A stretch of 64,000 nucleotides of DNA from Ensifer adhaerens (lineage in GTDB: Bacteria; Pseudomonadota; Alphaproteobacteria; Rhizobiales; Rhizobiaceae), in contig NZ_LAZS01000005.1 of assembly GCF_002007205.1 (NCBI RefSeq), forward strand, positions 1,240,001-1,304,000, given 5' to 3'. The notes beneath the pieces are model-generated. The model was given only the letters and a program-made list of their open reading frames with translations. It made no database searches and was not told the DNA's origin. A program made the translations under genes and the position numbers. This document shows positions 1-64,000 of the stretch, piece after piece (position 1 is the stretch's first letter; each line of letters begins with the position of its first letter).

Positions 1-433
1 GTGTCATCTCGTCCCGCGCGCCATAATTGAAGGCGATGACGAGGGTGATCCCGGTATTTGCCCGCGTCGTCTCCTCGGCCTCCACCAGCAGCGGTAGAAT
101 GTCGCCTCTGAGATTGGAGCGGTCGCCGATCACGCGGATGCGGACATTCTCGCGGTGCAGATCGGCAAGATCCCGGCGGATGAAGGTCTTGAGCAGCCCC
201 ATGAGATCGCTGACTTCCGCCGCCGGCCTGCTCCAGTTTTCCGAGGAAAAGGCAAAAAGCGTGAGATAGCGGATGCCCAGCTCGCCCGCCGTCTTCACGG
301 CGGCGCGAACGGTCTCGACGCCCTTGCGATGCCCCATGGTGCGCGGCAACCCACGCGCGTTTGCCCAACGTCCGTTGCCATCCATGATGATGGCAACATG
401 CTGTGGAACGGTCGTGGCTGTGAGGTTTTGCAT
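1..433 (-). CDS. uppS: Isoprenyl transferase (undecaprenyl diphosphate synthase), N-terminal part
   Basis: Condenses isopentenyl diphosphate units into the C55 lipid carrier used for peptidoglycan and polysaccharide export. The first 144 codons lie in the window and the gene runs off the left edge, so the C-terminal part is not seen. The family signature [10 protein letters not shown] is at residues 15-24 with catalytic Asp18, and [11 protein letters not shown] follows near residue 65. It is the last visible gene of a rpsB-tsf-pyrH-frr-uppS series on the minus strand, the usual alphaproteobacterial order. It starts 37 bases after the frr stop, so co-transcription is likely. Identification is firm. 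Confidence 0.95.
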
Positions 434-470
434 AAGGCGTCCGCGAAAGGAGACTCAGATCACGAGCAGA

Positions 471-1031
471 TCAGACCTGCATGATTTCCTTTTCCTTCTC
501 GACGAGCAAGCGGTCGATATCGGAAATCGTTTCGTCGGTCATCTTTTGCACGCGCTCGGACTGAGAACGGCTGATATCCTGGCCGATGTCGCCGTCCTTT
601 TCGGCTTTTTTCAGGTCGTCCATGCCATCGCGGCGAACGTGACGCACGGCGACCTTCGCCTTTTCCGCATAATCATGTGCCACCTTGACGAGCGACTTGC
701 GGCGCTCTTCGTTGAGCTCGGGCAGCGGAATGCGCAGGTTCTGGCCGTCGATGATCGGATTGAGGCCGAGATTCGATTCGCGAATGCCGCGATCGACGGC
801 GCCGACCATCTGCTTGTCCCAGACAGAGACGGACAGCATGCGCGGCTCGGGAACCGTGATGTTCGCCACCTGGTTGAGCGGCACGCGCGAGCCGTAGGCT
901 TCGACGGTCACCGGATCCAGAACGTTCGCCGATGCGCGGCCGGTACGGAGCGACGCGATATCGCTCTTGAATGCGGAAATGGCGCCATCCATGCGACGCT
1001 TCAGTTCCTTGAGGTCAACACCTTCACTCAT
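471..1031 (-). CDS. frr: Ribosome recycling factor
   Basis: Splits post-termination ribosomes together with EF-G. At 186 residues it has the family's usual length. The typical N-terminal helix (LKRRMDGAI), the early RTGRAS segment and the C-terminal charged helix rich in Glu/Lys are all visible. A GGGAG ribosome-binding sequence lies 9 bases ahead of the ATG. It sits 54 bases downstream of pyrH and 37 bases upstream of uppS, consistent with one operon. Confidence 0.96.
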
Positions 1032-1085
1032 GGTCGAAACTCCCGTTCTATCATACGCCGGCCCAAGGGGCCGTTCTGCAGCGTC

Positions 1086-1808
1086 TTAGTTGTCTGTAAC
1101 GATGGTCGCGCAACCGCCGCCGGTCAATATTTCCGCAAAGCCACCCTTCTCATGAATGGAGAAGACAACGATCGGAATGGCATTTTCGCGCGCAAGCGCG
1201 ACGGCGGCAACATCCATGACGGCAAGGCCCTTCTCGAGGACTTCGCTGTGCGTCAGGCGGTCGAAGCGGGTCGCAGTCGGATCCTTCTTCGGGTCGGCGG
1301 AATAGATGCCGTCGACCTGGGTGCCCTTGAAGATCGCCTGCGCGCCCATTTCGGCGGCGCGAAGAGCCGCGGCCGAATCGGTCGTGAAGAAGGGATTGCC
1401 GGTGCCGCCGGCGAAGATCACGACGCGGCCGAGGGAAAGGTGATAGAGCGTGGCGCGCTGCGAGAAGCTTTCGCAGATCTCGGGCATCGCGATTGCCGAA
1501 AGCACCACTGTGTCGATATCGAGCTTGCGCAGCGAGGTTGCAAGCGCCAGCGCGTTGATGACGGTCGCCAGCATGCCCATGTGGTCGCCGGTCACCCGAT
1601 CGCCGCCCTTGGAGGCAACGGCGACGCCGCGGAAGATGTTGCCGCCGCCGACAACCACGCCCACTTCGACGCCCATGGCGCGCGCTTCGGCGATATCTGC
1701 GGCGATGCGGTCAGCGACCGCAACGTCGATGCCGAAGCCCTGGCTGCCCATCAGGGCTTCACCGGAGGCTTTGAGTAGAACGCGTTTGTAGAGTGGCTCG
1801 GCCGGCAT
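1086..1808 (-). CDS. pyrH: UMP kinase
   Basis: Phosphorylates UMP to UDP in pyrimidine nucleotide synthesis; bacterial hexameric type of the amino-acid kinase fold. The N-terminal KRVLLKASGEAL and the later GGGNIFRG glycine-rich segment are characteristic, as is the FTTDSAAALRA region. Two adjacent ATG codons occur at 1811 and 1808. AGGAG lies only 2 bases before the first and 5 before the second, so the second is chosen, giving 240 aa, the normal length. A longer upstream reading frame to 1862 lacks conserved sequence. Confidence 0.95.
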   Translation of the reverse strand: MPAEPLYKRVLLKASGEALMGSQGFGIDVAVADRIAADIAEARAMGVEVGVVVGGGNIFRGVAVASKGGDRVTGDHMGMLATVINALALATSLRKLDIDTVVLSAIAMPEICESFSQRATLYHLSLGRVVIFAGGTGNPFFTTDSAAALRAAEMGAQAIFKGTQVDGIYSADPKKDPTATRFDRLTHSEVLEKGLAVMDVAAVALARENAIPIVVFSIHEKGGFAEILTGGGCATIVTDN

Positions 1809-1946
1809 CATCGCTCCTGAACAGATCGGCGCGCGTGCGCACAACGGCGGCGCACAGCGCATAAGGACACATTGCGCTCCATGGTTTCAACCGCAGCGGC
1901 GTATTTTCCGGCGGGTCCAGCGCATTGACGAAGCCGGATACACGAA

Positions 1947-1972
1947 GGGCACCGCGTTGTCACGCGATGCCC
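1947..1972 (-). terminator. Hairpin between tsf and pyrH
   Basis: A 10-bp stem (1947-1956 with 1963-1972) and a 6-base loop lie just after the tsf stop. In the minus-strand RNA the single irregular position becomes a U-G wobble pair, so the fold fits minus-strand transcription. The tail after the stem has few T residues, so termination may be partial. The rest of the 192-base tsf-pyrH gap shows nothing I can name and may hold a pyrH promoter. Confidence 0.4.
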
Positions 1973-2000
1973 CAAGGTTTTCCCAATATGGGTGAAGAAA

Positions 2001-2924
2001 TCAGCCCTTGGCGACGGCTGCAACTTCTGCAGCGAAGTCGGACTCTTCCTTCTCGACGCCTTCGCCGAGCAGCAGGCGAGCCATGCCGGTGACTTCGATC
2101 GGTGCGCCAGCGAGCTTTTCAGCGTCCTTGACGGCCTGACCGACGGTGATTTCCGGGTTCATGACGAAGGCCTGCGACAGCAGGGCAACTTCTTCGAAGA
2201 ACTTGCGCATACGGCCTTCGACCATCTTTTCGATGATGTTGTCCGGCTTGCCCGAAGCGCGCGACTGCTCGATGAAAACGTTGCGCTCGCGCTCGGCGAC
2301 AGCAGCGTCAACTTCGTCCGCACGGATCGCGAGCGGGTTGGTGGCAGCGATGTGCATGGCGATCTGGCGGCCGACCGAGAACAGAACTTCCTTGTCGCCG
2401 ATCGACTTCAGCGCGACGAGAACGCCGAGCTTGCCGATGCCGTCGCCGGCAGCGTTGTGGATGTAGGTTGCGACCACGCCGTCTTCGACCTGAAGCAGAG
2501 CCGCGCGACGCAGCGTCATGTTCTCGCCGATCGTGGCAATCGCGTCCTTGATGGTCTCGTCGACCGACTTGCCGGTTGCCGGGTAGTTGGCAGCGGCAAT
2601 GGCGTCAACGGAACCGTCGGTGCCGAGCGCGACGTTGGCGACGCCACGAACGAGTTCCTGGAAGGCTTCGTTGCGGGCGACGAAGTCGGTCTCGGAGTTG
2701 ATTTCGACGACGACGGCCTTGACGCCACCGCTGACAATACCGATGAGGCCTTCAGCAGCCGTGCGGCCCGACTTCTTGTCGGCCTTTGCGATGCCCTTGG
2801 CACGCAGCCAGTCGATCGCAGCTTCCATGTCGCCATTGGTTTCGGCGAGCGCCTTCTTGCAATCCATCATGCCTGCGCCGGTCTTTTCGCGCAGTTCCTT
2901 CACCATTGCTGCAGTTACACTCAT
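2001..2924 (-). CDS. tsf: Translation elongation factor Ts
   Basis: Nucleotide exchange factor for EF-Tu. The N-terminal signature [19 protein letters not shown] covers residues 8-26 and the second signature [10 protein letters not shown] follows near residue 75. Length 307 aa is typical for rhizobia. AGAGG precedes the ATG at a suitable distance. It lies downstream of rpsB, separated by a 253-base gap with two hairpins that could reduce or separate its expression from rpsB. Confidence 0.97.
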
Positions 2925-3012
2925 CTTATTGCCTCTTTGCGTGTTTGGCTGGCGCGCTGCCCGCTAAAGGCGCGGCACCAGGAGGTGTGGCAGGGAATGG
3001 CTTTTCAATGTG

Positions 3013-3038
3013 ACACCGTGATGACTGCATCACGGTGT
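3013..3038. terminator. Second hairpin in the rpsB-tsf gap
   Basis: A perfect 11-bp stem (3013-3023 with 3028-3038) with a 4-base loop is followed on the plus strand by a run of five T. In the direction of tsf transcription it is preceded by A residues and has no T tail. It may therefore stabilise the tsf leader or stop transcription entering from the opposite side, rather than end rpsB transcripts. Confidence 0.5.
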
Positions 3039-3092
3039 TTTTGCTCGGATCCAACAATCCGAACCGATCGGCACCATCCCCGGCAGAAAAGA

Positions 3093-3129
3093 ACAAGGCC
3101 GTTCAGATTTCCATCACAAACGGCCTTGT
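3093..3129 (-). terminator. Terminator or attenuator after rpsB
   Basis: An 11-bp stem (3093-3103 with 3119-3129) with a loop of 15 bases lies 49 bases after the rpsB stop. It is followed on the minus strand by TTCTTTTC, a typical intrinsic terminator tail. Partial termination here would let rpsB be made in excess over tsf, as known for the E. coli rpsB-tsf unit. That regulatory reading is inference. Confidence 0.65.
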
Positions 3130-3177
3130 CCCGACATTTCATTGGGGGCGGCAGAGTTACCTGCCGCCAAGGCCCGA

Positions 3178-3945
3178 TCAGGCTTCGGAGGCCTCGTCGA
3201 GCGCCGGCTCGACCATAGCTTCTGCCGATGCGCCGAGATCGCGGCCCGATGCGCCCTGCTGACGGGCAATGCCGTCGATGGCTGCACGAGCGATCAGGTC
3301 GCAGTAGAGAGCGATGGCGCGCGAAGCGTCGTCGTTGCCGGGGATCGGGTAATCGATCTGGTCCGGGTCGCAGTTCGAGTCGATGACTGCGACAACCGGG
3401 ATGCCGAGGCGCTTGGCTTCGTCGATCGCGATCGATTCCTTGTTGGTGTCGATGATGAACATCAGGTCCGGTGTGCCGCCCATGTCGCGGATACCGCCGA
3501 GAGCACGGTTCAGCTTCTCGCGTTCGCGCTCGAGGTTCAGGCGTTCCTTCTTGGTGAAGCCCGAAGCTTCCGAAGCGAGGATTTCGTCGAGCTTGCGCAG
3601 GCGCTGGATCGAGTTCGAAATCGTCTTCCAGTTGGTCATCATGCCGCCGAGCCAGCGGGCGTTGACGTAGTACTGGGCCGAACGCTTGGCAGCGTCAGCG
3701 ATGATTTCGGAAGCCTGGCGCTTGGTGCCGACGAACAGAACACGGCCGCCGTTGGCAACGGTGTCGCTGACGATCTGCAGGGCGCGCGACAGCATCGGCA
3801 CGGTCTGAGCGAGGTCGATGATGTGGACGTTGTTGCGATCGCCGAAAATGTACGGCTTCATCTTCGGGTTCCAGCGGTGCGTCTGGTGGCCGAAGTGAAC
3901 GCCAGCTTCCAGAAGCTGACGCATGCTAAAATCAGGCAATGCCAT
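3178..3945 (-). CDS. rpsB: 30S ribosomal protein S2
   Basis: Structural protein of the small ribosomal subunit. [20 protein letters not shown] at the N-terminus and the following [14 protein letters not shown] segment are diagnostic. The start at 3945 is chosen because AAGGAG stands 6 bases ahead of it and the homology begins there; upstream codons to 4098 are not conserved in character. Length 255 aa is normal, with an acidic Ala/Glu-rich C-terminus. First gene of the minus-strand rpsB-tsf-pyrH-frr-uppS series. Confidence 0.97.
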
Positions 3946-4128
3946 GCCTTTTCTCCTTTTCCGGTTGAACCTCCGCGAAGCGTCGAGCATGGTCTTTCGA
4001 CTTGCCCACCGGCGGAACGATCCGGATTTCTCCCGGAACATCCCATGCTTCACGTGTGGAATGGGCAGCCCCTTAACGGCAACCGCCCGAGAAATCAAGC
4101 CGCAAACGCCGCTTTTTGCAGCAATCGG

Positions 4129-4956
4129 CTATTTGCAGTCCTCGGATTTGAACACTTCGAGGTCCGCAAGCTTGCCGCTCAGGACAAAATCGCCGTAGTC
4201 CATCGTCAGGTCGCGGGTAATCCCGTTCTCGTAGAGCTTGAACGACATGCGGTAGATCGGCAGCGCATCGCCGCTCTTGTCGTCATTGAAATAGGAGATG
4301 GTCACCGGCCAGTAGCTGTCGCCGCTGAGCTTGCCCGCCTTGCCGGCGTCCGGCTCGTCGGCCGTCGGCTTGCGCGACTTGCCGACGAAGGTCGAGGTAA
4401 TCAAGGTCTTGTCGCCCGAATCGGAGCCATCGAATATGCGCGCCTCGAACAGGCCCTCGCCCTTCTTCGCCCGCGAGATCACCTCCATCATATGCGCCGT
4501 CGGGAAACGGCTCGCTGCAAGCTCGACCTCGCGCTTGTCAGGCGCGGTCAGTTCGACCTTGACGCCCGCCTTTTCCTCATGCGCCGTGCCCCGCACTTCC
4601 TTGTCCAGCTTTTCGTCGGTGAAGGACCGCGTCAGGAAACGGAAGTTGCCGTTCCTCAGGTCTTCGTAGGTCGTGGTCTGCTGGTCGGTGAGGCGAACTT
4701 CCTCGCCGGTGTCGACCTGAGTGACGAAACGGAAACTGACGGTATAGCCCTCGCAGGCCGAGCCATTGAACTCGTAGACCATGCGACCATACATTCCGGC
4801 GATGCCCGAACGGTCCGATGCATCCTTGAGTTCGAGATCATAGACGGCACGGTGCGGCACGAGGGCATTTGCATGGGCCGCCGTGGCGCCGGATGCGGTC
4901 ATGACGGCGAAACAGGCGCTGCCCAATGTGACGAGACCGAAGCCTTTATGAAACAT
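4129..4956 (-). CDS. DUF3108 family exported protein
   Basis: A 275-aa protein with a signal peptide (hydrophobic residues about 5-22, likely cleavage after an AHA/ANA stretch). The mature part resembles DUF3108: VPHRAVYDLEL near the start of the mature chain, a conserved YEFNGSACEGYTVSFRF region, and a late beta-rich half ending with two cysteines near the C-terminus. DUF3108 proteins are envelope proteins of unknown function. AGGAGG lies 6 bases ahead of the ATG at 4956, which decides the start over longer upstream frames. It is transcribed away from the RidA gene at 5102. Confidence 0.8.
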   Translation of the reverse strand: MFHKGFGLVTLGSACFAVMTASGATAAHANALVPHRAVYDLELKDASDRSGIAGMYGRMVYEFNGSACEGYTVSFRFVTQVDTGEEVRLTDQQTTTYEDLRNGNFRFLTRSFTDEKLDKEVRGTAHEEKAGVKVELTAPDKREVELAASRFPTAHMMEVISRAKKGEGLFEARIFDGSDSGDKTLITSTFVGKSRKPTADEPDAGKAGKLSGDSYWPVTISYFNDDKSGDALPIYRMSFKLYENGITRDLTMDYGDFVLSGKLADLEVFKSEDCK

Positions 4957-5101
4957 CCGTTTCCTCCTGTTGGACTCGCCGGCAATGCTATAAACAAGCG
5001 TTCGGCAGAAGCGAGGCGGTGCTTGCAGAAAAAAGCCGGCGCCCGCCGCGATCCGGCCTGAATGCAGGATTTTAACACAAAAGACAACAATGGAGCTTTC
5101 C

Positions 5102-5569
5102 ATGTCGGCAGAGATCGAAGCGCGCCTCAAGGACCTCGGCGTCACCCTTCCCCAGGCTGCGACCCCGGTCGCGAACTACGTTCCCTACGTCATCAGCGGC
5201 TCGATGCTCTACATCTCCGGGCAGCTTCCGATGGAAGACGGCAAGGTCGCGGTGACCGGCATCGTCGGCAAGGACGTCGATGTTGCCCGGGCCCAGCGCG
5301 CCGCCGAACTCTGCTCGATCAACATCCTGGCGCAAGCCAAGGCCGCGCTCGGCGGCGACCTCGGTCGGATCCATCGTCTGGTGAAAATCAACGGCTTCGT
5401 CGCCTCGACGCCGGAATTCGTCGAGCAGCATCTGGTCATCAACGGTGCGTCCAACCTGCTCGCCACCGTGCTCGGCGAGGCCGGCAAGCATGCCCGCGCC
5501 GCCGTCGGCATGGCCTCGCTTCCCTTCAATGCCGCCGTCGAGATCGACGCGGTCATCGAGATCGCGTGA
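5102..5569 (+). CDS. RidA family protein (YjgF/UK114-like)
   Basis: Small trimeric family whose best-known members hydrolyse reactive enamine/imine intermediates from PLP enzymes. The 155-aa chain belongs to the longer subgroup with N-terminal ARLKDLGVTLP and the middle segment YISGQLPMEDG; the C-terminal half ends in the AAVGMASLPFNAAVEIDAV segment typical of the fold. The classical RidA catalytic arginine context is not obvious, so imine deaminase activity should not be assumed. ATG at 5102 has GGAG 6 bases ahead. The next gene begins 8 bases after its stop, suggesting an operon with the GDPD gene. Confidence 0.85.
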   Translation: MSAEIEARLKDLGVTLPQAATPVANYVPYVISGSMLYISGQLPMEDGKVAVTGIVGKDVDVARAQRAAELCSINILAQAKAALGGDLGRIHRLVKINGFVASTPEFVEQHLVINGASNLLATVLGEAGKHARAAVGMASLPFNAAVEIDAVIEIA

Positions 5570-5577
5570 CAGAGTCC

Positions 5578-6309
5578 ATGACAATGGCTGACATTTCCTG
5601 GCTGAAGGCCCAACCGATCGCCCATCGCGGCTATCACGACATGAACAGGCAGGTTTGGGAGAACACGCTTTCGGCGTTCTCCCGCGCCGTGGACGCAGGC
5701 TTCGCGATCGAATGCGACCTGCAATATACCGCCGACAGCATTCCGGTCGTCTTCCACGATGACGACACGGAGCGCCTCTGCGGCATCAAGGGCGACGTGC
5801 GCTCGCGTACGGCCGGCGAACTCGGCCTGATGGCGATCGGCGGGACGAAGGACAAGGTGCCGACGCTGACGCAGATGCTGCGCCTGGTCGCCGGCAAGGT
5901 GCCGCTGGTCATCGAACTCAAGGGCCGCAAGGGCGACGACGAAGGCTTTGCCGCCGCCGTGCTCGAAACGCTCGAGGGCTATAAGGGGCACGTCGCCCTG
6001 ATGAGCTTCGACCACTGGCTGCTCAAGGACCTGAAGGCGCTCGACGCGCCATACCCGCTGGGTCTCACCGCGGAAGGCGCCAATCCGGAGACCTTCTTCG
6101 TGCACGAGGAAGCAATGCAGCTCGGGCTCGACTTCATCTCCTATCACTACGGCCACCTGCCGAACCCGTTCATCACCAAGGAACGGACGCTCGGCCGGAC
6201 GATCATAACCTGGACCGTGCGCGACCGGCAGGCCGAGGCGTACACATTCGCCCATGCGGACCAGATGACCTTCGAGGGTTTCGACCCGCGGGAGGCCCTG
6301 GTTTCCTAA
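5578..6309 (+). CDS. Glycerophosphodiester phosphodiesterase family protein
   Basis: Predicted to hydrolyse glycerophosphodiesters to glycerol-3-phosphate and an alcohol. IAHRGY near residue 16, NTLSAF, then ECDLQYTADSIPVVFHDDD give the catalytic HR...E.D...HD series of the TIM-barrel family, and VIELKG supplies the later Glu. It is 243 aa with no signal peptide, so cytosolic. Two in-frame ATG codons (5578 and 5584) are possible; the choice changes only two residues. It sits 8 bases after the RidA gene and 4 bases before the FemAB-like gene, so the three are probably co-transcribed. Confidence 0.9.
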   Translation: MTMADISWLKAQPIAHRGYHDMNRQVWENTLSAFSRAVDAGFAIECDLQYTADSIPVVFHDDDTERLCGIKGDVRSRTAGELGLMAIGGTKDKVPTLTQMLRLVAGKVPLVIELKGRKGDDEGFAAAVLETLEGYKGHVALMSFDHWLLKDLKALDAPYPLGLTAEGANPETFFVHEEAMQLGLDFISYHYGHLPNPFITKERTLGRTIITWTVRDRQAEAYTFAHADQMTFEGFDPREALVS

Positions 6310-6313
6310 AGCG

Positions 6314-7501
6314 ATGTCAGACGCCGTCACTCTCCGCATCGCGCAATCCTTCACCGATATACCGGCGGCACGCTGGAACGTGCTGTCCGGTGCATCGAAG
6401 GCGCATCCCGACGGCGTCTACAATCCTTTCCTCTCGCATGCCTATCTTTCGGCTTTAGAGGAATCCGGATCGGCAACCGCCAAGACAGGGTGGCTTGGCC
6501 AGCACCTGCTCCTCGAAGGCGCCGACGGACAGCTGCGCGGCGGCCTCGTCTGCTACCTGAAGAACCACAGCCAGGGGGAATATGTCTTCGACCACGGCTG
6601 GGCCGACGCCTTCGAGCGCGCCGGCGGCCGCTACTATCCGAAACTGCAAAGTTCCATCCCGTTCACCCCGGCGACCGGACCAAGGCTGCTATCGGCGCCG
6701 AATGAAAGCCAGAGTGCCGTTCAGGATGCGCTTGCCGCGGGCTTGAAGGAGCTTGCCCGCAGACACGATGTGTCGTCGGCGCACGTGACCTTCGTGCCGG
6801 AAGCCGAGATGCCTGCCCTCGAGCGCGCCGGGTTCCTGCACCGCACCGACCAGCAGTTCCACTTCACCAATGAAGGCTATGGATCGCAAGCCGATTTCCT
6901 GGAGACCCTTGCCTCACGCAAGCGCAAGGCGCTGAAGAAGGAACGCAGGGCCGCGCTCGAAAGCAGCATCTCGATCGACTGGCTCACCGGCAGCGACCTG
7001 ACGGAAGCGATCTGGGACGAGTTCTTCTCCTTCTACATGGACACCGGCGGACGCAAATGGGGCCGCCCCTATCTGACGCGTGCGTTTTATTCGCTGATCG
7101 GCGAGCGCATGGCCGACGATATCCTGCTGGTGATGGCGCGCCGCAACGGCCGCTACATCGCCGGCGCCATCAATTTCATCGGCGGCGACGCGCTCTACGG
7201 TCGCCACTGGGGCTGCATCGAGGACCATCCGTTCCTGCACTTCGAGGTCTGCTATCACCAGGCGATCGACTTTGCGATCGCCAAGGGACTGAAGCGGGTC
7301 GAGGCCGGCGCCCAGGGCGAACACAAGCTCGCGCGCGGCTACATGCCCGTCACCACCCATTCCGCCCATTTCATCACGCATCCGGGGCTCGCCCGCGCCG
7401 TCGGCGACTATCTGCAGCGCGAGCGCAGGGATGTGGAGGAAACAGGCGAGTTTCTTGCAGAACACGGACCTTTCCGCAAAGGTGAGCGGCAGGACGACTG
7501 A
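6314..7501 (+). CDS. FemAB-like / GNAT-fold protein (DUF482 type)
   Basis: A 395-aa protein of the proteobacterial 'peptidogalycan biosynthesis/recognition' family related to FemAB/GNAT acyltransferases. Diagnostic features are the early NPFLSHAYLSALEESGS, the central YVFDHGWADAFERAGGRYYPKL and the C-terminal ALYGRHWGC...FHFEVCYHQAI-like segment with KRVEAGAQGEHK. Substrates are not known for this group; aminoacyl transfer to an envelope precursor is one idea. No signal peptide. It begins 4 bases after the GDPD gene. Confidence 0.8.
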   Translation: MSDAVTLRIAQSFTDIPAARWNVLSGASKAHPDGVYNPFLSHAYLSALEESGSATAKTGWLGQHLLLEGADGQLRGGLVCYLKNHSQGEYVFDHGWADAFERAGGRYYPKLQSSIPFTPATGPRLLSAPNESQSAVQDALAAGLKELARRHDVSSAHVTFVPEAEMPALERAGFLHRTDQQFHFTNEGYGSQADFLETLASRKRKALKKERRAALESSISIDWLTGSDLTEAIWDEFFSFYMDTGGRKWGRPYLTRAFYSLIGERMADDILLVMARRNGRYIAGAINFIGGDALYGRHWGCIEDHPFLHFEVCYHQAIDFAIAKGLKRVEAGAQGEHKLARGYMPVTTHSAHFITHPGLARAVGDYLQRERRDVEETGEFLAEHGPFRKGERQDD

Positions 7502-7543
7502 TCGCTTTTCGTGAAGGCCGGCTTCAATACACGAGGAAGAACA

Positions 7544-7960
7544 ATGAGCTACGACGACAACAACATCTTCGCCAAGATCCTGCGCGGCGAAATCCCCTCG
7601 CATCGCGTCTACGAGGACGACGCAACGATCGCGTTCATGGATGTCATGCCGCAGGCCGAAGGCCACCTGCTCGTCGTTCCGAAGGCGCCCTCGCGCAACC
7701 TTCTCGACGCCGACACTGCAACGCTGCCAGCGCTGATTGCGACCGTGCAGAAACTGGCGGTCGCCGCCAAGGAAGCGTTCGATGCCGACGGCGTGACGGT
7801 GATGCAGTTCAACGAAGCGCCGGCCGGACAATCGGTCTTCCATCTGCACTTCCACGTCATTCCGCGCCGTGCAGGCGTCCCGCTGAAGCCGCATTCCGGC
7901 ACGATGGAAGATGGCGCCGTGCTGGCGGCCAATGCTGAAAAGGTCCGGCAGGCGCTGTAG
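7544..7960 (+). CDS. HIT family nucleotide-binding hydrolase
   Basis: HIT-domain protein, probably acting on adenosine nucleotide phosphoramidates or dinucleoside polyphosphates. The histidine triad HLHFHVIPR is at about residues 101-109, with IFAKILRGEIP near the N-terminus and the EGHLLVVPK strand before it. Length 138 aa fits the Hint branch. GAGGAAG lies ahead of the ATG at 7544, which supports this start over the upstream codons. It follows the FemAB-like gene by 42 bases. Confidence 0.93.
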   Translation: MSYDDNNIFAKILRGEIPSHRVYEDDATIAFMDVMPQAEGHLLVVPKAPSRNLLDADTATLPALIATVQKLAVAAKEAFDADGVTVMQFNEAPAGQSVFHLHFHVIPRRAGVPLKPHSGTMEDGAVLAANAEKVRQAL

Positions 7961-8002
7961 TCGCACCTGCGCCCGAGAATCGACAACTCGGCGAATTTGA
8001 TT

Positions 8003-8024
8003 GAGCCGGCGTCCCCGCCGGCTC
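8003..8024. terminator. Hairpin between the convergent HIT and azlD genes
   Basis: An 8-bp GC-rich stem (8003-8010 with 8017-8024) with a 6-base loop lies between two converging genes. Neither side has a clear T run, so it is at best a weak bidirectional terminator. Confidence 0.4.
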
Positions 8025-8054
8025 CTTGGTGCCCGGCTCTCAGCATCGGCTTGG

Positions 8055-8399
8055 CTAAAAGCCAAGCCACCAGAGCCCGACGGCCAGCCCGGCGATGGCA
8101 GTCGCGATCCCGATTGCCGGCTTTCTTCCGAACAGGAAGAAGGCGGCGGCCCCGAGCGCGACCGCACCTGCCCGCAGCCAAAGCGGGGATTGTTCGAGTA
8201 CACCCGTCGGATAAAGGATGAGCTTTGCGATAACCGCTGCGACCAGCGCGGTGGCCACCGCCCTCACCCAGTTCAGCGCCTCGGAATCATCACGAAGCCT
8301 GTTGCCCGCCAGCACGCCGAGCCATCGCCACAGGTCGGTCGCCAACCAGCCGGCAATCGCGATGAAGACATAGGCCCACCAACCGTCGTGCCACGTCAT
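8055..8399 (-). CDS. azlD: AzlD-type small membrane subunit of a branched-chain amino acid exporter
   Basis: A 114-aa hydrophobic protein with four predicted membrane segments, matching the small AzlD partner of AzlC exporters. Together the pair exports branched-chain amino acids or related compounds in characterised bacteria (AzlCD, BrnFE, YgaZH); the substrate here is unknown. Its ATG overlaps the stop of azlC in an ATGA, so the two are translationally coupled, as expected for a two-subunit transporter. Confidence 0.85.
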   Translation of the reverse strand: MTWHDGWWAYVFIAIAGWLATDLWRWLGVLAGNRLRDDSEALNWVRAVATALVAAVIAKLILYPTGVLEQSPLWLRAGAVALGAAAFFLFGRKPAIGIATAIAGLAVGLWWLGF

Positions 8400-9133
8400 G
8401 CCCCCACCTCCTTTCTTCGGCGCCACAGGCGCTCGACGAGCCAGGCGAGCGTGCCGCCGACAAGGCCGGCGAGCAGGATGTCGAATTCCGGAAGCAGCCA
8501 ATAAAACAGCGGCCCGCCGGCAAGACCGAACAAAAGCGCGACGTAGACGACCGGGTGGCGCGCCGAGTGCCAGATCGACGCCAAGAAATAGACCGGCGTC
8601 AGAAAAAACAGGCAGCCGGCAACGATTGGCGGAAAATCGGCGACGAAGTGGTAGATCACGGCGACGAGCAGCATGTTTGCCGCAACGAGCGTGATACCGA
8701 AGCCGGCAAAGAAGGCAACGCGCCGTTCGCGCGGCACCTGCGGCACCTTCTCCATTGCAAACACCCAGGCGGTGATCGCCACGAAATGCGACAGGAGGAG
8801 CAAGAGCCAGGTCGGCGTGCGCGACCCACGCAGCTCCGGTATCAGCGCGGCGACCATCGGCATCAGGCGGACGGATGACAGCGAGACCGCAAGGAAAGCG
8901 GTTGCGAGGCCCGCGCCGCTCATTATCGAGCTGACGAGAATGACCTTGGCGGGAAGCGCCCAGACCATGCCGACCATGAAGACCACCTGCTCGACCGGGA
9001 TACCGGCCTGGGCCGTCAGCGAACAGAAGCCGACGAAGGACAGCATGAGTATGAAGGCCGGCAGGCTGAAAATGCCGCGCATGCCTTTCCCGAACCAGGC
9101 GAGCGAAGATTGCTCGTCTTCTTCTCTCTTCAT
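8396..9133 (-). CDS. azlC: AzlC family transporter, large subunit
   Basis: A 245-aa polytopic membrane protein. The early FSLPAFILMLSFVGFCSLT and the GIPVEQVVFMVGMVWALP helix resemble the AzlC/BrnF/YgaZ family, and SLSSVRLMPMVAALIPELRG is a good match to the conserved cytoplasmic loop. Expected partner is the 114-aa AzlD product of the overlapping next gene. A short Lys/Glu-rich N-terminus precedes the first helix. It stands alone with azlD between a convergent HIT gene and the clpA terminator. Confidence 0.88.
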   Translation of the reverse strand: MKREEDEQSSLAWFGKGMRGIFSLPAFILMLSFVGFCSLTAQAGIPVEQVVFMVGMVWALPAKVILVSSIMSGAGLATAFLAVSLSSVRLMPMVAALIPELRGSRTPTWLLLLLSHFVAITAWVFAMEKVPQVPRERRVAFFAGFGITLVAANMLLVAVIYHFVADFPPIVAGCLFFLTPVYFLASIWHSARHPVVYVALLFGLAGGPLFYWLLPEFDILLAGLVGGTLAWLVERLWRRRKEVGA

Positions 9134-9274
9134 CGGCGATTCCGGATTGTTTGCTCATCGACCACGACGATCCCGGATCGAATCGTCCGGGGATCATCGT
9201 GACCGACTATAGGTTATCAGACCGGGACTTGGCGAAGAACCGCAAAGGGTTTTCCCGCTTGGCCCCAAAGAAAA

Positions 9275-9305
9275 ACGGTGCCGGATGGGTTGCATCCGGC
9301 ACCGT
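9275..9305 (-). terminator. Intrinsic terminator after clpA
   Basis: A perfect 13-bp stem (9275-9287 with 9293-9305) with a 5-base loop, followed on the minus strand by TTTTCTTTG. It lies 22 bases after the clpA stop and closes the clpS-clpA unit. Confidence 0.85.
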
Positions 9306-9327
9306 CGAACATTCCTGCAAGGGCGAT

Positions 9328-11844
9328 CTATTTCTTGCGCGGCACCTTCGGCACCGTACGGCCCTTTCTCGGAGCCGCGTCGCTCGCCCCAGCTTCGCCA
9401 TCGGCAGAGGCCTTGGCGGCGGCCTTCTTCGGCTTGGACTTTGGCGTGGGCTCGGCGCCCACCTCTTCCTTGTCTTCAGCCTTCTTCGGCTTGGACGCCT
9501 TCATCGCCGGGCGGGAAACCTCCGCCTTCGGCTTGATCGGCGTTGTCTCCGGAACCGCATCGAGCAGCAGACCCTTGGTGCCGTCGGCCTTCGTGCCGAT
9601 CGTCACCTTGACGACGCCGCCCTTCTTCAGCTTGCCGAAGAGGATTTCATCGGCGAGCGGCTTCTTGATGTTTTCCTGGATGACACGGGCGAGCGGCCGC
9701 GCACCCATCTTCTCGTCGTAGCCCTTCTCGGCAAGCCAGGCGATTGCCTCGTGCGCAAGGTCGAAGGTGACGTTGCGCTCGGCAAGCTGAGTTTCCAGCT
9801 GCATGACGAACTTCTGCACCACCTGGTGGATGACCGGGGTCGGCAGCGAGGCGAAGGGAATGACCGCATCCAGACGGTTGCGGAACTCCGGCGTGAACAG
9901 ACGGTTCAGTGCCTCTTCGTCTTCACCGGTGCGCTTGGACGATCCGAAGCCGATGGCGGCCCGGGCCATTTCCGATGCTCCGGCATTGGTCGTCATGATC
10001 AGGATGACGTTGCGGAAGTCGATCTTCTTGCCGTTATGGTCGGTCAGCGAGCCGTGATCCATGACCTGCAACAGGATGTTGAACAGGTCCGGATGCGCCT
10101 TCTCGATCTCGTCGAGCAGCAGCACGCAATGCGGATGCTGGTCGACGCCATCGGTCAGGAGACCGCCCTGGTCGAAGCCGACATAGCCGGGAGGTGCACC
10201 GAGCAGACGCGAAACCGTGTGCCGCTCCATGTATTCCGACATGTCGAAGCGCAGGAGTTCGACGCCGAGCGAAGTCGCAAGCTGCTTGGCGACTTCCGTC
10301 TTGCCGACGCCGGTCGGGCCGGAGAAGACATAGCAGCCGATCGGCTTGTTCGGTTCGCGCAGGCCGGCGCGCGCCAGCTTGATCGACGACGCGAGCGCCT
10401 CGATCGCCAGGTCCTGGCCGTAGACGACCGAGCGCAGCTCTTTCTCGAGGTTGGCGAGTACCGCCTCGTCGTCCTTGGAAACGGTCTTCGGCGGGATGCG
10501 CGCCATCGTCGCGATCGTCGCCTCGATCTCCTTCTCGGTGATCAGCTTGCGGCGCTTGCTGGCGGGCAGCAGCATCTGTGCGGCACCGGATTCATCGATC
10601 ACGTCGATCGCCTTGTCCGGCAGCTTGCGGTCGTTGATGTAGCGGGCCGAAAGCTCGACCGCGGCCTTAATCGCCTCGTTCGAGTATTTCAGGTGATGAT
10701 ATTCCTCGTAGTAAGGCTTCAGCCCCTTCATGATCTCGATCGCGTCGGCAATCGTCGGCTCGTTCACGTCGATCTTCTGGAAGCGACGGACCAGCGCCCG
10801 ATCCTTCTCGAAGAACTGGCGGTATTCCTTGTAGGTAGTCGAACCGATGCAGCGGATCGCGCCGGAGGACAGCGCCGGTTTCAAAAGGTTAGACGCATCC
10901 ATCGCGCCGCCGGACGTGGCGCCTGCGCCGATGACCGTATGGATCTCGTCGATGAAGAGTACGGCGCCCGGATAGTCCTCGAGCTCCTTGACGACCTGTT
11001 TCAGGCGCTCTTCGAAATCGCCACGGTAGCGCGTGCCGGCAAGAAGCGTGCCCATGTCGAGCGAGAAGATCGTCGCATCCTGCAACGCCTCGGGCACCTT
11101 CTTTTCGACGATGCGCTTGGCGAGGCCTTCGGCGATCGCCGTCTTGCCGACGCCGGGGTCACCGACATAGAGCGGATTGTTCTTGGAGCGGCGGCAGAGC
11201 ACCTGGATCGTGCGGTTCACCTCGGCGTGACGGCCGATCAGCGGGTCGATCTTGCCGGACTTCGCCTTCTCATTGAGGTTGACGCAATAGGCGGTCAGCG
11301 CGTCCTGCTGCTTCTTGGCGCCAGTCTCTTCATTATCGCGCGCGGGCTTCTGCTCGCTCTCGTGATCGTCGGAGCCGCGCACCGGACGGGCCTCGGAGCT
11401 GCCGGGCCGCTTGCCGATGCCGTGCGAGATGAAGTTGACCGCGTCGTAGCGGGTCATCTCCTGCTCCTGCAGGAAATAGGCAGCGTGACTTTCGCGCTCG
11501 GCGAAGATCGCGACCAGCACGTTGGCCCCGGTCACTTCCTCGCGACCGGACGATTGCACGTGGATCACCGCCCGCTGGATCACGCGCTGGAACCCGGCCG
11601 TCGGCTTGGAATCTTCGTCGTAGCCGGTCACCAGGTTCGACAATTCGTTGTCGACGTAATCGGTCACGGTCTTGCGCAGCGTTTCAAGGTTGACGTTGCA
11701 GGCGCCCATCACGGCCGCAGCGTCGGCATCGTCGATCAATGCCAGAAGCAGATGCTCGAGCGTAGCGTATTCGTGGTGGCGCTCGTTGGCAAAAGTCAGT
11801 GCCTGGTGCAGCGCCTTTTCGAGGCTGGGCGAAAATGTTGGCAC
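9328..11844 (-). CDS. clpA: ATP-dependent Clp protease, ATP-binding subunit ClpA
   Basis: AAA+ unfoldase that feeds substrates into ClpP and handles N-end-rule substrates with ClpS. 838 aa: N-terminal Clp repeat domain (about 1-150), first AAA module with Walker A GDPGVGKT at 228-235 and Walker B VLFIDE at 295-300, second AAA module with GPTGVGKT at 509-516 and LLLDEIEKAHPD later. An AIGFGS element near residue 625 fits the ClpP-docking loop. After about residue 765 there is an Ala/Lys/Pro-rich tail of roughly 75 residues that E. coli ClpA lacks. The gene follows clpS by 9 bases. Confidence 0.97.
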   Translation of the reverse strand: MPTFSPSLEKALHQALTFANERHHEYATLEHLLLALIDDADAAAVMGACNVNLETLRKTVTDYVDNELSNLVTGYDEDSKPTAGFQRVIQRAVIHVQSSGREEVTGANVLVAIFAERESHAAYFLQEQEMTRYDAVNFISHGIGKRPGSSEARPVRGSDDHESEQKPARDNEETGAKKQQDALTAYCVNLNEKAKSGKIDPLIGRHAEVNRTIQVLCRRSKNNPLYVGDPGVGKTAIAEGLAKRIVEKKVPEALQDATIFSLDMGTLLAGTRYRGDFEERLKQVVKELEDYPGAVLFIDEIHTVIGAGATSGGAMDASNLLKPALSSGAIRCIGSTTYKEYRQFFEKDRALVRRFQKIDVNEPTIADAIEIMKGLKPYYEEYHHLKYSNEAIKAAVELSARYINDRKLPDKAIDVIDESGAAQMLLPASKRRKLITEKEIEATIATMARIPPKTVSKDDEAVLANLEKELRSVVYGQDLAIEALASSIKLARAGLREPNKPIGCYVFSGPTGVGKTEVAKQLATSLGVELLRFDMSEYMERHTVSRLLGAPPGYVGFDQGGLLTDGVDQHPHCVLLLDEIEKAHPDLFNILLQVMDHGSLTDHNGKKIDFRNVILIMTTNAGASEMARAAIGFGSSKRTGEDEEALNRLFTPEFRNRLDAVIPFASLPTPVIHQVVQKFVMQLETQLAERNVTFDLAHEAIAWLAEKGYDEKMGARPLARVIQENIKKPLADEILFGKLKKGGVVKVTIGTKADGTKGLLLDAVPETTPIKPKAEVSRPAMKASKPKKAEDKEEVGAEPTPKSKPKKAAAKASADGEAGASDAAPRKGRTVPKVPRKK

Positions 11845-11853
11845 GTTAGTTCC

Positions 11854-12207
11854 TCATTTCTTTTCCATGACGCATTGCAACGGATGCTGATGCTGCCGGG
11901 CGAAATCCATCACCTGCGTCACCTTGGTTTCGGCGACCTCATAGGTGAAGACGCCGCACTCTCCCACGCCGTGATTGTGGACGTGGAGCATGATGCGGGT
12001 CGCCTCTTCCGGGTTCTTTTGAAAGAAGCGCTCCAGAATATGGATGACAAATTCCATCGGCGTGTAATCGTCATTCAAAAGCAGAACGCGATACAAACTC
12101 GGCTTTTTGGTCTTCGGCTTGGTACGCGTGATGACGGACGTGCTGCGGTTGTTGCCGTTCCCCTCATCATCGCTACCTTGCTGCATCCGGACCGGCATGG
12201 CGATCAT
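11854..12207 (-). CDS. clpS: ATP-dependent Clp protease adaptor ClpS
   Basis: Adaptor that delivers N-degron proteins to ClpA. 117 aa with a disordered N-terminus, then the core [20 protein letters not shown], where the Asn-Asp pair and following residues form the N-degron pocket, and the [15 protein letters not shown] segment with the conserved His. The start at 12207 has AAGGA upstream; a second ATG three codons later is also possible. It directly precedes clpA, the usual arrangement. The 243 bases upstream hold the phasin terminator and an AT-rich stretch near 12270-12300 that may be its promoter. Confidence 0.95.
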
Positions 12208-12390
12208 TCTTGTCAGTTCCTTGTACAGCAGCGACCCATCGAACTCGGCCGCAGCCTGCTTGCCCTTTATCTAATGGTTCGTTTTCAGATTTTAAGACCG
12301 AACCAACACACTGCAATCATAATCGCACGTTGGTTCGCAAGATTGATCAACTTTCTTTGGGCTGCGCACAGCTTATGCGGAAAACAAAAA

Positions 12391-12419
12391 AGGCCGGTCG
12401 CAAGCGCTGCGACCGGCCT
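12391..12419 (-). terminator. Intrinsic terminator after the phasin gene
   Basis: A perfect 12-bp stem (12391-12402 with 12408-12419), 5-base loop, flanked by A runs on the left and T runs on the right. In the minus direction it ends in TTTTTTGTTTT, a strong terminator 31 bases after the phasin stop. The symmetric flanks mean it could also act in the plus direction. Confidence 0.9.
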
Positions 12420-12450
12420 TTTTTTGTTGAGAGTTTGTCCTAGCCGGCGA

Positions 12451-12807
12451 TCAGGCTGCTGCAGCGGCAGCCTTGACTGCTGCCGTTGCCTTGGCAACCG
12501 GTGCTTCGTAGGGCTTGTAGGCGTCCTTTGCGAGATCGGCGTACATTTCGCCGATCTTCGTTGCTTCAGCAACGAAGCCTTCATAGCTCGACTTCACGAA
12601 GTTGGTCTGCAGTTCGAAAGCAGCCTCGACGCTCTTGACGCTGGTCAGCTTTTCGACGTGCGCCACGCCGTCCTCGAAGGACTTCTTGGAGTAATCGGCG
12701 GCTTCGGTCGCGATAGCCTGGAGACCCTTGGTCCAAGCGGAATAGCTCTTTACAGCCACGTCAATGGCTTCTTTGCTCTTCTTGTTTGCATCATCGAAGT
12801 TGAACAT
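12451..12807 (-). CDS. Phasin family protein (PHB granule-associated)
   Basis: A 118-aa protein of the phasin_2 type that coats polyhydroxybutyrate granules. FNFDDANKKSKEAIDVAVKS at the N-terminus begins a long amphipathic helix region, with SYSAWTKGLQAIATEAADYS and FELQTNFVKSSYEGFVAEAT typical of rhizobial phasins, ending in an Ala-rich tail. AAGGAG lies 7 bases ahead of the ATG at 12807. A readable sigma-70 promoter with a palindromic TGC-N3-GCA site in its spacer lies just upstream, and a strong terminator follows, so it is a single-gene unit. Confidence 0.93.
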   Translation of the reverse strand: MFNFDDANKKSKEAIDVAVKSYSAWTKGLQAIATEAADYSKKSFEDGVAHVEKLTSVKSVEAAFELQTNFVKSSYEGFVAEATKIGEMYADLAKDAYKPYEAPVAKATAAVKAAAAAA

Positions 12808-12844
12808 CGGGTGTCTCCTTGGTGACGGCCGGATTTGAGGCTTC

Positions 12845-12872
12845 AGTTTATGTGCACTGCACAAAAAGTCAA
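12845..12872 (-). promoter_or_regulatory. Promoter of the phasin gene
   Basis: On the minus strand TTGACT (12872-12867) and TAAACT (12850-12845) are separated by 16 bases, a good match to the sigma-70 consensus. The -10 ends 37 bases ahead of the phasin ATG. Confidence 0.7.
12853..12864. promoter_or_regulatory. Predicted PhaR-type operator inside the phasin promoter
   Basis: TGCACTGCACAA fits the TGC-N3-GCA core, followed by CAA, reported for PhaR repressor sites in alphaproteobacteria, and its GTGCACTGCAC core is palindromic. It occupies the spacer between -35 and -10, where a bound repressor would block polymerase. A second TGC-N3-GCA (TGCGACGCA) lies at 12881-12889 just upstream of the -35. 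The assignment to PhaR rests on motif recall plus the phasin gene; phaR itself is not in the window. Confidence 0.55.
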
Positions 12873-13027
12873 GACAAGTGTGCGACGCAATAAAATACAA
12901 CAGATGCAACAACTTGATGAAATATCGCGGTCCGGCGTAAAATTTATTGGCCGCGCTCGCTACAGCTCCAAGACAAGCGATGGCGAGCAATTGCCCAGCA
13001 AGACATCAACATCTCGCCCAAAACAAT

Positions 13028-13060
13028 AAACCCCAAAAATCCCAGGGATTTTCGGGGTTT
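13028..13060 (-). terminator. Intrinsic terminator after the DUF3126 gene
   Basis: A 14-bp stem (13028-13041 with 13047-13060). Its only irregular position is an A-C mismatch on the plus strand but a G-U pair in the minus-strand RNA, so it was probably selected as a minus-strand structure. The tail TTTATTGTTTT follows. Confidence 0.75.
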
Positions 13061-13086
13061 ATACTGAAAGCGTCCGACGGCAGACC

Positions 13087-13290
13087 TTAGAGATCGATGT
13101 CGAGGATCGCCATGGAGAAGTTGTAGGAAAGCTCGCCGTCTTCCTCATCGCGGAAGACGACACCGAGGAACTCGTCACCGAGATAGACTTCAGCGGACTC
13201 GTCCTTCTTCGGGCGAGCCTTGACGACCATCTGCTGATTGAAGGTGCGCTTGAAATAGGCTTCAAGCTTGCGGATTTCTTCGGGCTTCAA
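13087..13290 (-). CDS. DUF3126 family protein
   Basis: A 67-aa protein of unknown function widespread in Rhizobiales. The chain begins KPEEIRKLEAYFKRTFN and continues with charged strands ending in NFSMAILDIDL. No ATG is available at the point where homology begins; a TTG at 13290 with GGAG 7 bases ahead is the best start. Upstream in-frame codons as far as 13539 lie inside cysE and are not plausible coding. It follows cysE by 98 bases and has its own terminator. Confidence 0.8.
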   Translation of the reverse strand: MKPEEIRKLEAYFKRTFNQQMVVKARPKKDESAEVYLGDEFLGVVFRDEEDGELSYNFSMAILDIDL

Positions 13291-13388
13291 AACACGTCTC
13301 CGTAGCCGTTTAACTGTGCGGCGCTTCTCGCATGCTGCATCGGCGGGTGTAAACCCCTCGAAAGAGGGTACACACCGGTTCCCGCATG

Positions 13389-14216
13389 TCAGATATCGAA
13401 GCTGGCAAGGATCTGGTCCATCTGGCGCGACGGCTCGGAACAACCGGCCTCGCCCACCACCTTTGCCGGCACGCCGGCGACGGTCGACTTCGGCGGTACC
13501 GGTTTCAGCACGACCGAGCCGGCAGCGACGCGCGAGCAATGCCCGATGTGAATGTTGCCGAGGATCTTGGCGCCGGCACCGATGAGCACGCCATCGGCGA
13601 TCTTCGGATGGCGGTCGCTGCCTTCCTTGCCGGTACCGCCGAGCGTCACGCCGTGCAGGATAGAGACGTTGTCGCCGATGACAGCCGTCTCGCCAACGAC
13701 GAGGCCGGTGGCATGATCAAGGAAAATGCCACGCCCGATGCGGGCGGCGGGGTTGATGTCCGTCTGGAAGACGCTCGATGCGCGGCTCTGGAGGTAGAAG
13801 GCGAAATCCTTGCGGCCACGCTTCAACAGCCAATGGGCCAGGCGATGGGTCTGGATCGCATGGAAGCCCTTGAAGTAGAGCACCGGCTCGATGAAGCGGG
13901 TGCAGGCGGGATCGCGGTCGTAGACGGCCTGGATGTCGACGCGCAGAATGGTGCCCCACTCCGGCCAGTCCTCCAGCATCTCGGAGAAGGTCTGGCGCAA
14001 AAGGTTTGCCTGCAGATCGGGGTGATCCAGCCTTTCGCAGATGCGGTAGATCACGCTTTCTTCGAGGGAATGCTGGTTGACCACGGTGGAATAGAGGAAG
14101 GCCGCAAGCATCGGATCCTGCTCGGCGGCCACGCGGGCTTCTTCGCGCAGGCTATTCCAGATCGGATCCATCACTTTCAGCGCTTCTGCCTGGCGAAGTT
14201 CGGTCTTGGCGACCAT
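13389..14216 (-). CDS. cysE: Serine O-acetyltransferase
   Basis: Acetylates serine to O-acetylserine, the carbon skeleton for cysteine. 275 aa: N-terminal helical domain (about 1-150), then a left-handed beta-helix of hexapeptide repeats with PAARIGRGIFLDHATG, the catalytic His in DHATG, and LHGVTLGGTGKE...RHPKIADGVLIGAGAKILGN-type repeats. The C-terminal segment ending FDI fits the tail that inserts into cysteine synthase in the cysteine synthase complex. It lies between an alpha/beta hydrolase gene and DUF3126, not next to the sulfite reduction genes further right. Confidence 0.95.
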   Translation of the reverse strand: MVAKTELRQAEALKVMDPIWNSLREEARVAAEQDPMLAAFLYSTVVNQHSLEESVIYRICERLDHPDLQANLLRQTFSEMLEDWPEWGTILRVDIQAVYDRDPACTRFIEPVLYFKGFHAIQTHRLAHWLLKRGRKDFAFYLQSRASSVFQTDINPAARIGRGIFLDHATGLVVGETAVIGDNVSILHGVTLGGTGKEGSDRHPKIADGVLIGAGAKILGNIHIGHCSRVAAGSVVLKPVPPKSTVAGVPAKVVGEAGCSEPSRQMDQILASFDI

Positions 14217-14304
14217 CGTCGCTCTCCTTCCTTGTCCGTGCCTGTCATCACTATAGGGGAAATCAGGCGTGACTTAAATGGCGTCTGCCGGCAATGACGA
14301 TCCG

Positions 14305-15090
14305 TTAGGCGCGATCGATCTCGGCCAGAAATTCGAGCACCGCTTTCTTGAAAACCCGGTCGCCGACGGCGAGCATATGGTCGCGGCCGGGAATGTCGAG
14401 CGCGCGCGCATGCGGCATCAGCGCCGCCAGTTCCTGCGCCGATCCGGCGATATCGTCGGTCGTCCCGACACCGATCAGCGTCGGCTGTTCGATGCGCGCC
14501 ATGTCCTGCGGCGTCAGCAGATCCCTGGAGGTCGAGATACACGCCGCAAGCGCCTGCCGGTCGCTCTTGGTCTGGTCGGCGAAGGCACGGAACATGCGGC
14601 CGCGCGCATGGCTCACGTCAGCCAGCAACGGCGCCACCAGAGCATCGGCGATCGGGTCCCAATCCCCTACTCCAGACACCATGCCGATGCCGAGGCCGCC
14701 GAAGACCAGCGAACGTACGCGGTCGGGATATGCGAGCGCCAGGAAGGCGGAGATACGCGCGCCCATCGAATAGCCCATCACATGGGCCTCGGCGATCCCG
14801 AGATGCCGGAGCAGCGCGGCGGCGTCGCCCGCCATCTGCTGCGGATGATAGAGCTCCGGATCGTAGGGCTTGCTGCTTTTGCCATGGCCGCGATTGTCGA
14901 GAGCGATGACCCGGTAGCCGGCATCGCCGAGCGTCTTCAGCCAGCCCGGGAACACCCAGTTGACGTTGGCGCTGGAGGCAAAGCCGTGGATGAGCAGGAT
15001 GGGCGCGCCGGACGGGTCGCCCTCATCGAAGAAGGCGATCTCCAGACCGTCATGATTGAAACGGGAAAACGGCGGCGGGGTGAGATCCAT
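14305..15090 (-). CDS. Alpha/beta-fold hydrolase
   Basis: A 261-aa cytosolic hydrolase of unknown substrate. LIHGFASS near residues 34-40 forms the oxyanion region, DNRGHGKSSKP follows, and the nucleophile elbow GYSMGAR puts Ser at residue 108. The catalytic His is in GRDHMLAVGD near the C-terminus. Length and order are those of esterase/lactonase-type members. It lies 88 bases upstream of cysE on the same strand and is divergent from the zinc-finger gene. Confidence 0.88.
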   Translation of the reverse strand: MDLTPPPFSRFNHDGLEIAFFDEGDPSGAPILLIHGFASSANVNWVFPGWLKTLGDAGYRVIALDNRGHGKSSKPYDPELYHPQQMAGDAAALLRHLGIAEAHVMGYSMGARISAFLALAYPDRVRSLVFGGLGIGMVSGVGDWDPIADALVAPLLADVSHARGRMFRAFADQTKSDRQALAACISTSRDLLTPQDMARIEQPTLIGVGTTDDIAGSAQELAALMPHARALDIPGRDHMLAVGDRVFKKAVLEFLAEIDRA

Positions 15091-15264
15091 CTTTTCATCC
15101 TCGGCATATCGATCCGGCGCAACCTAGTTCGTCGCTCCGGCGGGCGAAACCCCGCACCGGCAAAAACCACAGCTGCGGCAGCTTTGCCGCTACACATTTC
15201 CGGCAAAGCTGACTATGGTGCCGCCAAATTTGACCTTTCAGACTTGCATTCATCGGAGCATGAC

Positions 15265-15510
15265 ATGGCCGGCCACAGCATCCCGCATTTCCAGAATGAC
15301 GGCGGACATCAGGCAATCGAAATCGGCGTCAAGGAATTCATGTGCACCGGCGCATCCATTCCCTACGATCACCCGCACATTTTCATCGACATGGGTGACG
15401 ACAGCGAGAAGGTCTGCTCCTACTGCTCCACGCTCTACCGCTACAATCCGAAGCTGAAGGCGACGGAAACGAATCCCCCCGGCTGTCTTTTCGCCCATAA
15501 AGCTGCCTGA
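15265..15510 (+). CDS. Zinc-finger (CHCC) protein, NDUFS6-like
   Basis: An 81-aa protein with Cys27, His36/His38, Cys51 and Cys54 in the CHCC zinc-finger pattern seen in mitochondrial complex I subunit NDUFS6 and its alphaproteobacterial relatives. SEKVCSYCSTLYRY contains the last two ligands. A role in complex I assembly is plausible but not shown for this protein. CGGAG precedes the ATG. It is followed after 9 bases by a flavin monooxygenase gene. Confidence 0.88.
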   Translation: MAGHSIPHFQNDGGHQAIEIGVKEFMCTGASIPYDHPHIFIDMGDDSEKVCSYCSTLYRYNPKLKATETNPPGCLFAHKAA

Positions 15511-15519
15511 TAAGCCGCG

Positions 15520-16686
15520 ATGTCGCGCCCGGTCGCGATCATCGGCGCCGGCATCGGCGGGCTCACGGCTGCGCTCTGCCTTGCCCGAAGCGGCTTCGAG
15601 GTCGATATCATCGAGCGGGCGACGGCGCTGACCGAGGTCGGCGCCGGCCTGCAACTCTCGCCGAACGCCTCACGCATCCTCATCGAGCTCGGCCTGCTGC
15701 CGCAGCTCGAGGGCGTATGGACAGAACCCGAGCGCATCGGTCTTGTTGACGGCCGCTCCTTGCGCCCGCTAGCCAGCGTATCGGCCGGAAACTTCGCGCG
15801 CCGCCGCTGGCATGCGCCCTATGCCGTTCTCCACCGCGCCAGCCTCCAGAAAATCCTGCTCTCCGCCGTTCAATCGGAACCGCGCTGCCGGCTCCACCTC
15901 GGATGCCAGATCGACAAGCCCGGGGAACAGCCGATCGCAGATGTGACGGGGCGCAACCCGGACGTCGTTATCGGCGCCGACGGCATCTGGTCGCGGCTGC
16001 GCGAGGCCGTACCCGGCGCCGGTCGCGTCCGGTTCTCCGGCAACATAGCCTGGCGCATGACGCTTGCGGGCGACATGGCAGCAGGCCTGCTCAACCACGA
16101 GCAGGTCACCGCCTTCCTCGGCTCTCGCGCTCATCTCGTCGCCTACCCCTTGCGGGAAGTCGGCGGTTTCAATCTCGTCGCGATCATCGAGGGCAAGGAG
16201 ACCGACGCTCTATGGGTCGGAAAGGATTCTGACGCGCGACGCCAGGATTGCCTGAACGCCTTCTCGGGCTGGAACGCCGGCATCCGCTCGCTTCTCGATA
16301 AAGCCGTGGCGCCCACCTACTGGCCGCTCTGCACCGTCGACGACGGCGCCTGGCAGGATGGGCGGAAGACCGTGCTGATCGGCGACGCCGCCCATGCGAT
16401 GACGCCCTTTGCGGCGCAGGGCGCGGCCATGGCGATCGAGGACGCGTATGCGCTTGCAGCTTGCCTGTCTGAAAACACCAGCGTCCCGGATGCGTTGCAG
16501 AAATTCGAGACCCTTCGCCGGCCGCGCATCGCACGTGTCCGCCGCAGGGCGGCGTTCAACCATTTCGCCTATCACGCCCGCGGCCCGGTCCGCATCGGCC
16601 GCGACATGGTGCTGAAATTCAAGGGCCCCGACGCACTCGCGGCCGACCTCGACTGGCTATACGGCTACGGGGCGCCAGAGCGCTGA
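15520..16686 (+). CDS. FAD-dependent monooxygenase (salicylate hydroxylase-like)
   Basis: A 388-aa class A flavoprotein monooxygenase. GAGIGG at residues 8-13 is the dinucleotide-binding motif; IGADGIWSRLR (GxD/ADG motif) lies near residue 150; LIGDAAHAMTPFAAQGA near 285 binds FAD ribityl/pyrophosphate. The order and length resemble salicylate and 3-hydroxybenzoate hydroxylases, but the actual aromatic substrate cannot be read from sequence. It starts 9 bases after the zinc-finger gene. No aromatic degradation genes are nearby. Confidence 0.85.
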   Translation: MSRPVAIIGAGIGGLTAALCLARSGFEVDIIERATALTEVGAGLQLSPNASRILIELGLLPQLEGVWTEPERIGLVDGRSLRPLASVSAGNFARRRWHAPYAVLHRASLQKILLSAVQSEPRCRLHLGCQIDKPGEQPIADVTGRNPDVVIGADGIWSRLREAVPGAGRVRFSGNIAWRMTLAGDMAAGLLNHEQVTAFLGSRAHLVAYPLREVGGFNLVAIIEGKETDALWVGKDSDARRQDCLNAFSGWNAGIRSLLDKAVAPTYWPLCTVDDGAWQDGRKTVLIGDAAHAMTPFAAQGAAMAIEDAYALAACLSENTSVPDALQKFETLRRPRIARVRRRAAFNHFAYHARGPVRIGRDMVLKFKGPDALAADLDWLYGYGAPER

Positions 16687-16763
16687 GAACCAGTCGTCGT
16701 CCGCCGTGATTGGCCCGTTCAAGCTTCGGCTCGCCCGGCAGGACCAACACCAGAAAAGCAGAA

Positions 16764-16787
16764 CGCCGCAGAGAGATGACTGCGGCG
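16764..16787 (-). terminator. Terminator after the cystathionine beta-lyase gene
   Basis: An 8-bp CG-rich stem (16764-16771 with 16780-16787) with an 8-base loop, followed on the minus strand by TTCTGCTTTTC. It lies 16 bases after the metC-like stop, between two convergent genes. Confidence 0.6.
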
Positions 16788-16803
16788 CCTTGCATTGCCT
16801 TCG

Positions 16804-17994
16804 TCAAACGGCGTTCGCCGCAGCCAGTCCCGCTTCGATGTCGCGGCGGATGTCAGGCACATCCTCAAGGCCGATCTGCAGGCGCAGGACCGGTCCTTCC
16901 GTCGGTGCCAGCGCGACCTTGCGGTCACCAAGCCCGACATGGAGCGCGAGGCTTTCGAAACCACCCCAGGAGTAGCCTAGCCCGAACAGTCTCAGCGCAT
17001 CGAGGAAGGCGTGCGCCTTGGCCTTGAAACGGTCGGGACTTTCCGCCTTCAGAACGAAGGAAAAGATGCCGCTTGCGCCGGTGAAATCGCGCTTCCAGAG
17101 CTCGTGGCCCGGGAAGCTCGGCAGTGCCGGATGCAGGACGCGAGCCACTTCGTCGCGCGTCTCCAGCCACTTTGCCAGCGTCAGTGCGCTTTCCTGGTGG
17201 CGCTCGAGGCGGATGCCCATGGTCCTGAGGCCACGCAAGATCTGGTAGCTGTCATCGGGCGAAACGCAGACGCCGAGTGTCACCATCGCCTCGGTCAGGG
17301 CCGGCCAGTGCTCGGCATTGGCCGAAACGGTGCCGAAGAGGACGTCCGAGTGGCCGGACGGATACTTGGTCGCCGCATGGATAGACACGTCGACGCCGTG
17401 ATCGAGCGGCTTGAAATAGATAGGCGTCGCCCAGGTATTGTCCATGGTGACGATGCAGCCGTGACGATGGGCGGCATCGGCAATGGCGCGTATATCCTGC
17501 ATTTCGAATGTGTTCGATCCCGGCGCTTCCGTGTGCACCAGACGCGTGTTCGGACGGATCAGGCTCTCGATCGCCGCACCGATCATCGGATCGTAATATT
17601 CGACCGTGACGCCAAGACGCTTCAGCATCGTGTCGCAGAAGTGGCGCGTCGGGAAGTAAACCGAATCGACAATCAAGGCATGGTCGCCGGCCGAGAGGTA
17701 GGCGAGGAACGGCACCGTGACGGCGGCCAGACCCGAGGGAACGAGGATCGTTCCGGCGGAACCTTCGAGTTCGTTGATTGCGTCGCAGAGCGCATCCGTC
17801 GTCGGTGTTCCGCGGGTGCCATAGGTGTATTTCTGCGCCCGCGTCTCCATGGTCTTGGCGTTCGGGAACAGCACGGTGGACGCATGTACCACCGGCGGAT
17901 TGACGAAGCCGAAATAGTCGGAGGGATTGTTACCGCTGTGGGCGAGACGCGTGTTGATTCCTGCCTTGCCGTTCACATTGCCACTGTCTGCCAT
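16804..17994 (-). CDS. metC: Cystathionine beta-lyase
   Basis: PLP enzyme of the Cys/Met metabolism family; cleaves cystathionine to homocysteine. 396 aa with LVPSGLAAVT near residue 87, TMDNTWATPIYFKPL near 183-197 and the cofactor lysine Lys210 in HAATKYPSGHSD. The proline-tryptophan features around DNTWATP favour the beta-lyase branch over gamma-synthase. The start at 17994 begins the conserved N-terminus (GINTRLAHSG); codons upstream to 18069 are less likely. It is divergent from aapJ. Confidence 0.88.
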   Translation of the reverse strand: MADSGNVNGKAGINTRLAHSGNNPSDYFGFVNPPVVHASTVLFPNAKTMETRAQKYTYGTRGTPTTDALCDAINELEGSAGTILVPSGLAAVTVPFLAYLSAGDHALIVDSVYFPTRHFCDTMLKRLGVTVEYYDPMIGAAIESLIRPNTRLVHTEAPGSNTFEMQDIRAIADAAHRHGCIVTMDNTWATPIYFKPLDHGVDVSIHAATKYPSGHSDVLFGTVSANAEHWPALTEAMVTLGVCVSPDDSYQILRGLRTMGIRLERHQESALTLAKWLETRDEVARVLHPALPSFPGHELWKRDFTGASGIFSFVLKAESPDRFKAKAHAFLDALRLFGLGYSWGGFESLALHVGLGDRKVALAPTEGPVLRLQIGLEDVPDIRRDIEAGLAAANAV

Positions 17995-18333
17995 TGCACA
18001 TTCCGCTTCTAGATTTCGAATGCGAAACTCTTCGAACGAGCCACAACCGCGGTCAAGTGGCAAAATCATGGAGTGTCGTTTTGGCCGTTGCGGGGCCGCT
18101 TTTGACGATTTTTCCGCCAGAGCGTGCTCTTCACCCCCAAAATCTGCCTAACTTTCTGGCTTGCTTCGAGTTTTTCACATGCAAAACCAGAAAATCGGCG
18201 GCCTCTCTTGACCCTCATGGAATTTGAGCATGAGATAGCCGACACTCGCGCCAGGAGGGTGGCGGAGGCTCACCGCGCTAGGAGACGCGCCGGTGCAGAC
18301 TGGAACTAACGACAACAGAAAAAGGTTCTAAAA
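17995..18333. other. Intergenic region between metC and aapJ
   Basis: 339 bases without a gene between two divergent units. A possible plus-strand promoter for aap is TTGACC (18208-18213), 17 bases, TGAGAT (18231-18236); the -10 is poor. A purine-rich AAAAAGG precedes aapJ. I looked for a sigma-54 -24/-12 pair, which would fit nitrogen control, and did not find one with correct spacing. Confidence 0.35.
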
Positions 18334-19359
18334 ATGGCAAAAAGAATTCTGACAGCTCTCGTTGGCGCTGCTGTCATGGGGATTGGCACACAGGCGGCTT
18401 CGGGCGCTACTCTTGATGACGTCAAGGCCAAGGGCTTTGTTCAGTGCGGCGTGAACACCGGCCTTGCCGGCTTCGCAGCGCCGGACGCTTCGGGCAACTG
18501 GAGCGGCTTCGACGTGGACTACTGCAAGGCAATCGCCGCCGCGATCTTCGCGGATGGCAGCAAGGTGAAGTACACGCCGACCTCCGCCAAGGAACGCTTC
18601 CCGGCGCTGCAGTCGGGCGAAGTCGACGTACTTGCGCGTAACACCACCTGGACGATCAACCGCGACACCGCGCTCGGCTTCAACTTCCGCCCGGTCAACT
18701 ACTATGACGGCCAGGGCTTCATGGTTCGCAAGGGCCTGAACGTCAAATCGGCGCTGGAGCTTTCGGGCGCGGCTGTCTGCGTGCAGACGGGCACCACCAC
18801 CGAACTCAACCTGGCCGACTACTTCAAGTCGAACAACCTGCAGTACAACCCGGTCGTTTTCGAAAAGCTTGAAGAAGTCAACGCCGCCTACGACGCCGGC
18901 CGTTGCGACGTCTACACGACCGACCAGTCCGGCCTTTATTCGCTGCGTCTGACGCTGTCGAAGCCGGACGATCACATGATCCTGCCGGAAATCATCTCGA
19001 AGGAGCCGCTCGGCCCGGCCGTGCGCCAGGGTGACGACCAGTGGTTCGATATCGTCAGCTGGGTTCACTACGCGCTGATCCAGGCCGAAGATTTCGGTAT
19101 CACCCAGGCCAACGTCGAAGAAATGAAGAAGTCCGCCAACCCGGACGTTCAGCGCTTCCTCGGCGTCGAAGCTGACAGCAAGATCGGCACTGACCTCGGC
19201 CTGACCAACGAATGGGCCGTGAACATCATCAAGGCCGTCGGCAACTACGGCGAAGTCTTCGATCGCAACATCGGCGCTGGCAGCCCGCTCAAGATCGAGC
19301 GCGGCCTCAACGCATTGTGGAGCAAGGGCGGCATCCAGTACGCTCCGCCGGTCCGCTAA
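18334..19359 (+). CDS. aapJ: General L-amino acid ABC transporter, substrate-binding protein
   Basis: Periplasmic receptor of the broad-specificity Aap system of rhizobia. 341 aa with a signal peptide (residues 1 to about 24, cleavage after ASG-A). LDDVKAKGFVQCGVNTGLAG, then ARNTTWTINRDTALGFNF, and YDAGRCDVYTTDQSGL are typical of the AapJ branch of solute-binding family 3. Followed by aapQ, aapM and aapP in the same direction, a complete four-gene transporter. Confidence 0.96.
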   Translation: MAKRILTALVGAAVMGIGTQAASGATLDDVKAKGFVQCGVNTGLAGFAAPDASGNWSGFDVDYCKAIAAAIFADGSKVKYTPTSAKERFPALQSGEVDVLARNTTWTINRDTALGFNFRPVNYYDGQGFMVRKGLNVKSALELSGAAVCVQTGTTTELNLADYFKSNNLQYNPVVFEKLEEVNAAYDAGRCDVYTTDQSGLYSLRLTLSKPDDHMILPEIISKEPLGPAVRQGDDQWFDIVSWVHYALIQAEDFGITQANVEEMKKSANPDVQRFLGVEADSKIGTDLGLTNEWAVNIIKAVGNYGEVFDRNIGAGSPLKIERGLNALWSKGGIQYAPPVR

Positions 19360-19448
19360 GTTCATTCCAAGACTGGGGAAGCGGGTCACCGCTTCCCCAT
19401 CCCAACTATAAAAACACCCAAAGGGTGATAAGGGGAAAGAGGCATTGC

Positions 19449-20642
19449 ATGGCGATTGGCGTCACAACTACGCCTGAGAAAACGAAACCGTCGGGGTCGA
19501 TCATCAATGACCCGCAGGTCCGCGGGATCTTCTATCAGGTACTCACCCTCGTCGTTCTCGCGGCCTTCGTCTATTGGGTGGCCGACAACACGATCGAGAA
19601 CCTCAAACGGGCGAATATCGCTTCCGGCTACGATTTCCTGAATGGGCGCGCCGGTTTCGACGTCGGACAGTCGCTGATCGCCTATACCAGCGATTCGACC
19701 TATCAGCGCGCGCTCATCGTCGGTCTGCTCAATACGCTGCTGGTGGCTGTCTGCGGCATCTTCACCGCCACTATCATCGGCTTTGCCGTCGGCATCGGCC
19801 GCCTGTCGCACAACTGGCTGATCGCCAAGCTGTCGCTCGCCTATGTCGAGATCTTCCGCAACATCCCGCCGCTACTGGTCATCTTCTTCTGGTACAGCGG
19901 CGTTCTGGCGATCCTGCCGCAGCCGCGTGAATCGGCCGCCCTGCCGCTCAACATGTTTCTCAACAACCGCGGCCTTGCCTTTCCGAAGCCGATCTTTGGC
20001 GACGGTTCGCTGTACACGGTTCTTGCCTTTGTCCTCGCGATCGTCGCCAGCTTCCTCCTGGCACGCTATGCGCGCAAGAAGCAGGAGGCCACCGGACAGC
20101 GTTTCCCGGTTCTTTGGACGTCTCTTGGCCTGATCATCGGTCTGCCGTTGTTGGTCTTCCTCGCCACGGGATCGCCGATCACGTTCGACGTCCCCATCGC
20201 CGGCAAATTCAACCTCACCGGCGGCTCGGTCATCGGACCGGAGTTCCTGTCGCTGTTCCTGGCGCTCTCGTTCTACACCGCCGCCTTCATCGCCGAGATC
20301 GTGCGGGCCGGTATTCGCGGCGTATCCAAGGGCCAGACCGAAGCCGCGCATGCGCTCGGTGTCCGGCCCGGCCTGACGACGCGCCTCGTGGTGGTTCCTC
20401 AGGCGCTCCGGATCATCATTCCACCGCTTACCAGCCAGTATCTGAACCTGACCAAAAACTCGTCGCTTGCCGTCGCGATCGGTTACGCGGATCTTGTCGC
20501 CGTCGGCGGCACGATCCTCAACCAGACAGGGCAGTCGATCGAGATCGTGACGATCTGGATCGTCGTCTACCTGTCGCTGAGCCTCGCGACGTCGCTGTTC
20601 ATGAACTGGTTCAATGCCCGCATGGCCCTGGTGGAGAGATAA
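19449..20642 (+). CDS. aapQ: General L-amino acid ABC transporter, permease AapQ
   Basis: Inner-membrane permease of the Aap importer; pairs with AapM. 397 aa with several membrane segments and the permease EAA loop [11 protein letters not shown] followed by [13 protein letters not shown]. The long periplasmic region between the first helix and the permease core is typical of AapQ. The start at 19449 is chosen because the frame before it overlaps aapJ. 89 bases separate it from aapJ. Confidence 0.95.
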
Positions 20643-20646
20643 GATC

Positions 20647-21804
20647 ATGAACACACACCAGGCAACTTTCGTCCGCGCCTCGATGATCGAGGGTTCCCCT
20701 CCGCCGATTGCAGAAGGCGGCATCGTCCATTGGCTGCGCGTGAACCTTTTCGCCACGCCGAAGGATACCGTGCTTACGATCATCGGCGCACTTGCGCTCG
20801 CGTGGTTCCTGCCGCCGGCGATCCAGTGGCTGTTCCTTGACGCCGCCTGGACCGGCGGAGGCCGTGGTGTCTGCGCCACGGTTGCACAAGGCGGTAGCCA
20901 GCCGGAAGGCTGGAGCGGAGCGTGCTGGGCCTTCGTCAATGCGAAGCTCGACCAGTTCGTCTACGGCCGCTATCCGCTCGAGGAACGCTGGAGACCGACG
21001 CTGGTCGGCATTCTCTTTATTCTTTTCCTCGTGCCGATGGCGATACCGAAGGTTCCTTACAAGGGCATCAACGCCATCCTGCTTTTCGCCGTTCTGCCGC
21101 TCATCTCCTTGATCCTGCTTCCTGGCGGCTGGTTTGGGCTGACATTCGTCGAGACGCCGCTCTGGGGCGGCCTGATGGTGACGCTTATCCTGTCGTTCGT
21201 GGGCATCGCCGTATCGTTGCCACTCGGTATTCTCCTGGCACTGGGGCGGCGATCGCACATGCCTGTGATCAAGATGCTCTGCACCGCCTTCATCGAACTG
21301 GTGCGCGGCATTCCGCTGATCACGGTGCTGTTCATGGCGAGCGTCATGCTGCCGCTGTTCCTGCCGCAGGGCGTCACCTTCGACAAGTTCCTGCGCGCAC
21401 TGATCGGCGTGTCGCTCTTTGCCTCCGCCTACATGGCCGAAGTGGTGCGCGGCGGCCTGCAGGCCATTCCAAAGGGGCAGTATGAAGGCGCCGATTCCCT
21501 CGGTCTCAGCTTCTGGCAGAAGATGAACCTCATCGTGCTGCCGCAGGCGCTGAAGCTGGTGATCCCCGGCATCGTCAACACCTTCATCGGCCTCTTCAAG
21601 GATACGTCGCTGGTTTCGATCATCGGCATGTTCGACCTGCTCGGCATCGTTCGCTTCAACTTTACCGATGCCAACTGGGCCTCGTCGGTGACGCCGATCT
21701 CGGGGCTAATTTTCGCCGGCTTCATATTCTGGCTTTTCTGCTTTGGTATGTCGCGCTATTCAGGTTTCATGGAACGCGTGCTCGACACGGCCCATAAACG
21801 ATAA
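20647..21804 (+). CDS. aapM: General L-amino acid ABC transporter, permease AapM
   Basis: Second permease of the Aap system, 385 aa. The EAA-type loop [20 protein letters not shown] marks the ATPase-interacting region; [21 protein letters not shown] is a conserved helix. A Cys-containing periplasmic loop lies in the N-terminal third. ATG at 20647 lies 4 bases after the aapQ stop, with GAGAG upstream. Confidence 0.95.
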
Positions 21805-21821
21805 AATGAGGGGAGGATCGC

Positions 21822-22598
<777 letters not shown>

Positions 22599-22620
22599 GA
22601 TCGGCTGCAGCCTCATGACA

Positions 22621-22645
22621 AAGCCCGCCTCATCGAGGCGGGCTT
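22621..22645 (+). terminator. Terminator of the aap operon
   Basis: A perfect 11-bp stem (22621-22631 with 22635-22645) with a 3-base loop and a T run to 22648. It lies 22 bases after the aapP stop. It may also stop transcripts of the converging caspase operon, whose last stop is at 22674, though the T tail in that direction is short. Confidence 0.9.
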
Positions 22646-22673
22646 TTTGCTGTCGTCTGCCAGGAGCTTCGGT

Positions 22674-24203
22674 TCATTCCACCCGGTAGGGCAGCGTGCC
22701 TATGGACCAGCGTATGCCGCGCCTGTCGAGATCATCCGTCCAGGTCTTCTGCAGCCGCGCGACAACCTCGCCCAAGGTTTCGCGGGCATTCAACTCGACC
22801 TTGAGGCCTCGTTCTTTCGGCGCGACCTCGCTCAGATCGACGGCGTCACTGACGACAAGCGCGACGAAGACGCTTTCCCCCTCGCCCGAAGCCTCGAAAT
22901 CGAAGCCGTAATAGTCGTCCGGCAGCGTCAGCGGCACGTCGGGGGCAAGCGGCGTGATCGTCCGGGCGAATTCGTTCGGAAAAATCTGCGTCGCCTTTCC
23001 GCGGGCGCCGACATCGAAAAGCAGAAGGTCGCCGCCGCTTCGGCTGGTGACGGTCAGCTTGAAAACCTCACCGGCCTTCATCGTCGTCGGACGATCGATC
23101 GAGAGTTCGACGTCGCCGTTTTCGGTCTTGCCGACGATATCGCTGACGGCGTCGATGGCGTTGGCATCCTGGTAGGCCAGGTGCGCCGCGCTCTCGCTGC
23201 TTGCCGGTTGATAGATCCCCTGCCCGCCGCCGCCGGCAGCGGCGCCGTCCGGCGCAACGACGCTGTCGCCCAGCGTTTGCGCCTTGATCTCCAACTGCGG
23301 ATCGAGATTGCCGCACATGTCCTGCGACGCGCAGTAGGCGCTCGACTGCGCCTTCACGAACTCGAGCAATTCGGCGTTGCTCGTCAGCCCGTTGCCGTTC
23401 CCGTCGGCAGAACTATCCATCTGACCGGCAATGAAAGCGGATGTGAATACGCCATGGCGATCCGGCGCGGGAAGCCGCACGTCGTCCCAGACCACCTGAT
23501 AAGGGGCAGCCGCACTCCAGGCCGTCACACCGGCGTCCACCAGTTGCGGTTTGTCGATGACCGCGAGGTCGATCCTGATGCCACGAGTCAGCGCCTGTTC
23601 GACCGGCTTGGCACCCGGGCGCGGCAGGAAGCGTGCCCCTTCGATGCCCGCTGCGCTATCTTCGACACGTAAGTGCGAGACCGCACTGGAATAGCAGGCA
23701 TCGACTACCATGGTGACTGCCCGCCCGTTCAGGCGCCCGAGCATCCCGTCGACCTCGTCGTCGAGGATCGCCCCTTGCCAATCGGTCCCGCCCTCGGCGA
23801 TGTCGAACGGCGCCAGAGCTTCGTCGAGTCCGTCCGCCTCGTCGCCATCTGTATCTTTCACCTGCAGGCCGTGGCCGGAGAAATAGAGATAGACTCGATC
23901 GCCCGGCTTGGTCCCATCGACGAGCCAGGTGTTCATCGATGCAAGAATCTCCGCCCGCGTCGCCTGTTCATCCTGCAAAACGCGGATGGACGACGCATCG
24001 AAACCGAGCCGATCCGTCAGGAGCGCTTGCATTGCCCGAAGATCATTCCGCGGACCGTTCAGCACGAACCTTGCCGGCAGGTTCTCGTAATTGCCGACCC
24101 CGATGAGCAAGGCTCGGTCAGCCGCCAGGGCCGGAGCGGCAAGCGCCGTTACACAGACGAGCGCGCCCAGACGCGAAAACCACCTGTTGCCGCGCCCGCT
24201 CAT
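22674..24203 (-). CDS. Exported caspase family (peptidase C14-like) protein with C-terminal DUF4384-like domain
   Basis: A 509-aa predicted exported protease. Signal peptide at 1-28 (cleavage after APALA). The caspase-like domain (about 29-290) has strand ALLIGVGNY, catalytic His111 in LYFSGHG and Cys170 in VVDACYSS, with an acidic DTDGDEADGLDEAL stretch after the His. A 12-residue EF-hand-like loop beginning DGNGNG lies at about 267-278. Residues about 370-480 form a DUF4384-like beta domain. Its ATG overlaps the stop of the preceding caspase gene (ATGA), so it is translationally coupled. Last gene of the operon. The longer frame to 24716 overlaps the other caspase and is rejected. Substrate unknown. 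Confidence 0.88.
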   Translation of the reverse strand: MSGRGNRWFSRLGALVCVTALAAPALAADRALLIGVGNYENLPARFVLNGPRNDLRAMQALLTDRLGFDASSIRVLQDEQATRAEILASMNTWLVDGTKPGDRVYLYFSGHGLQVKDTDGDEADGLDEALAPFDIAEGGTDWQGAILDDEVDGMLGRLNGRAVTMVVDACYSSAVSHLRVEDSAAGIEGARFLPRPGAKPVEQALTRGIRIDLAVIDKPQLVDAGVTAWSAAAPYQVVWDDVRLPAPDRHGVFTSAFIAGQMDSSADGNGNGLTSNAELLEFVKAQSSAYCASQDMCGNLDPQLEIKAQTLGDSVVAPDGAAAGGGGQGIYQPASSESAAHLAYQDANAIDAVSDIVGKTENGDVELSIDRPTTMKAGEVFKLTVTSRSGGDLLLFDVGARGKATQIFPNEFARTITPLAPDVPLTLPDDYYGFDFEASGEGESVFVALVVSDAVDLSEVAPKERGLKVELNARETLGEVVARLQKTWTDDLDRRGIRWSIGTLPYRVE

Positions 24204-25750
24204 TGGCCTTGCCCCCTCGTATACAGCGGCTGGATCGCGATGGTGCTGTCGCTGCCTTCCAACCGGGTTTCCAGCAGCCGCAGCAGCGACGCTCCATCGA
24301 GGCTGGAATTGGAGAAGGCAGCGGCGATGGCATCGATCGGCGCGTCGGTCGAAATCACCACGAGGTGATCGGCGCCGAATGGTTTCACCACCTCCAGCCC
24401 CTGAAGGCTGAAGGTGTGGCTGCCGCGTCCGGCGATCTGCACGTCGAGCAGCTGCACCTCGCCGGTGTTCGCCAGATTGAAAACCAGCATGTTTGCGTAG
24501 CGGCCCTGATCGGCCTCGAATGTCAGCCGATCGCCGGCAAGGTAGATATCCTTGACAGGCTTCAGCGATACCGTTCCGGGGCTTTGCGCCGCCATCGCCT
24601 TCAGGAAATCGACGAGGATGAACTTGTCGACGACGCGCTGAACCATGTCCGGTGCAACGTGCTCGCCGGCAACATCGCCGTTCGGCGTATAGAACACACC
24701 GGACGCCGCCTCCCACCGGTAGGGCAGACCTTCACCACCGACATTGGCAAGACCAGGCATTTGACCGACGACGCTCAACGGCAACCTGCCCGTCCATCCG
24801 AGATGGCGCGGCGACTTCAGTGCAGACTTCCCGCTTGCCGTTTCCGCGCCGGCGACCTTGGCGCTGCGCGGCAGGGGCAGCACGATCTCCTTGTCGGACC
24901 GCGGCAGCTGCGGCGTGAAGTTCGGCACCTGCAAGGCTTCCGATTGCAGCTTGACGTTGGAAAACACGTAGTCTTCGAGTTCGACGCGCGAAATCCGGCC
25001 ATCGCCATCGCGATCGGCGGCGCCCTCAAGGGCACGGGCAAAACTCCAGCTAAGCGCGCCACGCGGCTCGCCGCCGATCACCACCTCCGGCGTCGGTTGG
25101 CTTTCGAGCGACGCGGCCAGGATCGTCACCTGCGACAGCTCCGCATCTCTCACCTTGGCGCCGGAAATCGCCTCCTTGGACGGTGGCGGCACCTTGGCGC
25201 GGACCATCGGCGCCAGTCGCGTCTTTCCGGAAATGGACCGGTTCATACCGCCGGAATAGCAACTGTCGGAGACGAACAGCACGTGAATGCCTTTAGCCTC
25301 GGCTTCGGCAAACCAGGCGCTGAGCTCGTTGTCGACAATGATTTCGCTTGCCGTCTCCTCCGCACGCGCCCGGTCGAAGCCCGGCAGCTCCAGGAATTCG
25401 TCAAGCCCGTCCTCCTCGCTGCCGGCGATCAGCTCCGGCATCTGCGCGCCATGGCCGGCATAGGTGAAGAGGATCGTGTCGCCGCGCTCGGCGGCCGCCA
25501 CAAGTTCCACCCAAGCCTCACGGATCGCATCCTTGGTCGCCTGTTCATTGATGAACTGGCGGATCGGGCCGACGTCGGCTGCCTTCAGCGCCTGCGTGAC
25601 GTCGAGCGCGTCGCGAACAGCTCCATCGAGGCTTACTTCGTGCGGATAGGAATCGATCCCGACGACCAGCGCCGAGGTCGCGGCGATGGCCGGAGCCACG
25701 GGCAAGGCGAACAGAGTTGCCACAAAGACGATCTCGCGCAGCACCGTCAT
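24200..25750 (-). CDS. Exported caspase family (peptidase C14-like) protein
   Basis: A 516-aa paralogue-like partner of the next gene. Signal peptide 1-23 (APAIA cleavage), then SALVVGID, catalytic His100 in TYAGHGAQ and Cys164 in SDSCYSGG. A perfect 12-residue EF-hand loop starting DRDGDG lies at about 247-258, so calcium binding is possible. The C-terminal 200 residues are beta-rich and DUF4384-like (VSLKPVKDIYLAGDRLTFEA, then LVFNLANTGEVQLLDV). The two caspases are clearly different in sequence, so they are not a recent duplication. Both ends overlap neighbours by 4 bases (OmpA-domain gene before, second caspase after). Bacterial caspase homologues act in stress and defence; the role here is unknown. 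Confidence 0.88.
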   Translation of the reverse strand: MTVLREIVFVATLFALPVAPAIAATSALVVGIDSYPHEVSLDGAVRDALDVTQALKAADVGPIRQFINEQATKDAIREAWVELVAAAERGDTILFTYAGHGAQMPELIAGSEEDGLDEFLELPGFDRARAEETASEIIVDNELSAWFAEAEAKGIHVLFVSDSCYSGGMNRSISGKTRLAPMVRAKVPPPSKEAISGAKVRDAELSQVTILAASLESQPTPEVVIGGEPRGALSWSFARALEGAADRDGDGRISRVELEDYVFSNVKLQSEALQVPNFTPQLPRSDKEIVLPLPRSAKVAGAETASGKSALKSPRHLGWTGRLPLSVVGQMPGLANVGGEGLPYRWEAASGVFYTPNGDVAGEHVAPDMVQRVVDKFILVDFLKAMAAQSPGTVSLKPVKDIYLAGDRLTFEADQGRYANMLVFNLANTGEVQLLDVQIAGRGSHTFSLQGLEVVKPFGADHLVVISTDAPIDAIAAAFSNSSLDGASLLRLLETRLEGSDSTIAIQPLYTRGQGQ

Positions 25751-26649
25751 TTTCCCACGTCCACTTCCACCCGGCGATCGAGCTGGTGCAGCATCTCCTC
25801 GCTATAGGCGCTCGGATCGTCCGGCTTGAACGGCTCGTCCTCGCCCTTGCCGACCACGGTCCAGGTGCCGGGATAGCCGGCGTCGACGAGATACTGAGCC
25901 AGCGCTTTTGCACGGGCGACGGAGAGCGCCATGTTCGCCTCAGCGGTTCCAACCGGATCGGTGTGGCCAATCAGGGTGATCGCGGCCGGCTTCGCCGACT
26001 TCAGGCACTCGAACAGGTCCTTGGCCGACTCGAGACCTTCGGGCGTAAACTCGGCCGTGCCGAAGACGTAGCGCACCGGCGTCGCCTTCTTGCGGATCGA
26101 AACACCGCGATAGGAGAACTTGCAGGCGCCGCGCGCGGCGAGCTTGACCGGCCTGGTTGCCGCGAGCCGCATTTCCGAAGCCAGGCGGTCCAGCCGCTCG
26201 ATATAGGCCTTGTCCGGCGCCATCCAATCCGGCGTCAGCTCCTCGTTTGCCGCATCTTCCAGCGCTTGCTGATAGGAGGTGGCAGCCGCGTCGTAATCCT
26301 TGCGCTCGCGCTTGATGTCGCCGAGCGCATCGAGGATCTGCCAGGGGCCACCGGCGTCGCGGCTTGCCGCCGTCAGTTCCGCTTCGAAGGTCTCAAGCTT
26401 GGCGCCCTGCCCCACGGCCGCTGCGACACGATTGAAGGTCGCGAGTGCTGCGACACGCCGGGTCAACGCGATCTCGGTGGCCGAGCAGCCCTTCATGTTT
26501 GCGGGATCTGCCGCCACTTTGATGCCGGCTTCGTCGGCGCGGTTCAGCGCCTCGGAAGCCAGGCGAAGGCCATCGCAGGCCTTGGCCGGCGCGATGAAGA
26601 CCGCCAGAACCGCCGAAGCGAGGAGAAATGCTCGTAGCTGAACCATCAC
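25747..26649 (-). CDS. Exported protein with C-terminal OmpA-like domain
   Basis: A 300-aa predicted periplasmic protein. Signal peptide at 1-24 (cleavage APAKA before Cys25; the residues before Cys do not make a good lipobox, though a lipoprotein cannot be excluded). The middle has helix-rich TPR-like sequence (DALGDIKRERKDYDAAATSYQQAL). The C-terminus (about 185-300) is OmpA-like: YVFGTAEFTPEGLESA, ITLIGHTDPVGTAEANMALSVARA and the final LDRRVEVDVG, which binds peptidoglycan in characterised proteins. It lies 7 bases after the cytochrome gene and overlaps the caspase gene by 4. It may anchor the system to the cell wall. Confidence 0.85.
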   Translation of the reverse strand: MMVQLRAFLLASAVLAVFIAPAKACDGLRLASEALNRADEAGIKVAADPANMKGCSATEIALTRRVAALATFNRVAAAVGQGAKLETFEAELTAASRDAGGPWQILDALGDIKRERKDYDAAATSYQQALEDAANEELTPDWMAPDKAYIERLDRLASEMRLAATRPVKLAARGACKFSYRGVSIRKKATPVRYVFGTAEFTPEGLESAKDLFECLKSAKPAAITLIGHTDPVGTAEANMALSVARAKALAQYLVDAGYPGTWTVVGKGEDEPFKPDDPSAYSEEMLHQLDRRVEVDVGK

Positions 26650-26656
26650 TCGACCA

Positions 26657-29600
26657 TCAATCCTTGATCTCGAACGTCACCATCTGGACACTGCTGGCAC
26701 CGGCATCGCCTTGCGCCCGCTTGGCCAGGTTGATCGCCAGTCCCCGTGTCGGCGGCAACCGCGACGTCGCCACATATTCGCGTGCCTTCTCCACCGTCAG
26801 CTTCTGGTCGCCGAGCCCGCCGGTCCGACAGAAGGCCAGCATGGTTTCGGCGGGCGCAGGTGTGTCGAAGGTGAGCGTGCCCGTGCCCGGCTGCGGGATC
26901 AGGCGCCGCTCGCCCGGCTTAAGCGTGGTGTTGCCGATCATCACATCCGGGATGACCTCGACGTTGCCGTTCTCCTCGACATAGAGGATCTGCAACTCGC
27001 AGGCCTGATTGGCCCTGAGTTCAAAGGATAGCTCGTCGCCGACCTTGGCCGTCGTCGATTTCACCTTCAGCGCCAGTTCGAGCTTGGTGCCGGAATCTTT
27101 ATCCTGCTTGCGATAATCGGGAACCGCGGCCGCGATCGACTGCGGCTTTGCGTCGTCCGGCTCGGCACCGGCCACGATGAGCGCCGCCGTATCGAGCGGG
27201 CGGCGTTGGCTGAGCGGCTCCAGCAGTAACGCGTATTGCTGTTCGAGCTCGTTGCGCGGAATGGTTCCCCCCGCTTCCAGCGTCGTTACCCAATCGAGCC
27301 CGAGGCGCAGCACATCGCTATTCGTCACCCGCTTGATCGCTTCCGAGAATTGCTTCGGCGTCATGTCGAACTCGGCCGCCAGGGCATCGAAGTCGAGCTC
27401 GTCTTCGTATTTGTCGGCAAAGTAGGTGATGATCTCCGCTTCGCCCGGCGCATGCTTGCTCTGGAGGCCACCATCGGGTGTCGGTTCGGTGACGCCGAGC
27501 GTCTTCAGCGCGTTGACGAAGCGCTCGCGATCCTTGCGGTAGGTTTCGTCCAGTTCCTCCTGCTTCACATACATGGCGAGCAGCACGTCCTGCTGGTCCT
27601 TGCTGAATAGCGTCGATGTCTCGATCTGCTCGCGCAACTGATCGCGCTTCGAAAGGATGCCGTCGGCATGGCAGTCGACGCAGGACCGCGCATTGATGAT
27701 CTCGACACCCTTGCCGATCGGCCGCTTGCGGAACGACACGATCGTCGTCGGCCCAACATCGAGCTGCTTGCCGGCTGATGTCGAGAGATAATAGCCCTGC
27801 AGGCCGTTCGGCAGCGAGAAGATCATCTCGCCGCCGTCGTGCTCGAAAGGCACGAGGCCCGCATCGAGCGGCGCCAGCTCCGTTGGCCCGTGTGGGAATC
27901 GCTTCAGCACCTGCTTGCCGACGTCGCCACCGAAATCATAGGACTTCCAGTAGTAGCCACCGAACGGCATGTCGTGCCGCTCGAGCATGCGGTTGTGGTC
28001 GGAAACACCGGAGGAGCCGTCGGCGAAACCGGCCCGCAGCACGTTGCGCCGGCGGATGTTTTCGGCAGCGTCGATGTTGAAGCGCTTTTCCAGTTCGCTG
28101 ATCTCGGTCGGCAGCCGCATCAGACGGTTGTAGATCTCCGGCCGCGCGCCGTTGCTCATGAACCAATCGACGCGCATGATCGGCAGCGTTGTCGCCATTT
28201 CCCTGGAAAGGGCGGAAAGCGACGCGTCGCTCTCGGGATCAACGCCATAGAAATAACGCTTGATGAGGAAATCGTAGTCTGCCTCGTCCCACTGCAGTTC
28301 GCGCAGATCGACACGCACCAGCAACCCTTTGGTGCCGTCGACCTCCGCCGGCAGCACCAGCTTTGGCCCGTAGGACAGAGAATTCAAAAGCTTCTTGAAG
28401 CCGCCGGCGAGAACATCCATGCGCTTCATGAAGGTCTGGTCGTCCTCGCAGCCCATCATGCCGTTGTACTGGTCGCGATAGGAGAAGTAGCGCATGAAGG
28501 GACGGTCGAGTGCATTGACGGTCGCAATGTCCTTGAGCGCCGCCTCGACGAACTGGTCATAGGTCAGTATCGGGCGCGAGCGGTCCGGCTTGGCGGCAGC
28601 GGTTTGCGGCAGGCTCCTTTCGTTGAGCGAATTGATCCAGTCCTCCAGCACCTTGATTTCTTCGGCAGACGGGCGCTTGCCGAGCGGCATGCGGCCGCTG
28701 ACGACGGTCGTGTAGAGGCGCGACTTGGCGGCATCCCCGGGCACGACAAAATTGGCGTCGGCTGCGATCGAAGCGAGGTCGCCGGCCGGATAGCTTCCTT
28801 GCGAGCTTTCGCCCGGCCCGTGACAGTTGCGGCAGTATCTGCCGATGAAGGCATCGGCCTGCTGCGCCAGCACCGCATTGCCGCCGCCCAGCGCTTCAGT
28901 CGCCGTATTCTCCTTGCAGACGGCCGTGACCGACTGCGCCACCGGCGCCGGGGCCTTCACTTCACGATCGGCAAGGAAGGCATAAATGGCGCGGCGATCG
29001 TCGTCTGAGAGAACACTCAGCCCCTTGGCGAGCCGCCGCATGACGGGATCGCTGATCGGCGCGCCCGAGAGCTTCTTGCCTTCGTCGATCAGGCCCTTGG
29101 TAAAGACCTCGGGCGAAACAAGACCCGCCATCTTCGCCTTGCTGATGTCGGGCGCTACCGCACCGGTTAGGTCTTTTTCGCCCTGGTATGCCCGCTCCAG
29201 GTCCAGCCCGTAGGTGGTCGTGCGTGGCGTATGGCAATCGCCGCAGCCGCCGATATTCTCGACCAGATAGCGACCGCGCTCGGCCTGCGTTTCCTCCCGC
29301 GGCTGATAGGACGGCACCGTGAAGTGGCTGCGCTTCCAGAGCGTGATCGTCGTCTGCCGGCTGAAGGGGAACGCGATCTCATGCTCCTTCGATGCCGCAT
29401 CCGTCTGCGGCAGCGTCTCGATATAGGCCTTGATGTCGAGCGCATCCTCCGGCTTCATCCCGCCATAGGAGGTGTAGGGCATGACCGGGTAGAGGTTGTT
29501 GCCCTCCCGATCGAGGCCGACCAGAACCGCATTCAGAAACTGCGCATTGGTCCAGCCGCCGATGCCATTGGCGTGCGGCGAAATGTTCGGCGCATAGAAG

Positions 29601-29881
29601 GTGCCGATCGCCGTGTTCATCTGCATGCCGCCGGACAGCAGTTCCGTATTGTCACCGGATCCGTGACAGGCGCCGCAGCCTGCGGCGTTGAACATGTATT
29701 TGCCGTTGTCGACATTGGCCTTGTAGGTGGAGAAGGCATCCTCAGAGAAGGCATCGCGCGCCGAGGCACTAGCGGGACAGAGCAAGACTGTGACTAGCGC
29801 CGCGAACGAAACGGCCCAATATCCGCGGCCAAGACCGGACAATGGCGAGACGCCTTCTCGCTTTCTCTGCAGACCGCACAT
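26657..29881 (-). CDS. Large exported tetra-haem c protein with C-terminal DUF4384-like domain
   Basis: A 1,074-aa protein with a signal peptide (about 1-41) and four CxxCH haem-binding sites: Cys69-His73, Cys213-His217, Cys350-His354 and Cys734-His738. Residues about 50-305 resemble the cytochrome subunits of membrane-bound alcohol/gluconate dehydrogenases (NISPHANGIGGW, YPVMPYTSYGGM). About 435-800 is a separate region with WFMSNGARPEIYNRLM, ERHDMPFGGYYWKSYDF and IFSLPNGLQGYYLS before the fourth haem; I do not know its function. About 930-1040 is DUF4384-like (LELALKVKSTTAKVGDELSF, then LQILYVEENGNVEVIP). Second gene of the operon, after the membrane flavocytochrome. Electron transfer in the periplasm is likely; donor and acceptor unknown. 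Confidence 0.85.
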   Translation of the reverse strand: MCGLQRKREGVSPLSGLGRGYWAVSFAALVTVLLCPASASARDAFSEDAFSTYKANVDNGKYMFNAAGCGACHGSGDNTELLSGGMQMNTAIGTFYAPNISPHANGIGGWTNAQFLNAVLVGLDREGNNLYPVMPYTSYGGMKPEDALDIKAYIETLPQTDAASKEHEIAFPFSRQTTITLWKRSHFTVPSYQPREETQAERGRYLVENIGGCGDCHTPRTTTYGLDLERAYQGEKDLTGAVAPDISKAKMAGLVSPEVFTKGLIDEGKKLSGAPISDPVMRRLAKGLSVLSDDDRRAIYAFLADREVKAPAPVAQSVTAVCKENTATEALGGGNAVLAQQADAFIGRYCRNCHGPGESSQGSYPAGDLASIAADANFVVPGDAAKSRLYTTVVSGRMPLGKRPSAEEIKVLEDWINSLNERSLPQTAAAKPDRSRPILTYDQFVEAALKDIATVNALDRPFMRYFSYRDQYNGMMGCEDDQTFMKRMDVLAGGFKKLLNSLSYGPKLVLPAEVDGTKGLLVRVDLRELQWDEADYDFLIKRYFYGVDPESDASLSALSREMATTLPIMRVDWFMSNGARPEIYNRLMRLPTEISELEKRFNIDAAENIRRRNVLRAGFADGSSGVSDHNRMLERHDMPFGGYYWKSYDFGGDVGKQVLKRFPHGPTELAPLDAGLVPFEHDGGEMIFSLPNGLQGYYLSTSAGKQLDVGPTTIVSFRKRPIGKGVEIINARSCVDCHADGILSKRDQLREQIETSTLFSKDQQDVLLAMYVKQEELDETYRKDRERFVNALKTLGVTEPTPDGGLQSKHAPGEAEIITYFADKYEDELDFDALAAEFDMTPKQFSEAIKRVTNSDVLRLGLDWVTTLEAGGTIPRNELEQQYALLLEPLSQRRPLDTAALIVAGAEPDDAKPQSIAAAVPDYRKQDKDSGTKLELALKVKSTTAKVGDELSFELRANQACELQILYVEENGNVEVIPDVMIGNTTLKPGERRLIPQPGTGTLTFDTPAPAETMLAFCRTGGLGDQKLTVEKAREYVATSRLPPTRGLAINLAKRAQGDAGASSVQMVTFEIKD

Positions 29882-29928
29882 GAAACCTACTCCCTAAAAC
29901 AATAGAATCGTTACTGAAATCTGCTGCC

Positions 29929-31188
29929 TTATCGAAACTGAAATCGCTCGAACTCGACCCGTTTCGGTCGCTTGCCAAGATCTTTCAAGCCCTTGACGAT
30001 CGCTTCCCTGAGGGGTGGCGGGCCGCAAAACCAGAGATCGGCGTCGGCCGGATCGATCGCGCTGCGGCTCACCAGATTGGCCGCATCCAGTCGTCCGTCC
30101 ACGGAACTGTCGTGCAGGACAAAAGTGAAGTTGCCGAGCCTTCCGGCCTGCCCCTCGAAGGTCTCCAGGCCGATCGCCTCGCGCCGGTCGCGCACGCAAT
30201 AGACCATGTGGATGTCCTGCCCCTCGTCGCCCTTCAGATGCCGCGCCATCGCCAGGAACGGCGTGACGCCGATGCCGCCGGCAAGCCAGATCTGCTTCTT
30301 GCCGCCGCGGCGATGGTTGAAGCGGCCATAACCGCCCTCAAGCTTCAACCGGTCACCGACCGCGATATTGTCCCGAAGCGCCTGGGTGTAATCGCCAAGC
30401 GGCTTGATCGCGAAGCGCACGACCCCGTCGGGCTCGATACCCGCGATCGTGAACGGGTGCGGCTCGCGCAGGCCCGGCTTCAGCACGCGCAGAAAACCGA
30501 ACTGCCCCGGCCTGGCACGCAAGGCACGCCGCAACGGCCGCGCCGCAATCACCGTCGCCCCATCCTCCCGCGCCACATCGAAGACCTCATAGCTGCGCGT
30601 GCGCAACCAGGGCAGAAGCTGTGTATAGGCGTAGCTCAGGATGCCAAGGGCCGCGAAGGCGTTGAGGTAGACTGCCAGCAGCGCGGTGCCGTCATAGGGG
30701 CGCTTGATGAACATCTGATGGAAGGCGACCATCATGAAGAGCAGACCGATGAAGCGGTGCGTGTAGCGCCAAAGATGGTAGGGAATCTCGATCTTCGTGC
30801 GCGGGATGACCTTGACGATGCTGAGAACGAGCAAAGCGACGAAAGCGTAGAAGGCGTATTTTCCGGCGGACGCAGCGAGTTCGTTCAGACCGCTCGTCAG
30901 CGCCAGGCCCTTGAAATCGGGCTTCAGGAAATAATGGATGAGGATGAGGACCAGAACCGAGATGCCGATCCTGCGATGAAAATGATAGACGCGATCAAGC
31001 CCGCCGAACAGGCCTTCGACGAAGGGCGGACGAGCGGCCATGAACTGAGCAATCGCCATGCCGACGAAGGCGGCCGACGAGGCCATCAGCGAGAACGTCG
31101 TCAATGCATTGGTGTGACTGACCGCCGGCACGGCCAGCAGCGCCGCAAATGCCATCAACGACCAGACCAGAAACGCGCCCACTTGCAC
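29929..31188 (-). CDS. Ferric reductase-like transmembrane flavocytochrome
   Basis: A 419-aa membrane protein of the ferric reductase/NADPH oxidase-like superfamily. Six predicted membrane helices occupy about 1-190; paired histidines in DRVYHFHRRIG, LILIHYFL, HLWRYTHRFIG and MVAFHQMF are candidate b-haem ligands. The C-terminal half binds FAD (EPHPFTIAGIEPDG) and NAD(P)H (WLAGGIGVTPF; FCGPPPLREAI). It can therefore move electrons from cytosolic NAD(P)H across the membrane. No ATG is available; GTG at 31188 with GAGGGG 6 bases ahead is chosen. It is the first gene of the caspase/cytochrome operon and is divergent from a GntR regulator. Confidence 0.86.
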   Translation of the reverse strand: MQVGAFLVWSLMAFAALLAVPAVSHTNALTTFSLMASSAAFVGMAIAQFMAARPPFVEGLFGGLDRVYHFHRRIGISVLVLILIHYFLKPDFKGLALTSGLNELAASAGKYAFYAFVALLVLSIVKVIPRTKIEIPYHLWRYTHRFIGLLFMMVAFHQMFIKRPYDGTALLAVYLNAFAALGILSYAYTQLLPWLRTRSYEVFDVAREDGATVIAARPLRRALRARPGQFGFLRVLKPGLREPHPFTIAGIEPDGVVRFAIKPLGDYTQALRDNIAVGDRLKLEGGYGRFNHRRGGKKQIWLAGGIGVTPFLAMARHLKGDEGQDIHMVYCVRDRREAIGLETFEGQAGRLGNFTFVLHDSSVDGRLDAANLVSRSAIDPADADLWFCGPPPLREAIVKGLKDLGKRPKRVEFERFQFR

Positions 31189-31558
31189 CTTGCGCCCCTC
31201 AACGCCGATGGCTGACGGTTGTTGCCCTTCACCTTCTGCCCGTTGCCTTCGATCTCAGCCGACCAAGGAAACATGCAACCAAGCTCTGTGCCACAACGGC
31301 CCTCGCGCCTCTTTCACGCGCGGCCCTTTTGGGAGAGTGGCAAGCACCTCCCTGTTCGTCAACACGATTCCTATCGGAACGGCCGGTGAGGTTCGTTTAT
31401 TCATGCCTTTGAAATCCGTATTTTTTAAGCATACGCTTATTTTTCCGTCCGCGCCTGCGAGCATCCCCTCATGACCTGCTCTGGTGCGGGGCGCCGCGCG
31501 CTTGCCTCACCGCCGAAAATTGTGCAAGTTACTGATATATCAGAACCAAAGGAACGAT
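31189..31558. other. Divergent control region of the caspase/cytochrome operon and gntR gene
   Basis: 370 bases with no gene. It contains AT-rich stretches near 31425-31445, a natural place for promoters, and the palindrome listed separately near the gntR start. I cannot name a confident -35/-10 pair for either direction. Confidence 0.4.
31532..31543. promoter_or_regulatory. 12-bp perfect palindrome ahead of the GntR regulator
   Basis: CTGATATATCAG lies 15 bases before the regulator's ATG. GntR-family regulators of the FadR type often bind short palindromes in their own promoter. That this is the operator is inference. Confidence 0.4.
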
Positions 31559-32176
31559 ATGTCATCGCAGTCCCAGGCTCACCTCGCCTATCTCGCGCTC
31601 GAACGCCTGATCGTCACGTTGAAGCTCGAGCCCGGCGCCCTGGTCACCGAGCGACAGTTGATCGAACTTGCCGGTCTCGGACGAACACCGGTTCGCGAAG
31701 CGATCCAGAAATTGGCCTGGCAAGGCCTCATGGAGATCCGCCCACGGGTCGGCCTGCAAATCACCCGGATCCGGCCGGACGACCAGGTGCATGTCATGCA
31801 GACGCGCCAGAAGCTGGAGCCGCTTGCCGCCGCCCTCGTCGCAACGCACGCAAGCGCCGAGGAGCGAAGCGCGATGAAAGCCTGCGGTGCGGAGATGGCC
31901 GCCTGTCTTGATGCGGGCGACATGGGGGGCTTTCTCGTCGCCGACAAGGTGTTCGACGAACTGATGGAAGAAGCCTGCCCCAACCGGTTCCTGACCGCAG
32001 CACTTGCCCCGCTGCAGACACATGCGCGCCGCATCTGGTTTGCTTCGTCCTCGCCTGAAAAGATGGCCGGATCGGTCCGCCGCCATGTCACGGTGATCGA
32101 TGCGATCGAGCGGGCCGACGCTGAAGGCGCGTCGGCCGCGATGGCGGACCTGATGAGCTATCTATCAGACGCCTGA
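31559..32176 (+). CDS. GntR family transcriptional regulator (FCD domain)
   Basis: A 205-aa regulator. The winged helix (about 10-75) has LALERLIVTLKLEPGALVTE and GLGRTPVREAIQKL, the classic GntR recognition helix, followed by LMEIRPRVGLQI. The C-terminal helices form an FCD-type effector domain, which usually binds small organic acids. AAAGGA stands 6 bases ahead of the ATG at 31559. It is divergent from the flavocytochrome operon and convergent with the disrupted CoA-transferase gene; either could be its target. Confidence 0.88.
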   Translation: MSSQSQAHLAYLALERLIVTLKLEPGALVTERQLIELAGLGRTPVREAIQKLAWQGLMEIRPRVGLQITRIRPDDQVHVMQTRQKLEPLAAALVATHASAEERSAMKACGAEMAACLDAGDMGGFLVADKVFDELMEEACPNRFLTAALAPLQTHARRIWFASSSPEKMAGSVRRHVTVIDAIERADAEGASAAMADLMSYLSDA

Positions 32177-32245
32177 AGAAACCTTGCCTGCACGAGAAGA
32201 AACAACGGCAAGCGATTGCTTTCAAAGTTGTTTCTTCAACACACT

Positions 32246-33765
32246 TCAGGCCGTCGGCATCATGCTGCCGGTCTTCAGCCGGCGCACATGCCAGTCGAAA
32301 GCCTCTTCCAGAATATGCGGGGTCTGTCCGCCACGGGTGGCGACCGCACGATTGAAGTAATCCGACAAAAGCTCCCGATAGGCCGGGTGGCAGCAGTTTT
32401 CGATGATGACGGGTGCGCGCTCCCGCGGCGCCAGGCCGCGCAGATCTGCAAGACCATGCTCGGTCACCAGAATATCGACGTCGTGCTCCGTGTGGTCGAC
32501 ATGGGACACCATCGGCACGACAGACGATATCGCCCCGCCCTTGGCAACCGACTTGGCGACGAAGATCGACAGGAAGGCGTTGCGGGCGAAATCGCCGGAG
32601 CCGCCGATACCGTTCATCATGTCGGACCGCCGACATGGGTCGAGTTGACGTTGCCGTAAATATCGAATTCGAGCGCCGTGTTGATGCCGATGACACCGAG
32701 GCGCCGAATGATCTCCGGATGATTGCTCACCTCCTGCGGCCGCAGCACCAGCTTGTCCTTGTAGGCGCGGATGTTGCGGAACACGCGATCAGCCCAGGCG
32801 CTGGAAAGCGTCATCGACGAGGCCGAGGCAAAGCTCAGCTTGCCGGCCTCGAAAAGCTCAATCGTGCTGTCCTGAAGCACCTCGCTGTACATGCGCAGGT
32901 CATGGAACGGGCTGTCGACAAGGCCGCTCAGGACCGAATTGGCGATCACGCCGATGCCCGCCTGCAGCGGGTTCAGCGTCATGTCGAGCCGCCCCTTACG
33001 CACCTCTTCCTGCAGGAAACCGATCAGATGGCCGGCGATGGCCGTGGTCTCGACATCCGGTGGCGAGATGCGTGCGGCGCTGTCCTCCTTCTCGGTGACG
33101 ACGATCGCAACGATCTTCTCGGGATCGACGGGGATATAGGGCGAGCCCGCGCGGCTGTCGCAGGCGACGACCGGGATCGGCGTGCGGCTCGGGCGCTTCG
33201 CCGGAATATAGATATCGTGCAGGCCCTCGAGCTCGGGGCTATGGCTGAGATTGAGCTCGACGATCACTTTCTTTGCCAGGATCGCGAAGCTTGCGGAATT
33301 GCCGACCGACGTCGACGGCACGATGCCGCCATCCTCGGTGATCGCCACTGCCTCAACCACCGCATAGTCGATCGGGCTGATCTGGCCGGTCCGCAGTTGC
33401 TCAACGGTTTCCGAAAGATGCTGGTCGATGAACATCACCTCGCCGCGGTTGATCGCGGCCCTCAGAACCGGATCGGACTGGAACGGTAGGCGCCTGGCAA
33501 GGACGCCGGCTTCCGTCAGCGTCTTGTCGATGTCGTGCCCAAGCGAAGCCCCGGTCATCAGCGTGATGCGAAACTTCTCCCGGGCCGCCCGCTCGGCCAT
33601 GGCAAGCGGCACTGCCTTCGCGTCGCCGGCCTTGGTGAAACCGCTCATGCCGATGGTCATGCCGTCCTTGATCAGCGCAGCCGCGTCTTCCGGCGTGGCG
33701 ATGCGGTCGCGCAACGGCTTGCAGCGGATCCTGGTTTCCAGGGCGGATTGCGGAACTCGGCTCAT
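32246..33765 (-). pseudogene. Acetyl-CoA hydrolase / succinate CoA-transferase family gene, broken by a frameshift
   Basis: The first frame (33765 to about 32617) covers about 380 residues from MSRVPQSALETRI to NVNSTHVGG and then runs into TGA. The rest of the family's sequence, from MMNGIGGSGDFARNAFLSIF to the C-terminus, continues in another frame to 32246. Together they give about 505 residues, the family's normal length. One base missing near 32627-32634 explains the break; restoring one base would give GGSDMMNGIGG. The family interconverts acetyl-CoA or succinyl-CoA and acetate. Start ATG has GGGAG upstream. Either a real recent mutation or a sequencing error. Confidence 0.85.
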
Positions 33766-33970
33766 CGGGCACTCCCAGCAATGGCCCACGAGGCTCATTC
33801 TGGACGGCGCGGGCTTGGTTCGGCGTACGCTTGTTTTCGCATGGCTGCGTGCGCACGCTATGAAGATTTGCGGGAGCACGATAGCTCTTGGAGACGCCGG
33901 GCGGTACGCAGAATTGGAAAGGCGGGGCTACCGCATGCGCATAGCTCAGCAGGCGTTCAGCCAGAAATGA

Positions 33971-33999
33971 CGAAGGGCGCACCCAAGGCACGCCCTTCG
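33971..33999 (-). terminator. Hairpin after fpr
   Basis: A 9-bp stem (33971-33979 with 33991-33999) with an 11-base loop lies 24 bases after the fpr stop. The tail TCATTTC is only moderately T-rich, so termination strength is uncertain. The rest of the gap from 33766 to 34022 holds the CoA-transferase promoter region and nothing else I can name. Confidence 0.5.
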
Positions 34000-34022
34000 A
34001 ACCTCAACTGCACAAAAAACGA

Positions 34023-34835
34023 TCAGCCGACGAAGGCCCGTTCGATCACGAATTCAGCCGGCTTGTTGTTGGCGCCTTCCGTCAGGCCGGCGGCCTCGAG
34101 GATTTCCTTGGTGTCCTTCAGCATCGCCGTCGAGCCGCAGATCATGCCGCGATCGACGGCCGGATCGAGCGGCGGCAGGCCGAGATCGGAGAAGAACTTG
34201 CCGTTGACCATCAGGTCGGTGATTCGTCCCTTGAAGGCGAAATCCTCGCGGGTCACCGTCGCGTAGTGGCGCAACTTGTCGCCGACGATCTCGTTCAGAA
34301 ATTCGTGGTTGCGGATTTCCTCGACGAGATCGAAACCGTATTTCAGCTCGGCGACATCGCGGCAGGTGTGGGTGAGGATCACTTCCTCGAATTTCTCATA
34401 GGTCTCGGGATCGCGGATCAGGCTGGCGAAGGGCGCAATGCCGGTGCCGGTCGAGAACATGTAGAGCCGGCGGCCGGGAACGAGCGCGTCGAGCACCAGC
34501 GTGCCGGTCGGCTTCTTGCGCATCAGCACCTTGTCGCCGGGCTTGATCCCTTGCAGGTGCGAGGTCAGCGGGCCATCCGGCACCTTGATCGAGAAGAACT
34601 CGAGTTCTTCGTCCCAGGCGGGGCTGGCGATCGAATAGGCGCGATAGACCGGCTTGTCGCCGACCATCAGGCCGATCATCGCGAATTCGCCCGAGCGGAA
34701 GCGGAATTCGGCAGGGCGGGTCATGCGGAAGCGGAAGAGCCGATCCGTATAGTGTTCAACGCTGGTTACCGTCTCGACGTAGACGCCTGCCGGTGCCTGG
34801 ATCGCGAAATCTTCCGTTTTTGCCGGAGCATTCAT
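34023..34835 (-). CDS. fpr: Ferredoxin--NADP+ reductase
   Basis: FAD enzyme moving electrons between NADPH and ferredoxin or flavodoxin. 270 aa, bacterial subclass: FAD-binding RAYSIASPAWDE near residue 60, NADP-binding STGTGIAPFASLIRDP near 125-140, and a C-terminus ending AFVG, typical of the bacterial-type enzymes. It lies downstream of the siroheme-type reductase and DUF934 genes, separated by 147 bases, and could supply reducing power to that reductase. Confidence 0.93.
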   Translation of the reverse strand: MNAPAKTEDFAIQAPAGVYVETVTSVEHYTDRLFRFRMTRPAEFRFRSGEFAMIGLMVGDKPVYRAYSIASPAWDEELEFFSIKVPDGPLTSHLQGIKPGDKVLMRKKPTGTLVLDALVPGRRLYMFSTGTGIAPFASLIRDPETYEKFEEVILTHTCRDVAELKYGFDLVEEIRNHEFLNEIVGDKLRHYATVTREDFAFKGRITDLMVNGKFFSDLGLPPLDPAVDRGMICGSTAMLKDTKEILEAAGLTEGANNKPAEFVIERAFVG

Positions 34836-34982
34836 CTTAGCTACAAGTCCTGTAAATGATGACCCTGTCTATCAACAATAAGCCGATATTCCAAGCTGCG
34901 CCTTGTTGAAAGGAAATCTCTTCCAAATATAGTCGCTTTTGGGGATTTCGGCGTGCTTCACACTGTCGCGGCCAACTCTACC

Positions 34983-35483
34983 CTATGACACCCGGCGCCA
35001 GCTATAGGATTTAGCGTCGGTCGAGGGCTTGGCGGTCGGCTGGTAGTGCACGGCAATGCCCGGCAGGCGTCCTTCTGAAAGACGCTTCAGCGCCGTCGCG
35101 TTGCTGACGGCAAAGCTTTCGACACCACAGCGCAGCATCAGCGGGATCTGGTCGATCAGCACGTCGCCGACCGCCCTCACCTCGCCGCTGAAGCCAAGGC
35201 GCGAGCGCAGCAGCGACGCATGGCTGAAGGCGCGGCCGTCGTTAAACGCCGGGAACGCGACAGCAACCAGCGCAAGGCGGTCAAGGTGCGGCGCAAGCTT
35301 CGTCACGTCGTCGGCCGGCGTGATGACCACGCCGAGACCGGTTTCGTCGCTGTCTGCGACCTTGGCGAGGAAGGCGTCGAGACCGACGATCGCCTTCTCG
35401 TTCGAGCCTGCCTTGGTTTCCTCCGTCTCGATGACCCAGGGATCATCGCCCACGAAGCCGGTTTCCTTCCAGATTTTCGTCAT
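34983..35483 (-). CDS. DUF934 family protein
   Basis: A 166-aa protein found beside sulfite/nitrite reductase genes in many proteobacteria; function not established. LGVVITPADDVTKLAPHLDRLALVAVAFP and the segment FSHASLLRSRLGFSGEVRAVGDVL are the recognisable core. It begins 17 bases after the reductase gene and is presumably co-transcribed. Confidence 0.85.
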   Translation of the reverse strand: MTKIWKETGFVGDDPWVIETEETKAGSNEKAIVGLDAFLAKVADSDETGLGVVITPADDVTKLAPHLDRLALVAVAFPAFNDGRAFSHASLLRSRLGFSGEVRAVGDVLIDQIPLMLRCGVESFAVSNATALKRLSEGRLPGIAVHYQPTAKPSTDAKSYSWRRVS

Positions 35484-35500
35484 GTCCGTTCCTCAGCGCC

Positions 35501-37171
35501 TCAGGCAGCTTCCTGCGCGCTGCCGTAGAGCGCATCCTTGAAGGGTTGCGGGCCGACGCGGCGATAGGCCTCGAGGAACGTCTCTTGACCGTCGCGGCGC
35601 AGTCCCAAGTAGGTGTCGACGATGGTCTCGACGGCGTCGGTCACCTTCTCCGGCTCGAAGCCGCGGCCGATGATCTCGCCGATCGAGGTGTTCTCGTCGC
35701 CGGAGCCGCCGAGCGTGATCTGATAGAGTTCCGCACCCTTCTTCTCGACACCGAGCAGGCCAATATGGCCGACATGATGATGACCGCAGGCATTGATGCA
35801 GCCGGAGATCTTGATCTTCAGCTCGCCAATCTCGGCCTGGCGCTCGGGCGAGCCGAAGCGGGTCGAAATCTCCTGCGCCACCGGTATGGAGCGCGCATTG
35901 GCAAGCGCGCAGTAGTCCAGGCCGGGACAGGCGATGATGTCGGTGATCAGGCCGGCATTGGCGGTCGCGAGACCGGCGGCGACCAGTGCGCGGTAAACCG
36001 GCTCAAGATCGGCCAGCGCCACGTGCGGCAGGATCAGGTTCTGTTCGTGGCTGACGCGGATCTCGTCGAAGGCATATTCCTCGGCGATATCGGCAACGGC
36101 GTCCATCTGCGCGTCGCTGGCGTCACCCGGAATGCCGCCGATCGGCTTCAGCGAGATCGTCACCATGCCGTAATCCGGATGCTTGTGCGGTTGCACGTTC
36201 TGCTGCACCCAGCGGGCAAACTCGCTGTCGGTCTTCTTCCAGCGCGCCAGGCTCTCCCAGCCTTCGGCGCGGTTGTCGAGAGCCGGCGGCGCGAAATAGG
36301 TGGAGATCGCCTGGATGTCGGTCTCCGGCAGCTTCAGCTCGGTGTCCTTGAGGGCCGCGAACTCGACTTCGACCTGACGCGACAATTCTTCGGCGCCGGT
36401 CTCGTGTACGAGGATCTTGATGCGGGCCTTGTACTTGTTGTCGCGGCGGCCGTGCAGGTTGTACACACGCATGATCGCCGTGGTGTAGGACAGCAGGTCC
36501 TCCTCCGGCAGGAAGTCGCGGATTTTCTTGGCGATCATCGGCGTGCGGCCCTGACCACCGCCAACATAGACGGCAAAGCCGAGGCGGCCGTTCTCATCCT
36601 TCTTCAGGTGCAGGCCGATATCGTGAACCTGGATCGCGGCGCGGTCGCGCTCGGCGCCGGTGACGGCGATCTTGAACTTGCGCGGCAGGAACGAGAATTC
36701 CGGATGCACGCTCGACCATTGCCTGAGGATTTCGGCATAAGGCCTTGGATCGGCTACCTCATCGGCGGCCGCGCCGGCGAAGTGGTCAGCCGTGACGTTG
36801 CGAATGCAGTTGCCCGAGGTCTGCAGCGCATGCATCTCGACGCTTGCCAGTTCGTTGAGGATATCCGGCGTGTCGGAAAGGCGCGGCCAGTTGTACTGGA
36901 TGTTCTGGCGCGTGGTGAAGTGGCCATAGCCGCGGTCATACTTGCGCGCGATATGGGCGAGCATGCGCATCTGGCGGCTCGACAGCGTGCCATAGGGAAT
37001 GGCGACGCGCAGCATATAGGCATGAAGCTGCAGGTAGACGCCGTTCATCAGGCGAAGCGGCTTGAAGGCGTCTTCGGCGAGCTCACCGCTCAGGCGGCGC
37101 TCGACCTGGTCGCGGAACTGTTCGACGCGGGAGGAAACGAAGGCGTGGTCGAATTCATCGTAGCGGTACAT
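35501..37171 (-). CDS. cysI: Siroheme/[4Fe-4S] nitrite/sulfite reductase hemoprotein
   Basis: Six-electron reductase, most likely reducing sulfite to sulfide in cysteine synthesis. 556 aa with the duplicated ferredoxin-like/siroheme domains; TSGNCIRNVTADHFAG near 118-133, and the cluster ligands Cys415, Cys421 (CPGLDYC) and Cys458, Cys462 (CINAC) followed by HHHVGHIG. Sulfite is favoured over nitrite because of the DUF2849/cysG/DUF934 neighbours, but sequence alone does not settle it. No flavoprotein CysJ is seen, so electrons probably come from ferredoxin. Confidence 0.9.
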   Translation of the reverse strand: MYRYDEFDHAFVSSRVEQFRDQVERRLSGELAEDAFKPLRLMNGVYLQLHAYMLRVAIPYGTLSSRQMRMLAHIARKYDRGYGHFTTRQNIQYNWPRLSDTPDILNELASVEMHALQTSGNCIRNVTADHFAGAAADEVADPRPYAEILRQWSSVHPEFSFLPRKFKIAVTGAERDRAAIQVHDIGLHLKKDENGRLGFAVYVGGGQGRTPMIAKKIRDFLPEEDLLSYTTAIMRVYNLHGRRDNKYKARIKILVHETGAEELSRQVEVEFAALKDTELKLPETDIQAISTYFAPPALDNRAEGWESLARWKKTDSEFARWVQQNVQPHKHPDYGMVTISLKPIGGIPGDASDAQMDAVADIAEEYAFDEIRVSHEQNLILPHVALADLEPVYRALVAAGLATANAGLITDIIACPGLDYCALANARSIPVAQEISTRFGSPERQAEIGELKIKISGCINACGHHHVGHIGLLGVEKKGAELYQITLGGSGDENTSIGEIIGRGFEPEKVTDAVETIVDTYLGLRRDGQETFLEAYRRVGPQPFKDALYGSAQEAA

Positions 37172-37185
37172 GGGGTATCGGTTCC

Positions 37186-37500
37186 TCAGGCAGCGTGTTT
37201 CGGGCCGGAAAGGCCATTGTAGCCGGCAGCATAGGGGATCGAGGGCCCTTCGGCGCGGATGCGTTCGCGCATGCGCAGCGGACGAAGCGTACCGTTGACC
37301 TCTTCGACATCGACGACATTCACATCGACGACCTTGTTGTCATCGAACGCCTGTTTGCCCGTGGCTTCAAGCGCCGTCACAGCCTCGGCGTGGCGGGCAA
37401 TGAACGCATCCTGAAGCGACTCGCCCCAGTTGCCCGCAGCATCCAGCCAGACGGAGATCCCGTCCGAAAGCCGATTTGCCGTCAATACCTTGCTCACCAT
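37186..37500 (-). CDS. DUF2849 family protein
   Basis: A 104-aa protein of unknown function that regularly sits between cysG and the siroheme reductase gene in Rhizobiales. LTANRLSDGISVWLDAAGNW at the N-terminus and VVDVNVVDVEEVNGTLRPLRMRE-type strands identify it. Gaps of 14 and 10 bases to its neighbours indicate an operon. Confidence 0.85.
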   Translation of the reverse strand: MVSKVLTANRLSDGISVWLDAAGNWGESLQDAFIARHAEAVTALEATGKQAFDDNKVVDVNVVDVEEVNGTLRPLRMRERIRAEGPSIPYAAGYNGLSGPKHAA

Positions 37501-37510
37501 CGTCTCTTCC

Positions 37511-38971
37511 TCAATTCAAAATCTGTTCGTTGTGCGCCGGGGCGACTTCAACCGTTCTCTTGCCAGCGCGCGACTTGCCGACAACGAGCGGCTCGGAGCG
37601 CTCGAAATTGGCGCCGGCAACGGCGTCGCCGATGATCACCATGACCGGGCCTGAAAGCTCGCTGCGGCTTTCGAGATCCGGCAGGTCCTTCAGCGTGCCG
37701 TGCAACAGGCGGCGGTCCGCCCGGCTGGCATTCTCGATGACGGCGACGGTCGTTTCCGCCGGCAGGCCGGCCTCCATCAGGCGGCCGGCAACCGACGCGG
37801 CGACCGTGCGCCCCATGTAGACGGCAATCGTGGCACCGGAGACGGCAAGGCGCGCCCAATCGGGCAGGACTTCGCCAGTCAGATCATGCCCTGTCGTGAA
37901 GACCAGCGAGGAGGCAACGCCGCGCAGCGTCAGCGGCAGTTCGAAATCGGCCGCAGCGGCGAAGGCGGACGTGATACCGGGGACGATGTCATAGCTGATG
38001 CCGGCTTCGCGGAGTGCCGCCATTTCTTCGCCGGCACGGCCGTAGACCAGCGGATCGCCGGACTTCAGACGAACGACGCGCTTGCCTTCGGCAGCGAGCA
38101 TCACCAGCAGCTGGTTGATCTCACCTTGAGACTTCGTGTGGCAGCCCTTGCGCTTGCCGACAGACAGGCGCTCGGCATCGCGGCGGCCCATATCGACGAT
38201 CGCCTGCGGCACCAGCGCATCATAAACGATCGCATCAGCCTCCATCATCACGCGCTGGGCGCGCAGCGTCAGCAGGTCTTCGGCACCCGGGCCGGCGCCG
38301 ACGAGCCAGACATGGCCCCTCGCCTTCTCGGGCGCATCGAGCAGACGCGAAGCCTCACGGCGGGCAGCAGCCAGATCGCCGCCGGCGACCTTGTCTGCCA
38401 CCGGCCCCTGGAAAAACCGGCGCCAGAACATGCGGCGGGCAACGCCGCGCGGCACCAGGCGATCGACGGCCTCGCGATAGCTCGCGGCAAGCGAAGCAAC
38501 GACGCCGAGCGAGGGGGACAGCAGCTGATCTATCTGCGCACGGATCATCTGCGCCAGAACGGGTCCTGCCCCTTCGGTCCCGATGGCGACTGCAACGGGG
38601 GCACGGTTCACGAGCGCCGGCGTGAAGAAGTCGCAGAAGTCGGGCTGGTCGACGGCATTTGCCGGGATCTTGCGTTCACGCGCTGCAAGGACGATGCGCT
38701 GATCCTCGACGGCATTGCCGGTCGCGGCAAAAACGAGAATGGCGCCGTCGAGCTGCTCGGGTGCGAAGGCGGCCGCGACATGTTCGATCCCACGGTCACG
38801 AAGGTATTGTGCGAACTCCGCTTCCGGCGCGTCGGCGAAGACGACGATCGACGCTTCGGTGTTCAGCAGCAGCCGCACCTTGGCAAAGGCTTCGTCGCCA
38901 TTGCCGAAAACCGCCACGCGCTTTTGCGCGACGCGAAAGAATGCGGGGAAAACGGCGAGCTGCTGCGACAT
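37511..38971 (-). CDS. cysG: Siroheme synthase (trifunctional)
   Basis: Makes siroheme from uroporphyrinogen III: two methylations, NAD-dependent oxidation and iron insertion. 486 aa. The N-terminal part (about 1-215) is the dehydrogenase/ferrochelatase with VAVFGNGDEA and the short dimerisation region; from about 218 is the methyltransferase with VWLVGAGPGAEDLLTLRA and LKSGDPLVYGRAGEE. The start at 38971 is where homology begins; codons upstream to 39181 are unlikely. Supplies the cofactor for the adjacent reductase. Confidence 0.93.
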   Translation of the reverse strand: MSQQLAVFPAFFRVAQKRVAVFGNGDEAFAKVRLLLNTEASIVVFADAPEAEFAQYLRDRGIEHVAAAFAPEQLDGAILVFAATGNAVEDQRIVLAARERKIPANAVDQPDFCDFFTPALVNRAPVAVAIGTEGAGPVLAQMIRAQIDQLLSPSLGVVASLAASYREAVDRLVPRGVARRMFWRRFFQGPVADKVAGGDLAAARREASRLLDAPEKARGHVWLVGAGPGAEDLLTLRAQRVMMEADAIVYDALVPQAIVDMGRRDAERLSVGKRKGCHTKSQGEINQLLVMLAAEGKRVVRLKSGDPLVYGRAGEEMAALREAGISYDIVPGITSAFAAAADFELPLTLRGVASSLVFTTGHDLTGEVLPDWARLAVSGATIAVYMGRTVAASVAGRLMEAGLPAETTVAVIENASRADRRLLHGTLKDLPDLESRSELSGPVMVIIGDAVAGANFERSEPLVVGKSRAGKRTVEVAPAHNEQILN

Positions 38972-39203
38972 GGTCTGACAAACGGTTCCTTCTACAGGCT
39001 GCGGCGAATATCCCGCATGCGGCACGACAATTGAAGGAACAGAAATTTCAATGCCTTTCCGGTCCCGTATTGTTTTGCTCGGCGGTGCATCATTTTGAGC
39101 AAATATCTCCGAGCCCTGCACAACACCTGCTCTTTCCGCGGCCATTGCGCCGCATGGGGAACCTCCGTTAAATGCGGTCACTGACTTGCCGGAGACCTAT
39201 GAC

Positions 39204-39791
39204 ATGACAAAACCCGAACTCGCCGAACGGCTTTTGACCGTGATCGAGCAGGATATTCTGCCGCTTACCGAAAAGGGTGTCGCCGCCGGCAACAAGGTCT
39301 TCGGCGCGGCGATCCTGCGCAAGTCCGACCTGTCGCTGGTGCTCGCCGAAACCAACAACGAGACGGAAAATCCGCTCTGGCACGGCGAAGTGCACACGCT
39401 AAAGCGTTTCTACGAGATGGCGGAAAAGCCGGATACGCGCGACCTCGTCTTCCTGTCGACGCACGAGCCCTGCTCCATGTGCCTTTCGGCCATCACCTGG
39501 GCCGGTTTCGACAATTTCTATTATTTCTTCAGCCACGAGGATTCCCGCGACTCGTTCGCGATCCCGCACGACCTGAAGATCCTGAAAGAGGTCTTCCTTC
39601 TGGAGCCGGGCGGCTACGCCAAGGACAATGCCTTCTGGTACTCGGCCTCGATCGCAGCTCTCTCGAAGGGCGCCGATCCCGAAACTCGTGACCGCCTTGC
39701 CGCCCAGGACGCCCGTATCCGCGCCCGCTATCAGGGCCTTTCCGACAGCTATCAGTCGGGCAAGGACGAAAACGCCATTCCACTGAACTGA
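39204..39791 (+). CDS. Nucleoside deaminase-like protein (CDA fold)
   Basis: A 195-aa zinc-dependent deaminase-type protein. Zinc and catalytic residues are visible in WHGEVHTLKRF (His-Gly-Glu) and HEPCSMCLSAITW (PCxxC). The sequence between and after (NFYYFFSHEDSRDSF) is unlike standard guanine, cytidine or tRNA deaminases, so the substrate is open. ATG at 39204 with GGAG 9 bases ahead. The mazG gene follows 5 bases after its stop, suggesting a joint role in nucleotide pool cleaning. Confidence 0.82.
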   Translation: MTKPELAERLLTVIEQDILPLTEKGVAAGNKVFGAAILRKSDLSLVLAETNNETENPLWHGEVHTLKRFYEMAEKPDTRDLVFLSTHEPCSMCLSAITWAGFDNFYYFFSHEDSRDSFAIPHDLKILKEVFLLEPGGYAKDNAFWYSASIAALSKGADPETRDRLAAQDARIRARYQGLSDSYQSGKDENAIPLN

Positions 39792-39796
39792 GATCC

Positions 39797-40630
39797 ATGG
39801 AACCTTCACGCGACATAAAGCGCCTGCTCGACATCATGGCGGCGCTCCGCCAGCCAGAGACCGGCTGCCCCTGGGACATCGTCCAGACCTTCGAGACGAT
39901 CAAGCCCTATACGATCGAGGAAGCCTATGAAGTCGCCGACGCCATCGAGCGTAGCGACATGCACGACCTTTGCGACGAGCTCGGGGACCTGCTGCTGCAG
40001 GTGGTCTTCCACTCCCGGATGGCAGAGGAAGCCGGGGACTTTGCCTTTGGCGACGTCGTCGAGGCGGTCACGCGAAAGATGATCCGCCGCCATCCGCATG
40101 TCTTTGCCCGATCCGACGCCGACACGCCCGAGGCAGTCAAGCTGCAATGGGATGAGATCAAGCAGGCCGAAAAGGCCGAGCGACAGGAAAAACGCGCCAA
40201 GCGCGGTCTTGCTCCCGACGCCGCCGCCAACCATCTCGGCTCGGTGCAGCGCTCGTTTCCGGCCCTGATCGAGGCGCTGAAACTACAGGAACGGGCGGCC
40301 AAAGTCGGCTTCGACTGGTCGGAGCCCGAACCTATACTCGACAAGATCGAGGAAGAGATCGGCGAATTGCGCCAGGCGTTGCGCGAAAAGGACCGTGCCA
40401 AGGTCAGCGACGAACTGGGTGACCTGATCTTCGCCGTCGTCAATATCGGCCGCCATGTCGGCACCGACCCGGAGATGGCGCTGCGCGGCACCAACACGAA
40501 ATTCCGTCGACGGTTCGCACATATCGAGCGCGAGCTTGAAGCCGGCGGCGAGACGCTCGACGGAGCGACGCTGGAGCGGATGGAAGAGCTTTGGCAGGCG
40601 GCAAAGGCGATCGAGCGGCAGCTCGGCTAA
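39797..40630 (+). CDS. mazG: Nucleoside triphosphate pyrophosphohydrolase MazG
   Basis: Hydrolyses nucleoside triphosphates to monophosphates and pyrophosphate. 277 aa with two MazG repeats: GCPWDIVQTFETIKPYTIEE with EEAYEV and DELGDLLLQVVFHS in the first, and EEIGELRQAL with DELGDLIFAVVNIGRH in the second. These ExxE...ExxD patterns bind magnesium. It is coupled to the deaminase gene upstream and converges on hflX. The 97-base gap beyond has a 9-bp hairpin without a T tail. Confidence 0.95.
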   Translation: MEPSRDIKRLLDIMAALRQPETGCPWDIVQTFETIKPYTIEEAYEVADAIERSDMHDLCDELGDLLLQVVFHSRMAEEAGDFAFGDVVEAVTRKMIRRHPHVFARSDADTPEAVKLQWDEIKQAEKAERQEKRAKRGLAPDAAANHLGSVQRSFPALIEALKLQERAAKVGFDWSEPEPILDKIEEEIGELRQALREKDRAKVSDELGDLIFAVVNIGRHVGTDPEMALRGTNTKFRRRFAHIERELEAGGETLDGATLERMEELWQAAKAIERQLG

Positions 40631-40727
40631 CGCCGTCGGGACGCATGTTTACGATACCCCCGCACGCAGCCAGCAAACCGGCTGCGTGTGGATCCGAGCA
40701 AGACGCGCAAGCCTGCCGGTTTTCGGC

Positions 40728-42053
40728 CTACCAGTCTTCCGCGATGGGCTTCGGCCCGTTCCCGAGCCGACGCTCGAGATCGGAGGCCTCGTTTTCGGTG
40801 AGCCGAAGATCGAGGCTGACGCGTCCGTCTTCCAGATCCTCGCGGCCATCAACGATGGCGTGCTGATAGATCCAGGGCAGAAGCTGCAACTGGTCGATGG
40901 CGAGAACGACGGTGCATTCGGTCAACACGCCGGACAGGCGGCGGCCGATTTCCGCGAGCAGACCATCGACGCCTTCGCCCGATATCGCCGAAACGGCGAC
41001 CGTGTTTTCCGACGTCGCCGCCTTGCCCTGCAGCGCCTCGCGCGATTCGGCGTCGAGCCGGTCGATCTTGTTCCAGACCTCGATCAGGCGCTCGGAGGCC
41101 TCCTTCTCGTCGATGCCGAGATCGGCGAGAATGCGAAGCACGTCGCTTGCCTGCGCCTGGTTGTCCGGATCGGAGAGATCGCGCACATGCAGGATCAGGT
41201 CCGCCTCCAGCACCTCTTCGAGCGTCGCGCGGAAGGCGGCGACCAAGTGCGTCGGCAGGTCGGAAATGAAACCGACCGTGTCGGACAGGATCACCATACG
41301 GCCATGCGGCAGCTTCAGCCGCCGAAGAGTCGGATCGAGCGTCGCAAACAGCATGTCCTCGGCCAGAACCCCTGCCCCGGTCATGCGATTGAACAGCGTC
41401 GACTTGCCGGCGTTGGTGTAGCCGACGAGCGCGACGATCGGGTGCGGCACCTTCTTGCGCTTGGAACGGTGCAATTGCCGGGTGCGGCGCACCTGCTCCA
41501 ATTCGCGCTCGAGCTTGACGATGCGATCCTGCAGCAAGCGACGGTCCGCTTCGATCTGGGTTTCACCGGGGCCGCCCATGAAGCCGCCACCGCCGCGCTG
41601 GCGCTCAAGGTGGGTCCAGCTTCGAACCAGCCGGCCCTTCTGATAGTTGAGATGCGCGAGATCGACCTGCAGCGTGCCTTCCTTGGTGGAGGCGCGGCGG
41701 CCGAAGATCTCGAGAATGAGGCCCGTACGGTCAATGACCTTGGCGTTCCATTCCTTTTCAAGATTGCGCTGCTGCACGGGCGTCAGCGGATGGTCGACGA
41801 TGACGAGGCCGGCATCGAGCTCGACGAGGATATGTCCGATTTCCTCGATCTTGCCGCTGCCGAGCAAGGTACCGGGCTTCGGCTGCGACACCGGAACGAT
41901 GGCGCCGTGCACGACCTCGAGATCGATCGCCATGGCCAGACCGGTCGCCTCTTCGAGGCGGCTTTCGTCCGAGCGTGTCGTCGTCGTGGCAAGAATCTCT
42001 GCGGACTGTCTCCCGGTCTTCTTCAAGACCGGGACGATGACGACCGCGCGCAT
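40728..42053 (-). CDS. hflX: Ribosome-associated GTPase HflX
   Basis: GTPase that dissociates stalled ribosomes under stress. 441 aa from this ATG: N-terminal HflX domain with the GSGKIEEIGHIL segment and the glycine-rich GGGGFMGGPGETQIEADRR, then the G domain with GYTNAGKST (G1), DTVGFISDLP (G3) and WNKIDRL (G4). The frame stays open upstream for 26 codons to the TGA of hfq, with plausible coding sequence (SSSIIPELEKLRDDM) but no ATG, GTG or TTG; an ATT at 42116 is the only unusual candidate. The ATG at 42053 lacks a good ribosome-binding site, so the true N-terminus is uncertain. Confidence 0.92.
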   Translation of the reverse strand: MRAVVIVPVLKKTGRQSAEILATTTTRSDESRLEEATGLAMAIDLEVVHGAIVPVSQPKPGTLLGSGKIEEIGHILVELDAGLVIVDHPLTPVQQRNLEKEWNAKVIDRTGLILEIFGRRASTKEGTLQVDLAHLNYQKGRLVRSWTHLERQRGGGGFMGGPGETQIEADRRLLQDRIVKLERELEQVRRTRQLHRSKRKKVPHPIVALVGYTNAGKSTLFNRMTGAGVLAEDMLFATLDPTLRRLKLPHGRMVILSDTVGFISDLPTHLVAAFRATLEEVLEADLILHVRDLSDPDNQAQASDVLRILADLGIDEKEASERLIEVWNKIDRLDAESREALQGKAATSENTVAVSAISGEGVDGLLAEIGRRLSGVLTECTVVLAIDQLQLLPWIYQHAIVDGREDLEDGRVSLDLRLTENEASDLERRLGNGPKPIAEDW

Positions 42054-42131
42054 GTCGTCGCGGAGCTTCTCGAGCTCCGGTATGATCGACGACGATTTTG
42101 AATCCCGTTTGGTAATGTGCCTAACGTCCCG

Positions 42132-42374
42132 TCAGGATGCGGCTTCTTCGTTCTCGAACATCTGCAGCGGCTGGCCGGGCATGATGGTCGAGATCGCGTG
42201 CTTGTAGACCAATTGCGAGTGGCCATCGCGACGCAGCAGGACGCAGAAGTTGTCGAACGAGGTCACAACGCCGGTGAGCTTGACGCCGTTGATGAGAAAA
42301 ATTGTCAAGGAAATCTTTTGCTTGCGGACCGTATTGAGAAAGAGATCCTGCAAGTTTTGAGAACGTTCCGCCAT
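42132..42374 (-). CDS. hfq: RNA-binding protein Hfq
   Basis: RNA chaperone for small-RNA regulation. 80 aa: [19 protein letters not shown] is Sm1, and [14 protein letters not shown] contains the YKHA Sm2 motif. The short acidic C-terminus is usual in rhizobia. It sits between the aminotransferase gene and hflX. The 110 bases upstream hold a GC-rich hairpin near 42397-42416 that may end aminotransferase transcripts, and probably the hfq promoter. Confidence 0.97.
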
Positions 42375-42484
42375 CGCGCCGCTTCTTTCTTATTTGCCGG
42401 CGTTTCGCGCCGGTGCATTTTTGTCAAATTCTGCAATCCGAGGTGCCACAAGTACCTTCCCCGACACCCCGTCAGAGTTTGGTA

Positions 42485-43348
42485 TCAAATCAATGTCTTT
42501 TCCGCAACGCCGAAAAAGGCTTCACGAATATTCTGTGCTATGCTTCCCGGATGACCGTTGCCGATCGGCCTGCCGTCGACCGAAATGACGGGGAAACAGA
42601 TGCTGGTGGCGGCCGTGATGAAGACTTCGCGCGCTGCGAGCATCTCGTCTACCGAAAACGCCCTCTCCTCGATTTTGAGCCCCAGCGGTGCTGCGACATC
42701 CATCAGTGTCGTGCGGGTTACCCCGCGCAGAATTCCATGCTCGGCCGGCCGCGTGCGCAGGTTTCCGTCGCGATCGACGATCCAGACATTGGTGGCTGCC
42801 CCCTCCTTCACGGTGCCGTCGGCGTCGACGAAGATCGCCTCCTGCGCGCCTTCCTCCTTGGCCTTCTGGCGCGCGAGCACGTTGGGCAGAAGCCCGACCG
42901 ACTTGATATCGACCCGGTCCCAGCGGTTCTCCGCCACGGTGATCGCCGCAATTCCATGGGTCGCCTTCCTGGCGATGGCCTCGGCATCGGTGCGCTTTGC
43001 CGTCACGACAACAGTCGGCATCGTTCCCTTGGCCGGAAACACATGATCCCGGCGCGCCACGCCGCGCGTGACCTGCAGATAGAACAGACCATTCCTCACC
43101 CGGTTGCGCCGGATAACCTCGCGGATGACATGGACGAGCGCTGCCCTGTTCATCGGCCAGTCGATGCGCAGCTCGCTGAGCGACCGGTCGAGGCGATCAA
43201 GATGGCGCGTGAGATCGACGATGTAGCCGTGACGCACTTCGCAGACCTCGTAGACGCCATCGGCAAACTGGTAGCCGCGGTCCTCGATATGGACGCCGGC
43301 GTCTCCGTGCGGCACGTAGGCGCCGTTGACATAGGCAATTCTGGGCAT
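42485..43348 (-). CDS. D-amino acid aminotransferase (class IV)
   Basis: PLP enzyme of the class IV family. 287 aa with HIEDRGYQFADGVYEVCE, the YLQVTRGVARRDHVFP strand typical of D-alanine aminotransferase-like members, and the cofactor lysine Lys149 in IKSVGLLPNVLARQKA. EAIFVDADGTVKEGAATNVW is the usual loop. The start at 43348 matches the family N-terminus (RIAYVNGAY). Located 10 bases after trkA in the nitrogen-control block, as in other rhizobia. Confidence 0.88.
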   Translation of the reverse strand: MPRIAYVNGAYVPHGDAGVHIEDRGYQFADGVYEVCEVRHGYIVDLTRHLDRLDRSLSELRIDWPMNRAALVHVIREVIRRNRVRNGLFYLQVTRGVARRDHVFPAKGTMPTVVVTAKRTDAEAIARKATHGIAAITVAENRWDRVDIKSVGLLPNVLARQKAKEEGAQEAIFVDADGTVKEGAATNVWIVDRDGNLRTRPAEHGILRGVTRTTLMDVAAPLGLKIEERAFSVDEMLAAREVFITAATSICFPVISVDGRPIGNGHPGSIAQNIREAFFGVAEKTLI

Positions 43349-43358
43349 GGTCCCGACC

Positions 43359-44735
43359 TTAGAAATACTGGATGCTGACGCGGAAAAGCTGCTCGACGTG
43401 GCGCACGGCGTCGGCCGTGGCGAAGAGCACGACACGGTCTTTCGCCTTGATCCGGGTGGCGCCGTCAGGACGAATGAACGTCTTGTCGCGATAGAGCGCA
43501 CCTATGCGGATGCCATCGGGAAGTTCGAGATCGCGCAGCGCCTTGCCGACGAGCGGCGACGTCTCCAGCGCCTCGGCCTCGATGACCTCGGCCATGCCCT
43601 TCTGCACAGCATAAACAGAGCGAATGCGCCCCTTGCGCACATGCTGCAGGACGCGCGAGATCGTGACGGCGCGCGGGTTCACATAGGCATCGACGCCGGC
43701 GGTCGCGGCAAAATCCTGATAGGACGGCTCGTTGATGAGGACGAGCGTGGACTTTGCACCCAGGTGCTTCGCCATCATGCTGCCGAGGATGTTGATCTGG
43801 TCGTTGTTGGTGAGCGCCACAACGAGATCCGCATCCTGAACGTCAGCCTGGGCGAGGATCCGCTGGTCCATGGCCGAGCCGTTGAGAACCACCGTACTGC
43901 TCAGCTTGTCCGCCATCATCACCGCGCGGTCGCGATCGCTCTCGATCAGCTTCACCCGCGTCCGCGGCTGGTGTTCCTCGATCGTCTTGGCAACGAAATA
44001 GCCGACATTGCCGCCGCCGAAAATGATGATGCGCCGCGCCTCCTGCTCCTCGTGGCCGAAGAGCGCCAGCGTGCGCCGCGCATGATCCCGATCGCAGACG
44101 ACATAGGCGATATCGCCCGCCTGCAACTGATCGTCGGAATGCGGCACCATCACCTTGCCATTGCGGAAAATGCCGGTGACGGTGGCAAGCAAGTCAGGAA
44201 ACAGTTCGCTCAACTGCTGCAGCGGCGTGCCGACGACCGGGCAGTCTTCCAGGCACTCGAAGGCGACCATGGCGATGCGGTCGTCGGCAAAACGCACGAC
44301 GTCGATCGCGCCGGGAAAGGAAATGCGCCGCAGCACCAGCCGCCCGACCTCGACTTCGGGCGAGATCGTGACGTCGATCGGCACGTTCTCGCGCGAAAAC
44401 AGGTTCGCATATTCGGGTGCGAGGTAGCTCTGTGCCCGGATGCGCGCGACCTTCGTCGGAACGTTGAAGATCGCGTGGGCGACTTCACAGGCGACGATGT
44501 TGACTTCGTCGGACAGCGTGACCGCAATCAGCATGTCGGCCTGGTCGGCGCCGGCCTTGGCCAGCACGTCCGGATGTGCGCCGTGGCCGACATAGCCGCG
44601 CACGTCGAGGCTCTCTGTGATGTTGGCGATCAGCGCCGCCGAGGTGTCGATCACCGAAACGTCGTTGTCTTCCTGTGCCAGCCGCTCGGCAATGCCGTAT
44701 CCGACCTGCCCCGCGCCACAAATGACTACCTTCAT
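43359..44735 (-). CDS. trkA: Trk system potassium uptake regulatory protein TrkA
   Basis: NAD-binding peripheral subunit that gates the TrkH/TrkG channel. 458 aa in two similar halves, each an RCK domain: CGAGQVGYGIAERL near the N-terminus and FGGGNVGYFVAKTI near residue 235, each followed by a RCK-C segment. It follows ntrX by 47 bases in the same direction. No TrkH gene is in the window. Confidence 0.94.
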   Translation of the reverse strand: MKVVICGAGQVGYGIAERLAQEDNDVSVIDTSAALIANITESLDVRGYVGHGAHPDVLAKAGADQADMLIAVTLSDEVNIVACEVAHAIFNVPTKVARIRAQSYLAPEYANLFSRENVPIDVTISPEVEVGRLVLRRISFPGAIDVVRFADDRIAMVAFECLEDCPVVGTPLQQLSELFPDLLATVTGIFRNGKVMVPHSDDQLQAGDIAYVVCDRDHARRTLALFGHEEQEARRIIIFGGGNVGYFVAKTIEEHQPRTRVKLIESDRDRAVMMADKLSSTVVLNGSAMDQRILAQADVQDADLVVALTNNDQINILGSMMAKHLGAKSTLVLINEPSYQDFAATAGVDAYVNPRAVTISRVLQHVRKGRIRSVYAVQKGMAEVIEAEALETSPLVGKALRDLELPDGIRIGALYRDKTFIRPDGATRIKAKDRVVLFATADAVRHVEQLFRVSIQYF

Positions 44736-44782
44736 GTCGTTCTTTCACATGCGAGCGCGGGCCGTTGGCCGGAAAATCCGGT

Positions 44783-46147
44783 TCAGACGCCCAACGACTT
44801 CAGCTTTCGATGCAGCGCCGACCGCTCCATGCCGACAAATTCCGCCGTGCGCGAAATGTTGCCGCCGAATCGGTTGATCTGCGCGATCAGATAATCACGT
44901 TCAAACATTTCGCGAGCCTCGCGCAGCGGCAAGGTCATAATGTGCTGATCGCCCTGAGCCGAGATCTTCGGCAGGGTATCGCCCACTTCGGTCGGCAGCA
45001 TGTCCGCCGAGATCGGCGTATCCGGACCGTCGCTGCGGGCAAGAATCATCAGGCGCTCGATGTTGTTGCGAAGCTGGCGGATGTTGCCCGGCCAGTCATG
45101 CGCCTGAAGCACCGCCAGAGCGTCGTCACCGATCTTGCGCGGGCGGATGCCCGCCTGCTCGCTGACCTGGCGCATGAACATGTCGACGAGGAACGGAATG
45201 TCCTCGCGCCGCTCGGCAAGTGCTGGCACTCGGACCGGAATGACGGCGAGCCGGTGGAAAAGGTCTTCGCGGAACAGGCCCTCGGAGATCATGTTTTCGA
45301 GGTTGTAGGCGGTGGACGAGATGATGCGGACATCGACCTTCACGCGTTTGGTACCGCCGACGCGCTCGAACTGCTGGTCGACGAGCACGCGCAGGATCTT
45401 GTTCTGCGTCTCGCGCGGCATCTCGCCGATCTCGTCGAGATAGAGAATGCCGCCATGGGCTTCCTCGAGCGCGCCGGTACGGCGCGGTTGGCCGGGCGTG
45501 CCCTCGGTTCCGAAGAGCGCGATCTCCATCCGGTCCGGCGTGATCGCCGCCGCGTTCAGCGCCACGAAGGGGCCGGCGGACCGCGTCGACTTGCGGTGGA
45601 TCATGCGCGCGACCAGTTCCTTGCCGGAGCCGGAGGGGCCCTGGATCATGATGCGGCTGTTGGTCGGCGCGACCTTTTCGACCGTCTGGCGAAGCTGCGA
45701 GACGGCGACGGAGGTGCCGATCAGTTCGACCGGATCGCCGGACTTCTTCTTCAACTCCGAGACTTCGCGCTTGAGCTTGGAGTTTTCCAGCGCCCGCTCG
45801 GCAATCAGGATCAAGCGGTCTGCCTTGAAGGGCTTCTCGATGAAGTCATAGGCGCCGCGCTTGATGGCGTTGACGGCGGTTTCGATGTTGCCGTGGCCGG
45901 AAATCATGACGACGGGAAGATCCGGGTGGCGCCCCTTGATCTCGTCGAGCAGCGCCAGGCCGTCGAGGCGGCTTCCCTGCATCCAGATGTCGAGGAAGAC
46001 CAGCCGCGGGACACGATCACTGATCGCCGCCAGCGCGCTGTCGCTGTCGAAGGCGGTGCGCGTTTCGTGCCCCTCGTCAGACAGAATACCCGACACGATC
46101 TCGCGGATATCTTCCTCATCGTCCACAACCAGAATATCAGCGGCCAT
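44783..46147 (-). CDS. ntrX: Nitrogen response regulator NtrX
   Basis: Response regulator paired with the NtrY sensor. 454 aa: receiver domain with DILVVDDEED and phosphoacceptor Asp53 in FLDIW; AAA+ domain with Walker A GPSGSGKE at 170-177; and a Fis-type helix-turn-helix at the end (NISRTAEFVGMERSALHRKL). The loop at about 213-224 reads GTEGTPGQPRRT, so the GAFTGA motif that contacts sigma-54 is missing, as known for alphaproteobacterial NtrX. It probably acts on sigma-70 promoters. It overlaps ntrY by 11 bases. Confidence 0.95.
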   Translation of the reverse strand: MAADILVVDDEEDIREIVSGILSDEGHETRTAFDSDSALAAISDRVPRLVFLDIWMQGSRLDGLALLDEIKGRHPDLPVVMISGHGNIETAVNAIKRGAYDFIEKPFKADRLILIAERALENSKLKREVSELKKKSGDPVELIGTSVAVSQLRQTVEKVAPTNSRIMIQGPSGSGKELVARMIHRKSTRSAGPFVALNAAAITPDRMEIALFGTEGTPGQPRRTGALEEAHGGILYLDEIGEMPRETQNKILRVLVDQQFERVGGTKRVKVDVRIISSTAYNLENMISEGLFREDLFHRLAVIPVRVPALAERREDIPFLVDMFMRQVSEQAGIRPRKIGDDALAVLQAHDWPGNIRQLRNNIERLMILARSDGPDTPISADMLPTEVGDTLPKISAQGDQHIMTLPLREAREMFERDYLIAQINRFGGNISRTAEFVGMERSALHRKLKSLGV

Positions 46148-48407
46148 CGCTCGCACCCTTATCCTTCAAACTGTCTTCGCCCCCGGTTTCTCCGGCAGGC
46201 GGCAGGATCACGCGGATCATCGCCCCGACACCGCCGTCGTATTCGGCAGGCGCGTCGTGCAATTCCAATTGTCCGCCATGGTCCTCGATGATTTTCTTGA
46301 CGATGGCGAGACCCAGGCCCGTGCCCTTCTCGCGCATCGTCATGTATGGCTCCAGAATGCGGTGCCGATTTTCCGTGGGCAGGCCCTTGCCGTTGTCGAT
46401 GATGTCGACGACGAACAGGCCGGTCGCCGCATCGGTTCGCGCACGCGCCACGACCATCGGCTGGCCGCGGACCGCGTCCGCCGGCACCGCCTCGATCGAT
46501 TCCACCGCATTCTTGACGATGTTGCCGAAGGCCTGGCCGAGCATGCGCCCGTCGAACTGGCCTTCAAGCGGCTCCTCGCCGAGATCGCGTACGAAGTTGA
46601 TGTGGTTGTTGCCCATCTCGCGCAGGAACACCGCATCCTTCAGGATCGCGCGAAGATCCGCCCGCTCCTTGGTCGGTTTTGGCATCCGCGCGAAGGCCGA
46701 GAACTCGTCCACCATGCGGCCGATGTCTTCCACCTGGCGAACGATGGTGTCCGTGCACTGGTCGAAGACGGCCTTGTCTTCCTGGTTGATCTGTTTGCCG
46801 TATCGCCGCTTCAGGCGTTCGGCGGAAAGCTGGATCGGCGTCAGCGGGTTCTTGATCTCGTGGGCGATGCGGCGGGCCACATCCGCCCAGGCGGTGGAGC
46901 GCTGGGCGATGACGAGATCGGTGATGTCATCGATGGTGATGACGTAGGATTCGTTCGCCTCGCCACCCTCTTCCCGCGTCACCTGAACATTCAAGGTCCG
47001 CTCGGTTCCGCCGCGCATGACGTTGATCTGCTTGCGGAAATCGTTGCGATGGCGACCTTCGGCCTCGACCAGCACGTCCTCGATCTCGGGCGCGACCTGT
47101 CGCAGATCGGCGCCCAGAAGATCGGGTGCTGCCTTCTTCAGGAATTCTTCGGACGACGGATTGGCGATGGTGATCTGGCGATCACGCCCGACGCCGATGA
47201 CGGCAGCGGTGACGCCCGACAGAACCGCCTCGATGAAGCGGCGGCGATGGTCGACTTCGTCCTTGGCCTCCAGGATCTGCTCCTGCTGGCTGCGGATCTC
47301 CGAAACCATCTTGTTGAAGGTTCGCGACAGGTTACCGACGTCGCCATCGACGGCGCGCACCGGCACGACGACATCGAGATTGCCGGAGGCAACGCTGTCG
47401 GCAGCACCTATCAACTGCCGGATGGGCCGGACAATCCGGTCGGCGACCGCGATCGCGGTCCAGATCGCCGCAAGCAGAACGATAAGCGCGAAGCCGATAT
47501 AGAGGACGCCGAAGGCAATCTGCGTGAAGGTTCGCCCCGCCTCGAGCATCTTGTACTCGGCGGTGTTCTCCTCCATCAGCCTGAGCGACCGCATCACCTC
47601 CGGATCGACGTTGCGAACCGTGTAGAGGAAGGTACCCGGAATGTCGTCGAGCGGTATGACGGCGCCGACAAGGTTGGTAATCCCCGGCGGGATCAGGGTC
47701 GGCTGGCCGGAGACGGAGCTCTTCAGTGCGTCCGGGGGGATGGCCGGCAAGGGCCGGTCGGTCGAGATGTTGGCCTGGACGATGGCGCTGCCGTCGGCGC
47801 GCACGAGAAAGGCGCCAAGCATGCCGCGTCCCCGCGCCTGGCGGGTCATCAGCTCGGCAAAACCGGTGCGGTCGAGGCTGTAGAGTTGGCGGTTGCGCTC
47901 GAGGTCGTTGGCCATCGACACGGTCTGGCCCTGCAGGTAGCTCGCATTTTCGAGCACATAGGCCTGCGCCACATTGATCGAGGAACGCACGATCGCCTGG
48001 GTTCTGAGCGAAAACCAGCGGTCGAGGCCGACATCGAGCGTGATGCTGGCGAAGATCGCGACGAGCACCGCGGGCGTGATCGCCACGATCGAAAACAGCG
48101 CGACGATGCGCACGTGCAGCCGGGCGGCCGCGCGACCCTTGTGGCGGGCGCGCAGGAGACGCAGGATTTCACGGGCAATCAGATAGATGAGACCGACGAC
48201 GAAGAGACTGTTGATCGCCGCACAGGCGATGACGACGTTTCTCTCAAGCCGGATCGGCGTCAAGCCGAGAAGCACGAGCAGGGAGACGGTCGCGCAAATC
48301 AGCGCGCCGGTTGCCAGCATCAGCCCCGGCAGGGCAAAGGACGCACGGCGATCCTGCGCCGCCAGTCCCTCATCTGTGCCCAGCGGCAAGGCCATTGCGT
48401 CCACCAT
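46137..48407 (-). CDS. ntrY: Nitrogen regulation sensor histidine kinase NtrY
   Basis: Membrane sensor kinase, 756 aa. Several N-terminal membrane helices (to about 110, plus one near 295-320) flank a periplasmic sensing region; then HAMP, a PAS domain (about 390-500), HisKA with the phospho-accepting His in [16 protein letters not shown] and an ATPase domain with NAVESI, DNGKGLP and GTGLGLAIVKKI. Partner is NtrX, whose start overlaps the ntrY end. The 225-base gap from ntrC suggests a separate promoter. Confidence 0.95.
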   Translation of the reverse strand: MVDAMALPLGTDEGLAAQDRRASFALPGLMLATGALICATVSLLVLLGLTPIRLERNVVIACAAINSLFVVGLIYLIAREILRLLRARHKGRAAARLHVRIVALFSIVAITPAVLVAIFASITLDVGLDRWFSLRTQAIVRSSINVAQAYVLENASYLQGQTVSMANDLERNRQLYSLDRTGFAELMTRQARGRGMLGAFLVRADGSAIVQANISTDRPLPAIPPDALKSSVSGQPTLIPPGITNLVGAVIPLDDIPGTFLYTVRNVDPEVMRSLRLMEENTAEYKMLEAGRTFTQIAFGVLYIGFALIVLLAAIWTAIAVADRIVRPIRQLIGAADSVASGNLDVVVPVRAVDGDVGNLSRTFNKMVSEIRSQQEQILEAKDEVDHRRRFIEAVLSGVTAAVIGVGRDRQITIANPSSEEFLKKAAPDLLGADLRQVAPEIEDVLVEAEGRHRNDFRKQINVMRGGTERTLNVQVTREEGGEANESYVITIDDITDLVIAQRSTAWADVARRIAHEIKNPLTPIQLSAERLKRRYGKQINQEDKAVFDQCTDTIVRQVEDIGRMVDEFSAFARMPKPTKERADLRAILKDAVFLREMGNNHINFVRDLGEEPLEGQFDGRMLGQAFGNIVKNAVESIEAVPADAVRGQPMVVARARTDAATGLFVVDIIDNGKGLPTENRHRILEPYMTMREKGTGLGLAIVKKIIEDHGGQLELHDAPAEYDGGVGAMIRVILPPAGETGGEDSLKDKGASDGR

Positions 48408-48632
48408 GAAAAGCGTTCCCCCAACCGCCGCCAGCCGGCGACGGCATCACTTGCTTGCATTCTCTGGTCAAAGGCTGACCTCACCACCCAAATGGGCCGT
48501 CGCGTTCGTGTCCCCAGACCAGATCGATCAGGTCAAATCGATTGAAGGGGACGGCGACGACGCACGATTCGTCGGCCATCACACGTTCAAGCAACGCATT
48601 GTGGCGAAAATGCAACGGTGGCTGTGACCAAG

Positions 48633-50083
<1,451 letters not shown>

Positions 50084-50087
<4 letters not shown>

Positions 50088-51235
50088 GCAAGGTTTCCTT
50101 TTGTCATCGGCATGTCGTCGTCATCCGCGGCCACGCCCTTGGAGGCAGGCATCAGCACGCGGAAGGTGGTGCGGTTCTGCTGGCTGTCGCATTCGACGAT
50201 CCCGCCGTGGCCGCCGATGATCTTGGCAACCAGGGCGAGACCGAGGCCGGAACCGTTGGTCTTGGTGGTGATGAAGGGATCAAAGAGCAGCGGCAGCAGG
50301 TCGGAGGGCACGCCCGGCCCATTGTCGTGCACGCAGAATTCCAGCGGCAGAGAGATCTTCTCGCGCGTCCCGGCGACCGACAGACGGATGCCCGGCCGGT
50401 AGGCCGTCGTCAGCAGGATTTCGCCGTCGCCGCGATCGCCGATCGCTTCGGCCGCATTCTTGATAAGGTTCAGGAACACCTGAACCAGTTGATCGCGATT
50501 GGCATAGACGGGCGGCAGCGACGGATCGTAGTGCTCCGCGAATTTGATGTGGCGGGCGAAGCCGGCCTTGGCGATTGCCTTCACGTGGTCGAGCACCGAA
50601 TGGATATTGAGCGGCACGCGATCGACGGGACGCTCGTCGGAAAACACCTCCATGCGATCGACCAGCGAAACGATGCGGTCGGTCTCGTCGCAGATCAGAC
50701 GCGTCAGCGCCCGATCCTCGTCGTTGGCGGAGGTCTCCAGCAATTGCGCCGCACCGCGGATGCCCGAGAGCGGGTTCTTGATTTCGTGCGCCAGCATCGA
50801 GGCCAGACCGGTCACCGAACGGGCCGCACCGCGGTGCGTCAACTGCCGGTCGATCTTGTCGGCCATCGACCGCTCCTGGAAGACGACGACGACCGCGCCC
50901 GGCTCGGAAAGAACGGGCGCAACGTAGAGATCGACGAGCTTGTCGGCGCCGAGGCGCGGCGAACTGAGGTCGACACGATACTCGTTGACCGGCGCCTTGC
51001 GCTCGCGCACCTGCTCGATCAGGGTCAGAAGCGGGCTACCAAAGGGAATGAAGGCGCTGATGTCATGGCGCGCCAGGTGGTTGGCGCTGGCCCCGAAAAA
51101 CGATTCGGCCTCCCAGTTGGCGAAGGCGACGAGGCCCTTGGCATCGACCATGATCACCGGGTTCTGGATGGCATTGAGAACGGCCATCGACAGACCGTTG
51201 GCGACCGCGTCGGGCAAGCTCGGTTTCTCGGTCAT
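50084..51235 (-). CDS. ntrB: Nitrogen regulation sensor histidine kinase NtrB
   Basis: Soluble kinase/phosphatase for NtrC, controlled by PII. 383 aa: PAS domain (about 15-125; [20 protein letters not shown]), His150 in [20 protein letters not shown], and ATPase motifs [18 protein letters not shown] and [12 protein letters not shown]. No membrane segments. It overlaps dusB upstream and ntrC downstream by 4 bases each, so the three are one translationally coupled operon. Confidence 0.97.
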
Positions 51236-52275
51236 GCCGCAATTCCTTCTGCGACCGCCTCGCCTTCCGGCTTGCCCGGCGCTGCGTCGAGCATCGCTGC
51301 ACGCGCCCTGTCGCGGACGAAGCGGACATCGGTCGACGTCAGGATCGCTGCCTTTTCCGTTCCCGCCATGTCGGGGGCGGCATGATCGAGGTACCAGGCG
51401 ACATGCTTGCGGGCATGACGGAGGCCAATCTCGACACCATAGAATTCGAGCATCATCTCGTAGTGCTCCGCAAAGATATCGGCGACCTCCACCGGCGACG
51501 GATGCTTGACGGCCCCGGCAAGAAAACCGACGTGCCATGGGCGTCCCTGCGAAGAGCGGCCGGCCATGACGGCGTCGGCGCCCGAGCGGCGGAGAATCTC
51601 TTCGGCGTCGGCGACCGTCTCGACATCGCCGTTGGCAACCAGCGGCACGGAAATGACCTCCCGAACCGGGCGAATGGCATCCCAATCCGCCTTGCCGTTG
51701 TAGAATTGCATGCGGGTGCGGCCGTGCACGGTGATCGCCTTGACGCCCGCGTCTTCGGCACGCCTGGCAATCAGCGGAGCGTTGATCGAGGTTTCGTCCC
51801 AGCCGAGCCGCATCTTCAGCGTCACCGGCAGGTCGACGGCGTTGACGGTTGCCTCGACCAGCGACAGCGCGTGATCGGGATCGCGCATCAGGGCCGAGCC
51901 GGAATAGCCGCCCGTCACCTTCTTCGCCGGGCACCCCATGTTGATGTCGATGATATCGGCGCCATTGTCGGCGGCGATCTTCGCCGCTTCCGCCATCCAG
52001 TGCGCCTCGCGGCCTGCCAACTGGACGATGTGCGGCTTGATCCCGGAGTTCTTCAGTCGCGCCCAGGATTCCTGGGCATTGCCGACCAGTTCACGGCTCG
52101 CAACCATTTCGGTCACGACGAAACCCGCGCCGAAGCGCCAGGCAAGCCGCCGGAATGGGAGATCGGTGACGCCGGACATGGGCGCGAGCGCAACCCGGTT
52201 GCGGATTTCGATGGGTCCGATGCGAAGCGGAGACGAAAGAGCCGGAATTGGCAAATGCATATCTTTCAGGCACAT
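51232..52275 (-). CDS. dusB: tRNA dihydrouridine synthase DusB (NifR3)
   Basis: FMN enzyme that reduces uridines in tRNA. 347 aa with [15 protein letters not shown] near the N-terminus and the catalytic cysteine in [20 protein letters not shown]. First gene of the dusB-ntrB-ntrC operon, the classical nifR3-ntrBC arrangement. AGGA lies 5 bases before ATG 52275; a second ATG at 52260 has no good ribosome-binding site. Confidence 0.94.
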
Positions 52276-52292
52276 GTTGTTCCTGCACTATT

Positions 52293-52321
52293 TTTAGACA
52301 TTGTTCTCGGACTTGCCAAGC
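52293..52321 (-). promoter_or_regulatory. Probable promoter of dusB-ntrBC
   Basis: On the minus strand TTGGCA (52321-52316) and TAAAAA (52298-52293) are separated by 17 bases, 17 bases before the dusB ATG. A reasonable sigma-70 match. Confidence 0.5.
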
Positions 52322-52423
52322 GATTTCGGCGCGGCGCGCAAAATTCTAAGCTCGGCTGGCAAAGCACGACCCTTCGCGGTACATCACGGCGAAGATCGGC
52401 GAATGCGGGACCTCATACAGAAA

Positions 52424-53629
52424 ATGCAGCCTCAAGAACAGCTCAAGTGCGGCGTGGTTATCGTTGCGGCGGGGCGCGGCGAGCGCGCCGGGCAATCCGC
52501 CGAGGGTCCGAAGCAATACCGAACCATCGGCGACCGCCCCGTTATCGCCCATACGCTTGACACTTTCGCGACATGGCCGGACGCTGGTCCGATCGTCGTC
52601 GTCATCCATCCGGACGACGAGGCGCTGTTCAACGCCGCACGCAAACGCTCGGTGGCCGAGGATGTGATCGTGGTCCACGGCGGCGCGACCCGGCAGATAT
52701 CGGTGCTCGCGGGCCTCGAAGCCCTGGCCGACATCGGCGCGCGCCGTGTGATGATCCAAGACGCGGTCCGCCCCTTTGCCGATCACGCGTTGCTGTCCCG
52801 TTGTGCCGCTGCGCTCAACGACGAGACGAAGGCCGTGTTACCGGCGGTCGCGGTCGCGGATACGCTGAAGCGTGCGGGCAAGGATGGCATTGTCACGGAA
52901 ACCGTGGCGCGCGAAGGCCTCTACGGCGCGCAGACGCCGCAGACCTTCGATCTCCAGGCCATTCTTGCAGCGCATCGGGACGCGGCCAGAAGTGGTCGCA
53001 CGGATTTTACCGACGACGCGTCGATTGCCGAATGGGCCGGCCTCAAGGTCGTACTCGTCGAAGGCGCTGTCGACAACGTCAAGCTGACATTGAAAAGGGA
53101 TATCGCCATGGCCGACGAAAAACTCAAGCGCACCGCCCTGCCCGATGTGCGCACGGGCAACGGCTACGACGTGCACCAGCTCGTCGAGGGCGATGGCGTG
53201 ACGCTCTGCGGCGTCTTCATTGCGCACACCAAGAAGCTCTCCGGCCACTCGGACGCCGACGTGGCGCTGCATGCGCTGACGGACGCGCTGCTTGCAACCT
53301 GCGGCGCCGGTGACATCGGCGACCATTTCCCGCCGTCCGACCCGCAATGGAAGGGCGCGCCGTCGCGCATCTTCCTGGAGCATGCGGCGCGGATCGTGCG
53401 CGAGCGCGGCGGCATCATCACCAATGCCGATGTCTCGCTGATTGCCGAGGCACCGAAGGTCGGCCCGCATCGCCTGACGATGCGCGAGAACCTTGCAGAC
53501 ATGCTGGGGATTTCGCTTGACCGCTGCTCGGTGAAGGCAACGACCAACGAGCGTCTCGGCTTTGTCGGACGCGATGAAGGCATTGCCGCCATCGCCACCG
53601 CCACGGTCGTCTACGGGAACCTTTCGTGA
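52424..53629 (+). CDS. ispDF: Bifunctional MEP cytidylyltransferase / MECDP synthase
   Basis: Catalyses two non-consecutive steps of the MEP isoprenoid pathway. 401 aa: IspD part (to about 230) with [19 protein letters not shown] and the late [10 protein letters not shown]; IspF part (about 240 on) with [19 protein letters not shown], metal ligands in DVH and [17 protein letters not shown]. The fusion is normal in alphaproteobacteria. The start is ambiguous: ATG 52424 begins at the conserved N-terminus, while ATG 52403 adds 7 residues; neither has a clear ribosome-binding site. Confidence 0.94.
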
Positions 53630-54126
53630 TGTGGCCGGCCGATATCGAAGTCAAAGCCGGTGAGATCATCGCTCAGTTCACGGCACATGGCCTCAAGGTG
53701 GCAACGGCCGAATCCTGCACCGGCGGCCTGATCGCCGGGGCGCTGACCGAGGTCTCAGGCTCGTCCGCGGTCGTCGACCGCGGCTTCGTCACCTATTCCA
53801 ACGAGGCGAAAGTCGCGATGCTCGGCGTCGAGACGACGACGCTCGTCGCCCATGGCGCCGTCTCGCGGCAGACGGCGATCGAGATGGCCCGCGGTGCAGT
53901 CTCGCATTCGGCGGCTGACTTCGCCGTGGCCGTCACCGGCATTGCCGGGCCGAGCGGTGGTTCGGTTGAAAAGCCTGTCGGGCTCGTGCACCTCGCCGCC
54001 GCAGGGCGAAACGGTGCGATGCTGCATCGGGAGATGCGTTATGGCGATATCGGCCGCGGCAAAATAAGGCTTGCGACCATCCGCACCGCACTCGATCTGC
54101 TCACGCAGATCGCTCAGGCCGCATAA
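53629..54126 (+). CDS. CinA-type nicotinamide-nucleotide amidohydrolase
   Basis: A 165-aa stand-alone CinA C-terminal domain, the type shown elsewhere to deamidate NMN (PncC). [18 protein letters not shown] is the signature, with the catalytic Ser-Thr region; [20 protein letters not shown] is the second conserved block. Its ATG overlaps the ispDF stop (TGATG), so coupling is likely. Its 3' end overlaps the converging ratA-like gene by 13 bases. Confidence 0.9.
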
Positions 54127-54563
54127 ATGCTGTCGGCGCGCTTTTCGAAGGCGTCCGAGAACATGCGGAAGGCCCGATCGAACATCGAACCCATCAGCGC
54201 GCCGAGAATGCGGCTCTTGAACTCGTAGTCGATGTAGAAATGCACGGCTGACTGGTCCTCGCCTGCCGGATCGAACTTCCAGCGATTGTCGAGATATTTG
54301 AACGGCCCGTCGATGTATTTGACGTCGATTGCACGCTCGGCCTTGTTCAACAGCACCTGTGTCGTGAAGGTCTCGCGGATCGCCTTGTAGCCGACGGTCA
54401 TATCGGCAAGCAGCAGAACCTTGCCATCGCGCTCCTTGCGAGAGCGCACCGTCAGCGCTTCGCAGAGCGGCAGGAACTGCGGATAGTGTTCGACGTCGGC
54501 AACGAGGTCGAACATCTGGTCTGCGGTGTGCTTGACGACATGGTTGGTTTCGAAATGCGGCAT
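54114..54563 (-). CDS. Coq10/RatA family (START-like) protein
   Basis: A 149-aa lipid-binding SRPBCC-fold protein. [36 protein letters not shown] and the C-terminal [20 protein letters not shown] are typical of the Coq10/YfjG group, which handles ubiquinone; the 'RatA toxin' name used in some databases is not supported for this context. Tail-to-tail overlap with the CinA-type gene. The 125 bases upstream show no clear signal. Confidence 0.88.
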
Positions 54564-54688
54564 GGTTTCGAGTTAAGTGGGCGGACAGAGAAGATCAAGG
54601 TGCGAGTGGGCTTGGTCTCGCGATTTCACCCAACGGGCGGCAATCGGCCGCTCACGGTGCGCGGGCCAGCTGGTTCCGGCGGGGGTCA

Positions 54689-55063
54689 CTATTCGGCGCT
54701 CAGGCGAAGTTCCAGCGCCATGGAGCCTTCCGTTAGACGCGCAATCGTCTCTCGCCTCTCCGCATCGGTCTTGGAATTCGGAATCGGCATACTCGGTCCC
54801 ATAATAGCGTCGCGGATGATAGGCGAGGCTATCACCTCACCATCGACCAGGATCTCGACCGTCTTTCCGACGTGGCGCCCCGTAAACACCCAAAGGTCTT
54901 GCGCGCTTTGCTCGGTCAGATAGACCTCCAGCCTTCCGCTATGCCGATCCTTGATACCGACGATGGCACCACTTTCTACGTGAAGCCTGATGGTTTCGGC
55001 CGCGGCCGGAGACATCAACGCAAGCGCATTCAAGAGAATGGCGACGGCAAAGGTCCTGTGCAT
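54689..55063 (-). CDS. Exported protein with a SecDF P1-head-like domain
   Basis: A 124-aa small protein with a signal peptide (cleavage after SPAAA, about residue 22). Residues about 60-120 (VGKTVEILVDGEVIASPIIR, then an Arg/Glu-rich helix and a Leu-rich end) resemble the periplasmic head subdomain of SecD/SecF, but no membrane part is present. A role as a free periplasmic partner of protein export is only a guess. ATG 55063 has AGAGG 6 bases ahead; a TTG just before it is not needed. It starts 9 bases after the P-loop kinase gene. Confidence 0.7.
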   Translation of the reverse strand: MHRTFAVAILLNALALMSPAAAETIRLHVESGAIVGIKDRHSGRLEVYLTEQSAQDLWVFTGRHVGKTVEILVDGEVIASPIIRDAIMGPSMPIPNSKTDAERRETIARLTEGSMALELRLSAE

Positions 55064-55072
55064 CAATAGCCT

Positions 55073-55663
55073 CTAATCGACACGGAAGATCTGCGACCGA
55101 GCTCCGGTCGAGCATGCGTTGAGCAACAATGCCGTTTCCGCGTGCGATTTCAACACCAGCACCGGCAGGTTCGCGTAAGAGGCGAGTTGGGTGTCGATCT
55201 CGACGGCATCCCGGCGTTCGAAGTTCCAAATGTAGCGCAGAAAATCGAGGTCGACCTTCTCCGGGCAATCGTCAGCCATGTCCGGGCGGGTCTTTCTCCA
55301 ATAGGCGAACCAACGCAGCAACACGCCACGCAACGACACCCAGCGCGGGAGCCGCATCCAGATCACCACGTCGGTGCGCGGCAGGCGGAGCGGCAGCGTC
55401 TTCGGGCTCGTACCATCCATGATCCAACGCTCGCCGGCGGCCGCCTTCGAGATCAACGCCAGCATTTCCAGGCGCGGGCGCAGTCGCCATCCAGGCAGCC
55501 AAAAGAACTCCCGGTCCATCGGCAGATGCGGCAGGCCGAACCGTTCGGAGAGTTGACGGGAAAGCGTGCTCTTGCCGCTGCCGGAACAGCCGACCACCAG
55601 GATGCGTTGCGCGCTCTTGAGATGCAACGCCGCCTCTTCTCCATTGCTGATGTATCGCGGCAT
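55073..55663 (-). CDS. P-loop NTPase, adenylate kinase-like (topology modulation/FlaR type)
   Basis: A 196-aa protein with Walker A VGCSGSGKST near residues 24-33 and a predicted kinase-like core (LPRTDVVIWMRLPRWVSLRG). It matches the group annotated as DNA topology modulation or FlaR proteins, for which no reaction is proven. The SecDF-head gene follows closely, so they may share a transcript. Confidence 0.8.
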   Translation of the reverse strand: MPRYISNGEEAALHLKSAQRILVVGCSGSGKSTLSRQLSERFGLPHLPMDREFFWLPGWRLRPRLEMLALISKAAAGERWIMDGTSPKTLPLRLPRTDVVIWMRLPRWVSLRGVLLRWFAYWRKTRPDMADDCPEKVDLDFLRYIWNFERRDAVEIDTQLASYANLPVLVLKSHAETALLLNACSTGARSQIFRVD

Positions 55664-55765
55664 CGGCGCCCCTCCCAGGAACAGCCGTTAGGCGATCCGC
55701 CTGAAGGACGCAAGCTTTGCGCGAGCGCGCCGGTCGCCGCTCCGATGCGCTTCGCCAAAACAAAA

Positions 55766-55787
55766 GCTCCGGCGCAAGCGCCGGAGC
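55766..55787 (-). terminator. Intrinsic terminator after lipA
   Basis: A 9-10 bp GC stem (55766-55775 with 55778-55787), followed on the minus strand by TTTTGTTTTG, 28 bases after the lipA stop. A strong terminator. Confidence 0.88.
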
Positions 55788-55815
55788 CAATCGTTCTCGA
55801 GAGCCTGTTTCCGCC

Positions 55816-56784
55816 TTACTCGGCGGCCGCCAGCTTCTTTTCGCGCGCTGCCCTGAGGCGGGCAAAGTCGTCGCCGGCATGGTGCGACGAGCGCGTCAGC
55901 GGGCTCGACGACACCATCAGGAAGCCCTTGGTGTAGGCGACGGTCTCGTAGGACTTGAACTCCTCGGGCGTGACGAACGCCTCGACCTTATGGTGCTTGC
56001 GCGTCGGCTGCAGGTACTGTCCGATCGTCAGGAAGTCGACGTCGGCGGTCCTGAGGTCGTCCATCAGCTGCAGCACTTCGTTGCGCTCTTCGCCAAGGCC
56101 GACCATGATGCCGGACTTGGTGAACATGGTCGGGTCCAGTTCCTTCACCCGTTGCAGCAGGCGGACGGAGTGGAAGTAGCGCGCACCGGGGCGGACCGTC
56201 AGGTAGTTGCCCGGAACGGTTTCCATGTTGTGGTTGAAGACGTCGGGCTTGGCGGCGACGACGCGTTCCAGAGCGCCCGGCTTCTTCAGGAAGTCCGGCG
56301 TCAGGATCTCGATGGTGGTCGTCGGCGAAGCCTCGCGGATCGCCCAGATGACCTTCTCGAAGTGTTCGGCCCCGCCGTCTTCCAGATCGTCACGGTCGAC
56401 CGAGGTGATGACGACATGGCTAAGCCCCATCTGCTTGACGGCCTTGGCGATGTTGTCCGGCTCTTCCATGTCGAGCGCCTTCGGCTTGCCGGTCGCGACA
56501 TTGCAGAAGGCGCAGGCGCGGGTACAAATCTCGCCCATGATCATGAAGGTGGCGTGCTTCTTGTCCCAGCATTCGCCGATGTTCGGGCAACCGGCTTCCT
56601 CGCACACCGTCACCAGCTTGTGCGAACGCACCAACTCGCGCGTCTCCTGGTAGCCCTTGGACATCGGCGCCTTGACGCGAATCCATTCCGGCTTGCGCAT
56701 CACTTCCGTGTCAGGCTTGTGGGCCTTTTCCGGATGGCGGACGCGTTGCGCCCGGTCAGAGACGGCATCGAATACCGTTACCAT
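55816..56784 (-). CDS. lipA: Lipoyl synthase
   Basis: Radical SAM enzyme inserting sulfur into octanoyl groups to make lipoate. 322 aa with the auxiliary cluster cysteines in [13 protein letters not shown] and the radical SAM motif CTRACAFC. It supplies lipoate for the PDH subunits encoded further right, which carry lipoyl domains. It has its own terminator and is followed by the P-loop kinase gene. Confidence 0.97.
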
Positions 56785-56915
56785 ACTGTCTTCCTCGTCG
56801 CGGCGGGACCGGCATCAGGCCGGTTGACCCATTTTCGCTCTATATAGACGGCCCGACCGGAAATGTCAGGCCGTCTTAAGTTGGTGCCCGACGGAAGCGC
56901 AGATGGCCCGGCAGA

Positions 56916-57167
56916 CTAACGTTTCACCATCCGGCCAACGGCAATCAGCAGGCAGGCGCCGATAAAGCCGATGACCAGATAGGCGACCCAGCCGGCAAAG
57001 GTCATGCCGAAGGCCGCCAGGACGAAATTCAGCACCACCGCACCGATGATGCCGAGCAATATGTTCATGAACAGACCCATATTGCTGCTCATGAACTTTT
57101 CCGCGAGCCACCCGGCCAACCCACCGATGATGATCGCAGCCAGAATACCGACGCCGTTCACGCTCAT
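56916..57167 (-). CDS. GlsB/YeaQ/YmgE family small membrane protein
   Basis: An 83-aa protein with three membrane segments and glycine-rich packing (GGLAGWLAEKFM, LLGIIGAVVLNFVLAAFG). Members are induced in envelope stress in several bacteria; the molecular role is unknown. It lies between lipA and lpdA, with gaps of 131 and 74 bases. Confidence 0.88.
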   Translation of the reverse strand: MSVNGVGILAAIIIGGLAGWLAEKFMSSNMGLFMNILLGIIGAVVLNFVLAAFGMTFAGWVAYLVIGFIGACLLIAVGRMVKR

Positions 57168-57241
57168 TTTGGTCTCCGTGCATTGAAAATGCGCCCATTA
57201 TCAATGCCAAAGCTACACCAAAAGCGGCGGCGCCGAAACCA

Positions 57242-58687
57242 TCAGGCGTTGAGTGCGCGGCCGTAGGCGTCGAGCACGCTTTCCTTCATCGTCTCCGAGA
57301 TCGTCGGATGCGGGAAGATCGTGTGCATCAGGTCTTCTTCCGTCGTCTCGAGGTTCATCGCGACGACAAAGCCCTGGATCAGTTCGGTCACTTCTGCGCC
57401 GACCATGTGGGCGCCGAGCAGTTCGCCGGTCTTCTTGTCGAAGATCGTCTTGACCATGCCCTGGTCCTCGCCGAGCGCGATCGCCTTGCCGTTGGCAACG
57501 AAGGGGAAACGGCCGACGCGGATGTCGCGGCCGAGTTCCTTGGCCTTGGCTTCGGTGAGGCCAACGGAAGCAACCTGCGGATGGCAATAGGTGCAGCCCG
57601 GGATCTTCAGCTTGTCCATCGGGTGGACGTTTGGCAGGCCTGCGATCTTTTCGACGCAGATGACGGCCTCATGCTCGGCCTTGTGGGCGAGCATCGGCGG
57701 GCCGGCAACGTCGCCGATCGCGTAGACGCCGGGAACATTGGTCTTGCCGTAGCCGTCGATGACGATGCAGCCGCGGTCGGTCTTGACCCCGAGCGTTTCG
57801 AGGCCGAGGTTCTCGATGTTGCCCTGGACGCCGACGGCCGAGATCATGCGGTCGGCGGTGATCTTCTCGACCTTGCCGTCCTTCATCTCGACGTGGGCGG
57901 TGATCGAATTGGCAGCCTTCTCGACCTTCGTCACCTTGGCCTGGAGATGGATCTTCATGCCCTGCTTTTCGAACTGCTTCTTGGCGATAGCAGAGATTTC
58001 AGCGTCTTCCACAGGCATCACGTTCGGCATCACTTCGACGACCGTCACGTCCACACCCATGGTGCGGTAGAACGAGGCGAACTCGATGCCGATCGCGCCC
58101 GAGCCCATGACCAGCAGCGACTTCGGCATCTCCTCGGGCTTCATCGCCTCGAAGTAGGTCCAGATCAGCTTGCCATCGGGCTCGATGCCCGGCAGCGCGC
58201 GTGGGCGGGCGCCGGTCGCGATGATGATGTGCTTGGCGGTGTAGGTGCCCTCGCCCTTGGTGTTCTTCGGCAACGGCGCCTGCGGCTGGACGACCGGCTT
58301 CGTCGCCTTGCCGACGACGATCTCGCCGGGCTTCGTCAGCTTGGCTTCGCCCCAGATCACGTCGACCTTGTTCTTCTTCATCAGGAAGCCGACGCCGCCG
58401 TTCATGCGCTCGGCAATGCCGCGCGAACGGGCAACGATCGCCTTCAGGTCCGGCGTCACCGCGCCTTCGATCTTGATGCCATAGGCGCCCGGATGCTGGG
58501 CATAGTGCAGCACTTCGGCGGAGCGCAGCAGCGCCTTGGTCGGGATGCAGCCCCAGTTGGAGCAGATGCCGGCCAGGTGCTCGCGCTCGACGACGGCGGT
58601 CTTGAGACCCAACTGTGCCGCACGAATGGCGGCGATATAGCCCCCCGGACCCGAACCGATGACGATGACGTCGTAATTCTCAGCCAT
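57242..58687 (-). CDS. lpdA: Dihydrolipoyl dehydrogenase (E3)
   Basis: FAD enzyme that reoxidises lipoyl groups of 2-oxoacid dehydrogenase complexes. 481 aa: GSGPGGYIAAIRAAQLG (FAD), redox pair Cys42 and Cys47 in GICSNWGCIPTKALL, and a second dinucleotide site VMGSGAIGIEFASFYRTMG. The C-terminal HPTISET region carries the catalytic His. It follows the GNAT gene by 18 bases and is the E3 for the PDH cluster upstream. Confidence 0.96.
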   Translation of the reverse strand: MAENYDVIVIGSGPGGYIAAIRAAQLGLKTAVVEREHLAGICSNWGCIPTKALLRSAEVLHYAQHPGAYGIKIEGAVTPDLKAIVARSRGIAERMNGGVGFLMKKNKVDVIWGEAKLTKPGEIVVGKATKPVVQPQAPLPKNTKGEGTYTAKHIIIATGARPRALPGIEPDGKLIWTYFEAMKPEEMPKSLLVMGSGAIGIEFASFYRTMGVDVTVVEVMPNVMPVEDAEISAIAKKQFEKQGMKIHLQAKVTKVEKAANSITAHVEMKDGKVEKITADRMISAVGVQGNIENLGLETLGVKTDRGCIVIDGYGKTNVPGVYAIGDVAGPPMLAHKAEHEAVICVEKIAGLPNVHPMDKLKIPGCTYCHPQVASVGLTEAKAKELGRDIRVGRFPFVANGKAIALGEDQGMVKTIFDKKTGELLGAHMVGAEVTELIQGFVVAMNLETTEEDLMHTIFPHPTISETMKESVLDAYGRALNA

Positions 58688-58705
58688 GTGTTTCCTGCCT
58701 TTGTC

Positions 58706-59287
58706 TCAAGCGACCTTGCGGGTGAACAGCACCCAGTCGTGTTTCTTGCTTTCCTCAAAGAGCGGAACCGCCTCGGCGCGCGCTGCCTCGCCGAAACCGT
58801 TTGCCCTGTATAATGCCTGCGCCCTGTCATTGTGGCTTTCAGTGATCAGGCTCACCGGCGCCGATGCGGCGCGCACGAATTCCTTTGCCAGGAGCGCTCT
58901 GCCGATCCCACGGCCGCGCTGATGGCGATAGACGCCGAGGCTCTCGACGAACCAGTGGCCGACAATCTGTTTTTGCAGCGCCAGCAGTGGTTCAAGAACC
59001 GGATGCTTCGCCGCAATATCCAGAACGTCCGGGCCGACCGCATAACCGACCGACAGCCCGGCGACTTCATCATCGACCTCGGCGACCAGGGCATCCCGCC
59101 AGTTTCCCGGGCCCTGCTCTTCGCGCAGCTTGTTGCGGCCGCGCTCGAAGGCCGTATCCGCCACCCCATGCTGGACCGCGCCGAACCAGACCCAGGAGGC
59201 AAAACCATGTGCTGCGATATCGACGAGAATGGCGAGCTCGGCCGCCTCGCATCGTTCCGCCGGACGTATGGTGACGCCGCCGGCCAT
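58706..59287 (-). CDS. GNAT family N-acetyltransferase
   Basis: A 193-aa acetyltransferase with the acetyl-CoA loop RGRGIGRALL near residue 128 and the C-terminal SHNDRAQALYRANGF motif. The acceptor is unknown. It starts 2 bases after the SGNH hydrolase gene and lies 18 bases before lpdA, so it is probably part of the PDH cluster transcript. Confidence 0.88.
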   Translation of the reverse strand: MAGGVTIRPAERCEAAELAILVDIAAHGFASWVWFGAVQHGVADTAFERGRNKLREEQGPGNWRDALVAEVDDEVAGLSVGYAVGPDVLDIAAKHPVLEPLLALQKQIVGHWFVESLGVYRHQRGRGIGRALLAKEFVRAASAPVSLITESHNDRAQALYRANGFGEAARAEAVPLFEESKKHDWVLFTRKVA

Positions 59288-59289
59288 TC

Positions 59290-59931
59290 TCAGACCCCGA
59301 GCATCATCCGCACGACCGGTTCCAGGCCCCGGCCGATCGCACGCGTGTTTTCCGCATCGAGATGCACGCCATCGAGCGGCGTCGTCTGAGCCACCGATCC
59401 GGCATCGAAGAAGCCACAATCGAGCTCATCCGCCAGATCGCGGTAGAGCGGCGCCAGCATCGCCGACTGCTCGATGCCGCCGGCAAACATTGCCGCAAAC
59501 CCGGCATCGGCGGTTTCACAGAGCGTCGGCGGCGCGACGATCAGAATTTCCGGGCCATCCTCGCTATCGACCGGCCAATCGTGGCGGCGAACGAGAGTGA
59601 CGAGACGCTGGATGCCCTTCACGGCGCCGAAAGCGGTCCCGTGGATCACCGGCTTCATGTCGTTGGAGCCGAGCAGCAGGATGATCAGGTCGAGTGGCGC
59701 GTGGCTATGCAGAACGGTCGGCAGCACCTTCGCGCCGTTGCGATCGCAATCGGCAAGGTGGTCGTCATAGGCGGTGGTGCGGCCGTTCAGTCCTTCGGCG
59801 ATCACCTGAACATCAGAACCGAGCGCCTTTTGCAGGACGCTTGGCCAGCGATCGGCCAGGGCGTGGCGACCGCCATCGGTGGCATCGTAGCCCCAGGTCA
59901 GACTGTCGCCATAGCAGAGAACTGTTTTCAT
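59290..59931 (-). CDS. SGNH/GDSL hydrolase family protein
   Basis: A 213-aa hydrolase with GDSLTWG at 8-14 (nucleophile Ser10), LLLGSNDM (block III) and the DGVHLD catalytic Asp-His near the C-terminus. Resembles carbohydrate esterase/arylesterase types. No signal peptide, so probably cytosolic. It lies between the PDH terminator and the GNAT gene. Confidence 0.9.
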   Translation of the reverse strand: MKTVLCYGDSLTWGYDATDGGRHALADRWPSVLQKALGSDVQVIAEGLNGRTTAYDDHLADCDRNGAKVLPTVLHSHAPLDLIILLLGSNDMKPVIHGTAFGAVKGIQRLVTLVRRHDWPVDSEDGPEILIVAPPTLCETADAGFAAMFAGGIEQSAMLAPLYRDLADELDCGFFDAGSVAQTTPLDGVHLDAENTRAIGRGLEPVVRMMLGV

Positions 59932-59966
59932 CGTCCGGGCCCGCCTTCGACTGCGCGAAAAGGAAC

Positions 59967-59988
59967 GGACCGGCCCGAAGGCCGGTCC
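59967..59988 (-). terminator. Terminator between pdhC and the SGNH hydrolase gene
   Basis: A perfect 9-bp stem (59967-59975 with 59980-59988) with a 4-base loop (TTCG on the minus strand) and the tail GTTCCTTTTC, 10 bases after the pdhC stop. It likely reduces transcription into the SGNH-GNAT-lpdA genes. Confidence 0.7.
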
Positions 59989-59997
59989 CTATCCAAC

Positions 59998-61335
59998 TCA
60001 GACCAGCATGCCCATCGGGTTTTCGATGTAGCGCTTGAAGGCACCGAGCAGTTCGGCGCCGAGCGCACCATCGACGCAGCGGTGGTCGGTCGAGAGCGTG
60101 ACGGTCATGACATTGGCGATGACCATCTGCTTGTTCTTGACGACGACGCGTTCCTCGCCGGCACCGACCGCGAGGATCGTTGCGTGCGGCGGGTTGACGA
60201 CGGCGGCGAAGTTCTTGACGCCCATCATGCCCATGTTGGAGACCGCCGTGGTGCCGCCCTGGTATTCCTCGGGCTTCAGCTTGCGGTCCTTGGCGCGCTG
60301 GCCGAGGTCCTTCATCTCGTTGGAGATGGCCGACAGGCTCTTCAGTTCCGCCTGGCGGATGATCGGGGTGATCAGGCCGCCCGGGATCGACACGGCAACG
60401 CCGACGTCGGCGTGCTTGTGCTTGACCATGTTGCTCTCGGTCCAGGAGACGTTCGCGTTCGGAACGTCGCGCAGCGCCAGTGCCAGGGCCTTGATGACCA
60501 TGTCGTTGACGGAGAGCTTGTAGACCGGCTTGCCGTCCTTCTCGGGGGCAGCGGTATTAAGCTGGGCACGAAGAGCCAGCAGCGCGTCGAGTTCGCAATC
60601 GACCGACACGTAGAAGTGCGGGATCGTCTGCTTGGATTCGACGAGGCGCTTGGCAATCGTCTTGCGCATGCCGTCATGCGGCACGAGCTCGTAGGAGCCG
60701 GGCTCGAACAGCTTGAGAACGGCGTCTTCCGACATGCCCTTGGCAAGCGGTGCGGCGGCAGGAGCCGCAACGCCGGCAGCAGGAGGTGCGGCGGGCTTGG
60801 CCGTGCCACCGGCAACGGCGGATTCGACGTCCTTCTTGACGACGCGGCCATGCGGACCGGTGCCTGATATTGCCGACAGGTCGATGCCGGCGTCCTTTGC
60901 GAGGCGACGGGCAAGCGGCGAGGAGAAGACGCGTGCGCCGCCCTCAGCCTTGGCCGGCTGGGCTGCAGCCGGTGCAGCGGCAGGAGCCGCAGCCGGAGCG
61001 CTCGGCGCTGCCGGTGCAGGCGCTTCGGCCTTGGCGGCCGGAGCCGGTGCGGCAGCACCATTGCCGCCCTTGGCGGCAGCGGCGACATCCTCACCATCGG
61101 CGGCGAGAACGGCGATCAGCGCATTGACCTTGACGCCTTCGGTGCCGGCGGGAACGACGAGCTTGGCAACGGTGCCTTCGTCGACGGCTTCGACTTCCAT
61201 CGTCGCCTTGTCGGTCTCGATCTCGGCAATCACGTCACCGGACTTGACCTTGTCGCCTTCCTTGACCAGCCACTTGGCCAGATTGCCTTCTTCCATCGTC
61301 GGAGAGAGGGCCGGCATTGTGATGTTGATAGGCAT
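59998..61335 (-). CDS. pdhC: Pyruvate dehydrogenase complex dihydrolipoamide acetyltransferase (E2)
   Basis: Core of the PDH complex. 445 aa: N-terminal lipoyl domain with the lipoylated lysine in [11 protein letters not shown], an Ala/Pro-rich linker, the peripheral subunit binding domain ([17 protein letters not shown]), and the acetyltransferase domain with the [11 protein letters not shown] active site. It follows pdhB by 15 bases in the minus-strand operon. Confidence 0.96.
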
Positions 61336-61350
61336 CGGAAAGCCCTCCCC

Positions 61351-62721
61351 TTATTTGTAGCAAACGGCTTTCACCGCATCGACAACCTCTGCGACGTTCG
61401 GAAGCGCGAGCTTCTCGAGGTTCGCTGCGTAAGGCATCGGCACATCCTTGCCGGCGATCGTCAGGATCGGGGCATCAAGATAGTCGAAGGCCTGCTGCAT
61501 GACGCGAGTTGCGATCTCGGTGCCGACGGACGACTGCGGGTAGCCTTCTTCGACGGTGACGAGGCGGCCGGTCTTCTTGACCGATTCGATGACCGTCGGC
61601 AGATCCATCGGACGGATGGTGCGAAGGTCGATCAGTTCCACGTCGATGCCTTGCGCTTCGAGTTCGGCAACTGCCTTCACGGCGTAGGTCATGCCGATAC
61701 CGAAGGAGACGATGGTCGCGTCCTTGCCGACCTTGTGGATGCGGGCCTTGCCGATCGGAAGCACGAAATCGTCAAGCTTCGGCACTTCGAAGGAGTGACC
61801 GTAGAGGATTTCGTTTTCGAGGAAGATGACCGGGTTCGGGTCGCGGATCGCGGCCTTGAGCAGACCCTTGGCGTCGGCTGCCGTGTAGGGCATGACGACC
61901 TTGAGGCCGGGGATGTGGCTGTACCAGGCGGCGTAGCACTGCGAGTGCTGGGCGGCCACGCGGGCAGCAGCGCCGCTCGGGCCACGGAAGACGATCGGCG
62001 CGCCCATCTGGCCACCGGACATGTAGAGCGTCTTGGCGGCGGAGTTGATGATCTGGTCGATCGCCTGCATGGCGAAATTGAAGGTCATGAACTCGACGAT
62101 CGGGCGAAGACCGGTCATGGCAGCGCCGACGCCGACGCCGGCAAAGCCGTGCTCGGTGATCGGGGTGTCGATGACACGACGGGCGCCGAACTCCTGCAGC
62201 AGGCCTTGCGTGATCTTGTAGGCGCCCTGGTATTCGGCGACTTCTTCGCCCATGACGAAGACGTCGTCGCTGGCGCGCATTTCTTCGGCCATGGCGTCGC
62301 GAAGCGCTTCGCGAACGGTCATCGTCACCATCTCGGTGCCGGCCGGGATTGCAGGATCGGCGGCAACTTCGACCTTCGGCTGGGCAGCGACCGGTGCCGG
62401 CGCGGATGCAGCCGGCGCTTCGGCAGCGGCTGCCTTCGGAGCCTCGGCCTTAGGTGCTGCGATATCGCCGGCGCCTTCGCCATCCTGCAAGAGCACGGCG
62501 ATCGGGGTGTTGACCTTGACGCCTTCGGTGCCGGCGGCGATCAGCAGCTTGCCGATCGTGCCTTCATCGACGGCTTCGACTTCCATCGTGGCCTTGTCGG
62601 TCTCGATCTCGGCAATCACGTCGCCCGAGGACACCTTGTCGCCCTCGTTCTTCAGCCATTTCGAGAGCGTGCCTTCCTCCATCGTCGGGGAAAGGGCGGG
62701 CATAAGAATTTCTACTGGCAT
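61351..62721 (-). CDS. pdhB: Pyruvate dehydrogenase E1 beta subunit with N-terminal lipoyl domain
   Basis: 456 aa. An N-terminal lipoyl domain (about 1-80, lipoyl lysine in [11 protein letters not shown]) is followed by an Ala/Pro-rich linker and then the E1-beta domain with [19 protein letters not shown] and the late [15 protein letters not shown] segments. The extra lipoyl domain is typical of rhizobial E1-beta. GGGAGG precedes the ATG at 62721. Overlaps pdhA, so the two are coupled. Confidence 0.96.
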
Positions 62722-62738
62722 GTTTGTCCCTCCCCGGA

Positions 62739-63785
62739 TCAAAGCAGGATGTCGGTGTAGAGCTCGGATGCATCCGGCTCCGGATCGGCCTGGGCAAAAT
62801 CGGCGCTGTCGGCAACGATGTCGCGGACGTCCTTGTCGATCTGCTTCAGTTCGTCCTCGTTCGCCCAGCCCTTTTCGGTCAGACGTGCTTTCACCTGCTC
62901 GATCGGGTCGTGTTCCGACCGCATCTTCTGCACTTCGTCCTTCGAGCGATACTTCGCCGGGTCGGACATCGAGTGGCCGCGATAGCGATAGGTCTGCATC
63001 TCAAGGATGATCGGACCCTTGCCCGAGCGGCAGTGCTCAACGGCCTCGTCGCCGGCGGCCTTGACCGCACGTACGTCCATGCCGTCGACCTGGAAGCCCG
63101 GGATGTTGAAGGAGACGCCGCGCTGCGAGAAGTCGGTCTGTGCCGAAGCCCGCGAAACGGAGGTACCCATGGCGTAGCGGTTGTTCTCGATCACGTAGAT
63201 CACCGGCAGCTTCCAGAGCTGCGCCATGTTGAAGCTTTCGTAGACCTGGCCCTGGTTGGCCGCACCGTCACCGAAATAGGCAACGGAAACATTGTCGTTG
63301 CCGCGATAGCGGTTGGCGAAGGCAAGACCGGTGCCGAGCGACACCTGGGCGCCGACGATGCCGTGACCACCGTAGAAATGCTTTTCCTTGGAGAACATGT
63401 GCATCGAGCCGCCCTTCCCCTTGGAAAGACCGCTGCGACGACCGGTGAGTTCGGCCATGACGCCGCGGGCGCTCATGCCGCAGGCCAGCATGTGGCCATG
63501 ATCACGGTAGGCGGTGATAACCTGATCGCCCTCTTTAAGCGCCATCTGCATGCCGACGACGACAGCTTCCTGGCCGATGTAGAGGTGACAGAAGCCACCG
63601 ATGAAGCCCATGCCATAGAGCTGGCCGGCCTTCTCCTCGAAACGCCGGATCAACAGCATTTCGCGGTAGGCGCTCAGGTCTTCTTCCTTGGAGAATTCGG
63701 CGAACGTGCCGCCGTTGAAGTCTTTCTTCGCCGGCTTTGCGGCACTCTTGCGGCTGGAAACGGACGCGGATTTTCGCGGAGCCAT
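62739..63785 (-). CDS. pdhA: Pyruvate dehydrogenase E1 alpha subunit
   Basis: Thiamine diphosphate-dependent decarboxylase subunit. 348 aa with [20 protein letters not shown] (ThDP motif), the phosphorylation-loop-like [19 protein letters not shown] segment and a basic N-terminus ([12 protein letters not shown]). First gene of the operon. The 137 bases between it and the ftsB-like gene contain an AT-rich region near 63870-63920 likely to hold its promoter. Confidence 0.96.
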
Positions 63786-63921
63786 TCGTTCCTCCCAATG
63801 GTTAGCCTTTTGCGGTTACCATAGGGAAAGAAAGCGGACACAGCAATGCCATATTTGCATGGCTCACATTCCATGCAAATAGTTGATTTTTCTCTACAAA
63901 TTTCGATTAACTGAATTCAGG

Positions 63922-64000
63922 TTAATTCGCAGCGCGGTGAAAAATGACGATCTCGTCACTTCGCGACATGTTGAGCGCGAGGCGAGCCTTTTCATCCAGC
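63922..64000 (-). CDS. Septum formation initiator (FtsB/DivIC-like), C-terminal end
   Basis: Only the last 26 codons lie in the window: LDEKARLALNMSRSDEIVIF then a short tail and TAA. The LDEKARLALN...DEIVIF ending matches rhizobial FtsB-like cell-division proteins, which usually precede pdhA. Identification is by this C-terminus and context only. Confidence 0.6.
   Translation of the reverse strand, partial: LDEKARLALNMSRSDEIVIFHRAAN

Follow-up and report, generated by a model that had tools for sequence, protein, structure and literature searches.

Gene content of the locus

The genes considered here lie in a 64,000-nucleotide stretch of Ensifer adhaerens DNA (the window, by which we mean the whole stretch that was analysed), where five open reading frames follow one another on one strand with gaps of 47, 7, -4 and -4 bases from gene 1 to gene 5, as calculated from the ORF coordinates (Table 1). 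An initial annotation had described a five-gene operon that joins a membrane flavocytochrome, a tetra-haem protein, an OmpA-domain protein and two exported caspases, and its inventory proved accurate: all five frames are open with this spacing, the FAD/NAD, OmpA and caspase signals give Pfam matches above cut-off for each product, the haem protein has CxxCH sites at residues 69, 213, 350 and 734, and a His/Cys dyad is present in both caspases. The four signal peptides that it had noted are predicted here as well, from signal-peptide-like N-termini judged by eye and hydropathy, and no lipobox was found. Of the six membrane helices ascribed to gene 1, a simple hydropathy scan recovered five, and the sixth, which carries His144 and His157, was assigned from the alignment to a solved NOX.

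Table 1. Coordinates of the operon and its features within the window
Feature	Position	Strand	Remarks
Five-gene operon (co-transcription predicted)	22674-31188	-	all five ORFs open
Upstream footprint	31355-31414	-	conserved stretches around 31396-31414 and 31355-31362 in close relatives
Gene 1, NADPH-oxidase (NOX) family membrane flavocytochrome (by sequence filters)	29929-31188	-	419 aa, GTG start
His71 of gene 1, candidate haem ligand	30976-30978	-	aligned to pneumococcal NOX
His85 of gene 1, pairs with His71 (His71-X13-His85)	30934-30936	-	
His144-X12-His157 of gene 1, second candidate haem-ligand pair	30718-30759	-	motif scan and pneumococcal NOX alignment
HPFTI, NOX FAD-binding motif, gene 1 residue 244	30445-30459	-	motif as given in PMC5676040
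Gene 2, exported (predicted) four-haem c-type cytochrome	26657-29881	-	1074 aa
CGACH, haem 1 (residue 69)	29663-29677	-	Cys and His in 60/60 full-length rows
CGDCH, haem 2 (residue 213)	29231-29245	-	Cys and His in 60/60 full-length rows
CRNCH, haem 3 (residue 350)	28820-28834	-	invariant in 74/74 rows
CVDCH, haem 4 (residue 734)	27668-27682	-	invariant in 74/74 rows
DUF4384 of cytochrome	26828-27046	-	
Gene 3, exported (predicted) TPR-like and OmpA C-terminal protein (peptidoglycan-binding type)	25747-26649	-	300 aa
Gene 4, exported (predicted) caspase 1 (C4 family)	24200-25750	-	516 aa, DUF4384-like C-terminus
His100 of caspase 1, catalytic His candidate	25451-25453	-	Cys164 at 25259-25261
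Gene 5, exported (predicted) caspase 2 (C5 family)	22674-24203	-	509 aa, DUF4384
His111 of caspase 2, catalytic His candidate	23871-23873	-	Cys170 at 23694-23696; present here

By published sequence filters, the flavocytochrome belongs to the NOX family and so represents an animal-type NADPH oxidase. Its Pfam matches are Ferric_reduct, FAD_binding_8 and NAD_binding_1, each above cut-off, and its closest solved relative is the NOX of S. pneumoniae (8qt6, E 1.4e-40, residues 32-418). The FAD motif H[PSA]F[TS][LIMV] occurs as HPFTI at residue 244, GIGVTP at residue 305 agrees with a further published NOX filter (Hajjar et al. 2017, PMC5676040), and two His-X12/14-His pairs, a spacing taken as 12 to 14, lie at least 20 residues apart (71/85 with X13, 144/157 with X12); the five hydropathy segments and the one aligned helix fall within the three to seven expected. 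The designation ferric reductase, after the Pfam name Ferric_reduct, was abandoned in view of these filters, with the caveat that sequence cannot fix the acceptor.

The four-haem protein matches Cytochrom_C, PSCyt1 and DUF4384, each above cut-off. Its residues 57-306 form a dihaem part resembling the cytochrome subunit of fructose dehydrogenase, followed by a third haem part, a large undescribed haem domain (about 430-905) and an Ig-like DUF4384 domain (about 930-1074). Invariant Met398 is a candidate second ligand of haem 3, as are invariant His636 and His681 for haem 4. The haem-4 domain is without a Pfam name, and its structure model is confident, with no clear solved match and weak structural matches of its cytochrome lobe only. 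Gene 3 matches OmpA in Pfam (E 1e-12), with TPR below cut-off, and its OmpA domain contains TDxxG...LSxxRA, the conserved motif of OmpA C-terminal peptidoglycan binders, at residue 230 (TDPVGTAEANMALSVARA).

Both caspases contain a Peptidase C14 p20 domain with a His/Cys dyad. Caspase 1, a Peptidase_C14 member in Pfam whose profile matches the yeast metacaspase Mca1 (4f6o, E 3e-11), keeps its dyad in 47 of 48 rows. In the family of caspase 2 (Peptidase_C14, E 2e-20, and DUF4384 in Pfam), 10 of 39 whole rows and 6 of the 120 nearest sequences have an altered dyad site, and change has occurred at least four times. A C-terminal DUF4384-type domain is common to the haem protein and both caspases (hhalign 97.4, 95.4 and 90.9); against a Pfam cut-off of 27 bits the cytochrome scores 28.3 and caspase 2 scores 38.3, and the C-terminus of caspase 1, with no Pfam match to DUF4384, is related via hhalign alone (probability 95.4 and 90.9).

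By sequence comparison with eight relatives, all five genes are under purifying selection (dN/dS = 0.07-0.27 for each). Since dN/dS is low, gene order is conserved and terminator-like sites are no commoner in the operon region than in shuffled sequence (4 versus a mean of 6.9), the arrangement goes beyond chance. We regard as real an envelope set in which a transmembrane NAD(P)H carrier stands beside caspases predicted to be exported. No RNA features were found in the operon at the gathering threshold, and a promoter consensus scan gave one match where 1.3 were expected. The upstream footprint, recognised in an alignment of nine upstream stretches with the window's own among them, is possibly a promoter or operator. 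The genes flanking the operon look metabolic by eye.

Recurrence and modularity of the gene set

The initial annotation had made its reading depend on recurrence of the five families in the same order, and this order is indeed found in other genomes, in Ensifer, Pararhizobium, Shinella and one distant genome of the same bacterial order, so that the lack of recurrence it had named as grounds for rejection did not materialise. All 16 genomes compared within the genus carry genes 1-4, gene 5 lying outside the stretches compared, and a NOX-cytochrome-OmpA-caspase version exists in another bacterial order (L141; E 2e-119, 1e-236, 4e-25 and 9e-36 to genes 1-4). In each of the 31 loci of that type that were collected (a set of 23, L090-L093, L120, L138, L141 and the window), the NOX gene immediately precedes the one for the four-haem protein. 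Most of these loci came from searches with the haem gene, which biases the count, and a survey of 249 genomes for NOX is therefore less biased: it contains five NOX proteins of at least 47% identity, and these are the five whose genes adjoin a four-haem gene. A caspase gene is found in 29 of the 31 NOX-haem stretches, the other two (L056, L138) being cut by contig ends. Haem-linked NOX proteins cluster together (100/100), and none of 20 unlinked control NOX loci has a partner nearby.

A core triad, made up of the OmpA protein and both families of caspase, often occurs without haem genes. In eight loci (L121-L124, L126-L129) the fetched stretch holds the triad and no haem gene of these families; at L128 a serpin gene follows the OmpA-caspase-caspase triad, with kinase-domain genes also alongside. 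A second layout combines the same triad with haem parts encoded as separate genes, the dihaem part having a gene of its own, without NOX. C4-type caspases are present in 30 of the 249 genomes. Ten genomes have C4 and/or C5 next to the haem domain, eleven if a case split between contigs is counted, and among 30 genomes with a stretch examined the haem domain is without C4 or C5 in 19, the split case being excluded from the 19. NOX and caspases are both absent from six four-haem loci (L094-L099), and haem proteins without caspases are found, within the fetched stretches, in these six and in L100, L101, L109, L112, L114, L115, L117 and L118. Because triads occur without haem genes and haem proteins without caspases, the set is better described as modular, and a strict five-gene unit is too narrow a definition. 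The five-part envelope system of the initial annotation thus stands as a recurrent linkage, but its partners are not obligate, as the triads, the solitary haem proteins and the NOX-less layout illustrate. Searched with the two-haem relative (E 1e-15), the class scan yielded a single genome out of 211 others and the phylum scan a single one out of 218, the same genome both times, and the set therefore looks rare outside the order.

A possible redox input to envelope caspases

It is tempting to view the operon as a NOX-powered, haem-wired apparatus of periplasmic caspases tethered to the wall, a reading that we advance tentatively and rate at somewhat less than an even chance. In the electron path that we infer, cytoplasmic NAD(P)H would be the donor; by way of FAD and a pair of b haems the electrons would reach the outer side of the inner membrane and go on to the four-haem protein, entering at its dihaem part and passing via haem 3 to the haem-4 domain. 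Since gene 1 appears to encode a NOX-family enzyme, superoxide is a possible second output besides the haem protein; with no free acceptor, the electrons would go to O2. The pneumococcal NOX makes superoxide (PMC5676040) and reduces cytochrome c, and non-O2 acceptors have been proposed for bacterial NOX (PMC5676040, PMC11031084). The DUF4384-type domain may be a common docking module of the haem protein and the caspases, and because this Ig-like domain is shared, we propose that the redox or ligand state of the haem protein controls caspase 1. Alternatively, superoxide might take the place of the haem state in governing the wall-tethered caspases. Caspase 1 would be the constant protease, caspase 2 a second protease or a regulator, and the OmpA-type protein the peptidoglycan anchor for the set. 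Envelope redox stress would be the trigger, and in the resulting output envelope proteins would undergo limited cleavage, with the cuts probably behind basic residues, where orthocaspases cleave (PMC6426788). Against the apparatus it can be said that coupling of haem or NOX to caspases is optional across genomes and that the binding partner of the shared DUF4384 domains may lie elsewhere than in one another.

A more elaborate scenario seems to us doubtful. It envisages a redox-switched envelope caspase machine in which a constant C4 works with a C5 that repeatedly decays to a pseudo-caspase regulator, both being docked via the Ig-like domain to a haem protein driven by NOX, so that swappable inputs (NOX/haem, haem alone, serpin/kinase, CHASE2-cyclase) would act on one wall-tethered output. 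Such a logic of C4 and C5 can be likened to that of animal caspase-8 and c-FLIP, and the machine would represent a bacterial NOX-caspase coupling located beyond the cytoplasm.

It is possible, though unlikely, that the operon instead repairs oxidative damage in the envelope in the manner of MsrPQ, with NOX as the donor, the haem protein as a reductase or peroxidase and the caspases clearing proteins beyond repair without being gated. MsrQ-MsrP has been named as an earlier case in which a periplasmic enzyme receives electrons from a NOX-type protein (PMC5676040), two invariant His lie in the haem-4 domain beyond CxxCH, as might be expected of a catalytic haem site, and caspases and haem module can occur apart. 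However, searches of the five proteins revealed neither a molybdopterin nor a known peroxidase domain, and the common C-terminal domain suggests more than parallel tasks. We consider it quite improbable that the genes serve self-killing or attack, with a superoxide burst by NOX outside the inner membrane and caspases that would break the cell's own envelope or act on neighbours. Caspases are, after all, classical death proteases. The PADLOC 'caspase' profile matches both of those encoded here, and the solved NOX relative is a superoxide producer (PMC5676040), but PADLOC otherwise yields weak matches only, no toxin or immunity gene was recognised, the neighbouring genes look metabolic by eye, and the presence of genes 1-4 in every genome compared within the genus, together with purifying selection, is unlike that of patchy defence islands.

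The operon begins with electron-transfer genes and caspases are capable of limited cleavage, so that one might imagine a respiratory branch equipped with processing proteases of its own: together with the OmpA protein, the caspases would process the haem protein or a different respiratory enzyme, or bring it into position. Such a role in maturation is very unlikely, given the eight triads whose fetched stretches lack haem genes of the families in question, one of them (L128) beside serpin and kinase-domain genes, and given the haem proteins found without caspases. Finally, the separation of the components in many genomes would agree with genes that are co-transcribed but functionally unconnected. 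This we deem highly improbable: the NOX-cytochrome-OmpA-caspase set is kept in another bacterial order, the control NOX loci are without partners, and the same families are joined in two different layouts.

Relation to known systems

The initial annotation had not been able to match the set to a known system. In so far as no description of an envelope NAD(P)H electron carrier with exported caspases was found in the open-licence literature this still applies, but the carrier itself falls within the NOX family. If the apparatus proposed above exists, caspases would here be under redox control outside the cytoplasm, an arrangement of which we found no description in that literature. A defence system was considered and rejected, PADLOC having returned a generic caspase profile and weak MotB, TPR and Csa3 matches. 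Caspase-type anti-phage systems are cytosolic and contain sensor domains; Peptidase_C14 is common to them and the operon, whose caspases have signal-peptide-like N-termini instead and in which PADLOC recognised no sensor or effector partner. Cytochrome subunits of dehydrogenases pass electrons into the respiratory chain, and since the N-terminal part of gene 2 has the dihaem fold of the fructose and alcohol dehydrogenase subunits, electron flow could run another way. Those subunits (8jej/7w2j for fructose dehydrogenase) are without the haem domain and DUF4384 fusion of gene 2, and Pfam revealed no dehydrogenase large subunit (flavo- or quinoprotein) among the five operon genes. In MsrPQ, which repairs methionine sulfoxide in the periplasm, a periplasmic acceptor is fed by a haem protein that is itself membrane-bound and homologous to the corresponding part of NOX, much as is proposed for the operon; however, MsrQ uses a separate flavin reductase (PMC5676040), whereas gene 1 has a fused FAD/NAD half, and the molybdopterin partner MsrP was not found in the five proteins by Pfam.

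Among 217 metacaspase operons, 70 are given no function (Asplund-Samuelsson et al. 2012, PMC3501461). The main text of that study is without the words 'cytochrome', 'ferric' and 'oxidase', and the main-text parts compared contain neither NOX/haem wiring nor a two-family triad nor dyad changes. The cyanobacterial (pseudo-)orthocaspases resemble the caspases here in joining p20 to DUF4384 and in having lost the dyad in many members; the text of that paper mentions neither 'NADPH oxidase' nor 'periplasm' (PMC7475262). In the operon, bacterial caspases come with a candidate input for their control and are predicted to reside in the envelope. For the pneumococcal NOX knockout no identifiable phenotype is reported (PMC5676040), and in the operon one group of NOX proteins has a constant haem partner. 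SpNOX (8qt6) shares with gene 1 the FAD, NADPH and both bis-His motifs, and the C-terminal ERFQF and EGFKF of the two proteins are in register; in contrast to SpNOX and the bacterial NOX family of PMC5676040, gene 1 shares its operon with genes for a multihaem cytochrome, an OmpA protein and caspases.

A recurrent envelope gene order with each gene under purifying selection

The five genes occupy 22674..31188 of the window on the minus strand, each as an open reading frame (table below), and their placement as well as the gaps of 47, 7, -4 and -4 bases from gene 1 to gene 5 agree with the initial annotation. Nei-Gojobori dN/dS against eight relatives lies between 0.07 and 0.27 for every gene, with many dS values near saturation, and each of the five is under purifying selection.

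Open reading frames of the operon (window coordinates)
Gene	Product	Position	Strand	Type
1	NADPH oxidase (NOX)	29929-31188	-	ORF
2	four-haem cytochrome	26657-29881	-	ORF
3	OmpA-domain protein	25747-26649	-	ORF
4	caspase 1	24200-25750	-	ORF
5	caspase 2	22674-24203	-	ORF

Recurrence of the order in other genomes, the check proposed at the outset, was looked for and found. Among named relatives, those closest to gene 2 come from Ensifer adhaerens and Ensifer sp., which places the genome near Ensifer. The gene is present at full length in 15 of 15 other genomes of the genus (84-93% identity), with genes 1 and 3 and the beginning of gene 4 next to it. Relatives of gene 2 lie in 23 named loci, and 20 of these show the order NOX-cytochrome-OmpA-caspase-caspase (Ensifer, Sinorhizobium sp., one Rhizobiales bacterium, Pararhizobium and Shinella), nine of the 23 being taken as the same genomes as in the same-genus set. 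A caspase gene is not intact in two of these 20, namely caspase 2 of locus L052 and caspase 1 of L048. The remaining three loci, from Nitratireductor and Salaquimonas metagenome genomes, keep the NOX-cytochrome pair with a different OmpA protein upstream; two are flanked on both sides by signal-bearing caspases of another type and the third ends at the contig end. A single genome from another order of the class (L141) carries NOX-cytochrome-OmpA-caspase 1 followed by three other caspases, and scans of the class and phylum yielded no further genome.

Upstream of the NOX gene, at 31355-31414, nine aligned stretches share two conserved blocks, TTTCAA.GGC.TGAATAAA-like and TTGACGAA. The palindrome CTGATATATCAG lies at 31532-31543, ahead of the likely start of a divergent gene that reads by eye as a GntR-family regulator, and recurs upstream in five of eight relatives; it is probably the regulator's own site. 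Elsewhere in the window, 3946-4058 matches the rpsB sRNA family RF01815 (43.9 bits).

The NADPH oxidase and the two caspase families

By sequence, the gene 1 product is a NOX. It has Ferric_reduct, FAD and NAD domains in Pfam, its best solved relatives are pneumococcal NADPH oxidase entries (8qt6, 8qq7, 8qta; E about 1e-40), and it has the sequence features by which PMC5676040 selects NOX enzymes: HPFTI, GIGVTP, His71-X13-His85 and His144-X12-His157. Its C-terminal ERFQF aligns on EGFKF of the pneumococcal enzyme, in which F397 controls hydride transfer according to PMC11031084. The gene 3 product has the TDxxG...LSxxRA motif in its OmpA C-terminal domain. Caspases are encoded by genes 4 and 5; both match yeast metacaspase Mca1, and in each a signal-like N-terminus immediately precedes the p20 domain. 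In profile-profile comparison the C-terminal parts of the products of genes 2, 4 and 5 prove related (probability 97.4 for 2-5, 95.4 for 4-5 and 90.9 for 4-2), among which Pfam detects DUF4384 in genes 2 and 5 only.

The families of caspase 1 (C4) and caspase 2 (C5) are separated in the tree with support 100/100. The His/Cys dyad is intact in 47 of 48 C4 rows versus 29 of 41 C5 rows, near-duplicates included, two of the 12 exceptions being pieces of L052. It is intact in gene 5 and present in 114 of the 120 nearest C5 relatives, gene 5 counted in. The tree requires at least four separate changes of the C5 dyad, which we read as losses. Since the dyad is nearly constant in C4 and repeatedly changed in C5, C4 looks like a constant protease, and C5 may have a role without catalysis in some lineages.

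In Ensifer sesbaniae (L052, 15679-16502) caspase 2 is broken and partly deleted, and genes 1-4 match at full length; in Shinella sumterensis MEC087 (L048, 14231-15710) the caspase 1 match is split over two frames, which reflects either a genuine frameshift or an error in the sequencing. The window's own genome has four further caspase-domain genes outside the operon (C4:513122-513796, C18:591354-592031, C18:1782298-1782957 and C19:145114-145800, prefixes denoting contigs), which fit the Pfam model better than the operon's two.

Modular use of the haem and caspase genes

Among 249 genomes sampled evenly from the order, 31 have the large domain found in the middle of gene 2 (haem domain), and wide stretches were examined for 30 of them, the window included. 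NOX adjoins the haem-domain gene in five (the window and L090-L093), and each of these five stretches also contains genes for an OmpA-domain protein and a caspase. For 10 of the 31 the stretch includes C4 and/or C5; in one more (G174) caspase and haem genes sit at two contig ends, not joined. At E <= 1e-30 the sample contains 27 NOX places; identity is at least 47% for the five linked ones and 29-37% for the other 22. As a control, 20 of these 22 were examined, mostly over 6-7 kb each side with three shorter at contig ends, and none of the 20 stretches contained relatives (E <= 1e-5) of genes 2-5 or of those other types of caspase and OmpA protein. In the tree, 16 linked NOX proteins fall on one side of a branch with support 100/100. 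With the cut-offs applied, the C4 family is present in 30 of the 249 genomes and the C5 family in 28; in most of the genomes that carry them, these caspases are thus not neighbours of the haem domain.

A second layout lacks NOX and consists of a separate dihaem cytochrome, C4, C5, a two-haem protein and OmpA (L102, L104, L107, L108, L111) or, in another form, of the two-haem protein, OmpA, C4 and C5 (L105, L106). The separate dihaem cytochrome is a relative of the gene 2 N-terminus, so one layout has the dihaem part as a fusion and the other as a gene of its own. L125 and L132 likewise have a dihaem gene next to C4 or the OmpA-C4-C5 triad. Eight stretches (L121-L124, L126-L129) contain the triad but no haem gene from these families. 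Neighbours in these stretches are, among others, genes for a serpin and a kinase-domain protein, which by Pfam follow the triad in L128, a CHASE2-cyclase with a Crp-type regulator (L122), DUF4384 proteins (L122, L124) and WD40 repeats (L121). The metacaspase operon variant in PMC3501461 may be the serpin variant of the triad.

By clustering only, L129 has a kinase-cluster gene and L134 a serpin-cluster gene, and the caspase loci L122, L123, L124, L130 and L133 each have at least one neighbour grouping with a CHASE2-adenylate cyclase, a Crp-type regulator or a weakly DUF928-like protein (by Pfam in L122 only), which suggests another sensory input. The haem domain, for which Pfam has no name, is a widespread module: in the proteins P0114, P0201, P0204, P0169 and P0232 it is joined to FGE-sulfatase-type, WD40 or TPR domains. 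In L094-L099, from one genus, a four-haem protein is mostly accompanied by a divergent OmpA gene; NOX and C4/C5 caspases are absent from these stretches.

A possible redox-gated protease and its relation to known systems

Building on the observed parts, motifs, linkage, selection and common C-terminal domain, we propose that electrons would pass from NAD(P)H through NOX to the haem protein, that the proteins would dock through their Ig-like (DUF4384-type) domains, and that haem state or superoxide would control C4, with gene 3 tethering the set to the wall and envelope proteins being cleaved. Against this scheme, the coupling of caspases to haem proteins is optional, and electron flow may run in either direction. 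The main rival is that oxidised envelope proteins are repaired and cleared, the caspases acting without gating.

Every family in the operon is already known except the middle haem domain. Searches of the open-licence literature found no paper on a joint system of NOX, multihaem protein and exported caspases. Since, to our knowledge, no known system joins these three, we count the joint system as new. On a stricter view, it could be a new form of the OmpA-metacaspase operons.
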